Source: a virus | Virus record (IMG/VR): IMGVR_UViG_3300005617_000387 | Span: 1 to 37,968 of that record | Reading direction: 5' to 3' (one strand) | Length of the DNA: 37,968 nt | Shown here: positions 1 through 37,968 of the stretch, in pieces | Numbering within the stretch: position 1 is the stretch's first letter | Layout: every line of letters begins with the position of its first letter | The notes under the pieces: model-generated | What the model was told of the DNA's origin: nothing | Databases searched by the model: none | What the model saw: only the letters and a program-made list of their open reading frames with translations | Made by a program: the position numbers and the translations under genes

Positions 1-1014
1 CCGCAGACCGCGCTGTTCAACAAAGGGGCGACGCTCTTCGGCTTTGATCGCAAGGCCGTGCGCGGCCAGGGGCGGGTGGTGATTGTCGAGGGCTACATGG
101 ACGCCATCAGCGCTCATCAGGCCGGATTCGCCAACGTCTGCGCCCAGATGGGCACGGCATTGACGGACGATCATCTGCGCCTGCTGGGTGATCTGTGCAT
201 CATCCTGGCGCTGGACGGCGATGCGGCTGGTCAGACTGCCGCCAGGCGCGCGCTGGAGCAGGCGGTGAAATGCAGCCGCGACGTGCGGATTCTCTCGCTC
301 CCCGATGGCAAAGACCCGGATGATATTTTCCGCGAGACGCCCTCGATGTGGCCGGTCATGGTGGTTGAAGCGATACCGGCTGCCGATTACCTCATCGGCC
401 AGATAACGGTTTCTCCCAGCGCGCCCGTCCACGAACGCCTGAGCGCGGCGCTGGCCCTGCTGCCGCTCCTCATGGAGACGGAGAGTGATCTCATCCGCCG
501 CGACAGCATCCAGAAGCTGGCCCTGCACCTCCGTCTGCCGGAACGCGAGCTGCTGGCCCAGGCCCACCGGAAGGTCACAGAGCCGGTGGCCGCCATGGCA
601 CCGCAGTCAAAGCCCGGGCTTCCGCCGATCGAGGCGTTTGTCATGGGCGCGCTGATTCATAACGACGATCTGTACTGGAGCGCCGCCAGGACCTTCCGCG
701 ATCTGCAAATGGAGCCACTGGAGTCGGCGGACTTTACCAGCACCGAACTGCGCCAGTTGGCCGCCGTCTTCATCCGCGCACTCGACCAGGCGGAACTCAC
801 CGTCAGGGAATACCTGACTGCTTACACCGCGCCTATGCTCCTGGAACTGCCGCTCCCCGATGAGGACGCAGACCCGCGAGTGCTGACCGAGCAGGCACTC
901 CGGCTTCGATTGCGGCGCATCCAGGCCGAGGCGCAGTTCTGCGACGATCTGGTTCAGGTGCGGGCGTATAACCGGGATAAGGCGCTGCTTTTGCTGACGC
1001 TGGCGAGGAGGTAA
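1..1014 (+). CDS. dnaG: DnaG-type DNA primase, C-terminal part (5' end outside window)
   Basis: The reading frame is open from base 1, so the gene begins upstream and only the last 337 residues are visible. The product would synthesise RNA primers for replication. The TOPRIM catalytic domain is clear: the motif VIVEGYMDA contains the conserved Glu at about residue 30 of the visible part, and LALDGDAAG carries the metal-binding DxD at about residues 72 and 74. The preceding stretch ALFNKGATLFGFDRK matches the linker that precedes TOPRIM in bacterial DnaG. The remaining 190 or so residues are helical and correspond in position to the helicase-binding C-terminal domain, though I do not recognise motifs there. 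A gene with a good Shine-Dalgarno follows after 2 bases, so it heads a small operon. The identification as DnaG family is firm; phage rather than host origin is inferred from context. Confidence 0.93.
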   Translation, partial: PQTALFNKGATLFGFDRKAVRGQGRVVIVEGYMDAISAHQAGFANVCAQMGTALTDDHLRLLGDLCIILALDGDAAGQTAARRALEQAVKCSRDVRILSLPDGKDPDDIFRETPSMWPVMVVEAIPAADYLIGQITVSPSAPVHERLSAALALLPLLMETESDLIRRDSIQKLALHLRLPERELLAQAHRKVTEPVAAMAPQSKPGLPPIEAFVMGALIHNDDLYWSAARTFRDLQMEPLESADFTSTELRQLAAVFIRALDQAELTVREYLTAYTAPMLLELPLPDEDADPRVLTEQALRLRLRRIQAEAQFCDDLVQVRAYNRDKALLLLTLARR

Positions 1015-1016
1015 TC

Positions 1017-1202
1017 ATGGATGAAAAGGGGCGGACATTCACCTTTATGGTGTTTGATATAGATCATGTGGCGGAAACCGAAGATCGCGCTCGGCGATTC
1101 AGTGAAGCTAATCCAGAGTCGGGAATTATGGTGCTTGACCCGGATAGAAACGTGTTGAGCGTCTACATCAACGGCAAACGCTACGTTCCAGAGGAGGAGT
1201 GA
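1017..1202 (+). CDS. Small hypothetical protein (61 aa)
   Basis: ATG start preceded by GAGGAGGTAATC, a strong Shine-Dalgarno lying in the end of the primase gene. The product is short, acidic to neutral and soluble, with a pattern like a compact alpha/beta domain (TFMVFDIDHVAETEDRAR, then IMVLDPDRNVLSVYINGKR). The phrase IMVLDPDRNVLSVYING looks like a beta hairpin. I do not recognise the family. Its stop TGA is directly followed by the GTG start of the next gene, so the two are probably translationally coupled and belong to the replication operon headed by the primase. Confidence 0.7.
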   Translation: MDEKGRTFTFMVFDIDHVAETEDRARRFSEANPESGIMVLDPDRNVLSVYINGKRYVPEEE

Positions 1203-1472
1203 GTGTTGGATTTAGTTGGGATTGCCATTGAACTTGGCTGGACGCTGAGGCGCCAGACGCTCTTGACGGGTGAACATCTCTACTACATCGCCAGTCCCGC
1301 TGGCGATGTTTATCTGAACGGAATGCCAGCTTCCAAAGAACGAACCCCGGCTGGCTGGAAAGCGGGCCTCTTCGATCCGGATGGCCGAACGTCGGCAAAC
1401 GCGGCCTGGCTCGATCTTCCCCCATCACTGGAAGCGCTGCTGATCTGCTCCGGATGGACGAAGGCAACCTAA
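1203..1472 (+). CDS. Small hypothetical protein (89 aa)
   Basis: GTG start immediately after the stop of the previous gene, with GAGGAG just upstream; a TTG at 1206 is an alternative start. The product has no membrane segment or recognised motif. The central stretch YYIASPAGDVYLNGMPA suggests a beta-rich small domain. It ends right before a 10-bp perfect hairpin, so it is the last gene of the operon that starts with the primase. Function unknown. Confidence 0.65.
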   Translation: MLDLVGIAIELGWTLRRQTLLTGEHLYYIASPAGDVYLNGMPASKERTPAGWKAGLFDPDGRTSANAAWLDLPPSLEALLICSGWTKAT

Positions 1473-1477
1473 AACGA

Positions 1478-1504
1478 AAGCACCCCCAGGACAAGGGGGT
1501 GCTT
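1478..1504 (+). terminator. Hairpin at end of the primase operon
   Basis: Perfect 10-bp inverted repeat (left arm AAGCACCCCC 1478-1487, right arm GGGGGTGCTT 1495-1504) with a 7-base loop, 5 bases after the stop codon. The 3' side on the + strand is CGCTCTC rather than a long T run, so it is a weak intrinsic terminator or a 3'-end stabiliser. Confidence 0.55.
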
Positions 1505-1588
1505 CGCTCTCAGTTAGCCCATAGGCCACGAGATGACACACTGAAATAATAACCGAGGCTTGCAAGTTCTGTCAACTATGAACTTTAT

Positions 1589-1618
1589 TTGACTTTACCA
1601 TGCGAGACATGGTAATAT
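1589..1618 (+). promoter_or_regulatory. Promoter with embedded dyad operator, copy 1
   Basis: -35 TTGACT at 1589-1594, 18-base spacer, -10 TAATAT at 1613-1618. The spacer is a dyad: TTACCATG, CGAGA, CATGGTAA (8-bp arms, 5-base centre). The same arrangement recurs at 2203 and 32238. The predicted start of transcription, about 1625, would make the ATG at 1626 leaderless, which favours translation from 1656. Confidence 0.75.
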
Positions 1619-1655
1619 AGAATTTATGTTCCGTTCTTACACCCAGGGGCAATCC

Positions 1656-2174
1656 ATGTTAAACTCTGTCGTCTCAGGCGGAAAGATTTCCGTAGATGAC
1701 ACGATTGCGACCATGACCAGCAAACAGAATATTTTCATGCTCTACTCCGACGAGATCGCCACGCGCATTGACCGCATTGGCGAGAAGATCGAGGCGCTGA
1801 CCGTTGATTTCCCCCTCCCGGCGCTGCGCCTGCCCAAAGAGCCTGGCGAGGCTAAGGGGCGCTTCAATGTCTCCAATCTGATCGAGACGGCGCTGCGCCG
1901 GATGTCCCGCGATTTGCAGTCCGGGGCCAACCCTCCCTGGCGTGAATATGCTGAAACCTACCGCGACATTCGCCAGCCTCGCCCTGGCAGCCGCCCGCAC
2001 GAGGGCGAACTCAGCGTGTGGGTTTCCAAAGAAGATGACGCCGACATCGAGATCATCCTCCGCTATGCCAAGGAGTCGGGCGTCAATTTCCCCAACCTGC
2101 GCCGGGGTGACGCGCCCAACCGCAAGCTCGCTATCACCCTGGCTATCCTCTACACCTCTGACCAAATCCCTTAA
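1656..2174 (+). CDS. Hypothetical protein (172 aa) under operator-controlled promoter
   Basis: The frame is open from an ATG at 1626, but that codon falls at the predicted transcription start; the ATG at 1656 has AGGGG six bases upstream and is preferred. The product is soluble. It has a short N-terminal segment, a region rich in Ile/Glu (IATRIDRIGEKIEALTVD), then a basic helical part and a C-terminal half resembling a small alpha/beta domain. The spacing of charged and hydrophobic residues in SNLIETALRRMSRDLQ suggests an amphipathic helix. No family is recognised. It stands alone between its own promoter and a 7-bp hairpin, and it shares an operator type with the next operon and with the DUF5131 gene. 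A regulatory role is therefore possible but not shown by the sequence. Confidence 0.7.
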   Translation: MLNSVVSGGKISVDDTIATMTSKQNIFMLYSDEIATRIDRIGEKIEALTVDFPLPALRLPKEPGEAKGRFNVSNLIETALRRMSRDLQSGANPPWREYAETYRDIRQPRPGSRPHEGELSVWVSKEDDADIEIILRYAKESGVNFPNLRRGDAPNRKLAITLAILYTSDQIP

Positions 2175-2175
2175 T

Positions 2176-2194
2176 CGTTCCCATCGCGGGAACG
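2176..2194 (+). terminator. Short hairpin between the 172-aa gene and the next promoter
   Basis: Inverted repeat CGTTCCC (2176-2182) and GGGAACG (2188-2194) with a 5-base loop, starting 2 bases after the stop codon and followed by GTTT. The U run is short, so termination would be partial. Confidence 0.4.
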
Positions 2195-2202
2195 GTTTGC
2201 GC

Positions 2203-2232
2203 TTGACTTTAGCATGTTAAACATGCTAAACT
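2203..2232 (+). promoter_or_regulatory. Promoter with embedded dyad operator, copy 2
   Basis: -35 TTGACT at 2203-2208, 18-base spacer, -10-like TAAACT at 2227-2232. The spacer is a dyad with arms TTAGCATG and CATGCTAA separated by TTAAA. Compared with copy 1 both arms carry the same compensatory change (C to G in one arm, G to C in the other), which supports a protein-binding site rather than chance. Confidence 0.75.
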
Positions 2233-2265
2233 AACTTCATCAATCTTACTAGGCAGGAGGCTATC

Positions 2266-3441
2266 ATGTCCACCAAGAAACCCAACGGAAATCCACCAGA
2301 GCCCAAACCTCTCGGCACACTTGAGCGCGATCTGCTCGACGCAGCGTATACTGCCCGCGCCGCCAGTCACACCTCGGATGGCGGCTGGTTCAAGCCGGTG
2401 TATCCCGGCCAGGCAGGTCACCTGAAGAATGCCGGGCTGCTGGAAAAGCGACAGGGCGGCGAATTCCGCCTGACCGAGAAGGGCTATGCGGCGATGGGCA
2501 AGCCGTTCCCTCAGCCCGGCGACGGCCTGCCTCCGAGCGATCCGACGGATGACATCGGGACGGCTGGCCCGGTCATTCAGCCAGGCGAATTCCAGATCGA
2601 AAAGCCCGGGCTAGATGGCACGCCGGAAGTCCTGATCTTCCCCGGCGGTACGGAAGCCTATCTGGACAAATGGCTGGACGAGCACCTCACGTGGGAACCG
2701 CCGCCGGTGCAGGCGATCACCGCCGAGCAGGTTTCTGGCGACCCGTTGATGGTGGCAATCATGAAGGATGCCGCCACCGATAAGAAGCACATCGCCGAGT
2801 TGGAGCGCAAACTGGCCGAAGAAGAACCCAAGCGGGCTGAAGCCTGGGCGCAGGTCGCCAGCCTGAAAGCCGAACTGGTCGAGAAGGACGGTGAACTCCG
2901 CTCCACACAGCAGAATCTCGTGCTGGCTCAACAGGAAATCGCCAGCCTGCGCACGGTCAACGGCGTGCAATGCGACATGCTCCGCGAGGCCACCGGCCAG
3001 GGCGCGAAGGTGGAGTTTAAGACGTTGGCGCACGGTTTCCAGGACTACGAAGCCTCGAAACACGATGACGAACTCGCAGCCCTGACAAATGAGGGCTGGA
3101 CAAAATGGGACTCGCACATCTCAAGCCAATCGGTTTTGGGTACTGATGGTCTTTGGTTTACCCGGATAATCACTTTCGTTCGCCCCATCCTGAAGCCTAC
3201 CGCCAGCCCCGATCTGACCGCTCAGCGCGATTACACGGCGCAGACCCGGATGGTGCAGGCTGTCGGGCAGCCAATGACGATTATCACCCCGCCCGCCGTC
3301 CCTGAGCCGTCCCTGAGTCAACTTTCGGAAGCCATCCGACAAAATGGGATGCCCGCCGTGCTGGCGCAGATGGACGCCAACGCTAAGGCCGCTGGTATCG
3401 AGGCGATGGAAACCGTCGCCGGTATGGGCGGTGCGCGATGA
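2266..3441 (+). CDS. Winged-helix/coiled-coil protein with DUF4177-like domain (391 aa)
   Basis: ATG with the strong Shine-Dalgarno AGGCAGGAGG 5 bases upstream. Residues about 15-78 look like a winged-helix fold: a helix-rich start (LERDLLDAAYTA), then HLKNAGLLEKRQ followed by a beta wing EFRLTEKGYAAM, as in MarR/PadR-type domains. Residues about 170-232 form a clear coiled coil (AELERKLAEEEPKRAE onward). Residues about 250-312 match the pattern of the small DUF4177-like beta domain (FQDYEASKHDDELAALTNEG, then W..D ... FTRIITFVRP). The C-terminal tail is low in structure. It is the first gene of an operon running to about 5904, driven by operator copy 2. The combination suggests a DNA-binding or scaffolding early protein; no exact family is recognised. 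Confidence 0.75.
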   Translation: MSTKKPNGNPPEPKPLGTLERDLLDAAYTARAASHTSDGGWFKPVYPGQAGHLKNAGLLEKRQGGEFRLTEKGYAAMGKPFPQPGDGLPPSDPTDDIGTAGPVIQPGEFQIEKPGLDGTPEVLIFPGGTEAYLDKWLDEHLTWEPPPVQAITAEQVSGDPLMVAIMKDAATDKKHIAELERKLAEEEPKRAEAWAQVASLKAELVEKDGELRSTQQNLVLAQQEIASLRTVNGVQCDMLREATGQGAKVEFKTLAHGFQDYEASKHDDELAALTNEGWTKWDSHISSQSVLGTDGLWFTRIITFVRPILKPTASPDLTAQRDYTAQTRMVQAVGQPMTIITPPAVPEPSLSQLSEAIRQNGMPAVLAQMDANAKAAGIEAMETVAGMGGAR

Positions 3442-4037
3442 CCGACGAGATTATTGTCGCCTCCGACCCGGAGATTGAACTGGCACGGCTCAACGCCGAT
3501 GTGCCGAATCTGGTCGCCCTGACGACCACCGCCCAGGACGCCTACTCGTGGCTGCTTAACGAAGGGCAGCAGCTCTGGCAGGCGGCAGTGGATCGGAAGG
3601 ATAGAGAGGGGATGCAGGCGCTCCGGGTGATTAACGAGAGCGCCTCGCAGATGGTCGAGTGCTTTCAGGCGCTTCACATAGCGAACGCGGGCGCGCTGGC
3701 GGCAGGGCAGACCTTTCGGGAGCAGCGTAATCAAATGGCTGCGCTCCACGAGAAACTGACCGAGGCCATTTACGACATTGACCGCTCGCATCCCGACGTG
3801 GCGAAACTGGCCCGCGAGGTCGAGCATGACCTGCTGAGCCGGTGGGAGGAAATCGGCGCTCAGATCGAATTTCAGGCCATGTCCATGCGCATTGCCGACG
3901 CCAATGGTCAGGAGGCCGAAGTCGTCCAGGCGTTCCTGACCGCGCTCGAAGAGGGTGTATGGGACGGCCATCCAGCGCTGGGCGAACTGTTCCGCATGGC
4001 GCGTGAGACGCTTATCCAGGGAGAGGAGGCGCAGTGA
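3438..4037 (+). CDS. Hypothetical helical protein (199 aa)
   Basis: ATGA overlap with the previous gene, so translation is coupled. The product is almost entirely predicted helical, acidic, without cysteine clusters or membrane segments, and has heptad-like stretches (NQMAALHEKLTEAIYDID, HDLLSRWEEIGAQIEFQ). I do not recognise it. It belongs to the operon headed by the winged-helix protein. Confidence 0.7.
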   Translation: MTDEIIVASDPEIELARLNADVPNLVALTTTAQDAYSWLLNEGQQLWQAAVDRKDREGMQALRVINESASQMVECFQALHIANAGALAAGQTFREQRNQMAALHEKLTEAIYDIDRSHPDVAKLAREVEHDLLSRWEEIGAQIEFQAMSMRIADANGQEAEVVQAFLTALEEGVWDGHPALGELFRMARETLIQGEEAQ

Positions 4038-4267
4038 TGTTTCGTAGCACCTCTACAGAGTCTTTGACCGAACTGACCTGCGCCCTCCAGGACGTGCTGG
4101 CGCAGACCGAGCCGATGGCCGAATGCGGAGATTTCGACGGCGATTTGCATGTCACCCTGTCGCAGTTTGCCGTCAAGGTTGAGCATGAACTTGACCGCCG
4201 CAATGAGCATCGGATCAGCGAACATCACCGGCTGTCGTTCCGGCGCTGGAAGAAGGCGCTGCCGTGA
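4037..4267 (+). CDS. Small hypothetical protein (76 aa)
   Basis: The ATG at 4037 overlaps the TGA of the previous gene by one base (TGATG) and has GAGAGGAGG 7 bases upstream; a GTG at 4034 is the only other nearby start. The product is a short helical acidic protein with a histidine-rich middle (NEHRISEHHRLSF). Function unknown. Confidence 0.65.
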   Translation: MFRSTSTESLTELTCALQDVLAQTEPMAECGDFDGDLHVTLSQFAVKVEHELDRRNEHRISEHHRLSFRRWKKALP

Positions 4268-4533
4268 ACAGGATGCTCGTGCTGAATCCGTCCACCTACG
4301 CCGTCACCGGTGAGACGGAGATGCTGCGCCAGATCAGTGACCGGGCGGACAACGTGCTGGAACATCATATCCGGTACGACGCGCCCGATGACTGCGCCGA
4401 GGTCGCCAACTGGCGGTTGGTTAGTGCCGGGGTGTGGGCCAAGCGCTGTTACGCGCTTTGGGAAGAAGCCATTTACTTGCAGGCTAACTGCGCTTACATC
4501 CAAGGCTGCGAGCCGGAACACTCCGGCGACTGA
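4264..4533 (+). CDS. Small hypothetical protein (89 aa)
   Basis: GTG start in a 4-base overlap with the previous stop (GTGA). Composition is soluble and slightly acidic. Four cysteines lie in the C-terminal two thirds (DDCAEVAN, KRCYALWEE, QANCAYIQGCEP), but the spacing is not a standard zinc knuckle. No family recognised. A strong hairpin follows 9 bases after the stop. Confidence 0.65.
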   Translation: MNRMLVLNPSTYAVTGETEMLRQISDRADNVLEHHIRYDAPDDCAEVANWRLVSAGVWAKRCYALWEEAIYLQANCAYIQGCEPEHSGD

Positions 4534-4542
4534 CCGCTGAGT

Positions 4543-4566
4543 AGGGGCATGGTACGCCATGCCCCT
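4543..4566 (+). other. Perfect 10-bp hairpin between two early genes
   Basis: AGGGGCATGG (4543-4552), tetraloop TACG, CCATGCCCCT (4557-4566). No U tract follows, and the next gene starts 15 bases downstream with its ribosome-binding site just outside the stem. It may be an RNA-processing or mRNA-stability element inside the early operon. Confidence 0.55.
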
Positions 4567-4581
4567 GAAAGGACATGAGAG

Positions 4582-4833
4582 ATGCTTTGTCGAGACTGCG
4601 GAAAACCCCTTGAGCATACCTTCATGCTCGGCGGGATCAACCCCTACTACGAATATCACGTGCCTGCCGTCGTTTGCCGGACGCCCAACTGCCTGCTGCG
4701 CGGCGGCGTCTACCGCGAAACGCAGTACGAGTCGCTGCCTGAGAAACGCCTGGAGGCGATGCGCCTGGTCAATCGCAAGTGGAACGCGCGGGTGCAGAGC
4801 ATCCGCAAGTCTTTGGAGGAGGCCAAGCCGTGA
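4582..4833 (+). CDS. Small zinc-ribbon-like protein (83 aa)
   Basis: ATG with AAAGGA 8 bases upstream. The protein starts MLCRDCGKPLEH, a CxxC knuckle, and has a second cysteine pair in CRTPNCLLRGG, giving a four-Cys zinc ribbon (Cys3, Cys6, then two near residues 32-37). The C-terminal third is a basic helix (KRLEAMRLVNRKWNAR), compatible with nucleic-acid contact. It lies between a hairpin and an ASCH-domain gene that it overlaps by 4 bases. Confidence 0.7.
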   Translation: MLCRDCGKPLEHTFMLGGINPYYEYHVPAVVCRTPNCLLRGGVYRETQYESLPEKRLEAMRLVNRKWNARVQSIRKSLEEAKP

Positions 4834-5318
4834 CTAAATGTATTTCCTTATGGCAGCCGTGGGCAGAAGCAATCAAGCGGCTGTTCAAGACCTACGAAAC
4901 AAGAAACTGGTCTACACCCTATCGCGGCCAGCTCGTGATCCATGCCGCCAAGCGGCCTTACAATCTGCGCCAGGATGTGCCGTTCGCCGTCGCCAGCTTC
5001 ATGTTCGACCACCGGATGAATCAGTCTGAAATGGCTTTCGGCGCGGCGATCTGCGTCGTTGACCTGGTGGACTGCATCCGGATGACGCCAACATTTATCG
5101 CCGGGCTGTCTCGTCAGGAGCGGCTCTGGGGTAATTTCGAGCCAGGCCGCTATGCCTGGAAGCTGGCGAACGTGCGCGTATTCCCCCAGCCGGTGCCCTG
5201 GCGTGGCGAACAGGGCCTATTTGACTACCGGGGGCCGCTGCCACGAGCGCCCCCGAGTCGTCCACCCGCGCGGTATCTCGGATTTCTGTCGGGAGTGCGA
5301 GAGCGAGTATCACCGTAA
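4830..5318 (+). CDS. ASCH-domain protein (162 aa)
   Basis: The likely start is the GTG at 4830 that overlaps the previous stop (GTGA) and is preceded by GGAGGAGGCC; the longer frame from 4779 would be read inside the previous gene. The N-terminal CISLWQPWAEAI is the ASCH signature, followed by YETRNWSTPYRGQLVIHAAK, by AICVVDLVDC, and by YAWKLANVRVFPQPVPW, in the order seen in phage ASCH (PUA-like, RNA-binding) proteins. ASCH proteins bind RNA or modified nucleosides and some are RNases or amidohydrolases; which applies here is unknown. The last 30 residues are proline/arginine-rich low complexity and overlap a different-frame gene, so they may not be functionally important. Confidence 0.85.
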   Translation: MTKCISLWQPWAEAIKRLFKTYETRNWSTPYRGQLVIHAAKRPYNLRQDVPFAVASFMFDHRMNQSEMAFGAAICVVDLVDCIRMTPTFIAGLSRQERLWGNFEPGRYAWKLANVRVFPQPVPWRGEQGLFDYRGPLPRAPPSRPPARYLGFLSGVRERVSP

Positions 5319-5367
5319 ATACCGGCTGCGCAAAGTGGCGAAGCGCGTCGGGCTAGTGACCGAATAA
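5221..5367 (+). CDS. Small Cys-rich protein (48 aa) overlapping the ASCH gene
   Basis: The frame is open from an ATG at 5152, but the recognisable part begins near a TTG at 5221 with AGGG 5 bases upstream. The product carries GRCHERPRVVH and SDFCRECESEYHRKYR, i.e. one Cys/His pair and one CxxC, then a basic helix. This is the pattern of short zinc-binding proteins that precede HNH domains or act as small phage DNA/RNA binders. It overlaps the end of the ASCH gene by 98 bases in another frame. The start is uncertain; the coding nature is supported by the zinc motif and the stop just before the next Shine-Dalgarno. Confidence 0.55.
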   Translation: MTTGGRCHERPRVVHPRGISDFCRECESEYHRKYRLRKVAKRVGLVTE

Positions 5368-5376
5368 GGAGGGATT

Positions 5377-5904
5377 GTGAACTGCCCAATTTGCCATAAG
5401 GAAGTTGAAGACGTTCGCCAGGCGCATACCACCGAGCCATTCGTGATGCCTGCCACCGAAATTGCGGAGGGATTGGATACCTGGGGCGCATATGCTGCCG
5501 AAAAGACCACGCTGTGCCAGGATGAGCGATTTGTCCATTTTCGCTTTGACGGCGACGGCCACGAGCGACTGGTGGAGATGGTTGGCGAACGCGATTATGA
5601 CGAGGTTGCCGAAAAGCAAGCCTACTGGGACAGTCACCCTCAGCAGTGCCAACACGAGGGATGCAGCGAGCAGGGCCGAGCCTGCTACGTTGACCAGTAC
5701 AACCCCGCCCCGGATGAATGGTTCTGTTGGGATCATTGCCACGAACACGGCTATTGCCCCTCGTGCGGGTTGTTCAATGCCGGAATCGACAGCTTCGACT
5801 TCGGCGCGTCCGGGCTGTGCGAATGGTGCGCAGATCAGCTTGACGACGATAACGACTATGAAGACGAGTACGAAGGCGATGATTGGGACTACGACTCGTT
5901 CTAG
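5377..5904 (+). CDS. Multi-zinc-ribbon acidic protein (175 aa)
   Basis: GTG start with AAGGAGGG 4 bases upstream. MNCPICHKEVEDV opens with a CxxC knuckle; further pairs are CQHEGCSEQ, CWDHCHEHGYCPSCG and LCEWCADQ, so at least two zinc-binding modules are likely. The C-terminal 25 residues are almost all Asp/Glu/Tyr, a highly acidic tail of the kind found in DNA-mimic proteins or in tails that modulate nucleic-acid binding. The gene is the last before a short gap. No family is recognised. Confidence 0.75.
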   Translation: MNCPICHKEVEDVRQAHTTEPFVMPATEIAEGLDTWGAYAAEKTTLCQDERFVHFRFDGDGHERLVEMVGERDYDEVAEKQAYWDSHPQQCQHEGCSEQGRACYVDQYNPAPDEWFCWDHCHEHGYCPSCGLFNAGIDSFDFGASGLCEWCADQLDDDNDYEDEYEGDDWDYDSF

Positions 5905-5951
5905 TTTATGAGCGTAAAGCGCCACTTTCGAACGTAATTGAGGGAGAGAAT

Positions 5952-6428
5952 ATGAGTACATCTACTGATGGGCAAATCTGCTACGGAGTTCTTTTCCCAG
6001 AGGATTACGAATTCCCCTGGGAGAATGAAGAGGGAGAAGGCATTGAGGATTGGTGGCTTTACAAGGTTAATAAATTCCCGCGACCCGATTTTTATTTGCC
6101 GGATGGCGAAATCACCCGCGAGAATCCTTATAAGCCAGATAGCACACCCGAACAGCGAGAAACGTATTGGTCAGCCCGAAGCAAGCACCAGAAAGAAAAT
6201 CCACCGCCCGTTGTGCTGGTCAATGCACAATATATAGACGCACCACTTTACATCTTGGCTATACCGTCAAGCTGCCAATATGCTAGTCGGGGAGAGCCAC
6301 AGCGTTTCGACCCAGGGGCGCTTACTGTCACTAATGCCCAGGTCAATGACCTGCTCAATTTCTGCAAGGTCTACGAATTGGAATACGAAGGTGAGCCGGG
6401 GTGGTTTCTGTCGAGCTATTGGGGTTGA
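5952..6428 (+). CDS. Hypothetical phage protein (158 aa)
   Basis: ATG at 5952 with GAGGGAGAGA upstream; earlier in-frame codons would run into the previous gene. The product begins with an aromatic/acidic segment (CYGVLFPEDYEFPWENE) followed by EDWWLYKVNKF and has a C-terminal half around APLYILAIPSSCQYASRG. The style (a small globular domain rich in Trp, Tyr, Phe and Pro) is common among uncharacterised phage accessory proteins. Base composition is a little more AT-rich than in neighbouring genes, which hints at recent acquisition. Confidence 0.7.
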   Translation: MSTSTDGQICYGVLFPEDYEFPWENEEGEGIEDWWLYKVNKFPRPDFYLPDGEITRENPYKPDSTPEQRETYWSARSKHQKENPPPVVLVNAQYIDAPLYILAIPSSCQYASRGEPQRFDPGALTVTNAQVNDLLNFCKVYELEYEGEPGWFLSSYWG

Positions 6429-6477
6429 TTTTACCCAGTGATATCTGCTGTTCTCATGAGTAAATGAGGGAGGGGAA

Positions 6478-6849
6478 ATGCCGAAAAAGTACACCGACAT
6501 TCGCGTCCTGAACAGCTTCTACGTCAACTCGCTTTCGCAGCCGTTCTTTACCATCGTCTGGGGTAATCGTGACCACCATCACCAGCGCGATTACTGCCCC
6601 ATCTTCGGATGGGAAAGCCGACCCAAGTCATGGAGCGGCGGCTGGTCGCAGGCCCCAGCGTATCTGACCGCCGAAGCCGAGGCAGCCATTATCCACTTGC
6701 TGCAGTCGGACGACGCACGCCCCTATGAGTACAACCGCGACGGTTATACCCGCTACGAGAACCTGCGCTATTGGGACGACGAAATTAAGGCGGAGATTAT
6801 CCGCATGTGCCGCCCGAAGGGGTGGAAAGAAGAACCAGAGGCTAAATAG
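6478..6849 (+). CDS. Hypothetical protein (123 aa)
   Basis: ATG preceded by GAGGGAGGGGAA. The protein is rich in aromatic and basic residues and includes a His cluster (NRDHHHQRDYCPIFGW) that could bind metal, but no catalytic motif is recognised. It stands in the AT-richer group of three single genes (5952, 6478, 6909), each with its own Shine-Dalgarno and short gap. Confidence 0.7.
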   Translation: MPKKYTDIRVLNSFYVNSLSQPFFTIVWGNRDHHHQRDYCPIFGWESRPKSWSGGWSQAPAYLTAEAEAAIIHLLQSDDARPYEYNRDGYTRYENLRYWDDEIKAEIIRMCRPKGWKEEPEAK

Positions 6850-6908
6850 CTGCCGGGAAGCCGCTTCTCACTTATGATCTATAATCAGCCGAAAGGAAAG
6901 GACACGCG

Positions 6909-7265
6909 ATGAATCAAGCCGAGCATGATGCTGCCTGGGAACATGCGCAATGGTTCGTTCATGACAATCTTTATGGCGCGAACGGCTTCTTTGGTGATTT
7001 CAAACTTCTGGCTGTAGAGGAAGGGTATTTTGAGATTGCCTACGAAATGAAGCGCCAGTTCGTCAAGCCAGGTCGCGTAATATTCCCAGACGAAAACCCC
7101 ACGCCTCAAATCATTCAATATGTCACGATTGAGATCAAGGGCACCTGGCGCGTCAGTTGGAACATCTGGAAAGGCGAAGTCCTTGAGATGCTCAGACGAC
7201 AAATTGAGGGCGATTTCAAGAACGCCTTTGAGAAATATTGCCAGGAACAGGGCTGGCAACTATAG
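6909..7265 (+). CDS. Hypothetical protein (118 aa)
   Basis: ATG with AAAGGAAAGGA upstream. The product begins with a helix, then a probable beta-rich middle (YFEIAYEMKRQF, QYVTIEIKGTWRVSW) and ends in an amphipathic helix (GDFKNAFEKYCQEQGW). No family recognised. It is the last gene of the leftward early block and converges on the late operon across a bidirectional terminator. A TATAAT-like box upstream at about 6880 could drive it separately. Confidence 0.7.
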   Translation: MNQAEHDAAWEHAQWFVHDNLYGANGFFGDFKLLAVEEGYFEIAYEMKRQFVKPGRVIFPDENPTPQIIQYVTIEIKGTWRVSWNIWKGEVLEMLRRQIEGDFKNAFEKYCQEQGWQL

Positions 7266-7272
7266 TGTGAAT

Positions 7273-7299
7273 CAAAAAGCGCCCCGTCATTGGGGCGCT
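7273..7299 (-). terminator. Bidirectional intrinsic terminator closing the late operon
   Basis: Inverted repeat AGCGCCCC (7278-7285) and GGGGCGCT (7292-7299) with a 6-base loop. On the - strand the stem is followed by TTTTT (complement of the A run 7274-7278), a good intrinsic terminator for the late operon. On the + strand it is followed by CTTCATTT, which would stop the convergent early gene less efficiently. Confidence 0.85.
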
Positions 7300-7324
7300 C
7301 TTCATTTATATCGTGGTTGCTGCG

Positions 7325-7582
7325 TTACTCGCTGGCTGCTGGCGTGTCCGGGATGTGGAAGTCAATCAAGATTTCCTGCCCGATCTGGAACATATCCGCC
7401 ACGTCGCTTGGTTTGATGGTCATCTCAATGCTGCCCGTCGGGGTGGCTGCCCAGAACGCCTTGTTCTCTTCGCTGCCACTGGTGACCGGCATCATCTTGA
7501 CGGTTTTCCCGGTGTTGGTGTTTCCAGGATGGCCGTATTGACTGATCTGACTGACATAGAACTTCGCGCGAACGATAGCCAT
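7325..7582 (-). CDS. Conserved small phage protein, last gene of late operon (85 aa)
   Basis: The start is taken at the ATG with GAGGAGA 6 bases upstream (frame could extend to 7609 without a ribosome-binding site). The sequence AIVRAKFYVSQI, then TVKMMPV, EENKAFWAATPTGSIEMTI and a C-terminal LIDFHIPD follows a pattern I associate with a widespread but unnamed family of 80-90 residue phage proteins (beta-rich, ending in a YVDF-like strand). Function is unknown; its position after the putative lysis genes gives no clear role. Confidence 0.75.
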   Translation of the reverse strand: MAIVRAKFYVSQISQYGHPGNTNTGKTVKMMPVTSGSEENKAFWAATPTGSIEMTIKPSDVADMFQIGQEILIDFHIPDTPAASE

Positions 7583-7627
7583 AGGAATCTCCTCTGATTG
7601 GGCTGTCAATTTTTCCGTACAAATTAT

Positions 7628-7661
7628 GGCGGAAATCTTGATTCTGACCGGGGTTTCCGCC
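7628..7661 (-). other. Perfect 8-bp hairpin upstream of the 85-aa gene
   Basis: GGCGGAAA (7628-7635) and TTTCCGCC (7654-7661) with an 18-base loop, in the gap between the two last late genes. No U run follows on either strand, so it is more likely an mRNA-processing or attenuating structure than a terminator. Confidence 0.45.
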
Positions 7662-7679
7662 GAATCGGGTAGTACCTAG

Positions 7680-7844
7680 CTACAACCCCAGGAGGAGCAG
7701 CACGCCCAAAGCGATAAACCAAACGCCGATGAGCCAGTTAGCGACACTGAAAGCCCGCAGACGCGTAGCCCCGTGAACGATGAGGCCGAGCGCCAAAACC
7801 ACGAGACCGATCACGCCAATGGCTGGCCCTAGATGGATATTCAA
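7680..7844 (-). CDS. Small two-helix membrane protein, holin-like (54 aa)
   Basis: Short frame starting at TTG 7844 with the Shine-Dalgarno AGAGGAG 8 bases upstream, ending in TAG at 7680. The product has two hydrophobic segments, roughly residues 7-23 (GPAIGVIGLVVLALGLIV) and 36-54 (WLIGVWFIALGVLLLLG), joined by a short basic loop HGATRLRAF. Size, topology and its place at the end of the late operon next to secreted SH3 proteins fit a small holin or pinholin, but two-helix membrane proteins of this size have other roles too. The gene is below the usual length cut-off for automated calls. Confidence 0.65.
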   Translation of the reverse strand: MNIHLGPAIGVIGLVVLALGLIVHGATRLRAFSVANWLIGVWFIALGVLLLLGL

Positions 7845-7886
7845 GATGTTTTCTCCTCTAACTCGAATGCGAATTTTGCTGCTGAA

Positions 7887-8630
7887 TTACCCCTGTGGAC
7901 TCGCAGACGGCGGCACTAACGTCATATTCACCGCCGCGCTGGGGGTAGTTTGTACCTCCTGCAATAGCCTCAGCAGCATCGGCTTGAGCATGGCGTAGGC
8001 CGCGTCGTCTATCGTATTGGGCGACGCATCCACCAACTTTTGCCCCTCGCTCAGCAACCGCGCACCTCCATCGGAGATCAGTAAACGACCTTCCGGCGGC
8101 ACTGAAGCAAACGCCTGGCGAATGTAATCGCGCAGGTTGACTTCTTTGAGGCCGATGATGATGCACAAAAACACAATGACCACTATCAGCACGATTTCCG
8201 CCGGAGAGAACGCGGGCGACTCGGCGGCTGGCGGCTGCTCGATGTTCACGGTGACCGGCGGCTGCTCAACGGGCGCGGCGGTTGGCGGTATCGGCGAAAG
8301 CGTGACATTCGAGGCGCTGGCAATGTAGCCCTCAATGCCGTCCTGCATTTTGATGTGCAGCCAATCGGCCTGGGAGTTAGCGTCCACCTGCACCGGGTAA
8401 GTCCCCGCTTGCAGCACGCGCAGAGTCGCCTCGCCGGGGTTCATGTCAAAATCGGCGGTGGTATTGGCGTCCACGGTCAGCAGACCGGGCTGCCAGGCCG
8501 CGGCGACGATGATGGTTGGCGTGGCTGCCGGGGTCGCTTCCTGGGCCAGGGCCGGTGTAAGTGCGACCGATAACAGCAGAGCGAGGAAAATCACGAACAC
8601 GGTGAAACGGATGATGTGCAACTTTCGCAC
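7887..8630 (-). CDS. Secreted/membrane SH3-domain protein (247 aa)
   Basis: GTG start with AAAGGAG 7 bases upstream. Residues 1-29 are a typical signal peptide (basic start RKLHIIRF, hydrophobic core, cleavage after TPALA-Q). Then comes a Thr/Pro/Ala linker and a bacterial SH3-like domain around residues 60-115 (GTYPVQVDANSQADWLHIK, then GIEGYIASASNV). Next are a second Pro-rich linker, a transmembrane helix at about 145-163 (EIVLIVVIVFLCIIIGL), and a helical C-terminal domain of about 80 residues. It would be anchored in the envelope. No peptidoglycan hydrolase motif is visible. Together with the neighbouring SH3 protein it probably forms part of an envelope-targeting (lysis or adsorption) group. 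Confidence 0.75.
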   Translation of the reverse strand: MRKLHIIRFTVFVIFLALLLSVALTPALAQEATPAATPTIIVAAAWQPGLLTVDANTTADFDMNPGEATLRVLQAGTYPVQVDANSQADWLHIKMQDGIEGYIASASNVTLSPIPPTAAPVEQPPVTVNIEQPPAAESPAFSPAEIVLIVVIVFLCIIIGLKEVNLRDYIRQAFASVPPEGRLLISDGGARLLSEGQKLVDASPNTIDDAAYAMLKPMLLRLLQEVQTTPSAAVNMTLVPPSASPQG

Positions 8631-8649
8631 GGCATTGCTCCTTTGGGGG

Positions 8650-8961
8650 TCATCCCCCTGAATGTTGACTCTGAATCTGATTGACGACGTCTTCGAGGCG
8701 CTGCACTCTCGCCTCCAGTGGGTTGATGAAGTGAACCACGTCCGAGCGGAGCCAGAATGAGCGTGTCTCCTGGCGGAAATGAAACCAGCGTAGCGCCGCC
8801 GGATTGGCCGGGGCTTCCGTCAGGATGTTGAGCAGATCGAGCTGCGCGTCCTGGGGCGTCGTCAGCTTGGCGACGATGGTGCTGGCGACGCTCGGCTGCG
8901 CGCGCATGTTGGCGAAGTCGCCGGAGGCTTCTATCGTTACCGGTAGCCAATTATCGGTCAT
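8650..8961 (-). CDS. SH3-like domain protein (103 aa)
   Basis: ATGA overlap with the upstream gene, so translation is coupled. Residues about 10-80 follow the SH3_3 layout: GDFANMRAQPSVASTIVAKL corresponds to the usual 'xNVRxGPSTSSxVIGxL', later WFHFR and FWLRSDVVHF. The C-terminal helix EARVQRLEDVVNQIQ is a coiled coil. There is no signal peptide. SH3 domains of this type bind cell-wall peptides or partner proteins. It may pair with the membrane SH3 protein next to it. Confidence 0.75.
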   Translation of the reverse strand: MTDNWLPVTIEASGDFANMRAQPSVASTIVAKLTTPQDAQLDLLNILTEAPANPAALRWFHFRQETRSFWLRSDVVHFINPLEARVQRLEDVVNQIQSQHSGG

Positions 8962-9593
8962 GCTGGACTCCCGTTCGTGATGCTCTGCGCTGGCGATCCG
9001 GCGCTGCCAACGTTTACAGTGACCGGCGACACTGGCGCGGCAGCTTCAGCCGGTTTCGGAGCCAGCGCCGCCAGAGAGGTGCGAGTTTCGCCCAAAACAG
9101 TGACGACTGCCTCCAGTGCTTTGACCACCTCGGTATCGCGGTTGTTGAGCAGTGTCGCCAGTCCGACGATGGCCGTATCCACCTTGTTGAGTATGGTCTT
9201 GATCTCGGTGGCCGCGAGAGCGCTGGCGTTGATGTGGTCGGTCTGCTCGCGCTTCAGCTCGTCAATGACCTGCGCTCGCGAGTCATACTTGAGTGAAAAG
9301 TTGCCGATTCCGGTGGTCAGGGTGGCGACCCCGGTCGTCAGTGCCGTCATTTGTGTGGCAAGTTCTTTCTGCGCGGCGATGGCCTTCTCAACTACGTCTT
9401 CACTCTTGGACCAGCGCGCGTCGCTTTCCTGGAAACGAGCCATGACCCGGTCGCTCGTGGCGTGAGTAGACTTCAGTTCATCTACCAGCGCGGTAATGAG
9501 CGGCTGAACTGACCGTGCCAGCAGCAGCAGCGCAACGACCAGGACGCCGGTTGGCCCCCAATTCTGAATGAACGTTACCATCGCTTGATCCAT
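8958..9593 (-). CDS. Membrane-anchored coiled-coil protein (211 aa)
   Basis: ATG with AGGGAGA 5 bases upstream. One N-terminal membrane segment at about residues 12-35 (WGPTGVLVVALLLLARSV) is followed by a long helical/coiled-coil region to about residue 175 with repeated Thr/Ala/Leu heptads (TQMTALTTGVATLTTGIG). An Ala/Pro-rich tail follows. The topology is like Rz-type spanins or phage membrane-attached structural proteins, but no family is recognised. Its ribosome-binding site can pair with an upstream hairpin loop (see findings). Confidence 0.7.
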   Translation of the reverse strand: MDQAMVTFIQNWGPTGVLVVALLLLARSVQPLITALVDELKSTHATSDRVMARFQESDARWSKSEDVVEKAIAAQKELATQMTALTTGVATLTTGIGNFSLKYDSRAQVIDELKREQTDHINASALAATEIKTILNKVDTAIVGLATLLNNRDTEVVKALEAVVTVLGETRTSLAALAPKPAEAAAPVSPVTVNVGSAGSPAQSITNGSPA

Positions 9594-9668
9594 CTATTCT
9601 CCCTGGGAACCGTCGAGAGCAAGCCGCCAACAGTCCCAGGGTAGGGTAGCTGTTGACGGCCTGCTCGC
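9594..9668 (-). promoter_or_regulatory. Candidate translation-controlling pseudoknot upstream of the 211-aa gene
   Basis: In the - strand RNA, 9668-9650 pairs with 9633-9615 in a 19-position stem (two mismatches and one G-U). The loop 9641-9634 (CCCUGGGA) is perfectly complementary to 9608-9601 (UCCCAGGG), whose 3' end is part of the Shine-Dalgarno of the next gene. The two pairings together make an H-type pseudoknot that would cover the ribosome-binding site. Folded by eye only. Confidence 0.5.
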
Positions 9669-9699
9669 GGCGATCTACCTGATTTATCAGAGCGGACGC

Positions 9700-9861
9700 T
9701 TACTCTTTTTCTTCCGGCTCTGGTTCTGGCGCGGCTTCGCCCGTGTTCTGGTCAGCCGCTTCCTTATAAAGAGCGCCGATCCGCGCGCACACGTCCGATT
9801 CCTGCTGCTTCAACATTGCCAACCGCTCAAAGAGTGTGGCGAGCTGCTCTAGCTTGTCCAT
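9700..9861 (-). CDS. Small acidic helical protein (53 aa)
   Basis: ATG start with ACGGAGG 4 bases upstream. The sequence MDKLEQLATLFERLAMLKQQ begins with a leucine-rich amphipathic helix, then a second helix with one Cys, and ends in a tail rich in Glu and Pro (EAAPEPEPEEKE). It is too short for the usual cut-off, but start, spacing and composition support it. It is the first gene behind a promoter carrying a LexA-like box. The acidic tail recalls small phage anti-repressor or Rz1-like accessory proteins, though no family is recognised. Confidence 0.65.
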   Translation of the reverse strand: MDKLEQLATLFERLAMLKQQESDVCARIGALYKEAADQNTGEAAPEPEPEEKE

Positions 9862-9875
9862 TGAGCCTCCGTAAA

Positions 9876-9887
9876 GAACAAATGTTC
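9876..9887 (-). promoter_or_regulatory. LexA (SOS-box)-like site next to a late promoter
   Basis: GAACAAATGTTC fits the Gram-positive-type LexA consensus GAAC-RNRY-GTTC in every position. On the - strand it lies directly downstream of a possible promoter (-35 TTGTTT, 18-base spacer, -10 TACGAT) and 14 bases before the ATG of the 53-aa gene, i.e. where a repressor would block transcription. Confidence 0.55.
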
Positions 9888-9934
9888 GTCTATCGTATCA
9901 TAGATGCGGGTGTTTAAACAACTCAGCAATGCCC

Positions 9935-10105
9935 CTAGTGGGGCCGGACGTTCCACGTATAGCATTGTTCCGGCATGGTTTCCAGACACCACCCCCATTC
10001 ATGAGGGTGACGACGATGAGGCGGTTTCGGTGGTTTCGGCGGGCGGTGTGAAGACAGCCCCACGAGAAACGTCCCCAGAAGTAGAACCGTGATTATGTGC
10101 TTCAT
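9935..10105 (-). CDS. Small exported or membrane protein with Pro/His-rich segment (56 aa)
   Basis: The preferred start is the ATG with GGAGA 4 bases upstream at 10105. MKHIITVLLLGTFLVGLSS is a short signal peptide or membrane anchor, followed by a Pro/Lys/His-rich stretch (RPPKPPKPPHRRHPHEW) and two Cys near the end. The lay-out (short hydrophobic N-terminus, proline-rich periplasmic part) recalls Rz1-type spanin subunits, but no lipobox cysteine is present. It sits between the tail-fibre gene and the putative lysis genes. Confidence 0.6.
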   Translation of the reverse strand: MKHIITVLLLGTFLVGLSSHRPPKPPKPPHRRHPHEWGWCLETMPEQCYTWNVRPH

Positions 10106-10127
10106 ATCGTCTCCATAAATCCAGCCG

Positions 10128-12263
10128 TCAAGCCCGCAGAGTGACAACTATCCCATCAGCGCCTGCCGTTCCGCCGTTGCCACCCGTTCCAGCCGCGCCA
10201 CCCGTAGCGAAAATCGAACTCAGGCCGTTACCTGACAGGAAATGATACAACACGATCACTGCGCCCCCGCCCCCGCCCCCGCCATTCCCGCTTATGTCCA
10301 CATTGGTAAACCCATTGCCGCCGTCGCCACCCAGCGCCAAGATTGAGCCGTCATTATCAATTTCATGTGCTGCAATCCAAAGTACGCCTCCGCCAGCGCC
10401 ACCACCGCCACCGCGTCTGGAAGTAACCCCCGCCCCCGTTGCCGCCCCGCCGTTGCCGCCCCGCGCTCCGCAGTTCGGGCCGATTGGCGTATTTCGGAGT
10501 CCGTCCGCCGTTCCATGTTGAGCGCCGCCGAACCCCCCACCGCCCGCCCGCCATTCGAATGGCGCTTGGGCAGTAAAAAGGATTGTTGCAAGCGTCACAC
10601 CTTGCGCCCCGTTGGTGGCGGCGTTTGCAGTTGAACCGCCCCCTTGCCCCCCGTCTGTACCCGCTGGTAACGTCCCGCCCGCAGCATAGGCCGCCACGCC
10701 CGCCGCTCCACCCGCGCTAGGACTACCCCCGCCCGCTCCACCGTTGCCACCCGACACACTGATTTTGCCACCCTGAGCAATGCTGAGTTTGCCTCGAATG
10801 TAGATGCGATACCCAGACGGGTTTAGGTTGCCCGTCGCAGTGATCGTCAGGTTTTGGAAGTACATATCCCTTACGAGCGTGACCGCCTGGGATATAGTTG
10901 CGTCTCCGTCAGAGCCATCACCAAAGATGAAAGCGGGGTTGTCAGCCGGGAAACTAGCCATCAGGGACGAATATAGCGACTGAGATTCCGGCCAAGCCTT
11001 GAGGCGGTCTATAGAGCCATTGACGTTCACAACCTGGATATTTGAGACGCCGAACAACGAAGCGTCAAGCGCCGTGCCTCCTCGTGATGTCCAGACACCA
11101 GCGGCGGTTTTAGTCTGCCCCCAGGCGTCATTACCCCAATAACGATTGTAGACGCGCAGAGCGACAGTATCCCCTACCCCCGCCACGACACGAAGGGAGG
11201 TTGTCACTCCGGCAATAACTTTGTCTACATGGTAATCCCAGGCCGCCCCCGTATAGGTGATATACGCCGCCCAATAGTTCAGCGAGTCTTGATAACGGAA
11301 ATCAATTTCAAAGCGATCCCCCGCAATAGGGACAGCGGGGAGTGTGTAGGAAATCTCATAAAAAGCGCCGAAATCCGACTGAAATGGCGTGGCGGTAGCG
11401 GGGGATGGGATGTTAATCGAAGCGATGTCTGTCAGCCATTGCCCCGACAAGTTGATCACACGATAATTCCCTATGCCGCTATTCGCCACGACTGCCGTGT
11501 TAGGGTTGATAATGAGTGGGAATAAAACGTCGGTATTGAGAAAATCATCTATCCAATTTAGGACGCCGCCCTTTATTATCCACAACTGGCCGTCCATGCT
11601 GCGGGCAAACCCCAATGTTATCCCCGTGTTGGGGGTATGGCTGTCCCCGGTGGGATTGGCCGTTGAAACCCCATCCTGCGATGAGTAGATACTAGTCCCT
11701 AAGTTTAAAGCCCCTCTGAGCAACCCACTGATGCTACTCCCTGGAATTGTGCGCCAGTTCCCGTCTGCGATAAGCCCGGCATAGAATTGTGAGGCTGCGT
11801 TAGGATTGTCTAATAATAACGCTTGCCCCGGAAGAACCGGCGTCAACCCTACGGCGTAAGTCGTACCCCCCACATCCCCTTGAGAAGAATAAAGCTGCTC
11901 GGTTGTAATGCTTAGGAAATTGCTAGGGTCGTTAATCAGCACTTGACCAGGGCCGGGAGCCGACATTCGCAGCGCGTCAAGCGGGGCGGGTTGAGGGATT
12001 GTCCATTCGTCATTCGCCAGAATCACGGCAGGGATAGATTTTGCGCTGCGACAAATTGACGCTACCTGAGACTCCAGGTCGGCATTTTCCGGGGTTGTGT
12101 CAAGCAGCACATCAGCCGCCCCGGTGGGATAGGGCAGTTCGCCCGTCGCTGAGTATAACGTTACGCTTAAAACGACATTGCCCAACGCCCCCCGGAGAGT
12201 GGCTAAAAGTGTTGTGGGGTCTACCTCAGCAACCCCACCCACGACAAGATAATCATAGGCCAT
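10128..12263 (-). CDS. Receptor-binding tail protein with glycine-rich tip domain (711 aa)
   Basis: ATG overlaps the previous stop (TAATG). Residues 1-250 contain two related segments (around 105-150 and 145-200, sharing PGQ.L.. and LYSSQ/IYSSQ motifs). Residues about 285-405 look like a jelly-roll/lectin-like module (FYEISYTLPAVP, DRFEIDFRYQDS, TVALRVYNRYWG). Residues 505-700 are extremely Gly-rich with long runs (SGGNGGAGGG, GGGGGGGAVIVLY). This is the pattern of polyglycine-II sandwich tips seen in adhesins such as the Gp38 of T-even-like phages and other minor tail proteins. It probably forms the distal receptor-binding part of the tail and is one of two such genes in a row. Confidence 0.8.
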   Translation of the reverse strand: MAYDYLVVGGVAEVDPTTLLATLRGALGNVVLSVTLYSATGELPYPTGAADVLLDTTPENADLESQVASICRSAKSIPAVILANDEWTIPQPAPLDALRMSAPGPGQVLINDPSNFLSITTEQLYSSQGDVGGTTYAVGLTPVLPGQALLLDNPNAASQFYAGLIADGNWRTIPGSSISGLLRGALNLGTSIYSSQDGVSTANPTGDSHTPNTGITLGFARSMDGQLWIIKGGVLNWIDDFLNTDVLFPLIINPNTAVVANSGIGNYRVINLSGQWLTDIASINIPSPATATPFQSDFGAFYEISYTLPAVPIAGDRFEIDFRYQDSLNYWAAYITYTGAAWDYHVDKVIAGVTTSLRVVAGVGDTVALRVYNRYWGNDAWGQTKTAAGVWTSRGGTALDASLFGVSNIQVVNVNGSIDRLKAWPESQSLYSSLMASFPADNPAFIFGDGSDGDATISQAVTLVRDMYFQNLTITATGNLNPSGYRIYIRGKLSIAQGGKISVSGGNGGAGGGSPSAGGAAGVAAYAAGGTLPAGTDGGQGGGSTANAATNGAQGVTLATILFTAQAPFEWRAGGGGFGGAQHGTADGLRNTPIGPNCGARGGNGGAATGAGVTSRRGGGGGAGGGVLWIAAHEIDNDGSILALGGDGGNGFTNVDISGNGGGGGGGAVIVLYHFLSGNGLSSIFATGGAAGTGGNGGTAGADGIVVTLRA

Positions 12264-13645
12264 TAGTCAGTCTCCACACCCAGGCGCGAAACCTGTATGA
12301 TCTTGCCCGCCGCTGTATTGGTGATGACCAGCGCGGCGAACCCGAGTTCAGTCCCGGCGGCGGGGAGGTTGGCCGACAAACTCACCTCAGCGCTGTTATT
12401 GACGCTGAAATAAGCCACGCCGTTGGCGTCATCTACCCTAAGCCGCAATAGATAAACAGTACCGACCACCGCCGCAACCGTCGTGTCCACCGTCTGAGGG
12501 GTCACCCCGTCATAGACAACCCCCATCCAGTTCGTGTCCGGGAGGACAGACGAGTACCGAAAGGCAATCATCTGAACCGCCGGAACATCCACGTTCGTCG
12601 GGGTCGAGGCAAACAGCCCTATCCAGTAACGGGCGTTGGCGTTGCCGCCCGCCCCCAAAATGAGCTTGGCCCAAAAGACGGGATTCCACTGGCGGCGAAC
12701 GAGGTTAAACGTCGTGGAACGCCATCCGCCCGTGTTTCCGGCCACCGCGCCGCTCGTGGACTGGGTATAGGCCGAGTCCGTCTGATTCGCGTTTGCCAGC
12801 GTCCCAGACGTTGTACCCGCCGGAAGGCCCACCTCATTGAACACGATGTTATTGCCATGCACGAGCAGAGTTCGGCGCAGGTCATCCCGAACGGCAAACC
12901 GTGTAGGCAGCGGTTGAACCCAGTTTGTCCCGTCATAGGTGAGATGCAGCGGACGTTTTGGGTCATCCAGTCGAACGTCGGCTCCGCTTGCCAGTCGAAT
13001 GTTCCCGCCGCTCCGGTTGTGGCGGACGGTTATCACCCTGGCGATGCTGGTAGGAGCCAGTTCCAGGGTTGCCCCTTCCGTCCCGCCGTTGATCGTTTTC
13101 AGGTCGTCGGTGGCTGCCGCCCCCTCCGTGTCTATGGTATGACGGCTCCGAGTAATGGTGATGGCGTCGGAGGCAATGGTGAGCGCCCCGGCCACTCCGA
13201 GAGTTCGTATCCGCCGGGCCGGGGAAATGTCCGTCCACTGCGTCCCATCGTGGAACAGCCAGAGGCTTTTACTCGTGTCGTCTAACACGTAGTCTTTTTC
13301 CTCGGCCAGTTTGATATTCCCCGTCCCGTGTTTCACCACAACAAAGCGGGCGGAGTTATTGCATTTTATGATGAGCATCAGGCCGAACGAACCGCCTAAA
13401 ATCGTGTCAAGGTCGTCGGTTGCGGTCAGTCCCTCGGTGTCAATGAGATGGACAAACTTTGACCGGGTGACTACCCCGCCCACAATACCCAGGTTGCCCG
13501 CTGCCGCTGCCGCGAGGTTTGTAAATGGGGTTGACCCGGCAATGAGGTTCGTCAGGGCGGCGTCAAGCTGTCCCACCGGGGCGTTAAACGTGGCGGCGGT
13601 GTTCGGAGCGCCGGTAACAATGTCCGTGTGAAAATTTGCGGTCAT
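12263..13645 (-). CDS. Tail fibre/spike-like protein with duplicated module (460 aa)
   Basis: ATG with an AAGGGGG Shine-Dalgarno. The N-terminus (FHTDIVTGAPNTAATFNAP) is of the kind that attaches tail proteins. Two tandem copies of a roughly 75-residue beta-rich module follow, about residues 66-140 and 169-245. Each runs from LIDTEG/TIDTEG plus ATDDL through a core ending in LDD and then W-type endings (FHDGTQWTDI, TYDGTNWVQP). Residues about 265-460 form a separate lectin-like domain (ARYWIGLFAS, VYLLRLRVDDANGVAYFSV). The whole is typical of receptor-binding or baseplate-peripheral proteins. It directly precedes the Gly-rich tip protein. Confidence 0.8.
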   Translation of the reverse strand: MTANFHTDIVTGAPNTAATFNAPVGQLDAALTNLIAGSTPFTNLAAAAAGNLGIVGGVVTRSKFVHLIDTEGLTATDDLDTILGGSFGLMLIIKCNNSARFVVVKHGTGNIKLAEEKDYVLDDTSKSLWLFHDGTQWTDISPARRIRTLGVAGALTIASDAITITRSRHTIDTEGAAATDDLKTINGGTEGATLELAPTSIARVITVRHNRSGGNIRLASGADVRLDDPKRPLHLTYDGTNWVQPLPTRFAVRDDLRRTLLVHGNNIVFNEVGLPAGTTSGTLANANQTDSAYTQSTSGAVAGNTGGWRSTTFNLVRRQWNPVFWAKLILGAGGNANARYWIGLFASTPTNVDVPAVQMIAFRYSSVLPDTNWMGVVYDGVTPQTVDTTVAAVVGTVYLLRLRVDDANGVAYFSVNNSAEVSLSANLPAAGTELGFAALVITNTAAGKIIQVSRLGVETD

Positions 13646-13654
13646 AAGACCCCC

Positions 13655-15442
13655 TTAAGTCACAATGATAGGCATACACGTCCCCTGAATGGTGACTGTT
13701 CCCCTCACCCGCCCGTAGGAAATAGAGCCTTGCGAGGAAACCCCATTCGCTCCGGGGTAAATCTCAAAATACCCGAACAGATACGTGGGGGTTATCCGGA
13801 TAATGTGTTCCCCCTGAAGAACGGGGAGAGCGTTTACGATGTCGGTCAGGTCGAGCAGTACGTTTACTTTGCCTGGTCGCCCAACGGCGTTCAGGCTCGT
13901 TGCCCAGGGGCCGCCGAGTTTGTCGGTGTATTCCACGTCGTCTAAAAACAAGCGCAGCTTGTAGGGGAGAAAACGACTCTGAGTAAGCGCCCAGAACAGT
14001 CCCTGCGTTGTCCCTGGACTGCCGCCATAGACCTGCAACCCCACAGGCGATTCGAGCGGTTTGGTTTGCATCCTGAACAGGACGCTTGTAACGGATGGGA
14101 CAGATGGCGGGATGTCCAGATGGAATTCCGCGCTGATCACCTCAAATCCGGGAGTGGGTGTATAGGGAACCGATGGGTCTGGGGTTGCGCATACGCTTTC
14201 GGTGGCGCTGTAGGAGGCCACAAACCCGGTGGGTTGGACGTGGATTTTCAGCGCCGACACGTCCCTGACCACGTCGACCATCACGTCGGTGTCAGAGGTA
14301 CGGCGGTCTGAGATACTTGATATGGTGAGCTTGGCGCTGCGTCCGCCGCCCGAAGACCGCTTATAGGTGGCGTCCATTACATAAAAGTCGTCTTCAACGT
14401 CGAGGTACACGTAGCTGTCGGTCACGCCCCGGTAGGACAGGCGGACGGTGTCTCCCACCTTAATCGGCTGGCGGAGCATTTGCACTTCCACGTCATAGGT
14501 GACAATCGGCTTCAGATGGCGAGCCATATACGCCTCGGCGATGAGCTTCAGGGTATTGGCCGCCAGCGCCAGGGCCGCCTTCGACCCGGATATAGGGCGA
14601 ACCTGAGTAAGCTTGACCACCTTTGTTCGCAAGCCGTACAGGGCAATGCTGGCCGTGTCCTCGATGTAGTAGTACGATGTTCCATCCTGATTCAGGGCTG
14701 ACTTGAGGGGGTAAGTTCCGGCGGTGGCTCCGGCCATGGTCAAATCGCCGGTTCCCTGACCCGCTCCCAGAGCGATCACCCGATTGACAATCTCGTCGGA
14801 GGTTACCGTCTGCCGGATCGGACGCGGGATTGCCACCTCGGTTTTGAAAATAAAATTGGGCTGAATTTGCCCGGCCAGATTCGTCAGGCGGACGCCAGAA
14901 GCGCTGCCGAATGTTCCAAAATCGAGAGTGTTCAGCGCCCCCAGGCGGTAATGCTGCCCCCAATTGTCCCGGATCAGATCAATCGCCGCCTGGACGCTTT
15001 CGCCCTCGAATGTGACCGACGTATTCCCGATCTCATTCAGGACGTGAACGCCCCAGCCCGCCTGAAGCGCCAGGTCGCTTAACACCGAGGCCACCGGGGT
15101 GTTGGAATATTTTCGGCTAAAGCCAACGGTGACGAATCCGAGCGCCCTGAGCTGGTCATTGGCCGTGATCTGGAGCCTGGCCTCGCCGGTGTTTTCGGAC
15201 AGATCCACATGGCTGTACAGGTAGCGCCCCAGATAGCCGTCCTGTTCGTCGAACACGTCGAACTGGCAGCCGGGGGCAATGAACGCCGCCCGCTCGTCGC
15301 CGGCCGGGATGGTAAAGGTCAGCTCCCCCACCCTGTCGAGGGACACCGTGTTATTCAGCTGCAGGACAGTCGTCAACGGGCCGGGACCGATAATCGAACC
15401 GGCGGTGTTGAGAATGTCCACGCGAAAAGGGGTGCGGTTCAT
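13655..15442 (-). CDS. Tail-tip protein, siphovirus Gp37-like/Tal family (595 aa)
   Basis: ATG start at 15442. There is no good Shine-Dalgarno, which is unusual and fits the endonuclease insertion just upstream. The N-terminal 370 residues follow the order of the siphovirus ReqiPepy6 Gp37-like/tail-associated family: an opening beta domain (FRVDILNTAG), then ELTFTIPAGDERAAFIAPG, a second domain with GYLGRYLYSHVD, and YDVEVQMLRQPIKVGDTVRL near residue 330. This is the baseplate-hub fold. Residues about 390-595 are an extra beta-rich region ending in ISYGRVRGTVTIQG. It sits after the distal tail protein, as expected for the tail tip; no peptidase motif is clear. Confidence 0.85.
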   Translation of the reverse strand: MNRTPFRVDILNTAGSIIGPGPLTTVLQLNNTVSLDRVGELTFTIPAGDERAAFIAPGCQFDVFDEQDGYLGRYLYSHVDLSENTGEARLQITANDQLRALGFVTVGFSRKYSNTPVASVLSDLALQAGWGVHVLNEIGNTSVTFEGESVQAAIDLIRDNWGQHYRLGALNTLDFGTFGSASGVRLTNLAGQIQPNFIFKTEVAIPRPIRQTVTSDEIVNRVIALGAGQGTGDLTMAGATAGTYPLKSALNQDGTSYYYIEDTASIALYGLRTKVVKLTQVRPISGSKAALALAANTLKLIAEAYMARHLKPIVTYDVEVQMLRQPIKVGDTVRLSYRGVTDSYVYLDVEDDFYVMDATYKRSSGGGRSAKLTISSISDRRTSDTDVMVDVVRDVSALKIHVQPTGFVASYSATESVCATPDPSVPYTPTPGFEVISAEFHLDIPPSVPSVTSVLFRMQTKPLESPVGLQVYGGSPGTTQGLFWALTQSRFLPYKLRLFLDDVEYTDKLGGPWATSLNAVGRPGKVNVLLDLTDIVNALPVLQGEHIIRITPTYLFGYFEIYPGANGVSSQGSISYGRVRGTVTIQGTCMPIIVT

Positions 15443-15450
15443 GTTATAAT
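15442..15450 (+). promoter_or_regulatory. Extended -10 promoter of the first HNH endonuclease gene
   Basis: TGTTATAAT: the TG of an extended -10 (15442-15443), one base, then a perfect TATAAT (15445-15450). No convincing -35 is present, as usual for this class. It overlaps the start codon of the tail-tip gene on the other strand. Predicted start about 15457, which is also the first base of the structured leader. Confidence 0.65.
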
Positions 15451-15456
15451 ACGCTC

Positions 15457-15510
15457 AACAGTCTAGCCCGACGGGGCGAAAAGCGAGAGACACTCGCTCG
15501 CCTGACTGTT
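15457..15510 (+). ncRNA. Three-way-junction leader RNA of the HNH endonuclease
   Basis: Three helices can be drawn with no mismatch. P1 is AACAGTC (15457-15463) with GACTGTT (15504-15510). P2 is GCCC (15466-15469) with GGGC (15474-15477). P3 is AGCGAG (15482-15487) with CTCGCT (15493-15498). P1 starts at the predicted transcription start, and the endonuclease ATG lies 32 bases after P1. A similarly shaped leader precedes the EDxHD endonuclease at 27401. Confidence 0.55.
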
Positions 15511-15542
15511 ACTTTTCGAGTGTGATGACAGGAGTGTATGTC

Positions 15543-16310
15543 ATGCCCAGCCTCAAACGCTGTAGAGTCTGCGAACAAGAACTCCCCGCAACTGCTGATT
15601 TCTTTTATCGCGCTCCGCTGAATAAAGATGGATTCCAGAACCTTTGCAAAAACTGCAAACGTGCCTATGGGCGTCAATACCGCCAAAACAACCCCGAAAA
15701 GGTCAGGGAGAGCGCGCGAAAAACCCGCCAGAAACAAAAGGGGTACAAGCGCGAGTACATGCGCGAATACCGCCAAACGCATTTTGAGGAACTGAAAGCC
15801 AAGCGCAAGGAAGCATATTGGCGTGATCCTCAAAAAGCCCGTGCCGCCGCCATTCAATGGAAAAGGGATCATCAGTCGCAAGCGAATGAACGGAGCAGAG
15901 AATGGCGACATACCCACAAGGAACTCTACCGCCAGAGGGCTAAGGTCGCTGTGTCCCGCCGTCGCGCCCGTAAGGAATCCGTCGGTCATTCTCTGACTGA
16001 ACAGGAATGGGCGCAAACGTTGAAGGACTTTAATAACTGCTGTGCTGTGTGCGGTAGACCAGTCGGACTTTGGCACACTATCGCTATGGATCACTGGATA
16101 CCGCTTAAGCACGGCGGTGAAACAACGGCAAGAAACGTCATCCCTCTTTGCCATTCGCTGAATGGCGGAGAGGATGGATGCAATAACCGGAAGTCGGCTA
16201 AAATGCCCCTGGATTGGCTCGTAGAGCGTTATGGCGAGAAAAAGGGCAAGCGCATCTACGAGAGAATTTCGCAATATCTCGCTCAAAGAAACATTTTGCT
16301 CCAGCGGTGA
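15543..16310 (+). CDS. HNH homing endonuclease, antisense within the tail genes (255 aa)
   Basis: The start is the ATG with AGGAG 9 bases upstream. Residues 7-38 form a zinc finger (CRVC ... CKNC) typical of phage HNH proteins with the pattern 'FY.....DG..N.CK.C'. Residues about 45-145 are a long, very basic helical region (YRQNNPEKVRESARK onward) that would grip DNA. The HNH domain occupies about 165-215: structural cysteines 167, 170, 203 and 213, catalytic MDHWIPL (His184) and Asn198. The 28 bases at its 3' end overlap the 3' end of the distal-tail gene on the opposite strand. This gives a free-standing homing gene lodged exactly between two conserved tail genes. Confidence 0.88.
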   Translation: MPSLKRCRVCEQELPATADFFYRAPLNKDGFQNLCKNCKRAYGRQYRQNNPEKVRESARKTRQKQKGYKREYMREYRQTHFEELKAKRKEAYWRDPQKARAAAIQWKRDHQSQANERSREWRHTHKELYRQRAKVAVSRRRARKESVGHSLTEQEWAQTLKDFNNCCAVCGRPVGLWHTIAMDHWIPLKHGGETTARNVIPLCHSLNGGEDGCNNRKSAKMPLDWLVERYGEKKGKRIYERISQYLAQRNILLQR

Positions 16311-17101
16311 TAAAGTTTGACCGTCCCGGCGATGGCTCCGGCGGTCAGTTTCATGGAATTGTTTCCCAGGGCCAGCAGCAGCCATTCAATCTGGTTGCTG
16401 TTCTGGGCGAAGCTGCCATAGGCGTCAACCCCGTTGTACTGAACGGTCTTTGCCAGGAAGTCAAATTCCAGCCGGTCATTGGCGTTCAGGGTCCCATTCC
16501 AGTTGAAATTGGCCCCGCTCTCAGTGTCCTCTATCGTGATGTTGGACATACTGGAGGCAGCGTTGGGTTGAATGAGCATGTAGCCGCCATCCGCCTGGGC
16601 CGTTCCCGAATTAATGAGCGTCCAGGTGTAGGGAGATGTGGTAATGGTCTGGGTATCGAAATGACCGTCCATGATCAGACCGGAATCCAAAGTCTGGCCC
16701 TGATCCAGGAACGAAACATCGTTTATATCCCACCAGTACGGGCTGTCCAGGGAAAACTTGAGAGTCACGTCCTGGTAGCTGGGATAATTCCGGGCGATAG
16801 CAATATGGCTGAGGCTGGTCATCTTGGCGTAGGTGCAGCGCCGGTCGCCGTTCCACATCTGCGCGTAGAGGACGTTCCGGCCCAGGCCCATGGTCCGCGC
16901 CAGTTCGTCATACTTGGCATCCACCGGGGCAATCAGGCGGCACTTATGGGTGACATCGCTCGCTTTCAACACCAGCGGCCCCCCATCCGGGTCGAACGTT
17001 CCATAGGGTAAATCCACGGCGATATTGCGCCCGTTCACCGTGAACTGCGACTCGCCCTCTGGCTCTGGAAGGGTGCAGGTGCCGAACTTATAGACTCTCA
17101 C
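16283..17101 (-). CDS. Distal tail protein-like (272 aa)
   Basis: GTG start in a GTGA overlap with the preceding gene. The N-terminal half follows the layout of distal tail/phage tail-family proteins: a strand-rich start (YKFGTCTLP, FTVNGRNIAVDLPYGTFDPDGG), a middle with GLGRNVLYAQMWNGDRRCTYAKM, and the conserved LKFSLDSPYWWD near residue 138, typical of the 'F..pdPyw' motif of Dit. Residues 160-265 form a second beta domain (galectin-like in Dit proteins). The C-terminus YHRWSKMFL is encoded in the 28 bases shared with the antisense HNH gene and may have been altered by that insertion. Confidence 0.82.
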   Translation of the reverse strand: MRVYKFGTCTLPEPEGESQFTVNGRNIAVDLPYGTFDPDGGPLVLKASDVTHKCRLIAPVDAKYDELARTMGLGRNVLYAQMWNGDRRCTYAKMTSLSHIAIARNYPSYQDVTLKFSLDSPYWWDINDVSFLDQGQTLDSGLIMDGHFDTQTITTSPYTWTLINSGTAQADGGYMLIQPNAASSMSNITIEDTESGANFNWNGTLNANDRLEFDFLAKTVQYNGVDAYGSFAQNSNQIEWLLLALGNNSMKLTAGAIAGTVKLYHRWSKMFL

Positions 17102-17460
17102 AGCACCGCCGTCAGAGGGGTAATCTGCACCCAGTCGCCAATAGCGGTCAGAAATATCAGCCGGATACTCTGCCGGGGGCCAATGGCAACGCCCGTCGCC
17201 GTCAGGCGCAGATTGGAGCTTGGCAGCGTCCCCTGATCCTGTAAGGTGATGGCATTAGCGCCGACGTTCACCAGGACGATCTGCTGGCCGTTCTGTCCAT
17301 CGGCGATGGTTGGCGCTGCCGTGCTGGTGATCGGGCTGGCGGCGGTAATGAGTGCCAGCGCCGCGTTGGCGACAATCGCCGTTGCGGCCACGAGCGTCTG
17401 TGACGCCTGCGGCGGCGTGATTTCCTGCGGCATGACCGTGTTGGGACTCCAGGCAAACAT
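17098..17460 (-). CDS. Small beta-rich virion protein (120 aa)
   Basis: ATG with AGGAGG 5 bases upstream. After an Ala/Thr-rich N-terminal half the sequence has DGQNGQQIVLVNVGANAITL and GPRQSIRLIFLTAIGDWVQI. These are strand motifs that also occur in phage tail-spike trimerisation and fibre repeat domains. It sits between the tape measure and distal tail genes and is probably a minor tail component. Confidence 0.65.
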   Translation of the reverse strand: MFAWSPNTVMPQEITPPQASQTLVAATAIVANAALALITAASPITSTAAPTIADGQNGQQIVLVNVGANAITLQDQGTLPSSNLRLTATGVAIGPRQSIRLIFLTAIGDWVQITPLTAVL

Positions 17461-17486
17461 AGCGACCTCCTAAAATTCAGCCTGAA

Positions 17487-17741
17487 TCAAAATTCAGCGA
17501 TCCAGTTACAGACCGGACTGCCCGCCGACGCCTTGATGAAAATCTCGGTGATATTGCCCACCCGGATGCTGGCGTTCGCGCCCGGCGTCAGCACAATCGG
17601 CTGCGCGTTGGCATTGCCGACCAGGATATTGTTGGCTCCGTTGGCCGGGTCGGCCTGCACCAGCACCACCGTCACCGCCAGGCTGGTCGAGTTGTTCAAA
17701 GCCACCGGTGACCCGGTAGCCGTCTGTGCCCCTGCGTACAT
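17487..17741 (-). CDS. Small beta-rich virion protein (84 aa)
   Basis: ATG with AAGGAG 6 bases upstream. The short protein is built of strands and small residues (LNNSTSLAVTVVLVQADP, then VLTPGANASIRVGNITEIFI), a pattern of small beta-sandwich phage structural proteins. It directly follows the tape measure gene and precedes the 120-aa protein with a similar style. Probably part of the tail; no family recognised. Confidence 0.65.
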   Translation of the reverse strand: MYAGAQTATGSPVALNNSTSLAVTVVLVQADPANGANNILVGNANAQPIVLTPGANASIRVGNITEIFIKASAGSPVCNWIAEF

Positions 17742-17750
17742 AAATACTCC

Positions 17751-19514
17751 TTAGATTTGAATGCCCCGCGCTCGGAGGGCGGCGGCGAGCATGCGCACGC
17801 TGTCATCCGCTTCCTGGTCGTTTCGCGGCGCGCCGCCTCCATTGAAAATCACCTGAAGCGTGTCTACCTGGGTGTGGCTTCCGCCGTTGGGGTAGAATGA
17901 CCCGCTGCTGTCGGGGACAAATACTTCCGGCTGTGCCCCCGTGCCAATGTAGTAGGGCTGCCCGGCGTGGCCTCTGCCACCAGAATCGCGGCCCGTTCCT
18001 AACCCTGTTGTCTGACCAATGACACCGGAATTTGCCCCCGCCTGTGTAGAATTCGCATTGACCGCCGGTATTCCAGCGCCACCCGTAACGATTGCCAGGA
18101 GCGGGTTGTTTTGCAGTGTGAAGAGTTTCTGTGTAACGTCAACGATTAAATCCCGCACCGTTGCCAGTGGGTCGGTCATGAACATTTGAACAGCATCACG
18201 GAATTTGCTAAGAAACTGGACAAATGGGCCGGTTAACCATTTCCCAATAGCGTCAACGGTTGTTTTGAAGCCTAACCAGTTATTTTCATAGGCCGCCACC
18301 AGAAGAATTGCCAGTCCAATAGCCAGCGTCAACGGGCCGCCTAGTATGCCGACTAAGGCAAGAAGGGCTGTCGAGATATTACCGATGAGAACCGGGATGT
18401 TGGCGATTAAAAAAGCAGCCCCAATACCAACGACACCAAGTATGATATTCATGAAATCAGTCGGCGTGATGCTCGCTAAGGCGTCGCCGATGGGATGCGC
18501 CAGCGAATCCCAGAAGAGTTTGGTGATATTGTCGAATAAATTACCAAGCACGGTAGGAAGCTGCGAAAAATTCCCGGTGGTGAACATGGCAATGAAATCG
18601 CCAATCGGCCCGGCCAGGAAGGTATCGAATTTGTCCTTCACGGCGTTGAACCAGCTCTGGAAGATAATCAGCCCGACGTTTAGCCAGGCCCCGACGAGAT
18701 TCATTCCGATCTCGATTTTGGAGGCCAGATCCTGAACAAATGCCACCACCGGCGGCCCATATTTCTGTACCAGATCATTAAATCCATCCACAATCCGCTT
18801 AAACACCGGCAGGAACGCCGTACCGATGTCTTCCTTGAGGTTGTTCAGGGTGTTGCCGAAGATGGCCCAGCTCTGCGCCGCTGTGTTGACTACATCGGGA
18901 AGCTGCGCCGCCCGTGATTGCAGGGCTGTCAGCGCCGCGTTCATAAACGCCGTCTGCTGCTCCTGGGTGGTCAGTTCGTCGGTAGACTTGCCAATCGAGG
19001 CGGCATAATCGGCGTAGACCTGGTTGAGATCGAGGATGATCCCCATCTGCTTGAGGGCGCGCGGTTGCAGCGCCTCAACGCTACCCATGAAGCTGTCGGT
19101 CAGGGTCTTCAGGTCTTCGCCGGTGGCCCCGGCGATTCGGCGCAGCGCCTCCATGGCGTCGGGCAGCTTCCCGGCCAGCGTGTCGCCCAGTTCCATCGCC
19201 GCCTTGTTGTACATCGCCATGAGATCGCTGTCGTCGAGAAAGCCCGCCGAAGCTGCCGTCAGGCGTTTAATCATGTCGGTGGCGTTGCGACCGCTTCCGG
19301 TCAGCCGGTCAAAGGCATTCTTGACCAGTTGTATCGGCGCGGCCTCGCGGGCCAATTCAAACAGCGCCCCGCCGACCGCCGTGGCCGCTGCCGCCAGACC
19401 CAGGAGAGCCTTCGCGCCCGCCTCCCCCAGATCGCCAAGCGAACCCAGGACGCCCTCAACCACGTCGCTGGCGGCATCCTTCGCGGCGATCACAATCTGG
19501 ATGGTGTTAGCCAT
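17751..19514 (-). CDS. Tape measure protein (587 aa)
   Basis: The ATG overlaps the stop of the frameshift-encoded chaperone part by 8 bases. The N-terminal 230 residues are helical with the Ala-rich start and the LTDSFMGSVEALQPRALKQM stretch typical of siphovirus tape measures. Several long hydrophobic segments follow between residues about 350 and 420 (IILGVVGIGAAFLIANIPVL and ALVGILGGPLTLAIGLAILL), as expected for the membrane-penetrating part. The C-terminal 100 residues are Gly-rich and end in a small conserved-looking domain (PEVFVPDSSGSFYPN, then SVRMLAAALRARGI). At 587 residues it is short, which by the usual 0.15 nm per residue rule predicts a tail of somewhat under 90 nm. Confidence 0.92.
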   Translation of the reverse strand: MANTIQIVIAAKDAASDVVEGVLGSLGDLGEAGAKALLGLAAAATAVGGALFELAREAAPIQLVKNAFDRLTGSGRNATDMIKRLTAASAGFLDDSDLMAMYNKAAMELGDTLAGKLPDAMEALRRIAGATGEDLKTLTDSFMGSVEALQPRALKQMGIILDLNQVYADYAASIGKSTDELTTQEQQTAFMNAALTALQSRAAQLPDVVNTAAQSWAIFGNTLNNLKEDIGTAFLPVFKRIVDGFNDLVQKYGPPVVAFVQDLASKIEIGMNLVGAWLNVGLIIFQSWFNAVKDKFDTFLAGPIGDFIAMFTTGNFSQLPTVLGNLFDNITKLFWDSLAHPIGDALASITPTDFMNIILGVVGIGAAFLIANIPVLIGNISTALLALVGILGGPLTLAIGLAILLVAAYENNWLGFKTTVDAIGKWLTGPFVQFLSKFRDAVQMFMTDPLATVRDLIVDVTQKLFTLQNNPLLAIVTGGAGIPAVNANSTQAGANSGVIGQTTGLGTGRDSGGRGHAGQPYYIGTGAQPEVFVPDSSGSFYPNGGSHTQVDTLQVIFNGGGAPRNDQEADDSVRMLAAALRARGIQI

Positions 19515-19722
19515 TTCTGCGGGCCTCCGCCGCCGCTTTGAGTTCGGTCACGTGCATTTCGTAGTCCTGCATGGCCTCCTGCCAGTCGTTTCGGTACAGC
19601 TCCCGCCGCGAACAATGGTAGATGTCTCGACACAGCACCAGTTCGATATATTCATCCGGCGGGGGAAATCCTTTGTGGCGCGGCATGGCTAGAGACAGTT
19701 TCAGTTGGTCAACGACCCGTTT
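19507..19722 (-). CDS. Tail assembly chaperone, downstream (-1 frame) part (gpT-like)
   Basis: A 59-residue frame from ATG 19686 to TAA 19507 (starting MPRHKGFPPPDEYIEL) lies in the -1 frame relative to the upstream chaperone and stays open back through its slippery A run. Reading after a -1 shift adds KRVVDQLKLSLA before that Met, giving 71 residues appended to about 118 of the upstream protein. The Tyr/Trp/Arg-rich helical sequence (LYRNDWQEAMQDYEM) and the position directly before the tape measure gene match the T half of lambda-type G/GT chaperones. Independent translation from 19686 cannot be excluded. Confidence 0.75.
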   Translation of the reverse strand, partial: KRVVDQLKLSLAMPRHKGFPPPDEYIELVLCRDIYHCSRRELYRNDWQEAMQDYEMHVTELKAAAEARRNG

Positions 19723-20075
19723 TTTTTTGCCTTGCCGCTGATGGCCTCGAAAAGAAACTGCTGTTCCTCGGTGGTCAGTTCGTCGAGGACTTCCGGCTTG
19801 TCTTTGGGCAGCGGCAGGGGATTCCCCTCGGTATCCACCCAGTTCCAGGCCAGGATCAACGAGGCCAGGGTGGAGGCGCTGATTTCCAGAATCACTTCAA
19901 CGTCCCCCATAGACTGAAGGGTTTTCATGTCGGTGACGTTCTGCAAATCGGCGGTCTTGATGCTCCTGACCAGGGACTTCGACTCGCCAACGGTCAGCTT
20001 GCGCAGTTTGACCCAGGAGCCTTCGCCCTGTAATTCGACACTCGGAATAGTGATTACATTTTGACGCTGTGGCAC
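19701..20075 (-). CDS. Tail assembly chaperone, upstream part (gpG-like, 124 aa)
   Basis: The preferred start is GTG 20075 with AAGGAGG 5 bases upstream; the longer frame to 20111 lacks a ribosome-binding site and overlaps the tail protein gene. The sequence NVITIPSVELQGEGSWVKLRKL is a beta start followed by a helical domain (STLASLILAWNW, DELTTEEQQFLFEAI) as in tail tube assembly chaperones. The gene ends SGKAKKNGSLTN over a slippery A run that would shift a fraction of ribosomes into the next frame, yielding a G-T fusion of about 189 residues. It sits between the major tail protein and the tape measure. Confidence 0.85.
   Translation of the reverse strand: MPQRQNVITIPSVELQGEGSWVKLRKLTVGESKSLVRSIKTADLQNVTDMKTLQSMGDVEVILEISASTLASLILAWNWVDTEGNPLPLPKDKPEVLDELTTEEQQFLFEAISGKAKKNGSLTN
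19722..19728 (-). other. Programmed -1 frameshift site (A AAA AAA)
   Basis: In the - strand the upstream chaperone reads GCA AAA AAA AAC, so a canonical X XXY YYZ heptamer A_AAA_AAA lies inside a run of nine A (19720-19728), 19 bases before its stop codon. Slippage by -1 joins the frame that encodes the gpT-like part. The location between major tail protein and tape measure is the classical one for this event. Confidence 0.8.
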
Positions 20076-20085
20076 AGGGTCCTCC

Positions 20086-20532
20086 TTAAGAGGTGATGGT
20101 CGCCCAGGCAATGCCGCCGTCCGCCTTCAACGACAGCTTGACGGCAATCGGCGTTCCGTCGTCGGCTTTGAGCGGGATGGAGAACTTCTCCAGCTTCATC
20201 GCTCCGGTGTAGCGGTTGCCACCGATGGCCGAACTGGGCATGTCAATCTGGATATTCCGGTTCCCGCGCGTGGTGAAATACCACGAATGAGCCAGCGCCA
20301 GCGCTTCGTTGGCCGCCGTCGAGCCGAAAACCGTCAGCTCGACCGACCCGTCGCGTTTGCATTCCAGGCGGCCAAGAAAGCCCCCGGAGAACGTGGCGTA
20401 TTCGCTGAGCGCGTTCTCCAGTTCGATGTCGACTTCATTGGCAACGCCGGAAATGTCCTGCAGGACACTCGTTGCGTCGGCCAGCTTGATCCCCACGTTA
20501 CAGGCATTGAATACAGTAGTGCTCTGCGGCAT
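20086..20532 (-). CDS. Major tail (tube) protein (148 aa)
   Basis: The preferred start is the ATG with GGAGGG 4 bases upstream. The product begins with STTVFNACNVGIKL and contains strand-rich segments such as DVEL-like EVDIELENALSEYATFSG. Further along come an RDGSVELTVFGS segment and the C-terminal FSIPLKADDGTPIAVKLSL. Size, beta content and position just before the chaperone pair fit a siphovirus tail tube protein. No cell-surface Ig-like extension is present. Confidence 0.82.
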   Translation of the reverse strand: MPQSTTVFNACNVGIKLADATSVLQDISGVANEVDIELENALSEYATFSGGFLGRLECKRDGSVELTVFGSTAANEALALAHSWYFTTRGNRNIQIDMPSSAIGGNRYTGAMKLEKFSIPLKADDGTPIAVKLSLKADGGIAWATITS

Positions 20533-20577
20533 TTGACCCTCCACACGGGACGGCAGGGCGAACCCCTAGCGTCCGCA

Positions 20578-20901
20578 TCAACTCCCCGTCAGCGGGGGCG
20601 CTTCCTCTAAAAGGTATGTTTTCCAGCGCTGCACCAGACTGACACTCACCTTGAGATGAGCGGCGATGTCCGTCTCGCTGGCTAAAAAAAACTGGTGGAC
20701 TGTCTCGATGCGCAGTTCGAAGAGCAGCCTGGCGCGCGCTTTCCAGCCCGGCAGTTCGCTCAGCACCCGGCAGTCCGGCGTCACTGCTCCGACCTGGATC
20801 AGCGCCTGAACGCCTGCCTCATTCACCCATTCCAGGCGGGTGATGCTGCCTGGCGGGATGACCTCTCCGTGCTTATGGAGCGGATTCACGGCCCGGTACA
20901 T
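20578..20901 (-). CDS. Hypothetical protein (107 aa)
   Basis: ATG in a short overlap (TGATG) with the tail-completion gene. The first half is beta-rich and hydrophobic-polar (PPGSITRLEWVNEAGVQAL). The second half resembles a small HhH/HTH domain (LRIETVHQFFLASETDIAAH, then LVQRWKTYLLEEAP). Genes of this size between tail terminator and tail tube are common but varied. Function not recognised. Confidence 0.6.
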   Translation of the reverse strand: MYRAVNPLHKHGEVIPPGSITRLEWVNEAGVQALIQVGAVTPDCRVLSELPGWKARARLLFELRIETVHQFFLASETDIAAHLKVSVSLVQRWKTYLLEEAPPLTGS

Positions 20902-21338
20902 CAGTACACATCCAGGTCCAGCGTGTACTGCAATCCGACGTACTTCTCATTGGCGTATTCGAACGTCACCCGCTCGCCGCGCCATTTGTAAGCCTTGATG
21001 CCGGTCAGCCCGAACAGAAGGCTTTTCTGCTGGTCGAGCAGCGCGTCTACCTGGTCGCTCAGCGCTACCTGTTTGGAGATGTCCTCGCCAAGCACTGCCC
21101 GCTGCTTCAGATACATATCGCAGAGGATCGTCACCCGCGCCTGGCGCACCGCGCCGCCGAAGGTTGACCGGTCATTGCCGCCCTGGGAGTCAGTATTCCA
21201 CTCTTTGGGGTAGACCTGGAGCGTCATGTTGTCGGCGATGCTCTCCTTCAACTGCGACGGCCCCTGGGCGCTGGTGAACAGCGGCGCGAGGGTGGCCCGG
21301 ACTGCTTCGCAGAGCGCGGACTTGGTGAGTTCGGTCAT
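20901..21338 (-). CDS. Tail terminator/completion-like protein (145 aa)
   Basis: ATGA overlap with the HK97-gp10-like gene. The product has an N-terminal helix (ALCEAVRATLAPLFTS) followed by a beta-rich domain (MTLQVYPKEWNTD, VRQARVTILCDMYL) and ends in YTLDLDVY. This matches the fold order of tail terminator proteins (helix, strand, strand, helix, strand). Its place between the HK97-gp10-like component and the tail tube supports the role. Confidence 0.7.
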   Translation of the reverse strand: MTELTKSALCEAVRATLAPLFTSAQGPSQLKESIADNMTLQVYPKEWNTDSQGGNDRSTFGGAVRQARVTILCDMYLKQRAVLGEDISKQVALSDQVDALLDQQKSLLFGLTGIKAYKWRGERVTFEYANEKYVGLQYTLDLDVY

Positions 21339-21802
21339 TTGCTGACGATCCTCGATACCGCGCCTTCAACGAGCCGCTGTATGGCTGTCAGATTCTGCTC
21401 AAACGCCTGCTGCAAGAAGCGCTTAGGGCGAATGCCATGAGCGGCGATTCCACGCGCCACCAGGTAAGCGGTGGTGCCGTGCCGCCGTGCCCACACCTCC
21501 AGCGCTGCCAGTGGCGGCCAGAAGGGGCGCGTTCCAAGTTCCTGAGCAGCCGCATACCGCTTGTTGCTGCCGACGATGCCCTGTACCTCGCGGCCCTGGG
21601 TCACCACTTCCGGTGTGATGCTGGCCCGGAGCGGCCCCATATCCACCGGCGCGAGAATCCTGGCGTCGCGGGTGACAAGCATCGTGGCGTCGCGCATCCC
21701 CTGGAGGAATTCGTCTCCTCGCAGATCGCGGACAACCTGATCCAGCTTGCGCTGCGTCTCCAGCAGCCCCTCAATTTCGAGGCTGATCGTATCGTCGGAC
21801 AC
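21335..21802 (-). CDS. HK97 gp10-like tail component (155 aa)
   Basis: GTG start with AAGAGG 6 bases upstream. The start SLEIEGLLETQRKLDQVVRD and the core VTRDARILAPVDMGPLRASI followed by GSNKRYAAAQELGTRPFWPP are the signature of the HK97-gp10/minor-capsid-to-tail family. In this family a helix carrying 'AP.dTG.L..SI' precedes strands with 'Y..f.E.GT....P.P'. The protein joins head and tail or completes the tail. Confidence 0.88.
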   Translation of the reverse strand: MSDDTISLEIEGLLETQRKLDQVVRDLRGDEFLQGMRDATMLVTRDARILAPVDMGPLRASITPEVVTQGREVQGIVGSNKRYAAAQELGTRPFWPPLAALEVWARRHGTTAYLVARGIAAHGIRPKRFLQQAFEQNLTAIQRLVEGAVSRIVSK

Positions 21803-21805
21803 CGA

Positions 21806-22111
21806 TTACCTCTTGCCGCGTTTGTCGCTGGTGACCGGTGACTCTTCGGCAGGAACCGGCGGCTCGACTTCCGGAGTGGGTTCGGGCGGCAGAGCAACTT
21901 CCTCCGCCTCGACAGCCTCGACCGTTGCTGGCTGCCGGCCGTTGGCGAGCGCGTGAACCTGCTCGCGCGTCTCGGCCACCTTCAGAATGCCGTGTGTCGT
22001 CACATAGACGTTGGCGTGGTCGCCATTCCCGTTGGGTTCGGCATAAATGATGTGGTCCGGGTTGACCGAGACTTTGTTCTGGTTTGATAGGTCAGTTAAT
22101 TCGATAAGCAT
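21806..22111 (-). CDS. Small FlbD-like beta protein with acidic Pro-rich tail (101 aa)
   Basis: ATG with AAGGAG 5 bases upstream. Residues 1-55 (MLIELTDLSNQNKVSVNPDH, then VYVTTHGILKVAETREQV) resemble the short FlbD/YlzI-type beta domain. A tail rich in Glu, Pro and Val ends in KRGKR. In this position such proteins are found as small head-tail or tail proteins of unknown role. Confidence 0.6.
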   Translation of the reverse strand: MLIELTDLSNQNKVSVNPDHIIYAEPNGNGDHANVYVTTHGILKVAETREQVHALANGRQPATVEAVEAEEVALPPEPTPEVEPPVPAEESPVTSDKRGKR

Positions 22112-22120
22112 GGTTACTCC

Positions 22121-22789
22121 TTAGCCAATGGCCGGGCGTATCAAGCGCCCTTGCTCTAGCATGAACTGCACTGCTGGATCGAGCGGCTTGCGGTACAAAA
22201 GCTGCCCAAAGTCAGGGTTGGCAATCGCATCCGCCCAGAAACCCGACCCCAGCTTGAACCAGCGCGCCGCCTGAGTGACGCAGGCCTGTTTCACTACCGC
22301 TGGCACAGTCAGGGCATAGCCCCACTGGGCCGTGACGCGCACGGTGGGCGCGGTACGCGGGAATTTACGCGACGTTCGCCAGCCGGTGAAGGGGTCATAG
22401 CGCCCGCTGGTGAACCAGGTTTGGGCACCGGTAGGCGCGACCATCAGCGCTGTGTAGGGCAGACGGTAGAAATTCGGGTCCATCTCGTCGCCGCTGAAAG
22501 CGATCCAGTCATTCGAAGACCAGGCGGTGTAGGCCGTGTCGGTCACCGACTGCTTGACCTCAACCAGCGTGATCGCTGCCGCTTCATCATTAAAGTGCTG
22601 CACCGCCCCACCCGACCCGTGGAAAGTGCGGGCCACAGCATTTCCCGCGATAAAACCATCCGGACGATTGCAGAAGTTATTGACCGCCTCCGTCGCCGCA
22701 TCGAGGAGTACCGAGAGGACGGTATCCTGATTGGCCGATTCCATGCCCGGTTGGGCGCGGACTTCGGCGGGGGTGGCGTAGGCGGTCAT
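22121..22789 (-). CDS. Head-tail connector protein, adaptor-like (222 aa)
   Basis: ATG at 22789. The start TPAEVRAQPGMES, then LLDAATEAVNNFCNRP, is the typical N-terminal helix pair of Gp6/gp15-like adaptor proteins, and the Trp-rich middle (WFTSGRYDPFTGWRTSR) and C-terminal helix AVVKQACVTQAARWF follow the same layout. These proteins form the ring below the portal. It lies directly downstream of the capsid group as expected. Confidence 0.8.
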   Translation of the reverse strand: MTAYATPAEVRAQPGMESANQDTVLSVLLDAATEAVNNFCNRPDGFIAGNAVARTFHGSGGAVQHFNDEAAAITLVEVKQSVTDTAYTAWSSNDWIAFSGDEMDPNFYRLPYTALMVAPTGAQTWFTSGRYDPFTGWRTSRKFPRTAPTVRVTAQWGYALTVPAVVKQACVTQAARWFKLGSGFWADAIANPDFGQLLYRKPLDPAVQFMLEQGRLIRPAIG

Positions 22790-22806
22790 AACTCGTCAGT
22801 CTCTTC

Positions 22807-23244
22807 TTACTTGACCTGCGTCCAGTTCGTCTGCGGCACAGGGCGTCGTTTGGGGTCGATCCCCAAAATCTGCCCCATGAGCAAACTCGCTGCCGTCGTC
22901 GGGGTGATGGTCAGACGGAACCAGAAGAAGCTGTTGGCGGTGTCCAGATCGGACGGGCGCACATTGATGGCGTAGGACTTGCTGCCACCGCTGGCTGCCA
23001 GAACCTGGGTCAGCGCCTTACCGGTGACGTCTTTCACGCCGCCGCCGCCGCTGGTGTTGGCCTGTTCGATTTTGGCGTCAATGGTGCCGGTGGCCGTCAT
23101 GGCCCCGACGACGATCTGGGCCAGGTACGACTCGTAGGAGTCGGCCTTGATCCAGCCGGTTGAGCGCACCGTGCTGGTGTCGCTCTGGGGATCAATGACC
23201 CCAACCTGTTCGGTGACCTCCGTAGGGAGAAATGGACTGGTCAT
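22807..23244 (-). CDS. Beta-rich virion protein, possibly head-associated (145 aa)
   Basis: The ATG overlaps the stop codon of the HNH gene (ATGA). The sequence SYESYLAQIVVGAMTATG, then AKIEQANTSGGGG and SFFWFRLTITPTTAASLL, indicates a small beta-sandwich protein like those that decorate heads or cap tails. It lies between the major capsid protein and the connector once the inserted HNH gene is ignored. Exact role unknown. Confidence 0.65.
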   Translation of the reverse strand: MTSPFLPTEVTEQVGVIDPQSDTSTVRSTGWIKADSYESYLAQIVVGAMTATGTIDAKIEQANTSGGGGVKDVTGKALTQVLAASGGSKSYAINVRPSDLDTANSFFWFRLTITPTTAASLLMGQILGIDPKRRPVPQTNWTQVK

Positions 23245-23768
23245 GACGATTGTTCCTCTCGATCACACTTGTTAAATGCGATCACTATAGTTTTGCCTTC
23301 CTCAATCGTTACCTGCGCTCGGTCGCTTTGTACCAAATGGTAAATATGCGCCTCAAGAAGGTTGCAGTGATAACAGAGCCAGCCCAGATTTTCAGGACTG
23401 CCGTTTTCGGTGTTATGGTCTTTGTGGTGTACGTGCAACTGTTCTGTTGTGCCGCACCACTCGCAAACCGGCTCTCGTCGTCCGATTAAGACCTTGTAGT
23501 GATAGTTCCTTGACACCCCCTTCGCGTAAGCAGGATTACCCTCTCCTGACATTCGATAGGAGTGCCGTTTACCGAGATCGTCTTTGACACCAACACGCTT
23601 TTTCCACTCAATAACGGTGTGCGCGGATGCCCCTTGCTCGTGAGCTATCACTATGTTTGTCTTGCCCAACCCTTTTGGCGGTAGAAGAAATTGCTCTTCA
23701 AGCCATTCACGGTCTGGTGGGTCAAATCGAACCCGCTTCCCTTGCCGTCTCTTCACAGGCGCTTCCAT
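23241..23768 (-). CDS. HNH homing endonuclease, co-oriented with late operon (175 aa)
   Basis: The preferred start is the second ATG, with AAGG 9 bases upstream. Residues about 15-60 form a helix-turn-helix-like N-terminal part (DREWLEEQFLLPPKG to EQGASAHTVIEWKKRVG). About 73-85 contain SGEGNPAYAKGVSR, a NUMOD-like linker. Residues 102-140 are the HNH domain: CEWCG, the catalytic HVHHKDHN, Asn127 and CYHCN. The stop overlaps the next virion gene start by 4 bases, so the gene is smoothly embedded in the operon between capsid and connector genes. Free-standing homing endonuclease is the likely identity. Confidence 0.88.
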   Translation of the reverse strand: MEAPVKRRQGKRVRFDPPDREWLEEQFLLPPKGLGKTNIVIAHEQGASAHTVIEWKKRVGVKDDLGKRHSYRMSGEGNPAYAKGVSRNYHYKVLIGRREPVCEWCGTTEQLHVHHKDHNTENGSPENLGWLCYHCNLLEAHIYHLVQSDRAQVTIEEGKTIVIAFNKCDREEQSS

Positions 23769-23871
23769 AGCATTCATCCTTGCTATTTCATCGTTTGAAA
23801 CCGGCGACCAGGGAGCGATGAATTCTCCTTTTCCCGTTGCAATCGGTAGATCGCCAGTTATTTACTATGCC

Positions 23872-25155
23872 CTACGTCGGAATTTGCACGAAGGGAGAGA
23901 CGGTTGTTGAACCATCACTCAGGGTGATGTAGGTCGAGAGCCAGGGCGCGCCCTCTACCCGCTCGATAACACGCAGCGCCGTCTGGTTGTTCTGGAACTT
24001 GAACTGGTCGCTCGTGTCCACGGTGACCGCCTGGCGATCCAGGATCAGGTACATGGAGAGGTCGGCCAGGATCAGGTCGCCCACTGTGCCCAGCGCTGGC
24101 TGCTTGTCGGTGAAGAAGATCGGATAGCCCAGCAGCGTGTTGGGGATACCGCTCGTCGCGTTGCCCCACAGATAGCTGGGGTTGCCCGAAGGCCCGTTCA
24201 TCAGCAGCAGTTCGTTCTTGGCGCTCTGGGTAGCGAGCCACACCGGGTTGCTGCCCATGAACTTCGCTTCCATGTTCGCCAGATCGTCGTACTTGATGTG
24301 ACTGGACGTGGTGCGCGAGGCCGTGGTCACCGTCGCCGGGGCATTGATGATGCCCAGAGGCTCGCCGACGCCGGAGCCGCGAATGAACGAATAGTCCTCT
24401 TTCCAGGCCATCGCGCCAGGGAAGCCGCGCGGCCCGGCCAGCAGATCGGCCAGCGCCGGATCGGCATCGGCCAGCAGCGAATTGCTGAAGACCGTGTAGG
24501 CGATCAGCTCGCGAACCGACAGCTCCGTCTGGCGGAATTTCATGTCAGACTGGGTGGCGGCGCTGGCTTCTTCCTGCCAGTAGGCCTGAACCGCGCCAAA
24601 GAAGGCCGGCACGCCCGCCGTTGTTCCGGTCTGATCCAGCACCGGGATTTTCGTCTGGCGGGTGCTGGTGCGGATGACGGTTGCGTAACGACGCACAACG
24701 GCCAGCGGCGCAGCCACGCCCATGACGTTGCTGAGCTGGGTGATCGGGAGCAGGAACCCGCCCGCCGCGCCGGTCAGCCCGGACAGGTCTTTCCGCTCGA
24801 CATTCTTGAGATCGACGTCGGCTTCTTCGTAATACTTGAAGCGCCGGTCGGTCACCGCGCCCTTCGACTTCAGGTTGACCTTCAGGGCAGAGACAAATTC
24901 GCCCCAGTCCTGGAAGTCATCGTTTTGCGGCGCGCTGGGTTGGCGCGCGCCCCCGCTCTTGCCGTCCGCCGGGGCAATGACCGCGCTGTCAATCTCGCGC
25001 AAGGTCATGATCCGCGTTTTCAGGTCAGCGGCTTCCTTGCGCAGCCCGTCAGCGCGGGTCAGGTCTTCGGCGGCACATTTTTCACTGAGGAGGATTTCAC
25101 GAGCCTCTTTCACAAGCTGCGCGTGACGACCCTCCAGGTCTATTAGGGTTTGCAT
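23872..25155 (-). CDS. Major capsid protein, HK97 fold (427 aa)
   Basis: ATG with GAAGGG upstream. Residues 1-60 are a coiled coil (delta domain: EGRHAQLVKEAREILLSE) that the protease removes. The rest follows the HK97 order: FLLPITQLSNVM near residue 135, RYATVIRTSTRQTKIPV, QEEASAATQSDMKFRQ (E-loop side), and the helix ELIAYTVFSNSLLADADP. These are followed by IRGSGVGEPLGIINAP, then the P-domain GYPIFFTDKQPALG and the C-terminal FKFQNNQTALRVIERV. All positions match a phage-type major capsid protein of normal length. The protease gene lies directly upstream. Confidence 0.95.
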   Translation of the reverse strand: MQTLIDLEGRHAQLVKEAREILLSEKCAAEDLTRADGLRKEAADLKTRIMTLREIDSAVIAPADGKSGGARQPSAPQNDDFQDWGEFVSALKVNLKSKGAVTDRRFKYYEEADVDLKNVERKDLSGLTGAAGGFLLPITQLSNVMGVAAPLAVVRRYATVIRTSTRQTKIPVLDQTGTTAGVPAFFGAVQAYWQEEASAATQSDMKFRQTELSVRELIAYTVFSNSLLADADPALADLLAGPRGFPGAMAWKEDYSFIRGSGVGEPLGIINAPATVTTASRTTSSHIKYDDLANMEAKFMGSNPVWLATQSAKNELLLMNGPSGNPSYLWGNATSGIPNTLLGYPIFFTDKQPALGTVGDLILADLSMYLILDRQAVTVDTSDQFKFQNNQTALRVIERVEGAPWLSTYITLSDGSTTVSPFVQIPT

Positions 25156-25172
25156 ACCCTTCCCTTCGCAGT

Positions 25173-26483
25173 CTAAAGTTCCAATGCTTCGAGTTGTGCG
25201 AGCAGCGTTTTCCGTGCATCGGTGGGTGTCTCCCCGTTCGCGACAGGGGGAGGCGGCCCGGCCACCGGGCGGCTGGCACTTTTTGCGGTATCGGCGTTGT
25301 CTTCTTCAGAGGTGGTGTCTGCGCTGCCTTCAGCGTCGTTCAGCCCGGCCTCAGTCAGAAGGTTCGCCAGTGTTGACGTGGCATTGTTCAGCGCATCCAC
25401 AGCATCGCGAATACGCTGTTCGTTCTGAGCGCTCAGGGTGCGACCCGCTTTGATCGCCATGTTCCCAACCTGGCGCGCCCACATAAAATAAGCGCCATAA
25501 TCAGTGGTCGGCACACGTTCGGCCAGGTCAGGCGGCAGACCGTTAACCACACTGGTCACGCCCGCCTCTACCAGATCGTCAATGAGCGTCCACTCTTCGT
25601 AAGAAATCTTGCCGCTGGACAGCCAGCCGGTATATAAGTAAGTGGAATTGAGCATGTAGGCAGCGATCATGTCATCCATGTGCTGCTCTGGGCCGTCCGG
25701 CGTCATGTCCTTGCCGGTCATCGCCGGAGTACGGCTGGCCTGGGTGGAGCCGGGCGTCTGGTCATCGCAGGTGTTATTCTGCAAGGCCAGGAAATCGTGT
25801 TTGTCGCAGTAGCCTTTGCTGTCGTTGACCCGGTTGAAATACCGGCAGTGGGAGCAGGTTTCGGTCTGTCCGGTCGGCGCAGCTCCATAGTTCGGCGCGT
25901 CGCTCTCAGCTTTGCGATTCATAGATTTACCTTTCGCGCCAACCGTAGCGGTGGCCTCATTCATGCCCCAGATGACCGGGGAATACTCCCAGAGCTTGAC
26001 CTCGCGGAGATTGCGGACGGTAATCTTTTTGCCATCCGCCCGTTCGATCTTGGAATAGTCGAAGCTGACCAGCTCGAAACCGATGCTGTACTCGGTCACA
26101 TCCTTATCGGCAATGCGATAGAAAGCCCCCTGGCCTTCGGGGGTGCGCATGTTGTACTGGGTTTGCGTCCACAATCCGCCGGTGGCGTCGGGGAATTTCA
26201 GCAGCACGTCGGGAGGAAGTTCGCCGCGCCCGACTTCACGCATCTCCAGGGGATGGCCGAGGATATTGAAGATGGAGTCAGTGTTGTGCTGGTCAAGCAC
26301 CTTGATCTGATTGGCGCGTTCGACGATCGTTTTCTTAAAGGAGTTGGGGTGGGCAATGTCATCGCCGAGATCGAGGACGCCAAAGACATTGACAATGGCC
26401 TCTACAATGCCTTGCGCCTCATCCGCTTTGAGGATGAAACCGGTCCACGACTTATGTTCGATTGGTCGCTGCTTTCTTGGCAT
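25173..26483 (-). CDS. Prohead protease with internal four-cysteine domain (436 aa)
   Basis: The preferred start ATG has GGAGA 5 bases upstream. Residues 15-180 are the HK97-type prohead protease (S78): VEAIVNVFGVLDLGDDIAHP at the start, catalytic His66 (VLDQHNTDS), Ser133 (EYSIGFE) and Glu166 in the last strand. The usual family length is about 200 residues. Here a 240-residue extension follows. It begins with a Cys-rich module (C210, C213, C226, C239; TCSHCRYFNRVNDSKGYCDK) and continues as a helical acidic region that could be the scaffold. Such protease-scaffold fusions are known; the cysteine module is unusual. A terminator-like hairpin sits just upstream. Confidence 0.9.
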   Translation of the reverse strand: MPRKQRPIEHKSWTGFILKADEAQGIVEAIVNVFGVLDLGDDIAHPNSFKKTIVERANQIKVLDQHNTDSIFNILGHPLEMREVGRGELPPDVLLKFPDATGGLWTQTQYNMRTPEGQGAFYRIADKDVTEYSIGFELVSFDYSKIERADGKKITVRNLREVKLWEYSPVIWGMNEATATVGAKGKSMNRKAESDAPNYGAAPTGQTETCSHCRYFNRVNDSKGYCDKHDFLALQNNTCDDQTPGSTQASRTPAMTGKDMTPDGPEQHMDDMIAAYMLNSTYLYTGWLSSGKISYEEWTLIDDLVEAGVTSVVNGLPPDLAERVPTTDYGAYFMWARQVGNMAIKAGRTLSAQNEQRIRDAVDALNNATSTLANLLTEAGLNDAEGSADTTSEEDNADTAKSASRPVAGPPPPVANGETPTDARKTLLAQLEALEL

Positions 26484-26496
26484 CCCGTCTCCAAAC

Positions 26497-26529
26497 AAAA
26501 AACGCCAGGGCTGTGACGCTCCTGGCGTT
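26497..26529 (-). terminator. Intrinsic terminator inside the head operon, upstream of the protease
   Basis: On the - strand: AACGCCAGG, 11-base loop, CCTGGCGTT with a perfect 9-bp stem, followed by six T (complement of A 26497-26502). This is a classical intrinsic terminator lying 14 bases before the protease start codon and 68 bases after the stop of the Com-like gene. In an operon that must be transcribed through, this implies antitermination or a deliberate drop in expression. Confidence 0.8.
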
Positions 26530-26596
26530 CGATGATTTCATTCTCCCCCGGCGCTCCAGGCGCTCACCCGACATAATCGGTGGGGTATGTTCTTTG

Positions 26597-26785
26597 CTAC
26601 TTTGTTTCTGTCGGCCCTGGCTTTCGCGGCGGCGAGTCCTCTGAAGGAATGATCTCGGCCACGAGCGACGGCCACCTGATGTTATTTTTACACTTCGGGC
26701 AGACCGTCGTAACCACAGTGCCAACCCCTGTCGCCACAAAAAGTAAATGACGGCAATTTGGGTTCGGGCAGCGAACCTCAATCAC
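26597..26785 (-). CDS. Com-like zinc ribbon protein (62 aa)
   Basis: ATGA overlap with the upstream gene. MIEVRCPNPNCRHLLFVA opens with C-x4-C, and VCPKCKNNIRWP supplies the second CxxC, the order of Mu Com-like proteins (CxxC near the start, 'CP.C' about 15 residues later). Mu Com is an RNA-binding translational activator. Here the gene precedes a terminator that lies ahead of the protease and capsid genes, so a role in late-gene control is plausible. The tail is Ser/Pro-rich. Confidence 0.75.
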   Translation of the reverse strand: MIEVRCPNPNCRHLLFVATGVGTVVTTVCPKCKNNIRWPSLVAEIIPSEDSPPRKPGPTETK

Positions 26786-27255
26786 GCATGAACCGCCGTG
26801 GAGTTGCGCGCTCCGATGGCAAAGGTGGCTGCCGTCGGGCTGAAGCCCAGGTAAACCGACACGTCACCCGCGCCCAGGTCAGCGACACGCATCGCTGAGC
26901 CAGGAGTCGTCTCACTCAGGAACCAGGGCGCGCCGACCACAAACCCGGTCAGCCCCGACAGGTTGCCGCCGTTGGCAAGGGGGGCGCACATCACCGGCTG
27001 ACCGTTGGCCTTCGCTTCGGTCAGTGTCCAGCCGTACACAACGGAGGTGGACAGCGCGTTGCCCAGGGCTTTCTGAAGCCGGTTGTTCGTGTCCAGATAG
27101 ACGATCTGTCCGGCAGGGATGGCCGCGCCTGCAAGCTGCTGCATTGGCTGTCCGTCGTAAAGAAGGCTTGTGTCGAACGCCTTGTCGGTCGCGGCGTACC
27201 AGATACGGCGTTTGGCGAGAGATAACCCACGTGACTGCGGCTTGATGATATGCAT
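26782..27255 (-). CDS. Capsid cement/DUF2190-like protein (157 aa)
   Basis: Start at the ATG with AGAGG 5 bases upstream, close to the promoter described below. The sequence LAGAAIPAGQIVYLDTNNRL, then VVYGWTLTEAKANGQPVMCA and PTAATFAIGARNST, follows the small decoration/cement proteins (DUF2190-type) that bind the outside of HK97 shells. They start with 'G.Iv' and carry 'GvA...a..G..v.v...G'. It is encoded next to the protease and capsid genes as expected. Confidence 0.7.
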   Translation of the reverse strand: MHIIKPQSRGLSLAKRRIWYAATDKAFDTSLLYDGQPMQQLAGAAIPAGQIVYLDTNNRLQKALGNALSTSVVYGWTLTEAKANGQPVMCAPLANGGNLSGLTGFVVGAPWFLSETTPGSAMRVADLGAGDVSVYLGFSPTAATFAIGARNSTAVHA

Positions 27256-27277
27256 TGTCACCTCTGCATAAATTTCA

Positions 27278-27289
27278 GAACGGATGTTT
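27278..27289 (-). promoter_or_regulatory. LexA-like near match downstream of the capsid-operon promoter
   Basis: GAACGGATGTTT: one mismatch from GAAC-N4-GTTC. It lies about 5-16 bases after the predicted start of the promoter at 27301-27329, a normal place for a repressor to act. A second full site is at 9876, where it also follows a - strand promoter. Confidence 0.35.
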
Positions 27290-27300
27290 CATCAACCTTC

Positions 27301-27329
27301 AGTGTATAACAATTATTCGTGCTTGTCAA
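27301..27329 (-). promoter_or_regulatory. Strong promoter for the capsid/tail genes
   Basis: On the - strand, perfect -35 TTGACA (complement of 27324-27329), 17-base spacer, -10 TACACT (complement of 27301-27306). Transcription would start at about 27294 and run into the cement gene. It sits in the gap made by the endonuclease gene and is therefore the first promoter downstream of it. Confidence 0.75.
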
Positions 27330-27348
27330 AAATGGGGTCAGGAAGGGT

Positions 27349-27365
27349 AAGACAAATTTTGTCTT
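27349..27365. promoter_or_regulatory. Perfect palindrome between two divergent promoters
   Basis: AAGACAAA T TTTGTCTT, 8-bp arms around one base. It lies between the - strand capsid promoter (27301-27329) and the + strand endonuclease promoter (27365-27394), so a bound protein could affect both. A looser inverted repeat AGAC-ATAAATC-GTCT follows at 27366-27380. Confidence 0.55.
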
Positions 27366-27394
27366 AGACATAAATCGTCTCTATTTGATATAAT
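27365..27394 (+). promoter_or_regulatory. Extended -10 promoter of the EDxHD endonuclease
   Basis: TGATATAAT: TG at 27386-27387 then perfect TATAAT 27389-27394. A weak -35 TAGACA at 27365-27370 has an 18-base spacer. This is the same promoter type (TGN-TATAAT) as that of the HNH gene at 15442. The predicted start, about 27401, coincides with the first base of the structured leader. Confidence 0.65.
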
Positions 27395-27400
27395 AAGTAA

Positions 27401-27448
27401 GGGGATAGGGTCGCTCCCGAAGAGCCGGTTTCTGTGCCGGTCTGCCCC
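27401..27448 (+). ncRNA. Three-way-junction leader RNA of the EDxHD endonuclease
   Basis: P1 is GGGG (27401-27404) with CCCC (27445-27448). P2 is GGG (27408-27410) with CCC (27416-27418). P3 is AGA plus CCGG (27421-27428, one bulged G) with CCGG and TCT (27437-27443). P1 begins at the predicted transcription start and the ATG follows 37 bases after P1, closely matching the leader of the HNH gene at 15457. Confidence 0.5.
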
Positions 27449-27485
27449 AACCATTACACAGACGATTCTGAACAGAGAGAGTCAA

Positions 27486-28280
27486 ATGCCCTTTCAAAAA
27501 GTAGTTACCCATTGCCTGCAATGCGGTAAGGAAATCATTACCACACAAAATCGAATAGACGACGGACGTGGCAGATTTTGTAGCCGTGGGTGCTGCGCGA
27601 AATTCACGCACACCGGTAGACCAAAACCTCCCCTCACAGCCGAACATAAACGACTCTTGGGCGAATCGCATAGGGGTGTGCCTGCTTGGAATAAAGGGGA
27701 GCTTGTCAGGGTTGTTTGTGAGATTTGCGGTAAGGAGTGTGAGATTTGGCCCAATCGGGTCAGGACATTTCGATATTGCTCCTATGAATGCGCCTATGAA
27801 GCTAAGCGCCGAGTGACCGGAACCAACCATCCACTCTGGACACGCCAGAAACGCTACTGCGAATGGTGCGGCAAGGAGGTTTGGGTCAAACCGGCAAAAC
27901 TGGATGAGTTTCGTTATTGTTCCAGAAAATGCACTGGAACTGCTATATCCTACCAAATGGCGATGAATAAAGGCCCCACATCCATCGAAAAAGCCTTGAT
28001 GGATGAATTGGACAGACTTCAAATTCCCTACCGCTGGCAGCACAAAATCGCCACTTGGCTGATTGACATCACGCTCCCCCAATATCGTATCGCCATTGAA
28101 GCGGATGGTGATTACTGGCACGCCAGCGAGCAACAAAAAGCCAAAGATGCAAATAAAGACCGTTGGCTAAAAGCCCATGCTTGGCGCGTCTTTCGCTTCT
28201 CTGAAACTGACATCCGAAGATCGCCCTCGGAGTGCCTTAGTCGGATTCCAGAACTGGCAAAACTGCGCAACGGCAGTTAG
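27486..28280 (+). CDS. EDxHD (Vsr-like) homing endonuclease with zinc fingers and NUMOD3 (264 aa)
   Basis: ATG with AGAGAGAG upstream. Three zinc knuckles of the form CxxC...CxxxC are visible: Cys10/13/32/36, 78/81/98/102 and 125/128/145/149. Between the first two lies a NUMOD3-like segment (TAEHKRLLGESHRGVPAWNK, residues 51-70) as in DNA-binding parts of homing endonucleases. The C-terminal 100 residues are a Vsr/DUF559-like nuclease: SIEKALMDEL (Glu168), WLIDITLP (Asp194), then IEADGDYWH (Glu205, Asp207, His212) and WRVFRFSE. This matches the EDxHD family known from I-Bth0305I. Its last 44 bases overlap the 3' end of the portal gene on the opposite strand. Confidence 0.87.
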   Translation: MPFQKVVTHCLQCGKEIITTQNRIDDGRGRFCSRGCCAKFTHTGRPKPPLTAEHKRLLGESHRGVPAWNKGELVRVVCEICGKECEIWPNRVRTFRYCSYECAYEAKRRVTGTNHPLWTRQKRYCEWCGKEVWVKPAKLDEFRYCSRKCTGTAISYQMAMNKGPTSIEKALMDELDRLQIPYRWQHKIATWLIDITLPQYRIAIEADGDYWHASEQQKAKDANKDRWLKAHAWRVFRFSETDIRRSPSECLSRIPELAKLRNGS

Positions 28281-30420
28281 CTACCTCAGACATATCAGCG
28301 CCCATGCTCATATCCAGGGGGTACATCATATCGTACCCCCCAACCTCAAAAGGGGTATCAATATCCTGTACCTGTCCATCTGCCTCCAAATGAGTATCAC
28401 GGGTGCGATCATCTTGGGTAGCCAGCCATTCGTGACCCTTAACACCCCAGGACTCGAATAATTCCTGAGAACCAGCGTTGCTTGCTCGCATACTTTCAAC
28501 ACGAGAGATGAGTTCGGTGCGGTAAGGCGGCATCCGGTCGTTGTACCAATCGAAGTCTTCGCTCGTCAGATCGCCATCCATATACTGCTGGAAGGTGGTC
28601 GTCAGATTGTCCTGCATCGTCGGCACGCTCCACCCCTCGGCGTTGGCCTGGGCAAGTATCGCCTTGATGTCTTTCTTCGTCGTGTCGTTGATCGGCTGGG
28701 CAAATTGCAGCGTATAATCCTGGAACCACTGTTCGGCTTCCAGATTGCGCACGTCGAACTCAACGCCCAGCGTCGCGGCCCATTCCTCGCCCTGGTCGCC
28801 CATTACGCCTTTGATGAGCGGGGCAAACGCCTCGCGCCAGCCGTCCGCGCCAGCCTCATCCAGATACTCGTTAATCGGCTTCTCCAGCTTCTCCCAGTTA
28901 ATCGAAGCCTTCTGGCGCAGCGCCTTCTTTTTATGTTCGGTGACGAGGACGAGGATTTCCTTCATGTCCACTTCGAACTGCTTACGCGCAGCCTCAGCGA
29001 ACGACTCCTCCCAGGAGGTGGCGATGCTATCCACCTTTTTCCAGATCGCCGCCTTCTGCTCTGCCGACCAACCTGTCTTTCGCTGGAGCGCCTTCCGTGT
29101 TTCGTCTGCGGCTTCGGCTGCGCCCTGGTTGTTTGTCGCCGGTGTGGGTCTGGGCGCGCCACTGCTGGGAACCATGCCAATCGGCGTGTAGCTGATTTTG
29201 CCATTGGGCGTTTCAGGCACGCTCAGCCCAACCGCTGCGTAGGCGGTATCGCGCGGCGTGCCCATCTGCCACATCTGGTAAGCGGCGGTGATCAGCGTCG
29301 GGACATTCTTGCGCAGTGCCGGGACATTCGAATTATCAAACATCACGAACGCGCCGTCATCGGTCTGGAGATAATATTGGTAAGCGTCCATGAAAAGCGA
29401 CTGCTCCGGCAGTAGGGTATCTTCCCAGCACGCCTTGCGGGCCTCTTCGTAGTTGGAATAGGTGCTGCGATCCAACCCGACGTTTGTCCCGGTCAGAATC
29501 GGCGGCACGCCAAACGGCCCCAGGATGCGCGACTCGTTGCGTTTGTCCAGCGCCTCGAACCCCATCTCCTGAAAGTTTTGGGCAATCTTCTGGTACTCAC
29601 CGCCCTGGTCGAGTACGGCCACCTGTGACCAGTTATCCACCCCACCGTAAAGCTCCATCCAACGGCGGCGCGCTTCGGCCACCGTCTCCTTGGTCATCGG
29701 GATGTTGAATTTCAGAATGCCGGGGATCACCGCGCCGTGTTCGAAGAAGTTCTTCAGAAACTCGGTGACGTCGTTATCCACATCGGCGCTCTGAGCCAGC
29801 GGCGACATGGGACTCAGACCGTAGCCCATCCCCTCGAAGGGGTCGAGCAAATAGGGCAGCTTGACGTGCATCATGTCGGCGGGCACGATAGGCATCGCGT
29901 TGTAGGATGACATGCCCTCCGGCACATACTTGTACCCCAGGATTCCGCCGTCGCCAGGGATGATGAATACCCGGTCGGGTCGGAGTGGATAAATGGCGGT
30001 GGGCAGCGCCCCGGTGTTTGGGCGATCCAGGTAGTGATAGGCGTTTCCAGCGACGTTGAAATAGGCGATCTGGAGCCAGAAGAACTGTCGCCAGGACATG
30101 TAGGGGTTCGGCCTGGCAACCAGTTTCGCCAGGGCGTGGTTGGGCTTCACCGGCGTCGGATTATCCGGGTCGCCGTCATAGGCGCGGAGGGGCGCGGAGG
30201 CGAGCGAGCGTCCCTTGTAATTGACCGCGCTGTAGATCAGACTGTTCAGGTCATAGCCTTCTTTGACATACGCCTGAAAATCAACCATGTGCCAGCTTGG
30301 CTGCCCGGATTGCCATGACGGCCAGAGGAAGGGCGCTTTTTTCACAATCACCGGGCCTGCTGGCGCGCCGCGAACCAGAATGTCCCACATCATTTTTGCT
30401 CGCTCAATCATCGCAACCAT
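28237..30420 (-). CDS. Portal protein fused to MuF-like head morphogenesis domain (727 aa)
   Basis: The preferred start is the ATG with AGGAG upstream, directly after the terminase; the longer frame to 30588 would lie inside the terminase gene. Residues about 10-430 are a phage portal: MMWDILVRG, an early SLIYSAVNYKGRSLASAPLR, ARPNPYMSWRQFFWLQIAYF, and a stretch with FQEMGFEALDKRNESRILGP followed by PILTGTN. After a helical region, the last 120 residues match the Mu-F/SPP1 gp7-like domain: ATQDDRTRDTHLEADGQ, then ANCRCAVLPVLESD with the conserved Cys-x-Cys. Portal and MuF are usually separate proteins, so the fusion is notable. The antisense endonuclease overlaps the final 44 bases. Confidence 0.9.
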   Translation of the reverse strand: MVAMIERAKMMWDILVRGAPAGPVIVKKAPFLWPSWQSGQPSWHMVDFQAYVKEGYDLNSLIYSAVNYKGRSLASAPLRAYDGDPDNPTPVKPNHALAKLVARPNPYMSWRQFFWLQIAYFNVAGNAYHYLDRPNTGALPTAIYPLRPDRVFIIPGDGGILGYKYVPEGMSSYNAMPIVPADMMHVKLPYLLDPFEGMGYGLSPMSPLAQSADVDNDVTEFLKNFFEHGAVIPGILKFNIPMTKETVAEARRRWMELYGGVDNWSQVAVLDQGGEYQKIAQNFQEMGFEALDKRNESRILGPFGVPPILTGTNVGLDRSTYSNYEEARKACWEDTLLPEQSLFMDAYQYYLQTDDGAFVMFDNSNVPALRKNVPTLITAAYQMWQMGTPRDTAYAAVGLSVPETPNGKISYTPIGMVPSSGAPRPTPATNNQGAAEAADETRKALQRKTGWSAEQKAAIWKKVDSIATSWEESFAEAARKQFEVDMKEILVLVTEHKKKALRQKASINWEKLEKPINEYLDEAGADGWREAFAPLIKGVMGDQGEEWAATLGVEFDVRNLEAEQWFQDYTLQFAQPINDTTKKDIKAILAQANAEGWSVPTMQDNLTTTFQQYMDGDLTSEDFDWYNDRMPPYRTELISRVESMRASNAGSQELFESWGVKGHEWLATQDDRTRDTHLEADGQVQDIDTPFEVGGYDMMYPLDMSMGADMSEVANCRCAVLPVLESD

Positions 30421-30428
30421 ATGCGCTC

Positions 30429-31724
30429 CTATCCAACAAAAACCCCCTGCATCGTCACCTGGACAGCTATGTAGCGGAGGGCGTCCAGGTGATGATATTT
30501 CTCCTTGTTCTTGATGTCCTCGGTTGGCTCGTCCTGGTCGTCCAGCTTCCGGCTGTAGCTGCCGATCTCGTCCAGCGTTCCCACACAATCCTCGAAGATG
30601 AAGAGGCGGAATTCCTTGAACAACTGGATGACCTTATCCAGACCCGACTCGACGTCGGCAAAGGGCGGCCCCATCACCGGCGACGCGCCTGCGCTCTGCC
30701 AATCCATCCGCACCTGCGTCTCACTCTTGTTGCCCACGCACCAGCGGATGACGTTCTCTTTGTTTTCTTCCGCCAGACGCAGCGCCTCTTTGACATGCTC
30801 AGCAGTCGAGCGGCCACCGCCCAGGCTCTCGCGATAGAGGTAGAAAATCTCGTGTTCGACATCCTGCGCCAGCCAGATTTTGGCCGTATTGACCGCGCCA
30901 GGGTCAACCCCTACCCAACGCGGCCAGGTCACCGGAAGGGCAAACGGTCTGACCTTGTGCCCGCCCTGCTCGCGCAGCGCATTGACGAAGTCCTTATAGA
31001 TCATCCCCGAAGGCTTGCCATACTTGCCCTCGTAAAACATCAGGTATTTCCATTCGGGCAGCCGCCGCCGGGCGTCCTCCATTTCCTCTTTGGGAAACTG
31101 AGGGTTGAGTGTGCTGGCGAACTGGATGATATTGATGTCCGGGTCTTCGTTGCGCTTGTCAAAAACCTGCTGCTTCAGCCAGCCCAGGTTGTAGAGTGTC
31201 GTCGCGCCCATAATCGGCCCCCGACTGAGCGACAGACGGCGTATCACCCCCTGCCACGCGCCCAACCCGAAATCGTCATGCCCCACTTCATCCAGGATAG
31301 CCGCCTTTGCCGAAGCCGATTCCAACCCGCCCTCGGCGCTGGCGCTGCGCAGAATGATCCGCGACCACATCGGATCATCGGCGCGTTTGGCCCGGAATAT
31401 GCCGGTTTCCGGGTCGCAGAGTTCCATGATCTTGTCACCGGCCCAGTAGCGTCCGATGCCCAGGATGTGCTCGAAGACGTTGCGAATCTCCGGCAGAAAC
31501 TTCAGCTTGAACAGGTCATAGCTGGCCGTCGCCGCGATATAGTCGCCGCTGCCAAACCGGTCAATCCACTGGTGCAGCTTCCAGGGCAGGAATGATGTCT
31601 TGCCCGATTGTGTTCCGGCCAGGATGAACGTAAACCGCGCCGTGCTGTCCCAGGCAGCCGTCTGGCCGGGATGCAGATTCAGCCGCACCCGGCCATTGAC
31701 GAATTCAACGAGTTCCTGGGCCAT
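30429..31724 (-). CDS. terL: Large terminase (ATPase/nuclease, 431 aa)
   Basis: The preferred start ATG has AAGGA 2-3 bases upstream and overlaps the small terminase by 20 bases. Walker A is GTQSGKTS (residues 37-44), Walker B AAILDEVG (141-148), followed by a coupling motif in GATTLYNLG. The nuclease domain shows its catalytic Asp in WVGVDPGA (Asp274) and the third-site HHLDALRY (Asp414). Length and motif order are those of a normal large terminase. It packages DNA into the prohead together with the small terminase encoded just upstream. Confidence 0.95.
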   Translation of the reverse strand: MAQELVEFVNGRVRLNLHPGQTAAWDSTARFTFILAGTQSGKTSFLPWKLHQWIDRFGSGDYIAATASYDLFKLKFLPEIRNVFEHILGIGRYWAGDKIMELCDPETGIFRAKRADDPMWSRIILRSASAEGGLESASAKAAILDEVGHDDFGLGAWQGVIRRLSLSRGPIMGATTLYNLGWLKQQVFDKRNEDPDINIIQFASTLNPQFPKEEMEDARRRLPEWKYLMFYEGKYGKPSGMIYKDFVNALREQGGHKVRPFALPVTWPRWVGVDPGAVNTAKIWLAQDVEHEIFYLYRESLGGGRSTAEHVKEALRLAEENKENVIRWCVGNKSETQVRMDWQSAGASPVMGPPFADVESGLDKVIQLFKEFRLFIFEDCVGTLDEIGSYSRKLDDQDEPTEDIKNKEKYHHLDALRYIAVQVTMQGVFVG

Positions 31725-32205
31725 AGTCCTTAATAATTTCGACAATCGAATGGCGAACATGCAAGGGTTTGTCTTCACTCTCGCCAGGCGTGGCGTACAG
31801 CCCCAGGATTTTGCAGCGCTGGTCGCTGCACTGCGCCAGCACGTCGAGATACGCCTTATGCGCGTTGCGCGACGAGCGGATAATCTGCGCCCGCGCTGCC
31901 AGCCCCTCGCCGCCGCTCTGGATTTTCACCTCTGCGTCCTTCTTCGACTTCCGCCAGGCTTGCCACGCCTCGCGTTCGCGGTCAGCAATCCGCGCCAGTT
32001 CCACCGCCTTCGCCGTGGCAATATCCTCTTCGGCCTGCTTGGCCCACTGCTTCTTGAGGAATGTCACGTCGCGACTGACGGTCGCCTCCGACATCCCCAG
32101 CTCGCCCGCAATCCAGACCTGCGAGTGACCGCGCAAAATGAAGCGAGCAATGTCCGCTCGATTCTTGAGTCTTACCGCCTCGGTTCGCCGATCTTTCCAG
32201 GCCAT
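31705..32205 (-). CDS. terS: Small terminase (DNA-recognition subunit, 166 aa)
   Basis: ATG with AGGAA upstream; overlaps the large terminase start. Residues 10-52 are a helix-turn-helix (ARFILRGHSQVWIAGELGMS, then EATVSRDVTFLKKQW), the DNA-binding part of small terminases. A basic, Lys/Arg/Glu-rich coiled-coil middle (AVELARIADREREAWQ) and a short C-terminal tail follow. It starts the late operon. The upstream region contains a promoter of the + strand gene with an operator that could also influence this operon. Confidence 0.85.
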   Translation of the reverse strand: MAWKDRRTEAVRLKNRADIARFILRGHSQVWIAGELGMSEATVSRDVTFLKKQWAKQAEEDIATAKAVELARIADREREAWQAWRKSKKDAEVKIQSGGEGLAARAQIIRSSRNAHKAYLDVLAQCSDQRCKILGLYATPGESEDKPLHVRHSIVEIIKDYGPGTR

Positions 32206-32237
32206 GTGTTAGTTTCCTAGATTGTCTAAGTTCATAC

Positions 32238-32266
32238 TTGTTTTACCATGTGAAACACGGTATAAT
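32238..32266 (+). promoter_or_regulatory. Promoter with embedded dyad operator, copy 3
   Basis: -35 TTGTTT at 32238-32243, 17-base spacer, perfect -10 TATAAT at 32261-32266. The spacer contains TTTACCATG-TGAAA-CACGGTATA, the same dyad as copies 1 and 2 with one changed position in the right arm. It drives the DUF5131 gene, 36 bases downstream. Confidence 0.75.
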
Positions 32267-32301
32267 ATCTAAAGACCGGATAGACACGGAATGAGGACAT
32301 C

Positions 32302-33138
32302 GTGAACGAACAGAAACCACCGAACAGCATTGAATGGACACGCATCCGCAAGCCCGATGGCAGCACCACGCGCGGCTTCACCTGGAATCCCGTTTCGGGA
32401 TGTATGCACGGCTGCCAATGGGAAATGCCCGATGGCAATATCGCTGAGTGTTACGCCAAAACCGTCGCCGAAGGGGTGGCTCGCCAGGCATACCCGGAAG
32501 GCTTCGAGCATTACTACCAGCATCCGGATGAGCGCTTGCAGGAGCCGCTGAAACTCAAGGAAGGCGCGGGGGTATTCCTGGACTCCATGTCCGACCTGAT
32601 GGGTCATTGGGTTGGCGACGAGCAGATCAATAAGGTGCTGGACATCTGCCGTCAGGCTCCCTGGCACACGTTCTTTCTGCTGACCAAAAACGCGCCTCGC
32701 CTTGCCAACTTCGATTTTCCTGCTAACGTCTGGGTTGGCGCATCCAGCCCGCCGGATTGGATGTGGGGCAAGCGATTGTCCCGGTTGCAGCAGGCGAAAA
32801 TGCTCCATCGCATTCTGAAGACCCTGAGCCGCGTCAACGCGACGGTGCGTTGGATCAGCTTCGAGCCGCTGTCCTGGGACTGCTCGACCATCATCCGGAT
32901 GTATCCGGAGGCCCTGAACTGGGCGGTCATCGGCGCAGCCAGCAACGGCAAGCAGGAATTTCCACCGGCGGAAGGCGATCTGCGCAATATGCTGGACGCC
33001 CTGGATCGGCAGCGCGTGCCCATTTTCTATAAGGGGAATCTGCGCAGCCTGCCCCTGGCTGCTGCCCACTGGCGCAGCGAGTTCCCCGTTCTGGTGAAGA
33101 CGCCGGTTGAGGAAAGGAATCAACTCGCCCTCTTCTGA
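32302..33138 (+). CDS. DUF5131 / phage Gp37-Gp68 (three-Cys-motif) protein (278 aa)
   Basis: GTG start with GAGGA upstream. IEWTRI, then TWNPVSGCMHGC and ECYAK are the family signature, with cysteines 34, 38 and 50. The usual spacing has the third Cys two residues after the second (GC..GC..CYA); here an 11-residue insertion QWEMPDGNIAE separates them. The rest follows the family: VFLDSMSDLMGHWV, FFLLTKNAPRL, NVWVGASSP, RWISFEPL, WAVIGAASNGKQEFPP. These proteins are related to radical-SAM folds and occur in phages; their reaction is unproven. The gene stands alone behind an operator-type promoter and is convergent with a putative methyltransferase. Confidence 0.9.
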   Translation: MNEQKPPNSIEWTRIRKPDGSTTRGFTWNPVSGCMHGCQWEMPDGNIAECYAKTVAEGVARQAYPEGFEHYYQHPDERLQEPLKLKEGAGVFLDSMSDLMGHWVGDEQINKVLDICRQAPWHTFFLLTKNAPRLANFDFPANVWVGASSPPDWMWGKRLSRLQQAKMLHRILKTLSRVNATVRWISFEPLSWDCSTIIRMYPEALNWAVIGAASNGKQEFPPAEGDLRNMLDALDRQRVPIFYKGNLRSLPLAAAHWRSEFPVLVKTPVEERNQLALF

Positions 33139-33743
33139 AGCACAGCCAGAAACTGTGTCATAGCCTTTTTGTCGCCCGCATAAAAACCGCCGAAGTGGTC
33201 TACGCGATACCCCGCGCAGGCCGCTTTTTCTGTCAGCAGCTCGCGGCACACCTCCAGGTAGACCGGGTGCAGATCATTCCCCCGCCGCTCGACGACATGG
33301 GCCAGTGACTTCACCGCCCATCCGCCGGTCATGGCGAGCTTCTGGCGCAGCCCATCGTTGACGGCGACGACCATGAAATCCGCGAATGGACGCTGGCTTG
33401 TGAAAAACGCCTCAATCACGTTCCAGCACTCACCATATGGATCGCAGTCCAGCAGGTCAAAGGTCAGGTGCGACCCCACCCCTCCGGCCAGCGCTGCGAC
33501 ACAATCCGCCTCGTAGATTGCCCAGGTGGGGCGCTGCTTACCCAGCTTCGCGCTCTTGGTCGAGTCCATCTCAAAGACCATCCCCTCGGTCAGATGCGCA
33601 TAGCAGGCGTTGAACAGCGCGCCGCTGCCGCCATGCGTCTCGCACACCACCGGCGACGTAACACCACACTCTGCCAGGAGGGCCAGGGCGCGCTTTCGCA
33701 GGGCGACTTTATAGGGGAAGGTGGAGTTATCGAGTTTAGGCAT
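33120..33743 (-). CDS. Putative SAM-dependent methyltransferase (207 aa)
   Basis: The preferred start is ATG 33743, inside an 8-base overlap with the upstream gene; the longer frame to 33968 is mostly the shadow of that gene. The protein reads VCETHGGSGALFNAC (glycine-rich motif I, residues 33-47), MVFEMD (acidic motif II, Asp60), EADCV (Asp80) and DLLDCDPYGEC (motif IV, DPY at 101-103), the order of a class I Rossmann methyltransferase. The target is unknown. Three-Cys-motif (DUF5131) genes are often accompanied by a partner called TcmP; this gene is the neighbour but is convergent and not clearly TcmP-like. Confidence 0.7.
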   Translation of the reverse strand: MPKLDNSTFPYKVALRKRALALLAECGVTSPVVCETHGGSGALFNACYAHLTEGMVFEMDSTKSAKLGKQRPTWAIYEADCVAALAGGVGSHLTFDLLDCDPYGECWNVIEAFFTSQRPFADFMVVAVNDGLRQKLAMTGGWAVKSLAHVVERRGNDLHPVYLEVCRELLTEKAACAGYRVDHFGGFYAGDKKAMTQFLAVLQKRAS

Positions 33744-34002
33744 CGGTATAAGGTACGTCCATCTGAATCGGAATAATGGCATAAAACGGCCAGCGATAGC
33801 GCTTTGAGCTTCGCCATAAAGGGGAGTTCTCAACCCCCTTTTCTTGTTTGAACCATTCAAGAGGTGGCGACTCTGGCGAGAGTTTCCGTTCCTTTTCCTG
33901 GCAGATTTCCTTACCCTTCTCGGCAGTTGTGCAAACCGCCAGAAGGTCGCTGTCGGAGCATTCGCCATCGTCGGTATGCAGCCAGACCAGATAGACGGTC
34001 AT
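33736..34002 (-). CDS. Small hypothetical protein (88 aa)
   Basis: ATGA overlap with the upstream gene. The N-terminus MTVYLVWLHTDDGECSD is strand-like, the middle is charged and helical, and the C-terminus is Trp/Phe/Tyr-rich (SKRYRWPFYAIIPIQ). Short proteins of this pattern (initial 'YLVwl..DdGE') are common phage accessory proteins of unknown function. Coupled to the methyltransferase gene. Confidence 0.65.
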   Translation of the reverse strand: MTVYLVWLHTDDGECSDSDLLAVCTTAEKGKEICQEKERKLSPESPPLEWFKQEKGVENSPLWRSSKRYRWPFYAIIPIQMDVPYTDA

Positions 34003-34460
34003 CGCAGGTCAATCCTCTTCACTTCGTCAGGCAGCATCCGCAGGAAATAGACATCGCTCGGACGCGAGTATCCCAGGATGCGGAATCGGTACGGCCCCAG
34101 AAACATCAGGTCGCCTTCGACTCGCAGTAGGGTCGGTTCTGCATCTTCGACCAGCGAGCCGGTGACGCCATGAATAATGCCGCCTTCCCACTCGTAACTC
34201 AGGAGGCGAATCCCACCAACATCTTCCGTGTGGACAATGATCCGCCCGTCAATCGCTGGCAGCGGCTGCTCGGTATATTTGAAGATGTCCGCCAGGGCAG
34301 CGGCTACAGGAACGCCGCCAGTATCCTGGGCAGCATCGCTCCAATTCCAGGTGGCTAACGAGGCGATGGTGGAATACATATAGAACGCGGAAAGAGGCGT
34401 TCGGCCTTGCATCAGGCCGCTCATGGCGAGGTGTATGCGAACACTACGGAAGTCAATCAC
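33999..34460 (-). CDS. Hypothetical protein (153 aa)
   Basis: GTG start in a GTGA overlap with the upstream gene. The product has an N-terminal beta/alpha region including SSF-like FYMYSTIASLATWNW and a C-terminal beta domain (GRIIVHTEDVGGIRLLSYEW, YRFRILGYSRPSDV). No family recognised. Part of the operon that runs from the ParB-like gene to the methyltransferase. Confidence 0.6.
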   Translation of the reverse strand: MIDFRSVRIHLAMSGLMQGRTPLSAFYMYSTIASLATWNWSDAAQDTGGVPVAAALADIFKYTEQPLPAIDGRIIVHTEDVGGIRLLSYEWEGGIIHGVTGSLVEDAEPTLLRVEGDLMFLGPYRFRILGYSRPSDVYFLRMLPDEVKRIDLR

Positions 34461-34717
34461 CGCACACCCGCCGTTCTCCGCGCCAATCGCAGCACCAGCA
34501 CGTCATTCTCGGCCTGGGTCATCTCCGCTTCTTTCACGGCATTATCCCGCTCAGCAGCCAGGCGGTGATTCTCCGCTTCCAACTGGGCGATTCTGCGGGC
34601 AAACTGGCGATTGTCGCCAAGCAGCTTGGCGTTCTGCTCGGAGAGGCGCAGCGCCGCCTGGCGCATGGCAGTTTCGGGGGCCTTGATTGTTTTCTTAGGA
34701 GAATGAGCTGAGGTCAA
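34457..34717 (-). CDS. Coiled-coil protein (about 86 aa)
   Basis: The preferred start is TTG 34717 with AAAGGA 7 bases upstream; GTG 34741 is possible but lacks a Shine-Dalgarno. The second half is a long amphipathic coiled coil (RLSEQNAKLLGDNRQFARRI, then AQLEAENHRLAAERDNAVKE), like a leucine zipper or structural rod, with a basic N-terminal segment. It could dimerise with or bridge neighbouring proteins. No family recognised. Confidence 0.6.
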   Translation of the reverse strand: MTSAHSPKKTIKAPETAMRQAALRLSEQNAKLLGDNRQFARRIAQLEAENHRLAAERDNAVKEAEMTQAENDVLVLRLARRTAGVR

Positions 34718-35033
34718 CTTTAATTCCTTTCGCCCACTCACCCGCCAGCCAGGTCAAGGAGTCTTCGAGTCCGTGGATTACGCTTGGCACGATTGCGTCG
34801 GCGTCGCTTACGATGACATGTGCTGCAATGTCATAGGCCAGCCAGACATTATCCGGCAGGTTATCCTGATGAACGAGAAACCAGAACCGCCAGTAATATT
34901 CCTGGACAGGGGATGGCTGGATCGCCATGCGCATAAAGCCCGGTATCTTGGCGGCCACCTGCTCACCAAACCGTCGAATGTGTTCAGGGGCCTGCTGCCA
35001 CTTCATGGCGTCGTACCACGTAACTTCATCCAT
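34695..35033 (-). CDS. Hypothetical protein (112 aa)
   Basis: ATG with AGGTGAAG upstream; 8-base overlap with the ParB-like gene. The protein is Trp/Tyr-rich (VQEYYWRFWFLVHQDNLPDN) and acidic, and its C-terminal region (IPSV-like VPSVIHGLEDSLTWLAGEWA) is helical. It does not match a family I know. It overlaps the coiled-coil gene by 23 bases. Confidence 0.65.
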   Translation of the reverse strand: MDEVTWYDAMKWQQAPEHIRRFGEQVAAKIPGFMRMAIQPSPVQEYYWRFWFLVHQDNLPDNVWLAYDIAAHVIVSDADAIVPSVIHGLEDSLTWLAGEWAKGIKVDLSSFS

Positions 35034-35661
35034 GACTCTTCACCTCCAGATACACCCGGCAAATCTCCAGCACCGCCTGGCCGCGATTGGTCATGCCGGT
35101 GGCGCGAATCGCCTTCTCGAACACGGCGACTTCATCCACGTACAGCACCGGCTTGATCTGTTTCTTCGGATCGCCCAATGCCCGTTCTGTCGAAAGCCCG
35201 GCTGCCGTCTGGTCGGTGACCATCTGGGCAACGTCGCGGGCCGCCAGCAGCTCGTCTATCTCATCATCCCGCCATAAGCCTTCGAGCAGCTTGGGGTTGC
35301 CCAGCAGTCGCTCCGGGTCGAAGTCAAGATTGACCTGCTGAGTCCTGTTGTCTGATAAAGCCAACCGCATCCGCTCCGGGCTGTCAGGTTCCAGGTCAAC
35401 GCGCTTGTGGACAATGACCGCATCGCCGGAGGTCTCGATCTCGATGACCTCTTCGATGCCCGCCGCCAGCGCGCCGTCTATGGACTGGTTCCCGGCAATC
35501 AGCACGTCGCCATTGTCGGCCAGGAGCGACCGGCCCGCGCGATTCTCCTGGAAGCTGTCGGCAATCATCTTCCGCCCGCGCTCGTTGCCCCGGTTGGCGT
35601 TGGCCGGGTCTTTCACGTAGTCCGTCAGCCGCCGCTTCCGAACCTTGATTTTGTCGTCCAT
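35026..35661 (-). CDS. ParB-like nuclease/partition domain protein (211 aa)
   Basis: ATG with GAGGGT upstream. Residues 8-110 follow the ParB/Srx pattern found in phages: DYVKDPANANRGNERGRKMI, then ENRAGRSLLADNGDVLIAGN, and DLEPDSPERMRLALSDNRTQ near 90-115. In these proteins the 'ADNG.ViaGn....A...G...V.v' motif (usually GH.R.eA) carries the nucleotide-binding/CTPase-like residues. The C-terminal part is helical and ends in a small dimer-like region. In phages such proteins act as DNA modification, nuclease or regulatory factors; partition is not implied. It heads a - strand operon. Confidence 0.8.
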   Translation of the reverse strand: MDDKIKVRKRRLTDYVKDPANANRGNERGRKMIADSFQENRAGRSLLADNGDVLIAGNQSIDGALAAGIEEVIEIETSGDAVIVHKRVDLEPDSPERMRLALSDNRTQQVNLDFDPERLLGNPKLLEGLWRDDEIDELLAARDVAQMVTDQTAAGLSTERALGDPKKQIKPVLYVDEVAVFEKAIRATGMTNRGQAVLEICRVYLEVKSHG

Positions 35662-35753
35662 GCACCCTCAAGCATCAATTCAATCTTAATGACTAAGAAT
35701 AGCACAAATGGTCTGCATTGTAAAACCATTAAGGGAATTACGGCAAGCTCAAT

Positions 35754-35810
35754 GATAGCTTAAGCCTCACTAGCACGGTATTATGATACAATATAGTTGT
35801 AGTTGAGATA
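35754..35810 (+). promoter_or_regulatory. Tandem regulatory element, copy A
   Basis: GATAGCTTAAG at 35754-35764, -10-like TACAAT at 35787-35792, then the 15-base sequence ATATAGTTGTAGTTG at 35791-35805, which is repeated exactly at 36017-36031. Copy B has the same order. There is no good -35, suggesting an activator at the TTAAG boxes. Confidence 0.6.
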
Positions 35811-35812
35811 GA

Positions 35813-35940
35813 CCCCGGCGCGTCGGAGGGCGAGTAACCGGGGATTAACAAAGGAATAGACCGAGTGACCGGGATGCCTTAAAAGTGAAGTTGATCTGGG
35901 AGACTCGCCGCCCCTGCGTAGTCTCCGAACGCCCCTCGGT
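35813..35940 (+). ncRNA. Candidate structured RNA between the tandem promoters
   Basis: Starting about 14 bases after the predicted start of copy A. CCCCGG (35813-35818) pairs with CCGGGG (35838-35843), ACCGAG (35860-35865) with CTCGGT (35935-35940), and GGAGAC (35899-35904) with GTCTCC (35921-35926). No convincing open reading frame lies here. It may be a regulatory RNA or a long leader of the gene at 36096. Confidence 0.45.
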
Positions 35941-35969
35941 ATGCTTAAGAGACATAGCCCACCCCAACG

Positions 35970-36065
35970 ATAGCTTAAGGATAGCTTTGTCGTCTTAATG
36001 CTGGTTTTATGCTATCATATAGTTGTAGTTGCGAAGGACAACCCGGGATTTACCGGGGTCGCAGC
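35970..36065 (+). promoter_or_regulatory. Tandem regulatory element, copy B, with leader hairpin
   Basis: GATAGCTTAAG at 35970-35980, -10-like TATCAT at 36013-36018, then ATATAGTTGTAGTTG at 36017-36031. The transcript would start near 36025 and fold at once: GTTGCGA (36028-36034) with TCGCAGC (36059-36065), enclosing CCCGG (36042-36046) with CCGGG (36053-36057). The GTG of the 142-aa gene is 30 bases further. Confidence 0.6.
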
Positions 36066-36095
36066 TACGCCCTAGACCACAAGGAGATGACTACT

Positions 36096-36524
36096 GTGGC
36101 GAAGAAATTGAACCAGCACGTGATGACCGCTTCTTTTCGTGAGGGCCTGACGAACGTCTACGCGGACGCTCTGGCGGCGTGGGGTGTTTTCCCGGATGAG
36201 ATCGTTCCCCACATTATCGGCACGGCGACGGTGACGGTGACCGAAGCCGACCTGGCGCGGATGCGCGAGGTGCTTTCGGGTCTGGTCGAACTGTCCGGGC
36301 ACTCGAATGCCGGGCGTATCGAAATCAGCCTGCCGGAGGGCGCGCAGTATCTCACCGACCACCGGCCTACGCTGACCCAGGAGCAGCGCGAAGCCAAGCG
36401 CGCCGGTAAGGGCGTGGTCGCCTCGAAAGAGGAAGCCAAGCGCCGGAACGAAACCCGCGAGGCGCTGCGCCGCAAGCTGGCCGAGCAGCACGGGATTGAC
36501 CTGGACGAGGAGGACGAGGCGTAA
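36096..36524 (+). CDS. Hypothetical protein with leader-controlled expression (142 aa)
   Basis: The start chosen is GTG 36096 because AAGGAG lies 9 bases upstream; the ATG at 36087 is too close to that site and the longer frame to 36009 would be read inside the leader hairpin. The protein has a helical start (QHVMTASFREGLTNVYADAL), a beta-rich middle (TVTVTEADLARMREVLSGL), and an alpha-helical, highly charged C-terminus (EAKRAGKGVVASKEEAKRR) ending in an acidic tail. No family is recognised. It is followed by a 9-bp hairpin. Confidence 0.7.
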   Translation: MAKKLNQHVMTASFREGLTNVYADALAAWGVFPDEIVPHIIGTATVTVTEADLARMREVLSGLVELSGHSNAGRIEISLPEGAQYLTDHRPTLTQEQREAKRAGKGVVASKEEAKRRNETREALRRKLAEQHGIDLDEEDEA

Positions 36525-36533
36525 GTAAGAATC

Positions 36534-36559
36534 GCCCGGCGGAGCGAACCCCGCCGGGC
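36534..36559 (+). terminator. Hairpin at the end of the 142-aa gene
   Basis: Perfect 9-bp stem GCCCGGCGG (36534-36542) and CCGCCGGGC (36551-36559), 8-base loop, starting 9 bases after the stop codon. There is no T run, so termination is likely factor-assisted or weak. Confidence 0.5.
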
Positions 36560-36869
36560 AACTTCAACCGAATATCGCGGCGCAAGCCGTAGACCAGAGC
36601 CGGGCCGGATGCGGAGGGAGGGCGGGTGTGGGCGGGGCTTAGGGGTGGGATAAAGTACGAAAAGTTTCCTTTACGTACATTATCTCAGAACGTCTGAGCT
36701 ATTTTCTCGCGTGTCGTCGGCAGAACATTAGTTCTGACCCCCTCAGAGGTCTGGAGCCATTTGCCCCGGATTGGCGCGTTTGAGGCTCACCACGCCCTGA
36801 CCCCTTCACAGGCTCAATGGCTCTGGAAGCGCAGCCGCTCAAAATGCGCCTATGACCGAATCGGCGTAC
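36560..36869. other. Gene-free control region: G-quadruplex, AT-rich element and dyads
   Basis: I see no convincing coding frame. The stretch holds, in order: a G-rich element 36616-36649 with runs GGG-A-GGG-C-GGG-TGT-GGG-C-GGGG; an AT-rich dyad GTACG (36655-36659) with CGTAC (36674-36678); a dyad CTCAGA-ACG-TCTGAG (36684-36698); and CAGAAC-ATTA-GTTCTG (36721-36736), which includes GAAC-N4-GTTC. It may be an origin, an early control region or a terminator cluster. Confidence 0.6.
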
Positions 36870-37088
36870 TCAGACTGGCGGCTGCGTGATAGGCGGAGGG
36901 TGGAAAGTCCAGCGCCAGATCAAAGGAGAATCATCCAACGCTGGGCGGTAGATTTTCAGCAACTCTGGTTCGTCGCCGGTGAACTGTTCGAAATAGTTGC
37001 GTTCCATCTGAATGTGCCGCATCCAGGCAAACACTTCAGTGACCCGCTTTGAAAAATCGTCTGTCGCCATTTCGACTGTGACTTCCAT
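36870..37088 (-). CDS. Small hypothetical protein (72 aa)
   Basis: ATG with GGAAGGA upstream. The product is helical at the start (VEMATDDFSKRVTEVFAWMR), has an aromatic middle and a Pro-rich end (RWTFHPPPITQPPV). No family recognised. It is the only gene on the - strand in the last 1.5 kb; a TACAAT box upstream (about 37116) could be its promoter. The opposite frame at 36852-37052 is less plausible. Confidence 0.5.
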   Translation of the reverse strand: MEVTVEMATDDFSKRVTEVFAWMRHIQMERNYFEQFTGDEPELLKIYRPALDDSPLIWRWTFHPPPITQPPV

Positions 37089-37269
37089 GCCCCATTCCTT
37101 CCGTTTAGAACAATTGTATCACTAAACACCCCCTCCCCGACTTGCGCCGTTCCACCTGAAAATTCACGGCTTGCATAGTCCATCTCTGTACACTTCACTT
37201 CTGCAATGTATACACACATAATAAAAGTTAAAATCCCTCTCATTATCCTTTACCTCAAAGGTGCATGAG

Positions 37270-37968
37270 ATGACACACTCAGACACGTATACCAGCATTA
37301 CCGAGCGCATCATGGAGCTATTGGAGGCCGGGACAATTCCCTGGCGCAAGCCCTGGGCTTCGCAATCGCCACGCAATCTGTCCAGCGGCAAGCCGTACCA
37401 GGGCATCAACACCATGCTCCTGGGGGCTGCGCCGTTCCACTCGCCCTACTGGCTATCGTATCAGCAGGCCAGGGAGCGCGGCGGCTATGTGCGCAAAGGC
37501 GAAAAAGGCTGGCCGATTACCTTCTGGCGGTTCGTCGAGAAAGACGAGGACACGCGCTACGGCGTGCTGCGACACTGGACAGTGTTTAATTGCGAGCAAT
37601 GCGAGGACGTTGACTATCCGAACCCCCAGCCGAAAGCCACAGCCGAACGGATCGCGGCTGCCGATGCGCTGCTCATCAATATGCCGAATCGTCCGCCGAT
37701 CTATCACGGTGGAGATCGGGCTTTTTACCACCCCAGCACCGACAGCGTTCATTTGCCAGCGCTGGCGAGCTTTGACCCCGTTGAGTCGTACTACTCCGTC
37801 GCCTTTCACGAGCTGACGCATTCCACCGGCCACCCCTCCCGGCTGGATCGCCCTGACACCATGAAGCCGAGCTTTGGCAGCCATGCCTACAGCAAAGAGG
37901 AGCTGATCGCCGAAATGGGCGCCGCGATGCTCTGTGGGATATGTGGGATTAGCCCGGCTACCGTCGAA
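37270..37968 (+). CDS. ArdC-like antirestriction protein, N-terminal part (runs off the window)
   Basis: ATG at 37270 with AAAGG 9 bases upstream; the frame is open to the last base of the window, so 233 residues are visible. Residues 5-110 are the ArdC N-terminal single-strand-DNA-binding domain: ITERIMELLEAGTIPWRKPW, LSSGKPYQGINTMLLG, YWLSYQQARERGGYVRKGEK, and TVFNCEQC. From about residue 165 comes the metallopeptidase-like domain: YYSVAFHELTHSTGH (His180, Glu181, His184) and the downstream YSKEELIAEMGAAML. ArdC-type proteins protect incoming DNA against restriction. It is read away from the - strand gene at 36870. Confidence 0.88.
   Translation, partial: MTHSDTYTSITERIMELLEAGTIPWRKPWASQSPRNLSSGKPYQGINTMLLGAAPFHSPYWLSYQQARERGGYVRKGEKGWPITFWRFVEKDEDTRYGVLRHWTVFNCEQCEDVDYPNPQPKATAERIAAADALLINMPNRPPIYHGGDRAFYHPSTDSVHLPALASFDPVESYYSVAFHELTHSTGHPSRLDRPDTMKPSFGSHAYSKEELIAEMGAAMLCGICGISPATVE

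Follow-up and report, generated by a model that had tools for sequence, protein, structure and literature searches.

The HNH endonuclease gene at positions 15543-16310 of the window (the whole stretch of viral DNA analysed here, 37,968 nucleotides, IMG/VR record IMGVR_UViG_3300005617_000387) is preceded by an int-alpA RNA, a member of the known Rfam family RF02996. Comparison of this leader with its relatives suggests that int-alpA leaders are likely to exert a C4-like antisense control of translation initiation, in which the loop of one helix would pair with either of two sites around the translation start of its own mRNA.

An HNH endonuclease gene lies between phage tail genes

The window is a siphovirus-like genome fragment that encodes terminase, portal, capsid, Dit, tape measure, primase and ParB-like proteins. 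The HNH gene (plus strand, 255 amino acids and a stop codon) has a Cys-rich N-terminal part and the HNH at its C-terminal end, and its product matches PF01844 (E 1.2e-6) and the endonuclease VII-type family phrog_1035 (E 5.8e-19). It runs antisense to the tail genes on both sides, no intron family was matched around it in the Rfam scan of the window, and it is probably a free-standing homing endonuclease gene. The method used found no relatives of the protein in viral contigs, and in named phages it finds distant endonuclease homologues only. Relatives of the neighbouring tail proteins (13655-17101), sought for an empty site, were absent from the collections searched.

We further note that the minus-strand tail gene at 13655-15442 begins directly at the border of the endonuclease promoter and lacks a clear Shine-Dalgarno (SD) sequence of its own; its upstream region looks as though it had been lost to the insertion. 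A 313-amino-acid open frame at 15444-16385, also on the minus strand, extends antisense across the whole endonuclease gene and its leader and is probably not a gene.

The leader is a member of the int-alpA RNA family

Comparison of the whole window with 4227 Rfam families gave a full-length covariance-model match to int-alpA RNA at 15456-15522 on the plus strand (model positions 1-71), with 57.2 bits against a gathering cut-off of 35.8 (E 1.9e-9). This match over the full length identifies the three-helix leader as a member of an already known family, and the multi-branch design that the initial annotation did not know from the literature is thus RF02996. The family is typed as an sRNA in Rfam and named after its integrase and alpA neighbourhoods; no stated function was found for it there. 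The motif was probably defined by Weinberg and co-workers in 2017. The one paper found to name int-alpA deals with STEC genomes and simply lists the motif, in a table and in its text. The window copy has the same helices and conserved junction letters as the Rfam motif, which is known from integrase/alpA neighbourhoods of bacterial mobile elements, typically between an integrase and an alpA-type gene, whereas the window copy stands between tail genes and, with a promoter of its own, precedes a free-standing endonuclease gene. In named phages the window leader gives short, weak matches only, and the leaders of contigs L097 and L113 give none. The window was also considered for a HEARO/IscB omega RNA, for which it holds no Rfam match.

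Pattern scans gave further copies of the leader in viral contigs and in bacterial genomes, Stutzerimonas and environmental Pseudomonas strains among them, and about 70 relatives were compared. Removal of near-duplicates left an alignment of 65 non-redundant leaders from several phyla, in which kinship of some degree remains. Across these leaders, pairing in helices P1, P2 and P3 reaches 94.3%, 254 cells are double-changed, and the covariation score of the three helices is 0.656, compared with 0.152 for shuffled alignments and 0.05-0.143 for slid partners. Compensatory changes in homologous leaders, the lack of which had been named in advance as grounds for abandoning the structure, are therefore present. 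The junction segments CUAG, CGAAAAGCG and CGCCUG all occur in the window and are invariant or nearly so in the 65 leaders, a conservation that is partly imposed by the search, as CTAG and CGAAAAGCG were required by all patterns and CGCCTG by most.

In the window, P1 pairs AACAGTC (15457-15463) with GACTGTT (15504-15510) over 7 bp, and P2 is the 4-bp hairpin GCCC-GACG-GGGC (15466-15477, with 15466-15469 paired to 15474-15477); both helices are as initially annotated, as is the distance of 32 bases from P1 to the HNH start codon at 15543. The 6-bp P3 of that annotation (AGCGAG/CTCGCT, 15482-15487 with 15493-15498) is indeed the minimum free energy fold of the single sequence, in which part of the antisense segment described below is hidden. 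The register conserved in the family is the 5-bp GCGAG/CTCGC (hairpin 15483-15501, with 15483-15487 paired to 15497-15501), which leaves AGACACTCG in the loop and the segment ACACTCG free. The window is able to form either register. The folding energy of the leader is unremarkable (z = -1.43, 17 of 200 shuffles being as good) and by itself is no proof of structure.

One loop is complementary to two sites around the translation start

Reading the copies side by side revealed a family pattern in which the P3 loop has complements at two places, just behind P1 (site A) and at the SD sequence (site B). In the window, the loop segment ACACTCG (15490-15496) has a perfect complement in CGAGTGT at 15517-15523 (site A; duplex -10.4 kcal/mol), which could serve as a pseudoknot partner or as a target in trans. 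Its first six bases also pair with GAGTGT at 15532-15537 (site B; duplex -9.2 kcal/mol), and site B overlaps the SD sequence AGGAG (15530-15534). The initial annotation thought a control function reasonable, and a control role at the ribosome-binding site is likely.

The specificity of this pattern was assessed by giving each of the 65 non-redundant leaders the loops of the other leaders and applying a simple additive complementarity score. Within scan zones that were chosen after viewing the data and were identical for own and foreign loops, own loops reached 7.44 at site A and swapped loops 4.74 (z 20.2); the corresponding scores in the SD zone were 6.57 and 5.37 (z 8.9). Of own pairs, 71% passed at both sites, compared with 10% when loops were swapped. 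The claim for site B is the weaker one, because a purine-rich SD sequence gives any C/T-rich loop some complementarity, as the swapped mean of 5.37 reflects. In the L003 group and in L006 site A is kept and site B is almost absent, and some leaders have the reverse, so the two sites may not belong to one switch. The seven copies found later in other genomes with the Rfam model mostly agree with the two-site pattern: complementarity is clear at both sites in three (L157, L158 and L066b), clear at site A only in L155, moderate at both in L159, and near the swapped level in L153 and L154, the loop of L153 having been trimmed in parsing.

Two viral contigs carry the leader twice. The two int-alpA leaders of L113 (4107-4171 and 7804-7869, the second preceding a Rha gene) have different loops, each of which fits its own sites only. 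On a 43.9-kb contig, two paralogous genes of endonuclease type, separated by about 2.8 kb, each have an int-alpA leader (L155 and L156), with the same loop and site A kept and with a different P2. Across the window, CGAGTGT has four matches, including the leader's own two, against 4.15 expected; this chance level gives no sign of further targets in this phage.

Identical loop bases are used for both sites in 45 of 46 leaders, so that one leader can hold just one site at a time. This mutual exclusion, together with the near-invariance of the junction letters in 65 leaders from several phyla (itself partly search-imposed), would fit a purely cis-acting, riboswitch-like device. It is conceivable, if doubtful, that the junction (CUAG, CGAAAA and CCUG) binds a host factor or metabolite, and we hold just as tentatively the idea that the bound factor would decide whether the P3 loop lies at site A, with the SD free, or at site B, with the SD blocked. 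Families with site A and no site B would then be permanently ON, the downstream genes share no metabolite theme, and nothing points to a ligand.

The Shine-Dalgarno sequence is presented in a hairpin loop

Behind site A lies a further hairpin, P5 (15525-15544; ATGACA-GGAGTGTA-TGTCAT, with 15525-15530 paired to 15539-15544). Its loop contains the SD sequence, and its stem takes in the first two bases of the ATG. Across the family, an SD hairpin scores above threshold in 60% of leaders and in 10% of shuffles. Neither site B nor the SD hairpin is part of the Rfam model, and both are present in the window.

Hairpins at the ribosome-binding site control the homing endonucleases I-TevI, segB and Aeh1 mobE in T4 and similar phages (PMC2988022), so such control is known to be needed, and here too leader structure is found at the ribosome site of a homing endonuclease gene. 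The local hairpin that sequesters the SD in T4-type leaders has a counterpart in P5, with the SD in the loop instead of the stem. To this extent the initial comparison with T4-like leaders that hide the ribosome-binding site stands; an antisense loop with two targets is the principal conserved feature, and this is nearer to the C4 RNAs of phages P1 and P7. Repression of the T4 endonucleases at the ribosome site relies on other structures (PMC2988022). The T4-type leaders are single hairpins, each at its own gene, that lack an antisense loop and have no RNA family in common. In I-TevI and similar T4 genes late promoters bypass the hairpin, whereas the sole promoter-like site seen in the window lies upstream of the whole leader and no T4-type late promoter skips the hairpin. 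We regard it as improbable that P5 alone hides the ribosome site with the three-way junction being incidental: P5 does exceed its shuffles and does hold the SD in its loop, but conservation is much stronger in the junction, which constitutes an Rfam family, than in P5, and the complementarity of the loop to its sites is specific.

Behind P1 the linker has a U-rich, G-poor composition (44-48% T) and short T-runs (mean 2.8), and no terminator was found at this place in the window leader. An intrinsic terminator in this position is thus unsupported for the family in general. A leader that is cut, or that ends in this U-rich stretch, might nevertheless yield an RNA of 60-70 nt that silences the endonuclease mRNA in trans, a possibility that we consider open to considerable doubt. 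We would advance no more firmly the suggestion that its targets are the phage's own mRNA and those of co-infecting related phages, in a form of immunity or exclusion such as C4 provides for ant. The sRNA type of int-alpA in Rfam and the composition of the linker are consistent with trans action, as are loops that vary between phages and are specific to their own sites. There are precedents, too: C4 is a processed leader RNA (PMC5320573), and IsrK, a leader RNA with early termination, works in trans as an activator of the read-through form of its own mRNA (PMC4825925). The IsrK-anrP system of Gifsy-1 resembles the int-alpA leader in that its RNA leads an antirepressor mRNA, adopts alternative structures and also occurs as an sRNA, and differs in activating in trans and in belonging to another structure and sequence family (RF01394). 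Against such an RNA stand the short T-runs and terminator-free leader of the window, and the perfect cis targets, which suffice for a local switch.

A promoter element often abuts the leader of endonuclease genes

An exact match to an extended -10 promoter, TGTTATAAT, lies at 15442-15450 on the plus strand, six bases before the start of P1 at 15457 and with a predicted transcription start at about 15457. The extended -10 ending at 15450 upstream of the HNH gene had been annotated correctly; a consensus scan found no two-hexamer sigma-70 promoter at the window leader. A strong -10 element occurs at a gap of 2-9 bases before P1 in 56% of the 16 endonuclease leaders, as opposed to 19% at control gaps, and a good one precedes P1 in 13% of the remaining, non-endonuclease loci. 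This enrichment in endonuclease loci supports a transcription start at 15457 and, with it, the earlier suggestion that the leader has its own promoter. Some of the copies with a clear promoter oppose their upstream neighbour (the window, L021 and L028) and others do not, as judged by eye.

The leader recurs before unrelated endonuclease and antirepressor-type genes

Pfam and PHROG searches behind the viral copies placed the leader before several unrelated endonuclease families; the proteins for the Pfam search were picked as informative-looking, and the counts therefore show occurrence and are not unbiased frequencies. These families comprise HNH (the window, L015, L030, L099 and L104), HNH_3 with or without AP2 (L028 and L100), endonuclease VII type (L021 and L086), GIY-YIG (L029 and L090), NUMOD3/AP2 (L108) and PD-(D/E)XK (L082), along with one weak endonuclease match (L007). 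Antirepressor-type genes also follow the leader, with P22_AR_N (L089), Rha (L095 and L113), KilA-N (L115) and ORF6N (L066) domains, the last in a bacterial genome record instead of a viral contig. Other downstream genes encode methyltransferases (L118 and L080), a PAPS-reductase-like protein (L116) and proteins of no assigned type. The int-alpA leader is thus, by these domain matches, a recurrent element before unrelated endonuclease families and antirepressor-type genes in phage contigs.

Upstream of the bacterial int-alpA copies are phage integrases in nine of the ten cases tested, eight of them with Arm-DNA-bind_3, a domain known from P4-type enzymes. A planctomycete MAG (G028) has four int-alpA copies over the cut-off (L066, L157, L158 and L159), outside the Proteobacteria, and these stand before ORF6N-like and other phage-like genes.

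Because the element borders a gene that is probably mobile, it might be suspected of acting as DNA, for example as a homing target or structure, and not as RNA. This is very improbable in view of the G-U pairs retained in the helices, the coincidence of predicted transcription start and element start in several loci, and the copies before non-endonuclease genes.

A proposed C4-like mechanism

C4 RNAs (RF01695; phages P1 and P7, and the P4 CI RNA) resemble the int-alpA leader in being leader-encoded three-way-junction RNAs with an antisense loop. They also have two targets on the mRNA that they lead, the first directly downstream of the RNA and the second at the ribosome site, and the window leader has a complementary site at both places. 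In phage P1, where C4 regulates the antirepressor, the RNA is followed 4 nt behind by a2 and then by b2 upstream of the icd start, which is the same order of parts. C4 is described as a blocker of the ribosome site (PMC5320573; PMC12197685), and the P4 CI RNA, which pairs with two sites of the transcript that carries it, causes termination (PMC4825925). These parallels lead us to propose that the P3 loop controls translation initiation as an antisense element. C4 differs in having two separate antisense segments, a' and b', where int-alpA uses one loop for two sites, and in P1 it has targets upstream as well (a1 and b1). The window leader was considered as a C4 member and rejected, there being no C4 match in 15200-16600 at E <= 1; phage P1, for its part, has no int-alpA match over the cut-off.

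In the mechanism that we propose, transcription would start at the first base of P1, and the three-way junction of P1, P2 and P3 would keep the P3 loop accessible as an antisense finger. This loop would pair with the translation start region of its own mRNA, either at site A behind P1 or at site B on the SD sequence, which P5 would present in its loop. Occupation of the SD region would keep the endonuclease weakly translated. The arrangement could be a two-state switch in cis, or it could combine pairing in cis at site A with a second, trans-acting leader RNA at site B. Repression as the outcome, its mode in cis or in trans and a trigger for release are what we infer from these features, and the leader probably keeps endonucleases and other phage switch genes turned down.

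The pairing might instead act mainly by causing transcription termination, perhaps Rho-dependent, in the leader or early gene, as the P4 CI RNA does with its two sites. The immunity leader of phage P4 matches the Rfam C4 family, and the association of bacterial int-alpA copies with phage integrases would suit such control. Termination is nevertheless unlikely to be the main effect: site B on the SD and P5 presenting the SD both point to translation, and the window leader contains no intrinsic terminator. In the P4 immunity leader itself (L160, 821-1106), both C4 (RF01695) and isrK (RF01394) match over their cut-offs, and c4-a1b1 falls just under its own at 44.1 bits.

Implications for phage biology

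What is added here to int-alpA RNA is its position before unrelated endonuclease and antirepressor genes, an abutting promoter, a loop with two complementary sites and a hairpin at the SD sequence. Measured against the one paper found to name int-alpA, the two-site model is in our judgement new for this family. The two complementarities offer a concrete mechanism for this family that can be tested by mutation.

More speculatively, and as a view that we would not yet favour, int-alpA RNAs may constitute a second, independent C4-like class of phage antisense RNAs, a portable module whose loop letters act as a private code. If so, unrelated homing endonucleases would have acquired the module, as would antirepressors and integrase-linked operons, and a resident phage would silence the same gene of an incoming relative and not those of others. 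If two-site control is correct, selfish endonucleases of unrelated folds and phage lysogeny genes would share one RNA device, which would bear on how phages tolerate free-standing endonucleases.
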